Part shown: in pieces, positions 1-33,754 of the stretch
Layout of the letters: each line of letters starts with the position of its first letter
Numbering within the stretch: the first letter of the stretch is position 1
Assembly (NCBI GenBank): GCA_001871125.1
Contig: MNXB01000023.1
Span: 1-33,754, forward strand
Direction: 5' to 3'
Length of the DNA stretch: 33,754 bases
From: Elusimicrobia bacterium CG1_02_37_114
Lineage (GTDB): Bacteria > Elusimicrobiota > Endomicrobiia > CG1-02-37-114
Notes under the pieces: generated by a model
Told to the model about the DNA's origin: nothing
Databases searched by the model: none
The model's input: the letters and a program-made list of their open reading frames with translations, nothing else
Position numbers and translations under genes: made by a program

Positions 1-2
1 AA

Positions 3-92
3 TTTCAAATTGTTTTAATGTTAAAGCCATATGACCAGGATGCGAAAGATAAAATAGAAGATCTCAAAAAAAGATTTTTGGATAATAAGTAA
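3..92 (+). CDS. C-terminal end of an unidentified protein (partial)
   Basis: An open frame runs from the left window edge to a TAA at 90-92 and gives 29 residues. The tail is rich in Lys and Asp and looks like a charged amphipathic helix. The start lies outside the window and too little is visible to assign a family. Its stop is followed within 30 bases by a new promoter, so it probably belongs to a separate transcript from the gene at 158. Confidence 0.45.
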   Translation, partial: FQIVLMLKPYDQDAKDKIEDLKKRFLDNK

Positions 93-93
93 T

Positions 94-122
94 TTTACTT
101 CAAATTTTTAAATTTGTATAAT
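94..122 (+). promoter_or_regulatory. Sigma-70-like promoter for the 158-684 gene pair
   Basis: TTTACT (94-99) and a perfect TATAAT (117-122) are separated by 17 bases. Transcription would begin near 129, leaving a short leader with GAGG (144-147) ahead of the GTG start at 158. Confidence 0.5.
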
Positions 123-157
123 ATAGATTGGGAATATAGAATTGAGGTAAATATTCA

Positions 158-466
158 GTGCAAGAAAAAAAGACATTTATTGATTTATTTGGAAAACACT
201 TTGTACTTTATCCTGATGTCTGGGAACACATTATTAGTGGACATCCTGAAATGATAGACAAGTTTAATAGATTATCAACTATTCTTTCGGACCCAATATA
301 TATTTTTCGCAGCAAGAGGTTTTATAATCGCCACCTCTATTATAAACAATTGAAATTCAAGCTATATTTTGTTGTAGTTACCGATGTTGTTCAGAACACA
401 ATAAAAACAGCATATATCACAGATAGAATAAAGGAAGGTGAATTGATATGGCAAAAACAAGAATGA
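158..466 (+). CDS. Small PBECR/RelE-like nuclease-fold protein, putative toxin
   Basis: This is a 102-residue soluble protein starting at GTG with GAGG ten bases upstream. It has an N-terminal HxxxxxGHPEM-type motif (around residues 24-31), a basic middle (RSKRFYNRHLYYK) and a C-terminal strand ending ITDRIKEGELIW. This layout resembles the compact barnase/EndoU/colicin E5-D/RelE-like nuclease proteins found in mobile regions. The stop lies 19 bases inside the next gene, which encodes a DUF2283 protein, a family often found beside small toxin-like genes. Seen: length, motifs, overlap. Inferred: RNase toxin role. A housekeeping role cannot be excluded, and the family call is by pattern only. 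Confidence 0.5.
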   Translation: MQEKKTFIDLFGKHFVLYPDVWEHIISGHPEMIDKFNRLSTILSDPIYIFRSKRFYNRHLYYKQLKFKLYFVVVTDVVQNTIKTAYITDRIKEGELIWQKQE

Positions 467-684
467 ATTTTTCTTACGACAAACGGGCAGATATTCTATA
501 CTTATCAATTGGTAAACCCAAAAAAGCAGTAAGTCGTGAGGTGGATGACGGTATTCTTTTGAGGTTGAATCCAAAGACAAAAGAAATATGTGGTTTAACT
601 ATTATTGATTTCGTAGCGAGATTCAAGTCACCGAAACCTCGTGCTTTACCAATTGATATGGAAGCACATTTACAACTTGTGTAA
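448..684 (+). CDS. DUF2283 family protein, putative antitoxin
   Basis: The protein is 78 residues and carries the DUF2283 signature: YDKRADILYLSIG near the N-terminus, then a REVDDGILLRL segment and GLTIIDF. Family members are single-domain beta-rich proteins of about 60-80 residues, usually of unknown function and often next to small toxin-like genes. The start is supported by a strong Shine-Dalgarno stretch, AAGGAAGGTG (431-440), located inside the upstream gene. The 19-base overlap suggests translational coupling. Family membership is confident; the antitoxin role is inferred from context. Confidence 0.75.
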   Translation: MAKTRMNFSYDKRADILYLSIGKPKKAVSREVDDGILLRLNPKTKEICGLTIIDFVARFKSPKPRALPIDMEAHLQLV

Positions 685-753
685 TACCTATCGAATAAGT
701 TTTACTTCAAAATTCTAACATACCTCCACCCACAAATGGTTTTTACTTGCCTC

Positions 754-779
754 TTGACTTGGGGGGTATATGCTATAAT
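754..779 (+). promoter_or_regulatory. Extended -10 promoter upstream of the secreted multidomain gene
   Basis: TGCTATAAT (771-779) is a perfect extended -10 element. TTGACT (754-759) lies upstream, but the spacer is only 14 bases, so the extended -10 probably carries most of the recognition. Predicted start near 786. Confidence 0.45.
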
Positions 780-827
780 AACATCAGTCAGGCAAGTTTA
801 TTTTAGCGGAAAGTTTTTTGATTTGTT

Positions 828-849
828 TTTACAAAAATTATTTTGTAAA
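828..849 (+). other. AT-rich stem-loop in the leader
   Basis: TTTACAAAA (828-836) pairs with TTTTGTAAA (841-849) around the loop ATTA. It lies about 45 bases after the predicted transcription start, so it could be a leader structure or an operator for a dimeric regulator. No U-run follows, so it is not a canonical terminator. Confidence 0.35.
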
Positions 850-1043
850 ATATTAGCTGAAAAATTTTAGACACGGTTCAGTGAGTGCTTACGTAACCGG
901 ATTCCCCAACTTGTCCGCAGGATTATCGAATTTATTGGGGCTAAAAAATAACAAAAGAAATCAAAACATGACAAAACTTGATAGTACTACCCGAACAAGT
1001 TCGGGATTCCAACTTAAGTTCGGGATTCCAATGAGAACCAAAT

Positions 1044-1592
1044 ATGAAGAATAAAAACGATTTATCAACTCTCACTTCAAGACCTGGCACTATATTTACT
1101 ATATTTGTGTGTCTTTTTGTAATTGTTTCAGTTGCAATGCCGACATTTGCAATATTTAATTATTCCAGCACAACAATTAATGGTTCTGGTAATGGTTATG
1201 ATGAGGGCTGGGGTATAACGGTAGGCGGTGGAGATGTGTATGTTACTGGTTGTGTTTATGAAGGAGCAAACAACAACATCTGGATAGCAAAATATAATTC
1301 TAACTTAGTTCTGCAAACCAGCACAACAATTAATGGTTCTGGTAATGGTTCTGATGAGGGCTATGGTATCACTATTGATACCATCTCAACCAATGCTGTC
1401 TGGTTAACTGGTGTTAGTTATGAAACTGCAGGTGGCAATAACATCTGGCTCTCAAAACATCTTATAGATGTAGATACAATCCCACCGGGTCAGGTGACTG
1501 GAGTTGTAGCAGTAACTGATTCGCAGGTGCAATTACAATGGGTAGCCCCCGGGGATGATGGGTATAGTGGAAATGTGGAAGGTGGAAAGTGA
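1044..1592 (+). CDS. N-terminal fragment: signal peptide and SBBP repeats
   Basis: This 182-residue first segment of the broken gene begins at ATG 1044 with only a weak Shine-Dalgarno. It carries a clear signal peptide (hydrophobic FTIFVCLFVIVSVAMPTFA core) and two 51-codon repeats sharing STTINGSGNG, with DVYVTG and IWIAKY strands typical of SBBP propeller blades. The last 35 residues are the first strands of an FN3 domain cut off by TGA at 1590-1592. Alone it would be secreted but not a complete propeller. Confidence 0.6.
   Translation: MKNKNDLSTLTSRPGTIFTIFVCLFVIVSVAMPTFAIFNYSSTTINGSGNGYDEGWGITVGGGDVYVTGCVYEGANNNIWIAKYNSNLVLQTSTTINGSGNGSDEGYGITIDTISTNAVWLTGVSYETAGGNNIWLSKHLIDVDTIPPGQVTGVVAVTDSQVQLQWVAPGDDGYSGNVEGGK
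1165..1208 (+). repeat. Direct repeat, copy 1 (SBBP blade)
   Basis: CCAGCACAACAATTAATGG and the following bases recur at 1318-1361, exactly 153 bases (51 codons) later, with a single A/C mismatch. This is nucleotide-level identity, not only protein similarity, indicating recent internal duplication or conversion of a propeller blade. Confidence 0.8.
1318..1361 (+). repeat. Direct repeat, copy 2 (SBBP blade)
   Basis: This is the partner of 1165-1208, in the same codon phase. Confidence 0.8.
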
Positions 1593-1595
1593 AAA

Positions 1596-2723
1596 GTGAA
1601 ATACAGTTCAAATCCATCTGCCACACCTGATATAGCGGAATGGACAATGGAAATATCAAGTAGTTGGATAAAGAGTAAAACATATTCAGAAACCATTACT
1701 GGCTTAAAACCACGAACAACATATTATTTCTGGATTCGTGCAAGAGATGAAAACGCCACTAACTGGTCTGTATGGTCTGATACAAAATCAGCAGTTGCCA
1801 GTAGTTTTATTTACTCTGGTCAGACAGCAGGTGCTGAAAATACCACTGCAATTGCCTGGGGTGATTATGACAATGACGGTGATTTAGATATTGTTGTTGG
1901 GAATTATAGTCAGAATAATCCGATATACAGGAACAACGGAGATGGAACATTTTCAGACACTGGTCAGACAGCAGGTGCTGAAAATACCACTGCAATTGCC
2001 TGGGGTGATTATGACAATGACGGTGATTTAGACATAGTTGTGGGAGATTACGGGGGGAACAATCTGATATATAAATCATTGGAAGCGGACTTTGGTAATG
2101 CAAATTCATCACCAACAGCACCATCAAGCGGATTTTCATCACATTATAGTTCAACAACAGGCAAATTAGAGTTAAGATGGGCTGATGGAACGGATACCAA
2201 TCCCGGGGCGACTTCAGCGAAGGGACTTTACTACAATATTCGTATCGCTACGGAACCAATATCAGACAATTTGAAAAAATGGATTATTTCGCCGTCAACT
2301 GGTGCAGGTGTCGGCTCAATGGATGACCACACATTTGGCAACTACCCACACGGTTTCTGCGTTGCTTCTTCAACACAGCCGGGATTCAATCTAAAATTAA
2401 AAATAGAAAATACAACTTACTACTGGCAGGTAAGAACAATAGATACAGGACTTCGTTCAAGTTCCTGGTCAACTCAACAGTCAACCTATGTTCCAAACGA
2501 ACCACCGACAGTGCCAGATTTAATCAGTCCCATAAATGGGACAACTACAAATCAAGTCACACTAACTTTTGACTGGTCTGATTCAACTGATACTATATCA
2601 GGAGTATCAAATTATGAACTGCAACTTGCGACATCCACTGACTTTACAACTGTCTCATACAGTTCTGCCCCTACTATCTCTCAATGTCTGAATCTCTCAA
2701 TTTCTGAATCTCTTTATTGGTAG
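1596..2723 (+). CDS. Middle fragment: FN3 and FG-GAP/VCBS repeats
   Basis: This 375-residue segment continues the same frame after the TGA. A GTG at 1596, one codon after the stop, could serve for re-initiation with the purine-rich GGAAGGTGGAAAG just upstream. It finishes the interrupted FN3 domain (TYYFWIRARDEN), then has two FG-GAP/VCBS repeats, each with AWGDYDNDGDLDIVVG, and two more FN3-like units with YYWQVRTID. It lacks any signal sequence, so if translated separately it would remain in the cytoplasm. It ends at TAG 2721-2723 inside the typical FN3 segment YW-x-RVRSKDNSG. Confidence 0.5.
   Translation: MKYSSNPSATPDIAEWTMEISSSWIKSKTYSETITGLKPRTTYYFWIRARDENATNWSVWSDTKSAVASSFIYSGQTAGAENTTAIAWGDYDNDGDLDIVVGNYSQNNPIYRNNGDGTFSDTGQTAGAENTTAIAWGDYDNDGDLDIVVGDYGGNNLIYKSLEADFGNANSSPTAPSSGFSSHYSSTTGKLELRWADGTDTNPGATSAKGLYYNIRIATEPISDNLKKWIISPSTGAGVGSMDDHTFGNYPHGFCVASSTQPGFNLKLKIENTTYYWQVRTIDTGLRSSSWSTQQSTYVPNEPPTVPDLISPINGTTTNQVTLTFDWSDSTDTISGVSNYELQLATSTDFTTVSYSSAPTISQCLNLSISESLYW
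1816..1888 (+). repeat. 73-bp perfect direct repeat, copy 1 (FG-GAP unit)
   Basis: The 73 bases are identical to 1960-2032. The offset is 144 bases, or 48 codons, so the frame is kept. It encodes the GQTAGAENTTAIAWGDYDND part of the FG-GAP repeat. Confidence 0.9.
1960..2032 (+). repeat. 73-bp perfect direct repeat, copy 2 (FG-GAP unit)
   Basis: This is the partner of 1816-1888. Similarity continues beyond the identical core with synonymous changes, as expected for an older repeat partly homogenised. Confidence 0.9.
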
Positions 2724-4790
2724 AGGGTTCGCTCAAAAGACAATTCAGGTTTCTACAGCAACTGGAGTTCCACGCGGAGTGTTGCAGTATATGTTACACC
2801 GGGACAAGTTACAAATCTCTCTGCACTTCCTGCATTTAATAGAGTAACACTTAGTTGGACATCTCCAGGTGATGATGGATATATTAACAACATAAATAAT
2901 GGTCAGTACGAAATCCGATGTTCTACGACGGTATCTTTTTCCAATGATACTGATTGGAATAATGCATCTTCAGAATATCCTTATAGAATTTCATTAGCAA
3001 CTAATGTTGGTCCTGGCAATATTGAAACCCTATTAGTAACGGGCTTAACAAATAATGTCACATATTACTTTGCTATAAAAACGAGAGATGAAATTAATAA
3101 TAATTGGTCAGTATTGAATACGACTTATCCTGTCCCGGTGGGAATTCCTTATAATACTTCACCTGCTGTATTTTCTCTGCTATCATCCTCCGGGACTGTC
3201 GGGACACGCAGACCGACATTTGACTGGTCTGATTCAAGTGCTGGTGCTGACGATGGTAGTTACGGCGACTGGTTAAAATACGATATTTTATACAGCACGA
3301 GCGCTGCCTGGACAACAACTACAAGTTCTATCGGGTTAGTCGTTTCTAACTTCACGCCGTCATCAAACCTGAATAATTTCACAACATATTTCTGGAAAGT
3401 AAATGCGTATGACTCTTATGCTGCAACTACAACATCTACGGAGTGGTGGCTGTATGTTACAAGTAACAGTGCCCCAACGCCATTTAGTCTAACAACTCCA
3501 ACAAATGGGCAAACAGTAACAACTAGAAAACCCGAATTTGACTGGTCTGACTCCACTGAGCCCGACGGCGATTCAGTAATGTATGAATTCAGACATTCAA
3601 CTGCTTCTGGTTTTTCGGTATATACTGCTTCATCAGGATTGATAAGTTCAGCATTTACTTTTGATGTTAATCTTGATTTTTTCACAACATACTACTGGAG
3701 AGTATATGCCTATGATTCTTTCGGTTCTACAGTATCGTGTTTAGAAACTAATTTATGGATATTTGTTGAGCCAAATAAGATATCAAGAGATATAAACGGC
3801 GATGGTATCCCGGAGAACGTATACGATGTTGATGAAAACACATCAAACGGATATGAATCATACATAAATCAGGGAACCACTGCTACAGTAAAAATAGACG
3901 GAGATAACGATGGTAAATACGACTTCTTTATTTCCACTTCAGGTGATTCAAATCCAGAAATTTACTGGGACCCCGACAGCAATATAATAAGCACAATAAC
4001 AGTAGTTGATGTAAATAGTGACGAAATTCTTGACTATGTATATGATTCAAATGGTGACGGGACTAACGATAAATACTATAATCCGGGTAACATGACAATT
4101 AACAGTTATTCAGCAATTCCATCAAAGACAAGCGATGTGAATGGAAACGGCAACAATGAACAGGCGCTGGACCAGGATGGAAATCCAAATAACGGTTATG
4201 AGACATTTATAGACCCCGACGGTATATCAACTGCCGTTGTGTCAATTGATACCGATGGCGACGGAAAAATAGACCATTTTATAGATATAAACAATGATGG
4301 CATACCGGATAAACTCTGGGACCCTGATAACAACGTAGTTACCGTTGTTCAACTTCAGGATTACAACGGAGATGGAGTTTCTGACTGGGGTATAGATGTA
4401 AATGGTGACGGAGCCTACGATAAATACTACAGTCTGGCAACCAGACGACTACTTAACATTCCGGTAATTAACTCCAATACAGGTTATAATATTGGACCTA
4501 ACCCGTTTAATCCGTCTGAAGATGTTGCAACTATTGTCTATGACTTAGTAAAAGATGGGGATGTTATAATAGACATATACAATATTACGGGTGAAAAGGT
4601 CGTTGTGCTGGTTTCGGGCTACAGGACTAAAGGCAGGCACCAGGTTAAGTGGAATGGTGGTAACGGAGAATTTGATACCCAGGATGGCGGAATAGCATGG
4701 AGTGGCAACAAGATAGCAATGGGCATATATATTATCAGGTATAAATTACCTGACAGGACTGAATATAAAAAGATTGCAATCATAAAATGA
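2724..4790 (+). CDS. C-terminal fragment: FN3, Ca-binding repeats, FlgD/type IX-like C-terminal domain
   Basis: The frame stays open for 2067 bases after the TAG. There is no ATG or GTG start near its beginning; the first possible initiation codon is TTG at 3114, without a convincing ribosome site, which argues the segment was meant to be read from upstream. Contents: FN3-like sandwiches each containing FDWSDS and TTYYWRVYAYDS, at least nine DxNxDGxxD-type Ca-binding loops, and a final 95-residue domain with NPFNPS, VIIDIYNITGEKV, WNG and GIYIIRYK. That last domain is the FlgD-Ig/type IX sorting-like fold used by secreted proteins in many candidate phyla. The stop overlaps the next start (ATGA). 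Confidence 0.6.
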   Translation, partial: RVRSKDNSGFYSNWSSTRSVAVYVTPGQVTNLSALPAFNRVTLSWTSPGDDGYINNINNGQYEIRCSTTVSFSNDTDWNNASSEYPYRISLATNVGPGNIETLLVTGLTNNVTYYFAIKTRDEINNNWSVLNTTYPVPVGIPYNTSPAVFSLLSSSGTVGTRRPTFDWSDSSAGADDGSYGDWLKYDILYSTSAAWTTTTSSIGLVVSNFTPSSNLNNFTTYFWKVNAYDSYAATTTSTEWWLYVTSNSAPTPFSLTTPTNGQTVTTRKPEFDWSDSTEPDGDSVMYEFRHSTASGFSVYTASSGLISSAFTFDVNLDFFTTYYWRVYAYDSFGSTVSCLETNLWIFVEPNKISRDINGDGIPENVYDVDENTSNGYESYINQGTTATVKIDGDNDGKYDFFISTSGDSNPEIYWDPDSNIISTITVVDVNSDEILDYVYDSNGDGTNDKYYNPGNMTINSYSAIPSKTSDVNGNGNNEQALDQDGNPNNGYETFIDPDGISTAVVSIDTDGDGKIDHFIDINNDGIPDKLWDPDNNVVTVVQLQDYNGDGVSDWGIDVNGDGAYDKYYSLATRRLLNIPVINSNTGYNIGPNPFNPSEDVATIVYDLVKDGDVIIDIYNITGEKVVVLVSGYRTKGRHQVKWNGGNGEFDTQDGGIAWSGNKIAMGIYIIRYKLPDRTEYKKIAIIK

Positions 4791-6442
4791 AAAGAATAAA
4801 ACTATACATTTTTGTTTTGATTATTACTTATAGTAGTATCTACTCTGCAGAAATACCCTACGGTGCAGGGACAAAAGCTGGTAGTTTTCTTAGAATAGAT
4901 ACTTCTGCCCGCGTCAGCGGAATGGCAGGAGCATTTACTTCAATTACCGGTGATGTCTCCTGCTTAAACTATAATCCTGCGGGTCTTGTAACCATTGAAT
5001 ATCCACAGGTCTATACTACTTACGGGAACTGGTTTGTTGATACTAATTTTGGGTATATTGCATTTGCCTTACCGTCAAGAACAAAAAATAATTCTACAAT
5101 AGCATTGAGTTTAACTTACCTGGATTACGGGAATCTAACGAGAGTTACAGGGCTGGACGAAAATGGAATACCAGTTGAAGCAGGAACTTTCAATGCTTCT
5201 GATATGAATTTATCAGCAGGTTATGCAAGGAAGCAGTTTCTAATGAATAGAGAAGTTATGCTTGGGGTTGCCTTAAAATTTGTCCATCTTGCAATAGATA
5301 ATAATTCAGCTTTTGGGTTTGGAATTGACATGGGGGCTAACTATATGCTTGATAAGGATTGGTGCCTTGGAGTAGCGGTAAAAAATATAGGTACTTCAGG
5401 CAAAATGATAAATACTGCTGATGACCTGCCTACGGAAATTAGAGTTGGCTCCAACCGTGAATTTGTTGTTAAAGAACAAAATATTAAATGTTCTATTGAT
5501 ATAATAGAACCACTGGATAATAAATTGCATTTGTTACTTGGAATAGAATCAAAATTGATTTATGATATTTCAGCGCGTGCGGGCTATAGAGTAAATTATG
5601 ATACTGATTGGTTTACAGTAGGGTTTGGTTACAATTACAAAAATATCAGATTGGATTATGCTTATGTTCCGTTTAATGTCTTGGGAAATACACACAGAAT
5701 TTCACTCGGATACTTTTTTACCGATTTATTTAAAGAGGTTACTCCGCCACATACAGTTGCACCACTACCTCCACCTAAAATTTCAGATATTGTTGCAGTT
5801 TTTAACGGTATACCAAAATCAACATTTTCCATTGAATGGCAATGGCAGGATGTTGAAGGAGCTGATGGATACAGGATTTACGACGCTGAAAACGATAAAT
5901 TACTTCAGGAAGTTCTTCAGGGTAAATCCGTATGGCTTGAAACCGGGCTTCAACGTCATACTAAATATACACGCTACATAAAAGCATTTAATATCACAGA
6001 AGAAGGAAAATCATCAGTTAAAACTTCAGCTACAACACATGAACTTAAATCTGTATTATTTGTGAAACTACTTAATAAGGTAGCACTGGAGATTAATTTT
6101 AAACATGGAGAATACACAATTCAAGAAAATGTAATTCCTGTATTGGATAAAATTGCAGAATTATTAATTGAATTCAAACCAAACAAAGTTTATCTAGAGG
6201 GACATACTGATAATTCAGGAGAAGCAACGGAAAATCTTGATTTATCACAGAGAAGATCTGATACTGTTAAACAGTATTTAATCAAGAAAGGTGTCCCGGA
6301 CAAAATTCTTGTTTCAATTGGTTATGGAGATAAAAAACCGATTGCTGATAATAATACAGAAGAAAGTAAAAAGAAAAACAGAAGAGTAGAATTTGTAATT
6401 ATTACCGACGAAGGAAAAGAAGTAAGGGCCACAAGAGAGTAA
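4787..6442 (+). CDS. PorV/PorQ-family outer-membrane barrel fused to an OmpA C-terminal domain
   Basis: This 551-residue protein has a signal peptide (residues 1-20, ending IYSAEIPYG). Residues about 24-315 show the PorV/UPF0164 start GTKAGSFLRIDTSARVSGMA, then GAFTS and NYNPAGL, followed by alternating beta strands ending in an aromatic (SLGYFF), as in an outer-membrane barrel. After a proline linker comes an FN3-like sandwich (about 330-415). Residues about 425-551 form an OmpA-like peptidoglycan-binding domain with EGHTDNSG, LSQRRSDTVKQYL and NRRVEFVI. PorV proteins act in type IX secretion and related surface-protein export; OmpA domains tether to peptidoglycan. The ATG overlaps the stop of the secreted gene by 4 bases, suggesting a carrier-cargo pair. 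The family calls are strong; the joint role is inferred. Confidence 0.8.
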   Translation: MKRIKLYIFVLIITYSSIYSAEIPYGAGTKAGSFLRIDTSARVSGMAGAFTSITGDVSCLNYNPAGLVTIEYPQVYTTYGNWFVDTNFGYIAFALPSRTKNNSTIALSLTYLDYGNLTRVTGLDENGIPVEAGTFNASDMNLSAGYARKQFLMNREVMLGVALKFVHLAIDNNSAFGFGIDMGANYMLDKDWCLGVAVKNIGTSGKMINTADDLPTEIRVGSNREFVVKEQNIKCSIDIIEPLDNKLHLLLGIESKLIYDISARAGYRVNYDTDWFTVGFGYNYKNIRLDYAYVPFNVLGNTHRISLGYFFTDLFKEVTPPHTVAPLPPPKISDIVAVFNGIPKSTFSIEWQWQDVEGADGYRIYDAENDKLLQEVLQGKSVWLETGLQRHTKYTRYIKAFNITEEGKSSVKTSATTHELKSVLFVKLLNKVALEINFKHGEYTIQENVIPVLDKIAELLIEFKPNKVYLEGHTDNSGEATENLDLSQRRSDTVKQYLIKKGVPDKILVSIGYGDKKPIADNNTEESKKKNRRVEFVIITDEGKEVRATRE

Positions 6443-6520
6443 TTCCTGCCCAGTATTCTTTTTTAATCAACTCAACCTTTTTTAAGATGGAAAAAAGTAA
6501 TCTATTATAATGACGATAGA

Positions 6521-6549
6521 TTGCAAAATACTTTAGAAATTTGTATAAT
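6521..6549 (+). promoter_or_regulatory. Sigma-70-like promoter before the AAA+ gene
   Basis: TTGCAA (6521-6526) and TATAAT (6544-6549) have a 17-base spacer. The -10 context AAATTTGTATAATAT matches that of the promoter at 94-122. Predicted start near 6556. Upstream, CTTTTTT/AAAAAAG (6477-6497) can form an AT hairpin, possibly ending the preceding transcript. Confidence 0.5.
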
Positions 6550-6623
6550 ATTGCTAGTTTTGATTTGGTTTTGAATACAATTAAGTTTGACGTTTCATTT
6601 GGATTTTAATACAATTGAAATAT

Positions 6624-8120
6624 ATGGCAAATAGAGAAAAAATAGAAGGTTTTTATCGACTCTGGACATCAGAGTTGGACAAGCTATTTTCTGGCTATAT
6701 TTACGACGAAGAAGGAAAACCCAACCCTACAAGGTATATTTTTTCCTATTATTTGACCCTTTTAGAAAAATTTGCGGGTAATAGCTTAGAAGAAATAGAA
6801 AAAATAAACATTCTTTCGGGTATAAGGGGTGTGGGGAAAACCACTCTTTTGGCACAGCTTTACTATGCGACAAAGTTTATCTCATTTTCTAAAAAATCAA
6901 AGTATGCAAACATTACTTCGCAGAACTACGATAAAATTTATTTAGATGTCAGCCGTTTATCTGCTGAAGGAATAACTTTAAATGAATTTTTTAATTATTA
7001 CCAGGAAAGAAATGACGTTAGGTTTGTTGATTTAAATAAAAAATTGCTCATTCTTTTAGACGAAGTTCATTATGATGAAAAATGGGGGCTATTTTTAAAA
7101 AATATTTTTGATATGACAAAAAGTCATAAAAATATTCTGGTTATTGTAACCGGCTCTTCGGCTCTGAAAATAAAATTAAACCCGGATTTATCAAGAAGGT
7201 CCCTTTCAGAGGAATTATACCCTCTTAAATTTAATGAGTATGCGATCCTGAAGAACAATATTTATCCCCCCAAAGGACTGTCGGATAAAATTGTTGAAGC
7301 GATTTTATTCAGCAAAGACGCTGAAGAATTGTTTGAATTCTGTAAAAACCATCAAAACGAAATTTCCAGGTATCTTACTAATATGCCGCCCAATGCAGAA
7401 GAAGATTATCTATATTTTGGCGGTTTCCCGTTTATTTTAAGATTAAAGAATAAAAAATCCATTGTTTTTGAATTAGTCTCCGGAGTGATAGATAAGTTGA
7501 TAATTAAGGATTTACTAGAAATGCGAAGATTCGGTTCAGAGACAATTTCAAAAATCAAAGATTTATTGTATTTAATTGCAAGTTCTGACAGCACCGACAT
7601 TGATAAACTATGTAATACTTTAAGACTGGATTATAGACCGGTCAGAGGTATTCTTGACACGTTGATTCAGAGCGGAATATTGGTTGAGGTGAGAAGTTAT
7701 GGCCAGAAATTCGTGAAGGTTAGAAAGCCGATAAAATTTTTGTTTATCTCGCCATCTCTGAGAATCAGTATTTTGAACGGTATTCTACCATCAGAGGTCA
7801 AGGGAAAAATCCTGGAGGATTACCTGACATTAATTTTTAGCAAAGATTTTAGTAAAAAAGGGGAAGCACGTGGCGGAATTGAGGTAATGTATGATTCATC
7901 GTCCGGCGGAGCCGATTTTGTTTTGCGGATGGGAAAAGATAAAAAAATTATTATTGAAGTTGGATTTGCGAAGGAAAATGCCGGGATAAAACAAATAGAA
8001 AACACAAGCAAAATAATTGACGGTTATGATTATGGAATTATCATTAGCAAGACGGGCGATTTAGAATTATCTAATGATAAAATTCTCGGGATGCCGTTTA
8101 ATTTTTGGTTAGCGGCTTAA
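6624..8120 (+). CDS. AAA+ ATPase with C-terminal PD-(D/E)XK-like domain (DUF4143-type ATP-binding protein)
   Basis: The 498-residue form from ATG 6624 is preferred; a TTG at 6615 would add three residues. Neither has a good Shine-Dalgarno. The Walker A motif GIRGVGKTT is centred near residue 72, and the Walker B motif KLLILLDEVHY near residue 146, with a sensor-like VIVTGSSAL. A winged-helix-like middle region (about 310-380) is followed by a C-terminal segment, GADFVLRMGKDKKIIIEVGF, resembling the degenerate nuclease-fold domain of this family. These proteins are common in archaea and candidate phyla and have no settled role; transposon- or defence-related functions have been proposed. It stands 39 bases before the V-ATPase genes but has its own promoter. 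Confidence 0.8.
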   Translation: MANREKIEGFYRLWTSELDKLFSGYIYDEEGKPNPTRYIFSYYLTLLEKFAGNSLEEIEKINILSGIRGVGKTTLLAQLYYATKFISFSKKSKYANITSQNYDKIYLDVSRLSAEGITLNEFFNYYQERNDVRFVDLNKKLLILLDEVHYDEKWGLFLKNIFDMTKSHKNILVIVTGSSALKIKLNPDLSRRSLSEELYPLKFNEYAILKNNIYPPKGLSDKIVEAILFSKDAEELFEFCKNHQNEISRYLTNMPPNAEEDYLYFGGFPFILRLKNKKSIVFELVSGVIDKLIIKDLLEMRRFGSETISKIKDLLYLIASSDSTDIDKLCNTLRLDYRPVRGILDTLIQSGILVEVRSYGQKFVKVRKPIKFLFISPSLRISILNGILPSEVKGKILEDYLTLIFSKDFSKKGEARGGIEVMYDSSSGGADFVLRMGKDKKIIIEVGFAKENAGIKQIENTSKIIDGYDYGIIISKTGDLELSNDKILGMPFNFWLAA

Positions 8121-8159
8121 GATTATGTCCAATCTATTGTTTTGCAGGAGTTATAATTT

Positions 8160-8471
8160 ATGTCAGAAAATGTTATAAATGAAATAAAATCTCTTGAAAT
8201 TGAATCGCAAAAATTTCTGGACGAGACAAGGACTAAAAAAGAAAAAATTGTTGAACAAACATATCCTGAATCAAGACAGATAATCCTTGATATGGAAAAA
8301 AAGGCAAAAGAAGAAGTAAAAGATAAATATAATAAAGCAGTAAATAAAATTGCTGAAGAAGTAGAGATATTCAGAGATAACAGGAAGAAAGAAGTGGAAA
8401 AAGTAAAACAATCAGCTGGAAAAAATATTAATAAAGCGGTGGATTATATTGTAGATTATTTGTTTTCTTAA
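8160..8471 (+). CDS. ntpF: V-type ATPase peripheral-stalk subunit (NtpF / subunit G-H)
   Basis: The protein is 103 residues, almost entirely charged helix (about 10-95), as expected for the coiled-coil G/H stalk subunit that pairs with subunit E. It has no membrane span. AGGAG (8146-8150) sits nine bases before ATG. Sequence alone is weakly diagnostic for coiled coils, but the position directly ahead of subunit I matches the E. hirae ntpFIKECGABD order. Confidence 0.7.
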   Translation: MSENVINEIKSLEIESQKFLDETRTKKEKIVEQTYPESRQIILDMEKKAKEEVKDKYNKAVNKIAEEVEIFRDNRKKEVEKVKQSAGKNINKAVDYIVDYLFS

Positions 8472-8480
8472 GGAATAAAA

Positions 8481-10406
8481 ATGGCTATTTCCAAGATAAA
8501 AAAGTTTTTCTTGATTGCACATCGTAATTATGAAGATAGAATTCTATCGCAGTTAAAAAAACTTGGTATAGTTGAGATTGAATTTAAAAAAGAGATATCC
8601 AAAGTAACAATCTCCGACTTAGAGAAGAAACTCAGCCAGGCTCAGTTTGTAATTGATTTTTTTACTAAACAGAACGTGGTTTCGGATAAAAAAACAAAAA
8701 TTCCCACAACTGAAGATGAGATAAGAAAAATTATCTCAGATTTTCCAATAGAATCTGTTCATCAAAAGTGCAAGGAATTAACCGAAGAAATTGACAGGAT
8801 AAACTCGAAAATCACCGGCAATGAGAGTATTATAAACAGGTTAAAACCATGGTCCCATCTACAGAACAAACTGGAAGAATTTTCTGATACTCCCACACTG
8901 AGATTTATTTTTTTCTCACTGAAGTCAAAGGATTTTCCGTTGTTAAGGTCAAAACTCGCGATAGAACTATATGACATTATATGGTCAGAAGAACAGGAAG
9001 ATAACAGGATTTATTCAATTATTGTAGCACAGAAGGATGTCGTTAATCCGGTTAATGAAGCGTTAAAGGGTTTAGATGCGGTAATATATAATTTCAATAG
9101 TCTGATAAACAAGCCACAGGAAGAAATTGACGCTTTCACCGGCGACATAAAGATTAAAAGAGAAAGACTTGCCGAACTGTCGGGAGAGATAAACAGTCTT
9201 TACAGCTCTGTCGGGACAAAGATATTTATATTGGAAGACGAATTGAGTGAACTTTCCGAACTCAAAAATGCAGAATCAAAAATTGAAAACACGGCAGAAA
9301 CTTTTATTCTTGAAGGATGGTTTCCACTGCAGGTCGAATATAAACTCAATGAGCAGCTTCATCAGATTTCCAATGAAGTGGAACTTATCACACGCAATGC
9401 CAAACCATCAGAAATTCCCCCCGTAGTTTTTAATAACAGTCCGGTGGTAACCCCGTATGAGTTTTTAACGAAAATGTTCGCCTATCCTAATTATAAAGAG
9501 CTAGACCCCACGCCGGTAATGGCGCCGTTTTTTACTCTGTTCTTTGCGCTGTGTATGAGTGATGCTTTTTATGGTCCTCTGTTGACGATAATGTCGTTTA
9601 TATTATTAAAAAAATTCAAATTAGATAAAAAAAGCGAGATGGGCAAACTGTTGTATATTATACTGTTCGGCGGTATCGTAACATTTTTTACAGGTATAAT
9701 TACCAACAGTTTTCTCGGATTTGAAATTACCGGTTTTATCCCCCCCGCCAGGAGACTGGTGTTTTTTAATCCTATCGGGAATCCTATGCAGATGTTGTAT
9801 TTTGCATTAATACTGGGTATTATCCATATTTTGGTTGCTATGTTCCTACAGATTATAAAACATTCTAACAATAAAAATTACTGGGGTGTTTTTGACCAGG
9901 TTTTATGGATGACATTTATTGTCTCCTTAGTCCCTATTATATACGGATTTTTGTTTGGAGAGCGGGTCCCACCTGTCCTGATCGGGATGGCAAATAAAAC
10001 TGCTTTAATATGTATGGTTCTTATAGTATTAACCCAGGGAAGGAATGCTAAAATTATATTTGTAAGGCCTCTGCTGGGATTGTTTAAACTGTATTCAGTA
10101 ACAGGATATTTCGGCGATGTCCTGTCTTACTGTCGTATCCTTGCTTTAGCCCTTGCAGGGACTGCTATTGCCCAGTCTATAAATAGCATTGCCCAGTCAC
10201 TGTTTTCACTCGGCTGGGTCGGGTATATTTTGGGGATTCTTGTTTTTGTCGGTGGGCATATTTTTAACCTTGTTGTAAATTGTTTAGGTGCGCTTGTTCA
10301 TTCCACAAGATTACAGTACGTTGAGTTCTTTTCAAAATTCTATGAAGGTGACGGGAGACCATTTGAGCCGTTTGCAGAGAGTCGTAGATATACATTAATA
10401 CAATGA
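8481..10406 (+). CDS. ntpI: V-type ATPase subunit I (a-subunit, ion channel stator)
   Basis: This 641-residue protein has the usual two halves. Residues 1-330 are a soluble, helical arm starting MAISKIKKFFLIAH; residues about 340-615 are membrane spans. Conserved parts include EFLTKMFAYPNYKELDPTP, the GxxxxDAFYGP turn, SYCRILALALAG with Arg552, and HSTRLQYVEFF with Arg610, the two arginines expected to face the c-ring. Length is normal for bacterial and archaeal subunit I (about 600-660). It works with the NtpK ring to move ions across the inner membrane. The next gene should be ntpK, but four unrelated small genes intervene. Confidence 0.93.
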   Translation: MAISKIKKFFLIAHRNYEDRILSQLKKLGIVEIEFKKEISKVTISDLEKKLSQAQFVIDFFTKQNVVSDKKTKIPTTEDEIRKIISDFPIESVHQKCKELTEEIDRINSKITGNESIINRLKPWSHLQNKLEEFSDTPTLRFIFFSLKSKDFPLLRSKLAIELYDIIWSEEQEDNRIYSIIVAQKDVVNPVNEALKGLDAVIYNFNSLINKPQEEIDAFTGDIKIKRERLAELSGEINSLYSSVGTKIFILEDELSELSELKNAESKIENTAETFILEGWFPLQVEYKLNEQLHQISNEVELITRNAKPSEIPPVVFNNSPVVTPYEFLTKMFAYPNYKELDPTPVMAPFFTLFFALCMSDAFYGPLLTIMSFILLKKFKLDKKSEMGKLLYIILFGGIVTFFTGIITNSFLGFEITGFIPPARRLVFFNPIGNPMQMLYFALILGIIHILVAMFLQIIKHSNNKNYWGVFDQVLWMTFIVSLVPIIYGFLFGERVPPVLIGMANKTALICMVLIVLTQGRNAKIIFVRPLLGLFKLYSVTGYFGDVLSYCRILALALAGTAIAQSINSIAQSLFSLGWVGYILGILVFVGGHIFNLVVNCLGALVHSTRLQYVEFFSKFYEGDGRPFEPFAESRRYTLIQ

Positions 10407-10454
10407 TTTTTTGTGTAACAGATAAAATAAAGTAATTTATAGGGGGTGCTTTCA

Positions 10455-10649
10455 ATGGATGAAACATTTAACTGGTTTACAAAAGCAGACTTAAGTAAAT
10501 ACGAGGATAAGTATGTATCTATTGTGGACAAAGAAGTAGTATCTGCAGATGAGAATCCAGAAGTTGTCTATGCAAATGCCAAAAGGAAATATCCAGATAA
10601 AGAGGTTGTGCTTTGGAAGGTTCCTCATGGTGAAACCTTTATCTTCTAA
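10455..10649 (+). CDS. DUF5678 family small protein
   Basis: A 64-residue protein starts at ATG 10455, with AGGGGGTG (10441-10448) as ribosome site; a GTG at 10446 lies within that site and is unlikely. The pattern LSKYEDKYVSIVDKEVV ... YPDKEVVLWKVPHGE is characteristic of DUF5678, small proteins of unknown function that are often encoded just before a retropepsin-like gene, as here. It is the first gene of an accessory cassette between ntpI and ntpK. Confidence 0.75.
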   Translation: MDETFNWFTKADLSKYEDKYVSIVDKEVVSADENPEVVYANAKRKYPDKEVVLWKVPHGETFIF

Positions 10650-10669
10650 ACAAGGAGAGTCAGATAAAG

Positions 10670-11089
10670 ATGTTTGAATTTGATTACAGACAGGAGCGCC
10701 TTCGTACAGGAGAGATAATATTTAGACCTGTAGCTAAAGCCTATCTTCTTAGGTCTGAGAATGAATGGATCCCTGAATATTTCTATGTAGATTCAGGAGC
10801 AGATTATACCCTGATTCCTTATCGGCTGGGTCGATTTTTGAATATAGAGAAAATAGCCTCAGAGGTTAAGGAAATAGGTGGGATTGGCGGTTTTATTGCT
10901 GTAAGATTTGCTGTTGTTCCTATGAAAATAGAAGAGCATCAGTTTGATTGTACTATTGCCTGGGCACAGATTGAGTATGTTCCTTTTCTCTTAGGCAGGG
11001 AGAATGTATTTGAGTATTTTGATATAACCTTTCAGCAAAGAAAGAGAAAGACTATTTTCATATGGCAAAAGGATAATCTTTTTAAGTAA
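10670..11089 (+). CDS. Retropepsin-like aspartic protease-fold protein
   Basis: The protein has 139 residues. YVDSGADYTLIP places the catalytic-type Asp at residue 41 in the D-S/T-G-A loop of clan AA retropepsins. GGIGGFIAVRFAVVPM forms the flap-like middle, and FLLGRENVFEYFDITF matches the conserved C-terminal LGR segment. Such single-domain proteins would need to dimerise to make a complete active site. AAGGAG (10652-10657) precedes the ATG. It is encoded 20 bases after the DUF5678 gene and probably co-translated with it. The substrate is unknown. Confidence 0.75.
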   Translation: MFEFDYRQERLRTGEIIFRPVAKAYLLRSENEWIPEYFYVDSGADYTLIPYRLGRFLNIEKIASEVKEIGGIGGFIAVRFAVVPMKIEEHQFDCTIAWAQIEYVPFLLGRENVFEYFDITFQQRKRKTIFIWQKDNLFK

Positions 11090-11138
11090 ATTGTAATTTG
11101 AAGTCCTTTTTAAGCGAAAAAAACACGCGGGGGGAGTT

Positions 11139-11225
11139 ATGAATTCTGTATCAGTAGACTACGGATTGGTTGGATGTAATTGTTTAGCAGTCAGAAGAAC
11201 TATGGAATTTATCCTTGAGGTTTAA
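11139..11225 (+). CDS. Possible 28-residue peptide between cassette modules
   Basis: A short ATG-TAA frame starts right after a GGGGGAG stretch (spacing to ATG is only about two bases, shorter than usual). It has two close cysteines and no recognisable family. It could be a leader peptide for the nucleotidyltransferase gene that starts 4 bases after its stop, or a chance frame. Confidence 0.2.
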   Translation: MNSVSVDYGLVGCNCLAVRRTMEFILEV

Positions 11226-11229
11226 GGTA

Positions 11230-11559
11230 ATGAGACTAAATGAAAAGGAACAACTGGCACTGAAAAAATTTAGGATGACGATTGAAGAAGTATTAGCAGG
11301 TAATCCTGTAGAGGTGAAGTTGTTTGGCTCCAAAGCTCGTGGAGATGCTCATAAGGATTCCGATATAGATGTGTTAGTAATTATATCAAGTGGTGACTGG
11401 CGTATGAATGATGTTATTTATGGTATAGCTACTGATGTACTTCTTGAAACTGAAGTCTGCATATCTCCAAAGGTTATCAACAGAAAGGAATACAATCGTC
11501 TTTATAATATGGAAACCCCTTTTATAAAAAATATTATTCGTGAAGGGGTTACAATATGA
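11230..11559 (+). CDS. MNT-type minimal nucleotidyltransferase (MntA-like)
   Basis: The protein is 109 residues from ATG 11230, supported by GAGG (11217-11220) nine bases upstream; a TTG at 11215 would add five residues. It has the exact polymerase-beta motif GSX10DXD: LFGSKARGDAHKDSDID. MNT proteins of this size pair with HEPN RNases; in characterised systems they AMPylate and silence the HEPN toxin. The next gene overlaps by 4 bases and is a HEPN remnant, so the pair is an MNT/HEPN TA module in arrangement, but the HEPN side is short. Confidence 0.82.
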   Translation: MRLNEKEQLALKKFRMTIEEVLAGNPVEVKLFGSKARGDAHKDSDIDVLVIISSGDWRMNDVIYGIATDVLLETEVCISPKVINRKEYNRLYNMETPFIKNIIREGVTI

Positions 11560-11738
11560 ATGAAAAGGAATTTGCAAAAATACTTACAGCTGAGCATGAA
11601 GATAGAGAGATTGGAGACTATGAGATTGACATAGAGATAGAGGAAGAAAGGGCAAGACAAAGAGTTGACGAGGCTGAGAAGTTTGTACAAAGAATTGAGC
11701 AATATCAACAATTAGTGCAAGGAGGAGGTAAAAGATAA
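11556..11738 (+). CDS. Truncated HEPN-domain protein (partner of MNT)
   Basis: The protein has only 60 residues, against about 120-140 for a complete HEPN protein. It retains the C-terminal part: REIGDY (the R-x4-Y region where HEPN RNase residues lie) followed by the helix EEERARQRVDEAEKFVQRIEQY. The N-terminal helices are missing, yet the gene begins with an ATG that overlaps the MNT stop (ATGA) and has GAAGGGG (11542-11548) upstream, so the short form appears to be expressed. It is unlikely to fold as a normal four-helix HEPN dimer; it may be a degraded toxin or a mini-protein. Its stop TAA shares a base with the ntpK start. Confidence 0.65.
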   Translation: MNEKEFAKILTAEHEDREIGDYEIDIEIEEERARQRVDEAEKFVQRIEQYQQLVQGGGKR

Positions 11739-12205
11739 TGGAAGGTTTTATGCTTGCGATTTTAGGTGGAAGTTTAGCAGCGCTTTTGGCAGGTATTGGT
11801 TCGGCAATTGGTTGCAGTATTGCAGGACAGTCTGCATCAGGAGTAATTACGGAAGACCCCGGTAAATTCGGCACACTGCTGCCGCTGGTTGCATTACCCG
11901 GGACACAGGGATTTTACGGCTTTGTCGGTATGTTTCTGATTATTAACAAAATTGCCGGTGTTGATACCGGTTCAATTACATCCGCACAGGGCTTACAGAT
12001 GTTATTTGCCGCATTGCCCGTCGGTTTGGTGGGTATGATTTCAGCGATATACCAGGGACTGGTGTGTGCCTCTGCCTGCAGTCTGGTTGCAAAACGCCCG
12101 GGAGAGGTTGGTAAAGGGATAACATACGGTGTTATAGTAGAAACTTATGCGGTGCTTGGTTTACTTGTTACAATCATTCTCCTTGGGAAAATAAATTTAG
12201 GATAG
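11738..12205 (+). CDS. ntpK: V-type ATPase proteolipid subunit K, Na+-type (double hairpin)
   Basis: The protein is 155 residues with four membrane helices in two hairpins (about 5-30, 46-72, 86-116, 128-150). GGAGGAGGT (11721-11729) is a strong ribosome site. The first hairpin has LPGTQGFYGF with no carboxylate; the second has the essential Glu135 in VETYAVLG. Residues Leu53, Thr56, Gln57, Gln106 and Glu135 correspond to the five E. hirae NtpK residues (61, 64, 65, 110, 139) that hold Na+, and the Gln106-Glu135 spacing of 29 matches. This predicts a Na+-translocating ring. The subunit assignment is certain; ion choice is by analogy. Confidence 0.95.
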   Translation: MEGFMLAILGGSLAALLAGIGSAIGCSIAGQSASGVITEDPGKFGTLLPLVALPGTQGFYGFVGMFLIINKIAGVDTGSITSAQGLQMLFAALPVGLVGMISAIYQGLVCASACSLVAKRPGEVGKGITYGVIVETYAVLGLLVTIILLGKINLG

Positions 12206-12212
12206 GGATAAT

Positions 12213-12791
12213 ATGGCATTACAGGACATAATAAACAAGATTAAATCTGATGCAGAACTTCAGTCAAAGCAGATTGAACAGTCCGCAGTTGAGGAGCGCA
12301 ACAGGATAATAAACGAAGCAAAGCAAAAAGGTGAAGAGGTTTATAGGGAGATTATCTCTAAGAACGAAGAAAAGATAAAACAGGAAAGGAACAGGCAGCT
12401 GGTTTTTGCCGGTATAGAATCAAACAAAGAAATTCTCAGGGAGAAAAATCGCTGGCTAGACGAATCTTTTAAAAGCTCCTTCGAAAAAATAAAGTCATTG
12501 ACTGAAGGTGAATACAGGGAGTTTCTCAAAAAACTTATTATTAACGTTGTTGAATCAGGCAGTGAAGAACTGGTGCTGGCAGAAGAAGATTATAATAAAT
12601 TCGGTAAAAAACTTCTGGACGAAATTAACAAGGAATTAAAGAATGGAAACCTGAAGTTATCTTCCGGGAAATTAGATAAGGGATTTATTTTGAGGGAAGG
12701 TAAGAGGGAAAAGAATTGTACTTTTGATGCCCTGTTCAGCAATTTGCGCGAACAGATAGAAACGGAAGTAGCAAAAAAGTTGTTTGAATAA
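12213..12791 (+). CDS. ntpE: V-type ATPase subunit E (peripheral stalk)
   Basis: This 192-residue protein has a long charged N-terminal helix (about 1-95) that should pair with NtpF, and a compact C-terminal domain with a Ser-Gly-Lys-Leu-Asp-Lys-Gly-Phe segment near residues 152-159 that resembles the conserved GGFI region of subunit E. Length is typical (180-200). AGGGAT precedes the ATG, and it lies 7 bases after ntpK. Part of the stator that holds the catalytic head. Confidence 0.82.
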   Translation: MALQDIINKIKSDAELQSKQIEQSAVEERNRIINEAKQKGEEVYREIISKNEEKIKQERNRQLVFAGIESNKEILREKNRWLDESFKSSFEKIKSLTEGEYREFLKKLIINVVESGSEELVLAEEDYNKFGKKLLDEINKELKNGNLKLSSGKLDKGFILREGKREKNCTFDALFSNLREQIETEVAKKLFE

Positions 12792-12795
12792 CCTT

Positions 12796-13728
12796 ATGAG
12801 TTATACATATTCCGTTGCAAGGATACGTGCTTTAGAAACCACATTGCTTTCAAAACAGGAGGTTGAGAAACTGTTAGACAGCGATAATCCGGACAGTATT
12901 ATTCAGACCCTGGAGAATGTGAATTATGGCGGGACCTCCGGCGACAAGAAGAATATTGAGGAATTTATCACAAAAGAACTTGATAGTGCCTTAAAAACCG
13001 TAGAACTGCTTACACCCCAAAAAGACAGGGATATTATAAATTTGTTCCGTCTGAGGTATGACTATCACAATCTGAAAGTCCTGACTCTTGCACAGCTCCT
13101 CCGGAAAAAACTTTCCGGAACAATTCCTCTGGGAGTGTATCCGCTGGAAGAATTGGAATCCAGCATGCCGTCGGCTTTAATGACGGAGATTTTATCGCTT
13201 AAAGAAGATATTAAACCGGAAGAAATAACAAACACAATAGAGAAACAGAGGTGGACTCATTTTTTGAACGTATCTAAAAGAAATAAATTCGTGCTTGATT
13301 TATTCAGAAAGAATATTGATTTGATTAACCTGAAATCCTTTATCCAGAATAAATTCCTGCAGGTTGATAAAACAGGGTTTGAGGTGCAGTTGATTGATAA
13401 TGGCAGACTGGATAGAAGTATTTTCCTGGACTATTATGACCAGCCGTTTGAAACTTTTTTTAAGTATCTTTCATTCACGGATTACGGCATATTCAAAGAT
13501 GTGCCGGTTGAGGATAATTTATGGTCAATTGAGAAGATTGTAGATGAGTATATTGGTGAGTATTTGTCCGATAGAACAAAATTAGTCTTTTTTGACATAG
13601 GTCCGCTTATAAATTATATTTATTTAAAAGAAGGAGAAGCCCGGACCTTGAGAACTGTATGGGTGGGTAAGAAGAATAATCTGCCGAAAGAAAAAATAAA
13701 ATCTTACTTGAGGAAAAGTTATGTCTGA
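12796..13728 (+). CDS. ntpC: V-type ATPase subunit C/d (central-stalk socket)
   Basis: The preferred start is ATG 12796 (310 residues), which gives the expected N-terminus MSYTYSVARIRALE; a TTG at 12784 would add four residues and overlap ntpE. Family features are the early YxxxRIRALE, the middle LRYDYHNLKVL, and the C-terminal YIYLKEGEARTLR followed by KxKIKSYLRKSYV. The subunit sits on the membrane ring and receives the central stalk. It ends 8 bases inside ntpG. Confidence 0.88.
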   Translation: MSYTYSVARIRALETTLLSKQEVEKLLDSDNPDSIIQTLENVNYGGTSGDKKNIEEFITKELDSALKTVELLTPQKDRDIINLFRLRYDYHNLKVLTLAQLLRKKLSGTIPLGVYPLEELESSMPSALMTEILSLKEDIKPEEITNTIEKQRWTHFLNVSKRNKFVLDLFRKNIDLINLKSFIQNKFLQVDKTGFEVQLIDNGRLDRSIFLDYYDQPFETFFKYLSFTDYGIFKDVPVEDNLWSIEKIVDEYIGEYLSDRTKLVFFDIGPLINYIYLKEGEARTLRTVWVGKKNNLPKEKIKSYLRKSYV

Positions 13729-14014
13729 GATAGCTGCTCTGGGTGATTACCACAGTATAGCAACATTCAAAAGTCAGGATGCCGACTGCTATTTTGCCGA
13801 AGGTGATATAAGACAGGTTTTCAGTGAAATATATAACAAGGGTTATAAGATTATGTTTGTCACTGAAAATGTTTATTCTATCTGTAAGGATTTAATCATA
13901 AAAGAAAAAACATTTCCCCAGGTCACGATAATACCTGGTATTGAGGGCAGTAAGAATTCAGGCAGGAAGCATCTGTCAAAACTGACATCTATTGCCACAG
14001 GCACCAGTATATAG
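13721..14014 (+). CDS. ntpG: V-type ATPase subunit F (NtpG)
   Basis: The protein is 97 residues and Rossmann-like, starting near IAALGDYHSIATFKSQDA, with GYKIMFVTENVY in the centre and VTIIPGIEGS towards the end, as in subunit F of the central stalk. GAGGAAAAG precedes the ATG, overlapping ntpC by 8 bases. Length matches the family (about 95-110). Confidence 0.85.
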   Translation: MSEIAALGDYHSIATFKSQDADCYFAEGDIRQVFSEIYNKGYKIMFVTENVYSICKDLIIKEKTFPQVTIIPGIEGSKNSGRKHLSKLTSIATGTSI

Positions 14015-14044
14015 GGGTCAGGTCAACATTCAACAAAATTGTTG
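14014..14044 (+). repeat. REP-like motif and small hairpin between ntpG and ntpA
   Basis: GGGGTCAGGTC (14014-14024) resembles the conserved end of REP elements linked to Y1 (RAYT) transposases. It is followed by CAACAAAATTGTTG (14031-14044), an imperfect stem with a small loop, then TTTT. No transposase gene is in the window. The REP link is from memory of such elements and is tentative. Confidence 0.3.
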
Positions 14045-14060
14045 TTTTGGAGTATAAATA

Positions 14061-15815
14061 ATGAAGAAATCAGATTACGGGAAAATCGTAAAAGTTTCGG
14101 GTCCTCTTGTTGTCGTGGAAGATATTCCGCAGGCAAAGATGTACGATGTGGTCAGGGTGAGTGAAAAAAAACTCATAGGAGAAATTATTGAACTCCGGGG
14201 CAGATTTTCTTATGTCCAGGTTTATGAAAACACGGATGGTATAGGAGTGGGTGAACCGGTGTCCTCTACGGGCGGCCCCCTGTGCGTTGAACTTGGTCCC
14301 GGACTCGTATCATCAATTTATGACGGTATCCAGAGACCGCTTAATAAAATAAGAGAAGAATCCGGTGATTTCATTGCAAGGGGTCTGGAGATTTCAGCAC
14401 TTGACAGGGCAAAGAAATGGGACTTCGTACCTCTGGTTAAAGAAAATGATGAAGTCGTCGGAGGAGATATTTTAGGTGAAGTCCAGGAAACACCTGTCGT
14501 CCAACACAGGGTACTTGTGCCGCCGGATGTGTCGGGTAAACTTGTTAAAATTTACCAGGGTAAATTTACCATAGACGAACCCATTGCAGTGGTTCAAAAC
14601 AACAGATTGCAGACGATAATTACTATGTCACACAAATGGCCTGTGAGAAAACCAAGACCTTATAAGAAAAAACTCGCTCCTGAAAAACCTCTTTTTACAG
14701 GACAGCGTATAATTGATACATTTTTCCCTGTTGCCAAGGGCGGTACCGCCTGTGTGCCCGGCCCGTTTGGTTCAGGCAAGACAGTAATTCAGCATCAACT
14801 TGCAAAATGGAGCGATGCGGACATTATTGTTTATATAGGATGCGGTGAACGGGGGAATGAAATGGCCGACGTCCTGATTGAGTTTCCTGAACTTAAGGAC
14901 CCGAGGACAGGTTATATGCTTATGCTGAGAACGGTACTTATAGCGAATACTTCAAATATGCCTGTTGCAGCGCGGGAAGCTTCCGTATATACCGGTGTTA
15001 CTATTGCCGAGTATTTCCGCGATATGGGTTATTCTGTATCCGTTATGGCTGATTCAACGTCGCGATGGGCGGAAGCATTGAGGGAGATGTCCGGCAGAAT
15101 GGAAGAAATCCCGGGTGAGGAAGGTTATCCCGCATACCTGCCAAAGAGACTTGCTGAATTCTATGAACGTGCAGGACATGTTGTTACACTCGGAAAAAAT
15201 AATAACGAAGGTGCATTGAGCATTACGGGAGCAGTTTCACCGCCCGGAGGCGATTTATCTGACCCTGTTGTGCAGGGGACACTTAAAGTGGTAAAAGTAT
15301 TCTGGAGTTTAGAAGACCATCTCGCTCACGCCCGGCATTTTCCTGCTATTAACTGGCTGACAAGTTACTCGCAGTATCACAATGAACTGGAGGAATTTTA
15401 CCTGCGGGAATTCGGTGACGACTGGCCAAGTATTCGCAAGGAAGCTATGGAAATATTACAAAAAGAATCAGAATTAAAAGAAATTGTCAGACTTATTGGT
15501 ATAGATTCACTATCCGATAATGACAAACTCATTCTTGAAGTAGCAAAATCTATCCGTGAAGATTATTTATACCAGAGTGCGTTTGACCCTGTGGATACAT
15601 TTGCTTCAGGGAAAAAACAATATTTAATGTTAAAAGTCATTCTAATGTTTTATCGTCAGGCAAAACACGCTCTTGAAAGAAAAAAAGAATTTGAAAAGAT
15701 TAGAACACTCCCTGTTTGCGAAGAAATTTCAAGGATGAGATTTATTCCGGAAAAAGATCTGGGTAAAATAAATGAGATTCAGCAGAAAATAACCGAGCAG
15801 ATTAAGGAGTTATGA
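14061..15815 (+). CDS. ntpA: V-type ATPase catalytic subunit A
   Basis: This 584-residue protein has a normal length and complete architecture. It includes the N-terminal barrel ([16 protein letters not shown]), the non-homologous region of A subunits (about 110-190), the P-loop GPFGSGKTV (Lys240), GCGERGNEM, the [14 protein letters not shown] segment, and a C-terminal helical domain. It hydrolyses ATP in the A3B3 head. GGAG (14049-14052) precedes the ATG. In E. hirae and most bacteria, ntpB and ntpD follow directly; here threonine synthase begins 4 bases after the stop, so the partner subunits must lie elsewhere or be lost. Confidence 0.97.
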
Positions 15816-15819
15816 TAGA

Positions 15820-16893
15820 ATGATTTATAAAGGTGTGATTGAAAGGTACAGGGAATTTCTGCCTGTTAGTTCCAAAACACCTGTAATAACTATGTATGAA
15901 GGCAACACGCCTCTGTTACGTGCAGTAAATCTTGAAAGAAGACTCGGATTACAGAGTATTGAGTTATATCTTAAATGTGAAGGGTTTAATCCCACTGGCT
16001 CTTTTAAAGACCGCGGTATGACAGTGGCAGTATCCAAAGCAGTTGAAGAAGGAGCAAAAGCTGTTATGTGTGCATCTACAGGCAATACCTCAGCCAGTGC
16101 TGCTGCATATTCCAGCAGGAGCGGTCTGAAATGTATCGTCCTTATACCTGAAGGTGCAATTGCATTAGGTAAACTCTCGCAGGCTATGATACACAATGCA
16201 GAAGTCGTTGCTGTCAGGGGAAATTTTGATACTGCGCTTAATTTAGCACGTGAAATTTGTGAAAAATACCCTGTTACGCTTGTAAACTCTATCAATCCAT
16301 ATCGCATAGAAGGACAGAAAACTGCCTCGTTTGAAATTGTTGATTCGTTAGGCAGGTTTCCTGATTATCAGTTTATGCCAGTAGGTAATGCCGGCAATAT
16401 TACTGCCTACTGGAAAGGATATAAGGAATATCAGAAAGTAAAACATAGTGACTGCCTGCCGAAAATGATGGGGTTTCAGGCATCGGGATCGGCACCCATT
16501 GTATTGGGAAAACCAATAAAAAATCCCGAAACTATAGCAACTGCAATAAGAATAGGTAACCCGGCAAGCTGGAAAAAAGCAGTTGAAGCACGGGACGAAT
16601 CAGGTGGTGTGATAGATACTGTGACTGATAAAGAAATAATAACCGCATATAAATTGATTGCGGGAACAGAAGGTATTTTTGTTGAACCGGCAAGCGCATC
16701 TTCGGTTGCAGGGTTGCTCAAGTATGTTAAAAAAGGTTATTTCTCCGAAATAAAGAGTAAAGAAACTGTTACCGTTGTATGTATTCTCACGGGTCATGGA
16801 CTTAAGGACCCTGACAGGGCGATAAAATCCGTCCGGATGCCAAAGGTTGTCAGCGCAAACCTTAAATCTGTTCTGAAAGTAATAAGATTGTAA
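15820..16893 (+). CDS. thrC: Threonine synthase
   Basis: The protein is 357 residues, the short-form length. It converts O-phosphohomoserine to threonine with pyridoxal phosphate in the cytoplasm. GSFKDRGM carries the PLP lysine (Lys63), [12 protein letters not shown] binds the substrate phosphate region, and [16 protein letters not shown] is the glycine-rich PLP phosphate loop. AAGGAG (15804-15809) lies inside the end of ntpA, so the gene is probably translated from the ATPase transcript. Other amino-acid biosynthesis genes are not nearby. Confidence 0.95.
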
Positions 16894-16919
16894 AAAAAAT
16901 AATATCAATAGTTAATTGG

Positions 16920-16935
16920 TAAAATTCCGTATGGG
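16920..16935 (+). repeat. 16-bp direct repeat A, copy 1 (left of the VapC module)
   Basis: TAAAATTCCGTATGGG is identical at 18363-18378. It lies 24 bases before the putative antitoxin start, and its partner lies 92 bases after the toxin stop. Confidence 0.8.
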
Positions 16936-16958
16936 AAAAGAACAGGGGGAAATTTCAG

Positions 16959-17882
16959 GTGAATAAACAGAACAAAATCCTAACTGTTAAATTAGAAGGT
17001 CCAAATGTAAAAGAAGGACGTATTTCTATAGATTCTTTTACTTTACTTATCTCAAAAATTCAGTCCTGTGTTGAACATTTTGGTTTAATTTTGGGTGGTA
17101 AAACCACGGGTAGAAATATTCGTCGCCATCCTTCAGCAATAAAAAAAGAATGTTCATTAGAAATTGTGTCATTGTTACCAGGTAGTCTGGAAGTAACATT
17201 TGACCTTACTTCAAAAGAAGAACAATCTACTCTTTTTAAAACACCACATCTTGGAGAAAAAGCGGTTAGTTTAATGGTTGATACTATTTCAGGATTTGAA
17301 AAAGAAAAACCAACACTTCCGCCCGAAGTAAATGTTCCTGTTGTAAGATTTATCCGTGATATTTCCAATCTGACAAATGAAGATGTTTCTTCTATTAAAT
17401 TTTCACTTGAAAAACCAGATATAAAACAAGCAATAATTACAAAAGAAGTACATAGTCGTATTGAAAAATATATATTAGAACCATATTGGAGTGCTACTCT
17501 GGTAGAAGGTATTTTAAGAGAAATTGACCTTGAAAGAAATAAATGCCAGGTTTTTCCAATAGATAATAAACCATTTGTTAGATGTATTTTCAGTAAAGAT
17601 GATGAAGATGAAGTTATATCAGCATTAGATAAATATGTCAAGGTTCATGGTGAAGCAAAAATTCGGGCAGAAGACGGCAGTATTCAATTACTGGAAATTA
17701 AAGATATAGAAATTGTCTCTGAGATAGAAGAGGCAGGGTTGTTTAAAGAAGAACAGGGTTTAAAATGTAAAGACTTGTTAAATTCTGACTTAGTTGGAAT
17801 ATGGAAGAATAGAACAGATATACATGACACAGTAAAATTTGTAGAAGAACTGAGAAAGAAAATAAGTCAGAGAGAGATATGA
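16959..17882 (+). CDS. Large putative VapC-associated antitoxin (307 aa)
   Basis: This gene starts at GTG with AGGGGGA (16944-16950) upstream. Residues 1-85 form a beta-rich domain (LTVKLEGPNVKEGRISIDSF ... GSLEVTFDL) seen in unnamed proteins. Residues 85-250 are mixed and unassigned. The last 35 residues, DLVGIWKNRTDIHDTVKFV and the following LRKKISQRE, match the toxin-binding tails of VapB/Phd-type antitoxins (pattern L-x-G-x-W-K-x-R-x-D-I-x-D). The stop overlaps the VapC start (ATGA), the standard antitoxin-toxin order. Usual VapB proteins are 70-100 residues, so this is about three times larger. No DNA-binding fold is recognisable. The antitoxin role is inferred from the tail and position. 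Confidence 0.6.
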   Translation: MNKQNKILTVKLEGPNVKEGRISIDSFTLLISKIQSCVEHFGLILGGKTTGRNIRRHPSAIKKECSLEIVSLLPGSLEVTFDLTSKEEQSTLFKTPHLGEKAVSLMVDTISGFEKEKPTLPPEVNVPVVRFIRDISNLTNEDVSSIKFSLEKPDIKQAIITKEVHSRIEKYILEPYWSATLVEGILREIDLERNKCQVFPIDNKPFVRCIFSKDDEDEVISALDKYVKVHGEAKIRAEDGSIQLLEIKDIEIVSEIEEAGLFKEEQGLKCKDLLNSDLVGIWKNRTDIHDTVKFVEELRKKISQREI

Positions 17883-18271
17883 TACCAATTAATATATTAC
17901 TTGATACAACTATACTAATAGATATTTTTAGAGGTTGTCGACCGGCAATTGATTGGTTAAAATCGCAATCTGATAAAAATATTGGTATTTCTGGATTCGC
18001 GGTCTTTGAGATATTGCAAGGTTCCCGCAATAAAGAAGAAATGTTATCTCTACAAAAGAAATTAGAAAAATTCCCCGTTTTCTGGCCAACGGAAGATGAT
18101 TGCAATCGTGCGCTCGCAACATTTGCTAATTTATATTTAAGTCATGGTGTTGAGGTGATAGATGTTTTAATTGCTTATACTACCATTGGATTAGATATTC
18201 CAATTGTAACACTTAACGAAAAACATTTTAAGCCGATTTCTGGATTAAAAACTATAATTCCATATCAGTGA
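17879..18271 (+). CDS. vapC: VapC-family PIN-domain ribonuclease toxin
   Basis: The protein is 130 residues, the usual length for VapC. Acidic residues of the PIN active site are visible: Asp9 in LLDTTILIDIFRG, Glu44 in SGFAVFEILQG, and Asp95 in EVIDVLIAYTT. The fourth conserved region reads VTLNEKHFKPI. PIN toxins cut tRNA or rRNA in a metal-dependent way until bound by the antitoxin. It overlaps the upstream gene by 4 bases, so the two are co-translated. Confidence 0.88.
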   Translation: MIPINILLDTTILIDIFRGCRPAIDWLKSQSDKNIGISGFAVFEILQGSRNKEEMLSLQKKLEKFPVFWPTEDDCNRALATFANLYLSHGVEVIDVLIAYTTIGLDIPIVTLNEKHFKPISGLKTIIPYQ

Positions 18272-18282
18272 CAGAAGCACCT

Positions 18283-18300
18283 TATTGACCAGATAGACCG
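18283..18300 (+). repeat. Imperfect repeat B, copy 1 (right of VapC)
   Basis: TATTGACCAGATAGACCG matches TATTGACTAAATAGAACG at 18440-18457 in 15 of 18 positions. It starts 12 bases after the vapC stop. Confidence 0.55.
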
Positions 18301-18362
18301 TGAATTAGTAGAACATTAGGGGGTTACTGAATAAAAATTGAACTTCATCATTAATTATGACA

Positions 18363-18378
18363 TAAAATTCCGTATGGG
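18363..18378 (+). repeat. 16-bp direct repeat A, copy 2
   Basis: Identical to 16920-16935. It is followed by GAAGGAGA and an ATG at 18406 that opens only a 15-codon frame, as if a second gene start of the same type had lost its body. Confidence 0.8.
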
Positions 18379-18439
18379 TAAAGGGGATGAAGGAGAATAT
18401 TTAAAATGCTTATCAAGATAGAATTAACCAAAGATGCCC

Positions 18440-18457
18440 TATTGACTAAATAGAACG
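18440..18457 (+). repeat. Imperfect repeat B, copy 2
   Basis: This is the partner of 18283-18300. It lies 61 bases after repeat A copy 2 and 19 bases before the LeuT-like gene. Confidence 0.55.
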
Positions 18458-18476
18458 GGGATAAAATTATAAATTC

Positions 18477-20015
18477 ATGAAAAGGGAAAGATGGGGAACA
18501 AGATTAGGAATCATTCTTGCTGTGGCAGGTTCTGCCGTGGGACTCGGTAATTTCCTGAGGTTTCCTGTCCAGGCGGCACAGAATGGCGGCGGAGCATTTA
18601 TGATACCATATTTTATTTCCCTGATTCTGTTAGGTATACCCCTGATGTGGATTGAATGGACCGCAGGCAGGTTCGGCGGCGGATTCGGACACGGTAGTGC
18701 GCCAGGGATTTTTCATTCAATGTGGGAGAAGAATAGATTTATAAAATATTTCGGTGTTATCGGCATATTCGGTCCGACTGTAATTTTTATGTATTACACT
18801 TACATAGAATCGTGGCTACTGGGCTATGCGTTCTTCTCTTTGACAGGCAGATATGCAGGTGCGGATACACAGCAGGCGATGCAGTCGTTTTTATCAGGAT
18901 ACCAGGGTTTAGAGTCAAATGAATTTTTTTCAGGATTGGGCTGGGCATATACATTTTTTCTGATAACATTTATAATAAACATTACCGTGATATATCGCGG
19001 TATCCGGGGCGGTATTGAAAAACTCTGTAATTTTGCAATGCCGGTACTTTTTCTATTCGGTATAATTATTGCAGTGCGCGTCCTTACCCTGGGCACACCT
19101 GACCCTGCAAAACCTGATTGGAATTTGCTCAACGGGCTTGGCTTTTTGTGGAATCCTGACTTCGCGGTTCTTAAAAATGCAAAAGTATGGTTTGCAGCAG
19201 CAGGACAGATATTTTTTACCCTGAGCGTCGGTATAGGCGTAATTCTTACCTATGCAAGTTATTTAGACAAACGTAATGATGTGGTTCTCTCAGGACTTAC
19301 TTCAGGCGCAACCAACGAGTTTGCAGAAGTTATTCTCGGAGGGAGTATCGTTATACCTGCAGCATTTGTATTCTTCGGTCCCGAAGGAATTGTTAATATA
19401 GCAAGGGGTGGGGCGTTTAATTTAGGATTTGTTACGATGCCTCTTGTTTTTCAGAAAATACCAATAGGTGCATTATTTGCATTTTTATGGTTTATATTAC
19501 TTTTCCTTGCAGGTATAACATCAAGTGTATCGCTGGCGCAGCCGGCAGTTGCTTTTCTGGAAGATGAGTTTGATATTGATAAAAAAAGCGCCGTAACGAT
19601 TTTTGGCATTATAACTTTCCTGCTGTGTCAGCCGGCAATATTCTTCCTTGGTAAAGGAGTGCTGGATGAACTGGATTTCTGGGGCGGGACTTTTTGCCTT
19701 GTGTTATTTGCAACAGTAGAGTCCATACTGTTTTCCTGGATTTTTGGTATTGACAAAGCCTGGAAAGAAATACATTCAGGAGCAGATATTGCTATACCGA
19801 AATTCTATAAGTTTATTATAAAATATATCACGCCGACGTTTTTACTTTTTATACTTGGTTTCTGGCTTTACCAGGAGGGTTTACCTGCAATACTGATGAA
19901 AAATGTTGTGGTAGAAAATTACCATGCTGTCCTATATACAAGGATAAATATGGTAACCCTGTTTGTTATTGTTGCAATTCTTGTAAGACAGGCCTGGAGG
20001 AAAAAGGCACAATGA
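18477..20015 (+). CDS. LeuT-type Na+:amino-acid symporter (NSS/SNF family)
   Basis: The protein is 512 residues with 12 expected membrane helices. It closely resembles Aquifex LeuT throughout: VGLGNFLRFPVQAA, IPLMWIEW, YTYIESW, GQIFFTLS, TNEFAEVILGG, AGITSS, QPAVAFLEDE and FGIDKAWKEI. The Na+ ligand Asn (LeuT Asn27) is Asn25, and the Asn286/Glu290 pair is kept as NEFAE, typical of chloride-independent bacterial members. Pocket differences are LeuT Asn21 to Ser19, Phe259 to Ile, and Ile359 to Leu, so substrate preference may differ. It imports a neutral amino acid using the Na+ gradient. Family call certain; substrate inferred. Confidence 0.95.
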   Translation: MKRERWGTRLGIILAVAGSAVGLGNFLRFPVQAAQNGGGAFMIPYFISLILLGIPLMWIEWTAGRFGGGFGHGSAPGIFHSMWEKNRFIKYFGVIGIFGPTVIFMYYTYIESWLLGYAFFSLTGRYAGADTQQAMQSFLSGYQGLESNEFFSGLGWAYTFFLITFIINITVIYRGIRGGIEKLCNFAMPVLFLFGIIIAVRVLTLGTPDPAKPDWNLLNGLGFLWNPDFAVLKNAKVWFAAAGQIFFTLSVGIGVILTYASYLDKRNDVVLSGLTSGATNEFAEVILGGSIVIPAAFVFFGPEGIVNIARGGAFNLGFVTMPLVFQKIPIGALFAFLWFILLFLAGITSSVSLAQPAVAFLEDEFDIDKKSAVTIFGIITFLLCQPAIFFLGKGVLDELDFWGGTFCLVLFATVESILFSWIFGIDKAWKEIHSGADIAIPKFYKFIIKYITPTFLLFILGFWLYQEGLPAILMKNVVVENYHAVLYTRINMVTLFVIVAILVRQAWRKKAQ

Positions 20016-20119
20016 AATTCAGCGGATGGATTTTTATTGTTTCTTCCTGGACAGTTATTATTGTCCTGTTAATATTCTGTTTTTACAATATTTTTAGAAG
20101 AGGAGAGAAAGAAAAATGA
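20012..20119 (+). CDS. 35-residue single-span membrane protein, candidate MetS-like small subunit
   Basis: The gene runs ATG 20012 to TGA 20117-20119 and overlaps both neighbours by 4 bases (ATGA at each end), strong evidence that it is translated. The product has a short N-terminus, one hydrophobic span (WIFIVSSWTVIIVLLIFCF, residues 6-24) and a basic cytoplasmic tail (FRRGEKEK). Small single-span proteins are encoded next to several bacterial NSS transporters; MetS of the MetPS methionine/alanine importer in Corynebacterium glutamicum is the known case. By analogy this is a small subunit of the LeuT-like transporter. Sequence similarity is too short to prove it. Confidence 0.7.
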   Translation: MKFSGWIFIVSSWTVIIVLLIFCFYNIFRRGEKEK

Positions 20120-20325
20120 TTTTAAGTATTATTCTGGTTTGTATAACTTCATTGCTCGTCGGGTATGAACTCTACGGTATCTACAGTGCGCGGGCAAAGG
20201 GTTTAACTAAAAATACTACCCGCATAATTACTCATTTATCAATGTTCGTTTTGCTGATTATATTGCTTTTGCAGGTGATATATTTTGCAATAAAAATGTC
20301 TCAACTATCTATAGTAATAAAGTGA
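20116..20325 (+). CDS. Two-span membrane protein of unknown function
   Basis: The protein has 69 residues with hydrophobic spans at about 1-20 (SIILVCITSLLVGYELYGI) and 40-62 (LSMFVLLIILLLQVIYFAI), joined by a basic loop (RAKGLTKNTTRI). By the positive-inside rule the loop is cytoplasmic and both ends are outside. It overlaps the 35-residue gene before it and the pseudopilin gene after it by 4 bases each. No family is recognised. It may belong to the transporter or simply be carried by the same transcript. Confidence 0.6.
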   Translation: MILSIILVCITSLLVGYELYGIYSARAKGLTKNTTRIITHLSMFVLLIILLLQVIYFAIKMSQLSIVIK

Positions 20326-20729
20326 AAAACAAAAATTCTTCAGGAATGACTTTAATTGAGTTAATGGTTGTTGTTGTGATAATAACAATAATTGTTAATA
20401 TTGTCCTTGCAAGGTTTACAAATATCAAAAGAAAAACCGATGAAGCCACAACAAAATCAAACCTCTATACCATGGTTCGCGCAATACGAAATTACAATGC
20501 AATACAAAATAGATATCCATCAACTCTTGATGAACTTGTCCAGAAAGGGTATTTAAATCAAATACCCGCGGTACATTTATCAAACCATACATCAACAAAT
20601 GAAGTTAAGTATGGTTCCATACCAGAAGATTCAGGAAAATGGTTGTATGATAGTTCAAGTGGTGAACTCAGGGTAGACTGTACCCACAGGGACCTTGAGG
20701 GGAATTTAATTTATGAGTGGGAATATTAG
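20322..20729 (+). CDS. Type II secretion/type IV prepilin-like protein (pseudopilin)
   Basis: This 135-residue protein starts at GTG within a GTGA overlap. The prepilin motif is clear: short basic leader, Gly8, then MTLIELMVVVVI with the conserved Glu at +5 of the mature protein, followed by a hydrophobic helix. The next part (YPSTLDELVQKGYLNQIP) is the usual segment of GspG-like pseudopilins; the C-terminal portion is short and Trp/Tyr rich. It would be cleaved by a prepilin peptidase and assembled in the periplasm. No other secretion genes are in the window. Confidence 0.85.
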   Translation: MKNKNSSGMTLIELMVVVVIITIIVNIVLARFTNIKRKTDEATTKSNLYTMVRAIRNYNAIQNRYPSTLDELVQKGYLNQIPAVHLSNHTSTNEVKYGSIPEDSGKWLYDSSSGELRVDCTHRDLEGNLIYEWEY

Positions 20730-20739
20730 GAGGAAACAA

Positions 20740-21042
20740 ATGGAAGAACAAAAACAGCAGCTTCAGATTGAAATTGATGACCAGACTGCACAGGGTGTAT
20801 ATTGTAATCTGGCAATGATAGGACATTCGGAGACAGAATTCGTTATTGATTTCATTTTCGTCCAACCGTCGGGTTCAAACCAACAGAAGGCAAGAGTCAG
20901 GTCAAGAATTATCACTTCACCGGTTCATATAAAGAGATTGATGTTGGCTCTTGAAGATAATATAAAGAAATATGAAGGGCAGTTTGGTGAAATCAGGGTC
21001 AGTCCAGGGGCAGAGGAGAAAAAGATAGGATTTTACCACTAA
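20740..21042 (+). CDS. DUF3467 family protein
   Basis: This 100-residue protein starts at ATG 20740. AGGAGG (20729-20734) lies five bases upstream and decides the start over an in-frame ATG at 20713. The pattern QGVYCNLAMIGHSETEFVIDFIF ... RSRIITSPVHIKRLM is typical of DUF3467, cytoplasmic proteins of about 100 residues widespread in bacteria, with no established function. It is followed 18 bases later by cinA. Confidence 0.8.
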   Translation: MEEQKQQLQIEIDDQTAQGVYCNLAMIGHSETEFVIDFIFVQPSGSNQQKARVRSRIITSPVHIKRLMLALEDNIKKYEGQFGEIRVSPGAEEKKIGFYH

Positions 21043-21060
21043 TTTTATCCTTGATAAACA

Positions 21061-22320
21061 ATGAGAGTTGAACTTATTTGTATCGGAACAGAACTCCTTA
21101 CCGGTAAAGTAAATACCAATATTGCATACATTGGTGCCCGGCTAAACTCTATAGGGCTGGAATTGTCAAACGAAATAACCGTTGGTGACGATAAGAAAGA
21201 AATGGAAAAAGTCTTTATTGAAAGTTTTGGCAGGGCTGATGTTGTCATTATGACAGGCGGACTTGGCCCTACATTTGATGATTTAACCCGAGAAATTGCT
21301 TCAAAAGTGTTAAGAAGAAAATTAATATTTGATAAAGATATAATGGCACAGATAGCAAGACATTTTATTGACCGCAATATGGAAATGCCAAAAAACAATG
21401 AATCGCAGGCGTACATTATCAGCGGTGCCCGGGTTATCACAAATAAAACCGGCACTGCTCCCGGACAGATTATTGAAGTCAAAAGTTTAAAATTCAAGGT
21501 AAAAAACATTGTCCTGCTGCCCGGTCCGCCAGCAGAAATTAATCCTATGTTTGAGAATACTGTACTGCCATATTTAAAAAGTAAATATGAACAGAAAATA
21601 GTTAAATCCAAAATATTACATGTATACGGACTTCCTGAATCAAAAGTGGATGAATTGATAAAACCTATAGTCAAATCAGAGAATAATGTATTTTTTACGA
21701 TTCTTGCACACCTGTCCGTTATAGATATAAAAATAACTGTCAGCGGCACCGATGAAATGCTTGTAGATGAGACACTGAATAAGATTAAAACAGAAATATA
21801 CGAAATTTTAAAGGAAAATATATTTGGCGAAGATAACGAAACGCTTGAAAACATAATCGGGAACTTACTGATAAAACGCAGGAAAACGCTTGCGGTTACT
21901 GAATCCTGTACGGGTGGACTGTTGTCTCACAGAATTACAAATATCCCGGGCAGTTCAGTTTATTTCCGTGCAGGAATTGTTGCATATTCAAATAGCGAAA
22001 AGATAAGCATTCTTAACGTTGACCCTGAAACGATAGAGAAATATGGTGCTGTTTCAGGCGAAACTGTGCTGGAGATGGCGAGAGGGCTACAGGTTATTTC
22101 CAAAGCCGACTATGTCCTTGCGGTAAGTGGTATTGCAGGCCCGGGCGGCGGTACGGCGGAAAAACCAGTTGGACTGGTGTATTTTGGACTGGCAACACCG
22201 ACAGAAAGATTAGTTGAGAAAATGAAATTTCTGGGTTCCCGCATTGAGATAAAAGGGAAAAGCGTGAACTATGCACTTGATATGCTCCGCAGGCAATTAA
22301 TAGGGACACATCCCATTTAA
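21061..22320 (+). CDS. cinA: CinA: nicotinamide-nucleotide amidase / competence-damage protein
   Basis: The protein is 419 residues, full length. The N-terminal MoaB/MogA-like domain (1-170) has ICIGTELLTGKVNTN, MTGGLGPTFDD and LLPGPPAE; this part in CinA carries ADP-ribose pyrophosphatase-type activity. A middle domain follows. The C-terminal PncC amidase domain (about 260-415) has TESCTGGLLSHRIT and AVSGIAGPGGG. PncC recycles nicotinamide mononucleotide to nicotinate mononucleotide in the pyridine nucleotide cycle. No clear Shine-Dalgarno is seen. Next gene thpR begins 4 bases on; cinA-thpR is a common pair. Confidence 0.95.
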   Translation: MRVELICIGTELLTGKVNTNIAYIGARLNSIGLELSNEITVGDDKKEMEKVFIESFGRADVVIMTGGLGPTFDDLTREIASKVLRRKLIFDKDIMAQIARHFIDRNMEMPKNNESQAYIISGARVITNKTGTAPGQIIEVKSLKFKVKNIVLLPGPPAEINPMFENTVLPYLKSKYEQKIVKSKILHVYGLPESKVDELIKPIVKSENNVFFTILAHLSVIDIKITVSGTDEMLVDETLNKIKTEIYEILKENIFGEDNETLENIIGNLLIKRRKTLAVTESCTGGLLSHRITNIPGSSVYFRAGIVAYSNSEKISILNVDPETIEKYGAVSGETVLEMARGLQVISKADYVLAVSGIAGPGGGTAEKPVGLVYFGLATPTERLVEKMKFLGSRIEIKGKSVNYALDMLRRQLIGTHPI

Positions 22321-22323
22321 TTT

Positions 22324-22878
22324 ATGAGGTTATTTATTGCGGTTGAGTTTGAGGAAAGTTTAAAGAATAAAATATTTGAGATTCAGCAACAGTTAATCGC
22401 CACTAAGTCAGATGTCAAGTGGGTTGGAAGAGATAATTTTCATATTACCCTGAAGTTTATTGGCGAAGTTAGCGAAGACAAACTTGATGGAATTATATCG
22501 GGAATAAAAAAAGCAATCACGGGACACAAAGAGATAAAAATTTCAATAAGTAAAATTGGTGTGTTCCCGGATTTAAGAAATCCAAGAGTTATATGGTTAG
22601 GTGCAGATAAAGACAGTGCTGAATTAAGTTTGCTTGCAGAAAATATTGAAAAGGAATTCAGCAAAATTGGTCTGCCTGAATCCAATAAAAAGTTCAGTTC
22701 ACATCTGACATTGGGCAGAATCAGGTCAAGGAAAGGCATAGAGGATTTAATGGATAAAATAAAGTCATTTGAAACAATACCTGCAGGTGAAACTCGTATC
22801 AGGCAGATTGTTTTAATGAAAAGCATTCTTATGCCGAGTGGACCTGTTTATAGTATTGTAGAATCTTTCGGGTTGTGA
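22324..22878 (+). CDS. thpR: RNA 2',3'-cyclic phosphodiesterase
   Basis: This 184-residue 2H phosphoesterase begins MRLFIAVEF as usual for the family. The two catalytic HxTx motifs are HITLKFIGE (His40, Thr42) and HLTLGRI (His127, Thr129), with the expected duplicated fold. It opens 2',3'-cyclic phosphates on RNA ends. It lies between cinA and the deacetylase gene, whose GTG start overlaps its stop. Confidence 0.93.
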   Translation: MRLFIAVEFEESLKNKIFEIQQQLIATKSDVKWVGRDNFHITLKFIGEVSEDKLDGIISGIKKAITGHKEIKISISKIGVFPDLRNPRVIWLGADKDSAELSLLAENIEKEFSKIGLPESNKKFSSHLTLGRIRSRKGIEDLMDKIKSFETIPAGETRIRQIVLMKSILMPSGPVYSIVESFGL

Positions 22879-23582
22879 AAAACATAATAATCATTCGCAG
22901 ATTTGAACTTATAATTATTATTTTAGTGCTGATTCTTACAGGTAGTCTCCAGATAATATCAAAAGAGACATCTATGGAATTTCCATTGCAGCAGAGGTAT
23001 CCCTATTGTGTGGCATTTACTTTTGATGATGGTCCTTATCCGGTATATACAGAAAAGCTTGTCAATCTACTTAAAGAACTAAATGTACATGCAACTTTTT
23101 TTGTAACGGGCAAAAATGCCGAAAGGCACCCTGAACTTATTCGTCTGATAGACAACAATGGACATGAACTCGGCGGGCATTCACACACTCCCTTTAATTT
23201 CACGAAACTGTCAAATAAAAAGATATTGTACGAATTAAATAAAACAAAAGAAATTATAAAAAGAGAGACGAATAAAGACACCTGCCTTTTCAGACCTCCC
23301 GGCGGACATATGAACGAAAGAGTGAGAAAACTCATACAGGACAACGGCTATGAAATAATCATGTGGGATGTGTTACCTAAAGACCACGAATTGTCAACGA
23401 CACAACAGATGATTACCAAACATATTCTTGAAAAAACAAAGAATTTTGATATAGTCCTTTTACATCAGGGCAGACAATCAACAATGGATTCTTTACCCGA
23501 AACAATAAAAACTCTGCGTGCTAAAGGCTTTAGATTGGTTACCGTTAGTGAAATTTCAAAAATGGAATCTCACCCCCGCTGA
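22875..23582 (+). CDS. Polysaccharide deacetylase (NodB/CE4 family), membrane-anchored
   Basis: This 235-residue protein starts at GTG 22875, overlapping thpR. It has an N-terminal signal anchor (residues 10-26). CE4 motifs are TFDDGP (Asp51/Asp52), the second motif GGHSHTPFN (His102), FRPPGG (Arg140), WDVLP (Asp165) and LLHQG (His197). It probably removes acetyl groups from peptidoglycan or another glycan in the periplasm. In the second motif the usual second metal histidine (HxxxH) is Pro106; His104 is nearby. Activity may be altered. Its stop lies at the edge of a palindromic repeat. Confidence 0.85.
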   Translation: MKNIIIIRRFELIIIILVLILTGSLQIISKETSMEFPLQQRYPYCVAFTFDDGPYPVYTEKLVNLLKELNVHATFFVTGKNAERHPELIRLIDNNGHELGGHSHTPFNFTKLSNKKILYELNKTKEIIKRETNKDTCLFRPPGGHMNERVRKLIQDNGYEIIMWDVLPKDHELSTTQQMITKHILEKTKNFDIVLLHQGRQSTMDSLPETIKTLRAKGFRLVTVSEISKMESHPR

Positions 23583-23627
23583 TTCCAACAAAGTTGAAAT
23601 CAATACACGGGGGTACCCGAAACGGGT
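23572..23627 (+). repeat. Palindromic element after the deacetylase gene
   Basis: ACCCCCG (23572-23578) and CGGGGGT (23608-23614) form an inverted repeat around 29 bases. It is followed at once by ACCCG-AAA-CGGGT (23615-23627), a second hairpin. The element overlaps the last codons of the deacetylase gene and ends 15 bases before ruvX. Confidence 0.6.
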
Positions 23628-23641
23628 AGAGAGCATGAAAT

Positions 23642-24055
23642 ATGCGTCTGCTGGGAATTGACTATGGCGAAAAGTATATCGGTATAGCAGTAACAGATGA
23701 ACTGTCTATCGCCGCGCATCCTTTAACGACAGTGATTTGTGATAAAACTGAATTTGATAGGATTAAAGAATTAATCAAAAAACACGAAGTCAATAAGATA
23801 ATTATAGGGTTACCCAAAAACATGGATGGTTCATCAGGTAAGTCGGTTGACAGGGTCCTGGTATTTGCTGATGAATTGAAGAAGGTCATGTGTGATGTGC
23901 CGATTGAATTTATTGATGAACGGTTGACCACCAGAGAAGCTGAGGAGAGATTAATAGGGTTAGGTGTGAGCAGGAAGAAAAAGAAAAGTAAAATTAACCA
24001 ATTGAGTGCCTGTATCATACTTGAAAGTTATCTAAACAGGTTAAACAATCCATGA
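23642..24055 (+). CDS. ruvX: Putative pre-16S rRNA nuclease / Holliday-junction resolvase-like YqgF
   Basis: The protein has 137 residues, normal length. The RNase H-like fold is seen in GIDYGEKYIGIAVTD (Asp7), IIIGLPKNMDGS, and FIDERLTTREAEERL (Glu93). YqgF matures the 5' end of 16S rRNA. The third acidic position, in the final helix (usually an Asp before the ...AxxILESYL segment), reads Asn119 in KINQLSACIILESYL. The ATG of mltG overlaps its stop by 4 bases. Confidence 0.92.
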   Translation: MRLLGIDYGEKYIGIAVTDELSIAAHPLTTVICDKTEFDRIKELIKKHEVNKIIIGLPKNMDGSSGKSVDRVLVFADELKKVMCDVPIEFIDERLTTREAEERLIGLGVSRKKKKSKINQLSACIILESYLNRLNNP

Positions 24056-24972
24056 AGATATTTAATCTAATTTTTATATTCCTTCTTGTAGTTATTGTAA
24101 TATACTCCGGATATTATCTTTCCCGTTCTAATGAGAATCTTATTGTTACAATTCCTTATGGTTCAACAACTAAAGAAATAGCTAAGGTACTGTTGGAAAA
24201 TAAACTGATATCCAATGAAAGTATTTTTGTCAACATCAGTAAAATCACGGGATTTTCAAAAAAACTCCAGAGCGGGACTTATAAAATCAACCGCAGGGCA
24301 GGGACATTAAAAATACTGTTAATGCTGTGGAAAGGGAAAACTTTTTCACTAAAAGTTACTGTCCCCGAAGGGTATACGGCGGAACAGATTGCAGAACTAT
24401 TACAGGAAAAAAAACTTTGTGATAAGGAAAAGTTTATGAAACTTGTTGATAAGAATAGACTTGAAGGATACCTGTTTCCCGATACATATTTCTTTTCACC
24501 TGGAATAAGCGAACAGGAAATCATTGACCGTATGACTGCTGAGTTTGGTCGTCAATATTTGTCTGAATTTAACAATAAAGCAAAAGAATTAAGACTGACA
24601 AAAAATGATGTTGTCAGCCTGGCATCAATAGTAGAAAAAGAAGCAAAGATAGAAGAAGAACGAAAACTTATCGCAAGGGTATTCCTCAACAGGCTGAAAA
24701 AAGGATGGCATCTGGAATCATGTGCCACTATACGTTATGCATTGAAAAACTCCGGTAAACCATTGACATACAAAGACCTTAAGGTCAAATCTCCTTATAA
24801 CACATATCGTAACTATGGTTTACCACCGGGTCCTATATGTAACCCAGGATTATTGTCAATAAAAGCAGTGCTGTATCCTGCAGATAGCGATAATATGTTT
24901 TTCTTTACTAAAAACGGAGGGACGCACCAGTTTTCAAAATATTATGATGAACACATCAAAAAACAAAGATAA
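24052..24972 (+). CDS. mltG: Endolytic murein transglycosylase
   Basis: The protein is 306 residues with an N-terminal membrane anchor (residues 4-22), a LysM-like subdomain (about 30-100) and the YceG catalytic domain. The catalytic glutamate is Glu195 in ASIVEKEAKIEEER, matching ASIVEKET of E. coli. GYLFPDTYFF and YNTYRNYGLPPGPICNPG are conserved. It cuts glycan strands during peptidoglycan synthesis in the periplasm. The ruvX-mltG pairing is common in bacteria. It ends 29 bases inside the longest form of the next gene. Confidence 0.95.
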   Translation: MKIFNLIFIFLLVVIVIYSGYYLSRSNENLIVTIPYGSTTKEIAKVLLENKLISNESIFVNISKITGFSKKLQSGTYKINRRAGTLKILLMLWKGKTFSLKVTVPEGYTAEQIAELLQEKKLCDKEKFMKLVDKNRLEGYLFPDTYFFSPGISEQEIIDRMTAEFGRQYLSEFNNKAKELRLTKNDVVSLASIVEKEAKIEEERKLIARVFLNRLKKGWHLESCATIRYALKNSGKPLTYKDLKVKSPYNTYRNYGLPPGPICNPGLLSIKAVLYPADSDNMFFFTKNGGTHQFSKYYDEHIKKQR

Positions 24973-25627
24973 TAAACAGAAAGTAAAGATGTATGTAAAA
25001 TTGAGGAGATATTTCCTTGCGGGGCTTGTGGCTATTTTACCCCTCTGGCTGACACTCTATATACTGTGGCTTTTGTTTAAACTTGTCGGCAATATTACAA
25101 GACCTTTTCTTGGACCCATTCTTGGATTATTCTTTGAACGTGAACCCGTGGTATTTTTGGTGCGCATAAGCAGTTTTATACTCACATTGTTAATTGTTAT
25201 GTTTGCTGGTATGATTGCAACAGATATTGCGGGAAGAAAGTTGTTGTTATCACTTGAAAATATGCTGACAAGGATACCGTTATTGCGTGATATATATTTG
25301 TTTGTAAGGAAACTGACCCAATATGTGTTTACTAAGAAACAACAATACCGTCAGGTAGCACTTCTTGAATGGCCCCTGAAGGGCGTTATGTCTATTGGTT
25401 TTATTACATCGGAATTTGTTTCTTCTGACAACAGAAAGATGGTGACTTTGTTTATACCGACTACACCGAATCCAACGACAGGATGGTTTTTTATCGTCCC
25501 TGAGGAGAAGATAATACCTTTAGATTTGAACGCTGATGATGCTATGAAAATGATAATTACAGGAGGTATGGCGGGAACGGACAATTATAATTGGTTTCCA
25601 GTAAAACAGGGAAGGATAAAACCCTAA
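24944..25627 (+). CDS. DUF502 family membrane protein
   Basis: The protein is up to 227 residues. An in-frame ATG at 24989, just after the mltG stop, would give 212 residues and a better match to the family start (LRRYFLAGLVAILPLWLTLYILW). It has two membrane spans (about 25-45 and 70-92), then a soluble domain with the DUF502 signatures TRIPLLRDIY, KQYRQVALLEWP and PTTPNPTTGWFFIVP. The function is unknown; family members are in the inner membrane of many bacteria. Its stop TAA lies in the first of a row of small palindromes. Confidence 0.88.
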   Translation: MMNTSKNKDNKQKVKMYVKLRRYFLAGLVAILPLWLTLYILWLLFKLVGNITRPFLGPILGLFFEREPVVFLVRISSFILTLLIVMFAGMIATDIAGRKLLLSLENMLTRIPLLRDIYLFVRKLTQYVFTKKQQYRQVALLEWPLKGVMSIGFITSEFVSSDNRKMVTLFIPTTPNPTTGWFFIVPEEKIIPLDLNADDAMKMIITGGMAGTDNYNWFPVKQGRIKP

Positions 25628-25696
25628 AGGGTAAAATCCTGAAGGATTAATTCCAGGAATTAAGGGTTTACCCAGGGATTCCCCGATTTATCGGGG
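25621..25696 (+). repeat. Row of four small palindromes after the DUF502 gene
   Basis: In order: ACCCT-AA-AGGGT (25621-25632), AATCC-TGAA-GGATT (25635-25648), AATTCC-A-GGAATT (25649-25661) and CCCCGA-TTTA-TCGGGG (25681-25696). The last is preceded by GGGATT (25675-25680), shared with the palindromes near 1000. Without a clear U-run this is not a standard terminator, although it may slow or stop transcription before the CRP-like gene. Confidence 0.65.
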
Positions 25697-25721
25697 TTAT
25701 AATTTCCTATGCTTTAAAAAA

Positions 25722-26405
25722 ATGAATCTCTCAAAGTTAGAAATGCTGCGCAAAGTCCGACTTCTTTCGGGATTACCCGAGACAAATCTGCAGAGTATCG
25801 CTCAAATTACTAAAAAAGAAAATTACAAAAAGGGACAGGTGATATTTTCTGAACAAACCCATGGTGCTGCACTATACATACTTATTTCCGGCAGGATTAA
25901 AATATTTACGCAACAGGGGAAGAGGAGGAAAGTACTTGCCTACCTGGAGCCAGGTGAATTTTTTGGCGAGTTATCCATCCTTGACGGACAAATCAGGTCT
26001 GCCTCTGCCCAGGCAATAGAAGATTGTGAAATTTTAACTCTACACAGGAATGATTTCTGGGAGTTATTGAAGACTTTTCTTGAGATATGTTCAAACCTTA
26101 TAAAAGTCATTGCTGGAAGGTTACGTCAGGCGGACAAAGAAATTGAGTCGCTTTCATTTCATAATGTAATTGGCAGGATATCCAGAACACTTCTGGACCT
26201 TGGAAAGAAATACGGTAAAAGAACAGTACAGGGCATTGAAATAGATATACCGCTGGACCACAGGGAAATATCAGAACTTGCGGGTACGGTGAGAGAAATG
26301 GTTACGCGGGTGCTGAATCATCTGCGAAAATTGGACTATATAGATTACTCAAATAATCGTTTTGTTATTCTGAATGAAGATAAATTGAAAAATTTTCTGG
26401 AGTAA
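25722..26405 (+). CDS. CRP/FNR-family transcriptional regulator
   Basis: The protein is 227 residues with an N-terminal cyclic-nucleotide-binding barrel (about 15-125), a long dimer helix and a C-terminal winged helix (about 150-220: HREISELAGTVREMVTRVLNHL). The pocket cassette reads FFGELSILDGQIRSAS. The Gly-Glu-Leu and Arg-Ser pair needed for cAMP contact in E. coli CRP (Glu72, Arg82, Ser83) are present. No cysteine cluster for an FNR iron-sulfur centre is seen. Its targets are unknown; hisS starts at its stop. An adenylate cyclase gene lies 2.4 kb downstream. Confidence 0.9.
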   Translation: MNLSKLEMLRKVRLLSGLPETNLQSIAQITKKENYKKGQVIFSEQTHGAALYILISGRIKIFTQQGKRRKVLAYLEPGEFFGELSILDGQIRSASAQAIEDCEILTLHRNDFWELLKTFLEICSNLIKVIAGRLRQADKEIESLSFHNVIGRISRTLLDLGKKYGKRTVQGIEIDIPLDHREISELAGTVREMVTRVLNHLRKLDYIDYSNNRFVILNEDKLKNFLE

Positions 26406-27673
26406 TGGGAGTAATGATGGAAGAGGAACTTCAGTCACGCGGCAGGCGGGATATACTTTTTGAACAGGCAGAACTTTACAGGAAATTAGAAAATATATCT
26501 GTTGAGGTTTTATCTAAATATAACTATCAGGAGATAAGACCGCCTACATTTGAGGATGAAAAATTATTCAAAAGGACTATAGGTGAGACGACGGATATTG
26601 TAGAAAAACAAATGTATACTTTTACTGACAAAAAAGGGCGGAGATTGGCACTGCGTCCGGAAGGGACTGCGGGTGTTGTGCGTGCCTATATAGAAAACAG
26701 TCTTGGTAAAATTACGTCCGTGACAAAATTGTTTTACCTAGGCCAGATGTTTAGATATGAACGGCCACAGAAAGGAAGATACCGTGAATTCTACCAGATC
26801 GGAGCAGAATACTTCGGTAATGCTCATCCTGTTGCTGATGTGGAGATACTCCTGTTAAATATGGAAATTTTTGAAAAAGCAGGCTTGAAAGATAAAGTTG
26901 AACTTTACATAAACAGTTTAGGATGTAAAGATTGCAGGCAGAAATACAGAGCAGAACTTTTGAAATCAATAAATTCAAGATCAAAAGATTTATGTAAGGA
27001 TTGTCATAACAGGATGGAAAAAAATCCATTGAGGGTTCTGGATTGTAAACACGACAGGGATAAATTTAAGGATTTGCCTGCCATAGAAAACTATTTGTGT
27101 GACGGATGCAAAGAACATTTTGATGGTGTCCAAAGCCTGCTGGATTCCGGAGATTGCAAATACAAAGTTGACCGTTATTTAGTCCGTGGATTGGATTACT
27201 ATACAAGAACAGTATTTGAAATAAAATCTACCGAGAAACTCGGTGCACAGGATGCTGTAAGTGCGGGGGGCAGATACGATACGCTTGTAGAACAACTCGG
27301 TGGAGAGAGTGTCCCTGCCTGCGGGTTTGCAATCGGTGTTGATAGAACAATAGAATTAATGGAAAAGACCGGGCAGAAGGTTAAAAAAGTTTTTATAGCA
27401 ATCGCAGGACTTACGGGAAATTTAGGGTTGGCAGGGCAGGCTATTAAAATCGCCAGATTGTTACGGAAGAATGATATATTTACGGAAGGACCTTATCCTG
27501 ATAAAAGTCTTAAAGCACAGATGAGGTTATCAAATTCTTTAAACTCGTCCTGGACGGTTATAATAGGTGAAGAGGAAATGAATAAAAACACTGTTATTCT
27601 AAAAGATATGACCGGTCAGTCTCAGGAAGAAATCCCGTTGGATAATTTAGTCGCGGACCTACTTGGTAGATAA
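26405..27673 (+). CDS. hisS: Histidyl-tRNA synthetase
   Basis: The protein is up to 422 residues; ATGs at 26405, 26414 and 26417 are all possible and none has an ideal ribosome site. Class II features include QSRGRRDILF near the start, RPEGTAGVVRAY, motif 2 FRYERPQKGRYREFYQIGAE, the histidine-specific GLDYYTRTVFEI, and motif 3 FAIGVDRTIELM. The Cys-containing insertion (CKDC ... NPLRVLDCK) is common in bacterial HisRS. The C-terminal domain (about 325-420) binds the anticodon. It charges tRNA-His in the cytoplasm. Confidence 0.96.
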   Translation: MGVMMEEELQSRGRRDILFEQAELYRKLENISVEVLSKYNYQEIRPPTFEDEKLFKRTIGETTDIVEKQMYTFTDKKGRRLALRPEGTAGVVRAYIENSLGKITSVTKLFYLGQMFRYERPQKGRYREFYQIGAEYFGNAHPVADVEILLLNMEIFEKAGLKDKVELYINSLGCKDCRQKYRAELLKSINSRSKDLCKDCHNRMEKNPLRVLDCKHDRDKFKDLPAIENYLCDGCKEHFDGVQSLLDSGDCKYKVDRYLVRGLDYYTRTVFEIKSTEKLGAQDAVSAGGRYDTLVEQLGGESVPACGFAIGVDRTIELMEKTGQKVKKVFIAIAGLTGNLGLAGQAIKIARLLRKNDIFTEGPYPDKSLKAQMRLSNSLNSSWTVIIGEEEMNKNTVILKDMTGQSQEEIPLDNLVADLLGR

Positions 27674-27682
27674 GTTGAAAGA

Positions 27683-28849
27683 ATGATAAAAACGTTAATC
27701 GTATCAATTCTAATATTATTTATCGGGGGAATAATTTTCTATCAGTATATTTATAATTCCCCACGGGCTAAAGTAGAAATAACGGGTATTGAAAAAACGT
27801 TCACTCCTGCTGAAGAAGTTGGTATAGAAGTCGGTATTACTAATACCGGATTTAGACCACAGTATTTTAATCTGAACGTGGAAATGCAGGGATATAGATT
27901 TACCCCTACAGTTTTGTATCTTCCCCGGAAACAGTCAAAAAAGATTAAATTCCCTTGCTCCCTGCCCCCGGATACGATTTCCGGGAATTACCCGGTGCTT
28001 GTCAAAGTTTATGCAAAAAAGATTGATGCTATTATCAAAAGAATACATGTTGTAAAAGTAAAGGAAGTCAGTAAGTTATTCAGAGTAGAGGAGAGACTTG
28101 AAAAAATTATTCCACAGGTTGCGGTAAAAGAGAAAAAAGCGAAAGTAGAAATAGTGCAACCCATTAAGGTGAGCAGTCCTGCAGTAGAGATTGCCGGACC
28201 CGGGTTGATACCATCGGTCACAGCTGAAGTAAAGTTATCATTGCCCGAGAAGGGCAGATTTAATGAATCAATACCCGTAGAATTTGAGCTAAAAAATACT
28301 TCCGGTTTACAGAGTAAATTACTATTGAAAATAGAAACTGTATATATCGGGGGTTTTGATATTATATTTTCATCCGAATATATACTTGCAGTAAATGAAG
28401 TTAAAAAAGATAAAGTTAAATATTTTATTGATGATACTAAAACCGAAGGTGACTATTTTGTCACTGTAAATGTTTTTACCCCGAAAGAAAAAATAAAACC
28501 ATTAATCAGTGATACGAAGGTTTTTTCTGTAGTTGATAATCCACCGGAGATTAGATTTAAAGATTTGAATCTATCTCCTGCACTGGGGAAAAGAATAACG
28601 TTTAGGGTTGAGGTCCGTGACGATAGGGAAGTGAAAGCAGTGACGTTTTTTCACCACAGTATCGAAAAGAAATTTACCACAACTTATTCTATGCTGCTTT
28701 CTTCGGGTAATAATAGAACCGGGGAGTGGATTTACGAAACTCCTGTTCTCAAAAAAAAGGATAGTTTTTCCTTTTACATATCAGTTATTGATTCAAAGGG
28801 TCAGGAAGTAAAGACTGATAAATATACTGTATCTATCGTCAAAAAATGA
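27683..28849 (+). CDS. Membrane-anchored periplasmic beta-sandwich protein, unknown function
   Basis: This 388-residue protein has one N-terminal span (residues 3-24, VSILILFIGGIIFYQYIY). The rest is extracytoplasmic and beta-rich in about three units: 30-125 (an Ig/CARDB-like GIEVGITNTGFRPQYFNLNV), 165-280 (a second similar unit, PVEFELKNTSGLQSKLLLKI) and 285-388 (PPEIRFKDLNLSPALGKRI, resembling domains found in Ig-like surface proteins). No catalytic motif is seen. The stop overlaps the cyclase start (ATGA), so it may supply a periplasmic sensing partner for the CHASE2 domain. That link is inference. Confidence 0.6.
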   Translation: MIKTLIVSILILFIGGIIFYQYIYNSPRAKVEITGIEKTFTPAEEVGIEVGITNTGFRPQYFNLNVEMQGYRFTPTVLYLPRKQSKKIKFPCSLPPDTISGNYPVLVKVYAKKIDAIIKRIHVVKVKEVSKLFRVEERLEKIIPQVAVKEKKAKVEIVQPIKVSSPAVEIAGPGLIPSVTAEVKLSLPEKGRFNESIPVEFELKNTSGLQSKLLLKIETVYIGGFDIIFSSEYILAVNEVKKDKVKYFIDDTKTEGDYFVTVNVFTPKEKIKPLISDTKVFSVVDNPPEIRFKDLNLSPALGKRITFRVEVRDDREVKAVTFFHHSIEKKFTTTYSMLLSSGNNRTGEWIYETPVLKKKDSFSFYISVIDSKGQEVKTDKYTVSIVKK

Positions 28850-30633
28850 AGAAGAATCGGATTATTTGTATTATCATATCTGTGTTTTGCATGGGATTGG
28901 TCTTTGCTACATGGAAATCGGGTTTTTTGAATACTTTAGAGTATAAATTGTATGATTTGAAATTTATTGTGCGGGGGCCAAAGGATGTATCCAGGGATAT
29001 TGTTATAGTTGGAATTGACGAAGACTCCCTGGCACGGTTTGGACAGTTTCCCTGGCCAAGAGAGATATACGCAAAGTCAATTGATAATTTATGCGCTGCG
29101 GGAGTGAAGGTTATAGGGATGGATATACTTTTCCCGGAACCCCAGAATCAAACTTATGATAAACTACTGTCTTTGTCTTTAAAGAATGCATTTGTCGTAG
29201 GGGCAGCCTATTTTGATAATGTCATTGAAAATGTTTTACAGATAATTAATGGTAGTCCGCAAATTGTTCCTATGCCAAAAATAAAATTGACTGAACCAAT
29301 TGAAATTCTGAAGGATTCCTATAAGTTGTTGGGTCTTACTAATTCTTATCCTGATTCAGACGGCATTTTAAGGTCTGCAAGGATTGTATATGAATACGAA
29401 GGGAAAAAATATTTTTCATTGAATGCGCAGCTTGCAGCAAGTTTTCTGGACAGGAAACCGGAAGATTTTGGTGAGGAAATGTTATATGTGAACTACAGAA
29501 AAGGGGGCAGGGGATACATAAAGTATTCATTCAATTTAATATACGATGCAGCGTTTCCCAAAGAATGGGTTAAGGATAAAATAGTAATTATGGGTTCAAC
29601 AGCTGTCGGTGCTTTTGACCATTATCCGATGCCGTATGACCATCTTTATCCTGGGGTTGAATTCCAGGCAACAGTGATTGACAATTTATTGAACGGAGAT
29701 TACATACGACAGTCACCGGAGTTTATAATTATTATTTTGATTATCCTGCTGGGAGTTATTGAAGGTAATTTATTTCTTAAGATGAAACAGTGGCATGGTA
29801 TGGTGTTATTGGTATTCACAATTGTTGCGTATTTCTTTATCTGCCAGTTTCTATTTAATAAATATAATTTTAATTTAGATACTTTAAAACCATCAATGAG
29901 CATTATGTTTTCTTATCTGGGTATAATGACCTACAGGTTCAGAACTGAAGAGAGAGAAAAAAGATGGATAAAAAAGACTTTTTCCTATTATCTAAACCCG
30001 GAAGTGATAAAAGAACTGGCGGACAATCCTGAAAAACTACGGCTGGGCGGCGAAAGAAAAAATCTAACAGTACTATTCTCTGATATCGTAGGGTTTACCA
30101 CGTTGTCCGAGAAACTTCCTCCGGAAGAAACCGTAAGTTTACTGAACGAATACCTCAGTGCTATGACAGAAATAGTTTTCAAGTATGCCGGTACACTTGA
30201 TAAATTTATTGGTGATGCTATAATGTGTTTCTGGGGTGCGCCTGTCCCCCAGGAAAATCATGCTGAACGCGCAGTCCTGTGTGCAGTTGAGATGGTAGAA
30301 GGGTTAGAGGAATTGCGAAAAAAATGGGAGAAGGAGAACAGGCATCTTATTGATATAGGCATTGGAATAAACAGCGGGGAATGCGTGGTTGGCAACTTTG
30401 GCTCAGCGCAGCGGATGGATTATACGGTTATGGGTGATACCGTAAATCTTACTTCAAGAATAGAAGGGCTTACCCGTGATTACAAAACAAGAATAATTAT
30501 TTCAGAAGTAACTTATGAGCTGGTTCGCAATATAGTTGAAACAAAACCGCTGGGTGAAGTTAAGGTTAAAGGTAAAGAAAAATCCGTAAATATATTTGAA
30601 GTCCTTGGAAGGAAAAAATTGGGTAGCTTATGA
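28846..30633 (+). CDS. CHASE2-domain adenylate cyclase (class III)
   Basis: The protein is 595 residues. After a first span (residues 7-23), residues about 30-285 form a periplasmic CHASE2 sensor (VIVGIDEDSLARFGQFPWPRE, VIGMDILFPEP, YPDSDGILRSA). Further spans lie at about 292-310, 319-337 and 353-366. The catalytic domain (about 405-585) has VLFSDIVGFTTLSE with metal ligand Asp413, DKFIGDAIMCFWGAP with Lys453 and Asp457, and YTVMGDTVNLTSRIE with Asp531, Asn534 and Arg538. The Lys453/Asp531 pair is the ATP-selecting combination, so cAMP is the expected product. It is encoded between the beta-sandwich protein and DUF3307, each overlapping by 4 bases. Confidence 0.93.
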   Translation: MKKNRIICIIISVFCMGLVFATWKSGFLNTLEYKLYDLKFIVRGPKDVSRDIVIVGIDEDSLARFGQFPWPREIYAKSIDNLCAAGVKVIGMDILFPEPQNQTYDKLLSLSLKNAFVVGAAYFDNVIENVLQIINGSPQIVPMPKIKLTEPIEILKDSYKLLGLTNSYPDSDGILRSARIVYEYEGKKYFSLNAQLAASFLDRKPEDFGEEMLYVNYRKGGRGYIKYSFNLIYDAAFPKEWVKDKIVIMGSTAVGAFDHYPMPYDHLYPGVEFQATVIDNLLNGDYIRQSPEFIIIILIILLGVIEGNLFLKMKQWHGMVLLVFTIVAYFFICQFLFNKYNFNLDTLKPSMSIMFSYLGIMTYRFRTEEREKRWIKKTFSYYLNPEVIKELADNPEKLRLGGERKNLTVLFSDIVGFTTLSEKLPPEETVSLLNEYLSAMTEIVFKYAGTLDKFIGDAIMCFWGAPVPQENHAERAVLCAVEMVEGLEELRKKWEKENRHLIDIGIGINSGECVVGNFGSAQRMDYTVMGDTVNLTSRIEGLTRDYKTRIIISEVTYELVRNIVETKPLGEVKVKGKEKSVNIFEVLGRKKLGSL

Positions 30634-31313
30634 TAATTTTCTGGCGTCTTCTTTTAGCACATTTTTTGACTGACTATACTTTACAAACGAATAAAATGGC
30701 AGTCTGGAAGAGCAAAAGTACATTAGGAGTACTGGCACACGCATCTATATTTTTAGTGCTTTCTGTTATATTTACCTGGAATTATCTGGGTCAACAGTGG
30801 TGGAAATTACCCGGCTGGTTATGTGTACTTATACTTTTTATAATTCATTTTATTGAAGATGAATATCGTGTTAAAAACATAAAGAAAGAACTAAAACATG
30901 ATAATTTTCTGTTTTTTCTCTGGGACCAGATTATACATATAATCCTGATATTCCTTTTCTCACCTCCTACCGGGGAAATAATTGAAGAAAAACTGGTTGT
31001 TTTAGCGGTGCTTGTTGTTTTTGTTACACATTTTACATCTATTGTTATCTATTACCTGGAACAAGTAATTTATGGATATGACCAGCCGGTGAATAGATTG
31101 CGGGGTAAATATTATTTCATTATTGACAGGTTGGTTGTCTTTACCTGCTTCCTGCTCCCGGGTTATTGGTGGCTTATTTTTCTTACCCTGTGGCTTGTAA
31201 GACCTTTATTTTACAAGATACTACGGATTTACGATTTCACCTGGTTAAACACTGTCTTGGGTAATATGTTCGCTGTTCTAATTGGCGTTCTGGCTCGTTT
31301 GATAGTTTATTAG
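30630..31313 (+). CDS. DUF3307 family membrane protein
   Basis: The protein is 227 residues. The start WRLLLAHFLTDYTLQTNKMAVWKSK and the HAxIFLVLS, FIIHFIEDEYRVK and DQIIHIILI segments are typical of DUF3307, polytopic inner-membrane proteins of unknown function. About six spans are predicted, with conserved His/Asp pairs near the first, third and fourth spans. The ATG overlaps the cyclase stop. Confidence 0.85.
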   Translation: MIIFWRLLLAHFLTDYTLQTNKMAVWKSKSTLGVLAHASIFLVLSVIFTWNYLGQQWWKLPGWLCVLILFIIHFIEDEYRVKNIKKELKHDNFLFFLWDQIIHIILIFLFSPPTGEIIEEKLVVLAVLVVFVTHFTSIVIYYLEQVIYGYDQPVNRLRGKYYFIIDRLVVFTCFLLPGYWWLIFLTLWLVRPLFYKILRIYDFTWLNTVLGNMFAVLIGVLARLIVY

Positions 31314-31317
31314 AAAC

Positions 31318-32700
31318 TTGAAAAAAACATATATTATCCTCCTGATTTTTTTTGCCATTTTATTAATGTTTCCCAGACACCAGATAACTCTCCTGGATCT
31401 ATCCGCAGGACTATCTTATTTGTCTAACCAGCGTCCTTCGGAAGAATTAACCCTGAAAACTAATTCCTGGACATACCCGATTGAACCATTTATAAGCATA
31501 CCCGATTATTTCTTATCATTCTATGATGTAAAAAACCAGTTGATTTCATGGTTGTGCTGGATTGTTTTTTTTGTAGTTATTTTTACGGTTTTGCAAAAGA
31601 AATTTATGAAAATTTTACCTGGAATTATTTTGGCTATTTTGTGGTTTATTACATTTTGTCTTTATGTAATTTTTTTGCCTGTGAACAAGTACTATGCTAT
31701 CCCGACTGCTCCTAATCTGGCCTTAATTGATTTTCACAGTCATACCATATATTCTCACGACGGATTTGCCACGCCCCGATACAGCATAACGTGGCATAAG
31801 AGAAATGGGTTTAATACATGGTTTATTACTGACCACAATAGTACAAATGGGGTAGCGGTAATCAGAGATATGGTGCAAAGAGATAAAATAAATGCAAAAA
31901 TCTGTTATGGGCAGGAAATTTCTGATAAATACAACAATCACCTGCTGGTGTTTGGGTTGAAAAAATTAAATCCCCCTTATTCCACCGAAGAAACAAAGAA
32001 TATCGTCAAATATGTCCATAATAACGGTGGTGCTGTTATAGTTGCACACTGGTGGGAAGACCGCGGGTCAGGATTTGAAAAATTATATAAATCTGGAGTG
32101 GACGGATTTGAAATATACAGTCATACTAAAAAAATGCCGGCTGCTTCTGAAATATTGAAAACAATCGCATTTTGTAGAGAGAAAAATCTTATTATGACAG
32201 GGGGAACAAACTGGCATGGCTGGGGGGCAAGAAATGATGTGTGGACCACAGTAAAAATTGAGGACTGGCAAAAAATGCAGCATGCTGAGGTTGAAAACAT
32301 AATAGTAAATTCAATAAGAAACAGGAAAACTGATATGTTCAGGACTGTTATAATTGACCGCAATGAACCCAAGACGAATTTAAGGGTTGTTTTTGAACCA
32401 TTTGTTGGACTGTATTATTGTTTTATCGGATTGAATATCTGGCAACGCATTGTATGGTTGCTCTGGTTGTCCATAATGTTGTTAATAATAGAAAAACACA
32501 ACGCATTCTCCACAGAGAAAAAAAATAAATTAATAAGTTATGTTTATATTGTTTTAAGTTTATTCCTGTTGTTCTGTGGAATTTTATGTTTTATAAAATG
32601 GGGGCAGGTGGCTCAATACAACCATATGCTGAAGGATTGCTCTCTGTTTCTTGCTTCTCTTGCAGTTCTCTGGGGACTGGCAGGAGCAATCAAACGATGA
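31318..32700 (+). CDS. Membrane-embedded PHP-domain phosphoesterase-like protein
   Basis: This 460-residue protein probably starts at TTG 31318, four bases after the DUF3307 stop, without a visible Shine-Dalgarno. Three N-terminal spans (about 3-20, 72-92, 99-121) lead to a PHP domain (about 135-340) with DFHSHTIYSHDG (His140, His142), ITDHN, GQEIS, AVIVAHWW and DGFEIYSH, which supply metal ligands. Three more spans follow (about 378-395, 405-428, 440-457). PHP proteins hydrolyse phosphoesters with a metal centre; the domain faces one side of the membrane between spans 3 and 4. The substrate is unknown. It ends 11 bases into the convergent gene. Confidence 0.8.
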   Translation: MKKTYIILLIFFAILLMFPRHQITLLDLSAGLSYLSNQRPSEELTLKTNSWTYPIEPFISIPDYFLSFYDVKNQLISWLCWIVFFVVIFTVLQKKFMKILPGIILAILWFITFCLYVIFLPVNKYYAIPTAPNLALIDFHSHTIYSHDGFATPRYSITWHKRNGFNTWFITDHNSTNGVAVIRDMVQRDKINAKICYGQEISDKYNNHLLVFGLKKLNPPYSTEETKNIVKYVHNNGGAVIVAHWWEDRGSGFEKLYKSGVDGFEIYSHTKKMPAASEILKTIAFCREKNLIMTGGTNWHGWGARNDVWTTVKIEDWQKMQHAEVENIIVNSIRNRKTDMFRTVIIDRNEPKTNLRVVFEPFVGLYYCFIGLNIWQRIVWLLWLSIMLLIIEKHNAFSTEKKNKLISYVYIVLSLFLLFCGILCFIKWGQVAQYNHMLKDCSLFLASLAVLWGLAGAIKR

Positions 32701-33499
32701 GTGGAACCGTACTTCCTACAGGAAGGAGTTGTCCTTTTTTATTTAATTCTTTCAATTCTTTAATAATAGGTTTCCAGTATTCACGGTCACTTTGCCGAAT
32801 TTCTTCTATCTCCAATGCAATTTCTCTGGAAGCATGTTTGAAATAAGTTTCTCTCCGCGTGGATTTATCTATTGCTTTCAAACAATATGACATACATGGT
32901 CGGTAAATAGAAGAGGCAATATTATATGCTGATTTATGATTTTTCAGAAAATAAATCATGTCATCTATATCGTAGCTATTTGTCAATATCCATTTCCATG
33001 TTTTGGAATCTATTTTACTGCGTTCATGTTTCTCGTATTCAATACGGACAAGATTAGATATTACGGGGTAATCGCCGAGACGTTGTGTTTTCTTAATCTC
33101 TACAAGATTTCGCAAGCCCATCACAGGTATGCTACCCCAGTCAGTTTCTACGTATACAGCATTTTGCCATGCTTTTTCAAAAGAATTAACCCTTGGGACT
33201 GAGCCTAAAGTATCTAAAAATAAGGGAGACGATTTTTTATTATTCAGGTTTAATTCAAAATGAAAACCATGCCCTTTTTTAATAAATTCCATTGTTATTG
33301 GTGGGGTTAATTTATATACTCTGGCATCTACTTTTTTAAGAACTTTTAATAAGATGTTCCAATTTTCCTCATAAGGGCTGACCCATAAATCTATATCTTC
33401 TGAAAATGTAGCGGCGCCATATATTACGCTTGCCTGTCCACTGATAACTAAATAACGGACGGGGGAAGAATTAAGGTTTTGGAAAAAGTTTTTTATCAT
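32690..33499 (-). CDS. Nucleotidyltransferase-fold protein (AbiEii/DUF6036-like)
   Basis: The protein is 269 residues from ATG 33499; a TTG at 33508 would add three. The N-terminal part reads YLVISGQASVIYGAATFSEDIDLWV, the G-x-A ... D-x-D pattern of polymerase-beta-type nucleotidyltransferases used as toxins or of unknown role. The middle has GLRNLVEIKKTQRLGDYP, matching the KxxR...D segment common to this group. The C-terminal half is helical and basic. It is the only larger minus-strand gene here. A small gene (33471-33635) overlaps its start and probably shares its promoter. Confidence 0.75.
   Translation of the reverse strand: MIKNFFQNLNSSPVRYLVISGQASVIYGAATFSEDIDLWVSPYEENWNILLKVLKKVDARVYKLTPPITMEFIKKGHGFHFELNLNNKKSSPLFLDTLGSVPRVNSFEKAWQNAVYVETDWGSIPVMGLRNLVEIKKTQRLGDYPVISNLVRIEYEKHERSKIDSKTWKWILTNSYDIDDMIYFLKNHKSAYNIASSIYRPCMSYCLKAIDKSTRRETYFKHASREIALEIEEIRQSDREYWKPIIKELKELNKKGQLLPVGSTVPLIV
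32723..32740 (+). terminator. Candidate Rho-independent terminator for the plus-strand operon
   Basis: AAGGA-GTTG-TCCTT (32723-32736) is followed by TTTT. It lies 23 bases after the PHP gene stop, within the 3' end of the convergent minus-strand gene. The stem is short (5 bp), so efficiency is uncertain. Confidence 0.4.
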
Positions 33500-33635
33500 G
33501 TATGTCAATAAGATTTTTAATCCTATTGCGCATTATCCAGGAACGTCTCAGACGTTCTGCAGGTAGAATATTTTGCCAGACAGTCCTTTGGTGAGAATTA
33601 ACCGGGTTAACTAGATTTATTTTATTGTTTTTCAC
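33471..33635 (-). CDS. 54-residue small protein, partner of the nucleotidyltransferase-fold gene
   Basis: Reading the minus strand, GTG (33635-33633) opens a 54-codon frame ending TAA at 33473-33471, overlapping the start of the next gene by 29 bases. The product is basic, with HQRTVWQNILPAERLRRSW in the middle and HDKKLFPKP at the end. Similar short proteins with an R-x-W helix and a final KLFP-P motif occur directly before this type of nucleotidyltransferase, as I recall them; no named family is given. The start lies within about two bases of the predicted transcription start, so it would be leaderless; an internal ATG at 33533 is an alternative. It may be the antitoxin or regulator of the downstream gene. 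Confidence 0.55.
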   Translation of the reverse strand: MKNNKINLVNPVNSHQRTVWQNILPAERLRRSWIMRNRIKNLIDIHDKKLFPKP

Positions 33636-33642
33636 AAGAATT

Positions 33643-33671
33643 ATTGTATATAAAAATTAATACATTGTCAA
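33643..33671 (-). promoter_or_regulatory. Near-consensus minus-strand promoter
   Basis: On the minus strand, a perfect TTGACA (33671-33666) and TACAAT (33648-33643) are separated by exactly 17 bases. Transcription would start at about 33636, one base before the GTG of the small gene. It is the best -35/-10 pair found in the window. Confidence 0.65.
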
Positions 33672-33754
33672 AAAATCTGTTTTCTCTCTCTTTTCAATAG
33701 AGATTTTTTTCCCTTCATCCCGCCGGGACCGGAATAATTCCCTAATTTACCGTC

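Follow-up and report, generated by a model that had tools for sequence, protein, structure and literature searches.

VapB antitoxins normally consist of a DNA-binding domain followed by a C-terminal tail, and the tails of ordinary VapBs inhibit their VapC partners with a conserved arginine placed near the active site of the toxin. Several different families of DNA-binding antitoxins have been described for PIN toxins (Makarova et al. 2009, PMC2701414, in the sections consulted), and the hyperpromiscuous PanA/NetFlax antitoxins pair one antitoxin domain with several unrelated toxins (PMC10440598, in the portions consulted). Another described system that is relevant here, PDC-M32 of PADLOC, consists of M32A and M32B and is itself no more than a phage-defence candidate.

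The stretch of DNA analysed here (the window; 33,754 nucleotides) comes from the 2.09 Mb draft genome of Elusimicrobia bacterium CG1_02_37_114. As in VapBC pairs, a putative antitoxin gene comes first (16959..17882, + strand; 307 codons with a GTG start) and overlaps a putative toxin gene (17879..18271, + strand; 130 codons) by an ATGA at 17879-17882, which bears out both open reading frames of the initial annotation and their junction. Homologues of the 307-aa protein are those of loci L010, L011, L030 and L002, a Geminocystis plasmid and satellite phage Javan304, and alignments of relatives begin at this GTG. We firmly assign the 130-aa protein to the PIN domain from its sequence: it matches Pfam family PF01850 above cutoff (E 1e-7) and the NCBIfam VapC family NF047959 at 7e-14, yet below the curated cutoff of the latter, and the acidic residues D9, E44 and D95 are in place as in VapC toxins, with an asparagine (N113) at the fourth position. 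It is 33% identical to the VapC of an ordinary vapBC pair of the same genome (L008) and 36% identical to that of an ordinary pair (L036) from a second genome of the class. The latter pair (L036:1206-1884, genome G044), a small antitoxin with VapC, provided the nearest counterparts that we found for both the tail and the toxin of the window.

By eye, the neighbours of the gene pair are a threonine synthase-like gene upstream (15820-16893) and a sodium-dependent transporter-like gene downstream (18477-20015). The GC content of the pair is 31-32% versus about 41-43% in the adjacent genes, and its GC3 is 16-21% versus 32-38%. An imperfect direct repeat of 37 nt flanks the pair (16904..16940 and 18347..18383, + strand), and its exact 14-nt core AAATTCCGTATGGG occurs just twice in the whole genome, making the repeat a possible insertion footprint. 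Together, low GC and GC3 and the flanking repeat suggest, without proving it, that the pair was gained horizontally. A second imperfect repeat lies 3' of the toxin gene (CCTTATTGACCAGATAGACCG at 18281-18301 and CCCTATTGACTAAATAGAACGG at 18436-18457) and is possibly the remnant of a small open reading frame.

The likeness of the 307-aa protein to VapB lies in its C-terminal tail (residues 278-302, LVGIWKNRTDIHDTVKFVEELRKKI; 17790..17864, + strand), after which the protein ends with five more residues. Residues 278-288 read L-V-G-I-W-K-N-R-T-D-I, exactly the L-x-G-x-W-K-x-R-x-D-I pattern for which the initial annotation had proposed a VapB-type toxin-binding end, and are followed further on by LR; the same GIWKxRxDI...LR type of tail is carried by antitoxins of ordinary pairs. 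The small antitoxin preceding the VapC of L036 ends in FGMWKDRTDIFDDVNQYVRNLRKE plus five residues, and the window tail aligns to this antitoxin with a score of 71 that was reached by 0 of 20,000 shuffles, compared to a score of 32 for the best window of the core, so that the resemblance goes beyond chance. Scores against the VapBs of L008 (RHH-type, same genome) and L037 were 46 and 41 (22 and 90 of 20,000 shuffles, respectively). The VapB of L008 is RHH-like, with an RHH_1 match of 0.005 that is below cutoff, and by eye that of L037 resembles it, whereas the L036 antitoxin seems to start with another type of N-terminus. One and the same tail is thus carried by at least two, and probably three, different scaffolds. 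Since this tail is common to the small antitoxins that precede the nearest VapC relatives, we regard it on sequence grounds as a real, transferable VapC-binding module, and its presence makes toxin inhibition the most likely role.

What precedes the tail differs from an ordinary VapB. Instead of a small RHH, AbrB, HTH or Phd domain, the 307-aa protein carries a core of about 255 residues that is folded into two lobes in structural models, and this core, in line with the large additional domain proposed initially, stands where the usual DNA-binding domain would be. The initial annotation had also described some 270 residues as unassigned, which holds for Pfam (no family at E<=1) and NCBIfam but not for PADLOC, where PDC-M32A matches residues 55-256 at 6e-6. 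Searches of PDB sequences with the whole protein, the tails or a profile gave no meaningful match. Two AF2 models, with mean pLDDT values of 63.5 and 51.5 and just 2 and 3 input sequences, respectively, agree on an alpha/beta lobe over residues 1-175 (16959..17483, + strand), a barrel of five strands in OB order over residues 180-254 (beta1-3, alpha, beta4-5; 17496..17720, + strand), a low-confidence and probably flexible linker over residues 256-277 (pLDDT <50; 17724..17789, + strand) and a terminal helix from residue 289. For either lobe, confidence is moderate in just one of the models: the first lobe mostly reaches pLDDT 70-88 in the first model, with places at 51-64, and is worse in the second, in which the OB lobe is better with about 70-84 over most of its length. 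In alignments of relatives, the first lobe has the conserved motifs CSLEIV...GSLEV (residues 65-79) and LF (92-93).

Foldseek comparison of the modelled second lobe with the PDB returned SilF, a mycobacterial SSB, PriB, RPA and CST with E-values of 7e-4 to 1e-2, of which SSB, PriB, RPA and CST account for 9e-4 to 1e-2, as well as the metallochaperone CusF, which supports a predicted OB-fold. The earlier guess that the domain might sense nucleic acid thus gains some support from the matches to ssDNA-binding proteins; the top match, however, is the metallochaperone SilF. Ligands of OB-folds further include metals, peptides and sugars. Nucleotide-cyclase-like PDB matches of the first model were discarded as unreliable (E 9e-3, TM 0.2). 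Among viral models, Foldseek found three phage proteins of similar fold (E 1e-7 to 4e-7, TM 0.41-0.44). One phage protein named after DUF6575 is similar in fold only, and the window protein was not assigned to this family given that it does not match Pfam PF20215; a search for DUF6575 in its own genome found none, and controls likewise gave none. An anti-phage screen in E. coli recovered a DUF6575 protein (PMC9519451), and with no match of the window protein to the model of this family, we treat the link as a lead only.

The core is homologous to about positions 8-259 of M32A, and the window protein itself covers just positions 52-256 of 375 and is thus not a full-length M32A. It differs from PDC-M32 in that a VapB tail takes the place of the C-terminal domain of M32A (positions 254-350) and that the next gene encodes not M32B but a PIN protein, which has no PADLOC match. 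In the literature searched, in which subscription journals were thinly covered, we found no description of the 307-aa protein. None of the PIN-associated antitoxin families in section 9 of PMC2701414 resembles the core, as far as the text consulted goes, nor do the portions consulted of the account of PanA/NetFlax in PMC10440598 name it.

Profile searches for relatives of the core across 336-341 genomes of the phylum recovered three further large antitoxins that are linked to PIN genes (L010, L011 and L030). The operon-like pairing, for which the initial annotation had cited the overlap as support, thus recurs with PIN in three further genomes, and all four members of this branch lie directly 5' of the PIN gene, with an overlap or short gap at the junction in the three relatives; the large protein being mostly found without a PIN gene, the finding named in advance as counting against the pairing, is not what this branch displays. 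The PIN domains of L010 and L011 are recognised by Pfam (1.8e-15 and 1.2e-5, respectively) and that of L030 by alignment and a DTN...E...ND pattern. PDC-M32A matches the large proteins of L010 and L011 at 2e-10 and 5e-13. The LR of the tail is invariant at the same relative place in all four antitoxins of the alignment; for L011 and L030, the support for a VapB tail consists of just this LR and its position. These four are the only PIN-linked members found and all belong to one phylum. Single-protein scans of genome contigs and viral contigs found no new core relatives, alignment scans of viral contigs added just one further Javan304 copy, scanning for a DNA motif returned nothing besides chance matches (L013 and L014) and the known L011 locus, and tblastn of plasmids with the PIN-linked members gave no match.

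The settings of these relatives were named by eye. The L010 pair (L035:2974-8681, genome G099) sits between methyltransferase-like and helicase-like genes, within what looks like a restriction-modification operon, and the neighbours of L030 are TcmP-, Gp37/68- and helicase-like genes. At L011 (L015:4296-5876, JAD_PAG50586_1), the PIN frame is truncated, with a transposase-like gene after it on the opposite strand, and the pair may therefore no longer be active there.

Beyond the PIN-linked branch, the core occurs with other C-termini and next to other partner genes. In a genome of another genus of the class (L002, genome G020), a 343-aa core homologue precedes a gene for a 98-aa protein, with transposase-like genes on both sides by eye, and a cyanobacterial Geminocystis plasmid carries the same arrangement across the plasmid origin. 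The large proteins of these two loci are 32% identical and their small partners 51%, so that a small conserved partner of the core is known from two phyla. Profile comparison links this group to the PIN-linked one (96.6% probability; E 6e-10 for the comparison taken singly). By eye the small partner resembles HicA, and we did not adopt this identity in the light of Pfam, NCBIfam and PDB searches that gave no meaningful match.

The Streptococcus satellite phage Javan304 (MK448417) encodes a homologous core (1.9e-11 with the A3 profile; 94.9% in profile comparison) whose homology extends over lobe 1 into the beginning of lobe 2; unlike the window protein, it stops right after the core without any tail, and its neighbour, 138 nt downstream, is a DUF3800 gene (7e-17). 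Conversely, the C-terminal region of M32A has stand-alone homologues at L003, L024 and L025. At L024:495-1464 (genome G136), such a protein is followed by an M32B homologue (4.7e-8) with no core within the stretch, and at L025:1453-2704 a TIGR04255 protein (1e-22) directly precedes it and seems to occupy the place that the core has in M32A. A 379-aa protein encoded in genome G244 (L033) may at most be distantly related to the core (60%, 8.6e-5). It stands in a row with two genes named by eye, one of TIR-like C-terminus and one DUF4365-like (L033:3285-5987), near recombinase/integrase-like genes. As homologous cores carry other C-termini and adjoin other partner genes, the core appears from these sequences to be a general module with VapC as one of several clients, and the new class specific to VapBC that the initial annotation had suggested is therefore too narrow: the pair is one branch of a wider family of modular antitoxins.

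We consider it probable that the pair is a type II VapBC-like system in which the small DNA-binding domain of the antitoxin has been replaced by a modular, defence-associated scaffolding or sensing core. By analogy, it would work like VapBC, though it lacks the small DNA-binding domain of the antitoxin that is one of the features defining VapBC. The PIN protein would be a toxic RNase and the 307-aa protein its antitoxin, whose flexible tail (GIWKxRTDI...LR) would bind and neutralise the toxin with the conserved arginine set near the active site as in VapB. The core would serve as a general scaffold that oligomerises and holds the toxin inactive, and may bind nucleic acid or another cue of infection whose arrival frees the toxin.

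A plainer account, to which we give a minor yet appreciable share of credence, is that of an ordinary VapBC system that autoregulates through the core as a new domain for dimerisation and operator binding, the core having no role in sensing or defence. That the core stands where VapB usually has its DNA-binding domain fits this, the predicted OB-like lobe could bind DNA, and PIN toxins are known to have several families of DNA-binding antitoxins (PMC2701414, in the sections consulted). The core is, however, far larger than the operator-binding domains covered there and matches none in Pfam, the same core serves partners other than PIN in mobile or defence-like settings, and in Javan304 it exists without the tail. 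From this re-use in mobile and candidate defence settings, we infer that sensing or scaffolding is likelier than plain autoregulation.

The nucleic-acid-type OB-fold matches and the restriction-like operon around the pair in G099 would also suit an active two-subunit nuclease, in which nucleic acid is bound by the core while PIN is tethered and guided, and not inhibited, by the tail. We think this improbable: the tail matches the antitoxins of ordinary small vapBC pairs, which are established inhibitors, and type II systems typically have overlapping genes with the antitoxin in front, as this pair does. Strongly disfavoured, and given hardly any credence by us, is that the two genes adjoin by accident or that the likeness of the tail is due to chance. 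Neither the L011 tail nor the L030 tail by itself has a significant score against the VapB tail of L008, a point in favour of this reading, but the shuffle test of the window tail against L036 and the adjoining PIN gene in all four such homologues speak against it.

Returning to the VapBC-like system with an exchanged core, its core could be a safety-catch or sensor that is used again and again with toxins and candidate phage-defence proteins. More tentatively, and with clearly less confidence, we propose that it represents an undescribed family of modular antitoxins or sensors in several phyla and phage satellites, in which the OB-fold core would detect nucleic acid or protein related to infection and exchangeable C-termini would control a PIN RNase, DUF3800, the small conserved protein, M32B and possibly TIR. 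The likeness to PanA/NetFlax (PMC10440598, in the portions consulted) would then be inverted, given that the partner-binding part here appears to be a swapped C-terminus and not the shared domain. If this is true, one sensor or safety core controls unrelated toxins through swaps of its C-terminus, which would turn PanA-type promiscuity, as we understand it, the other way round. The uncharacterised defence candidate PDC-M32A would thereby gain a testable function, and there would be a direct route to asking what releases a VapC toxin.
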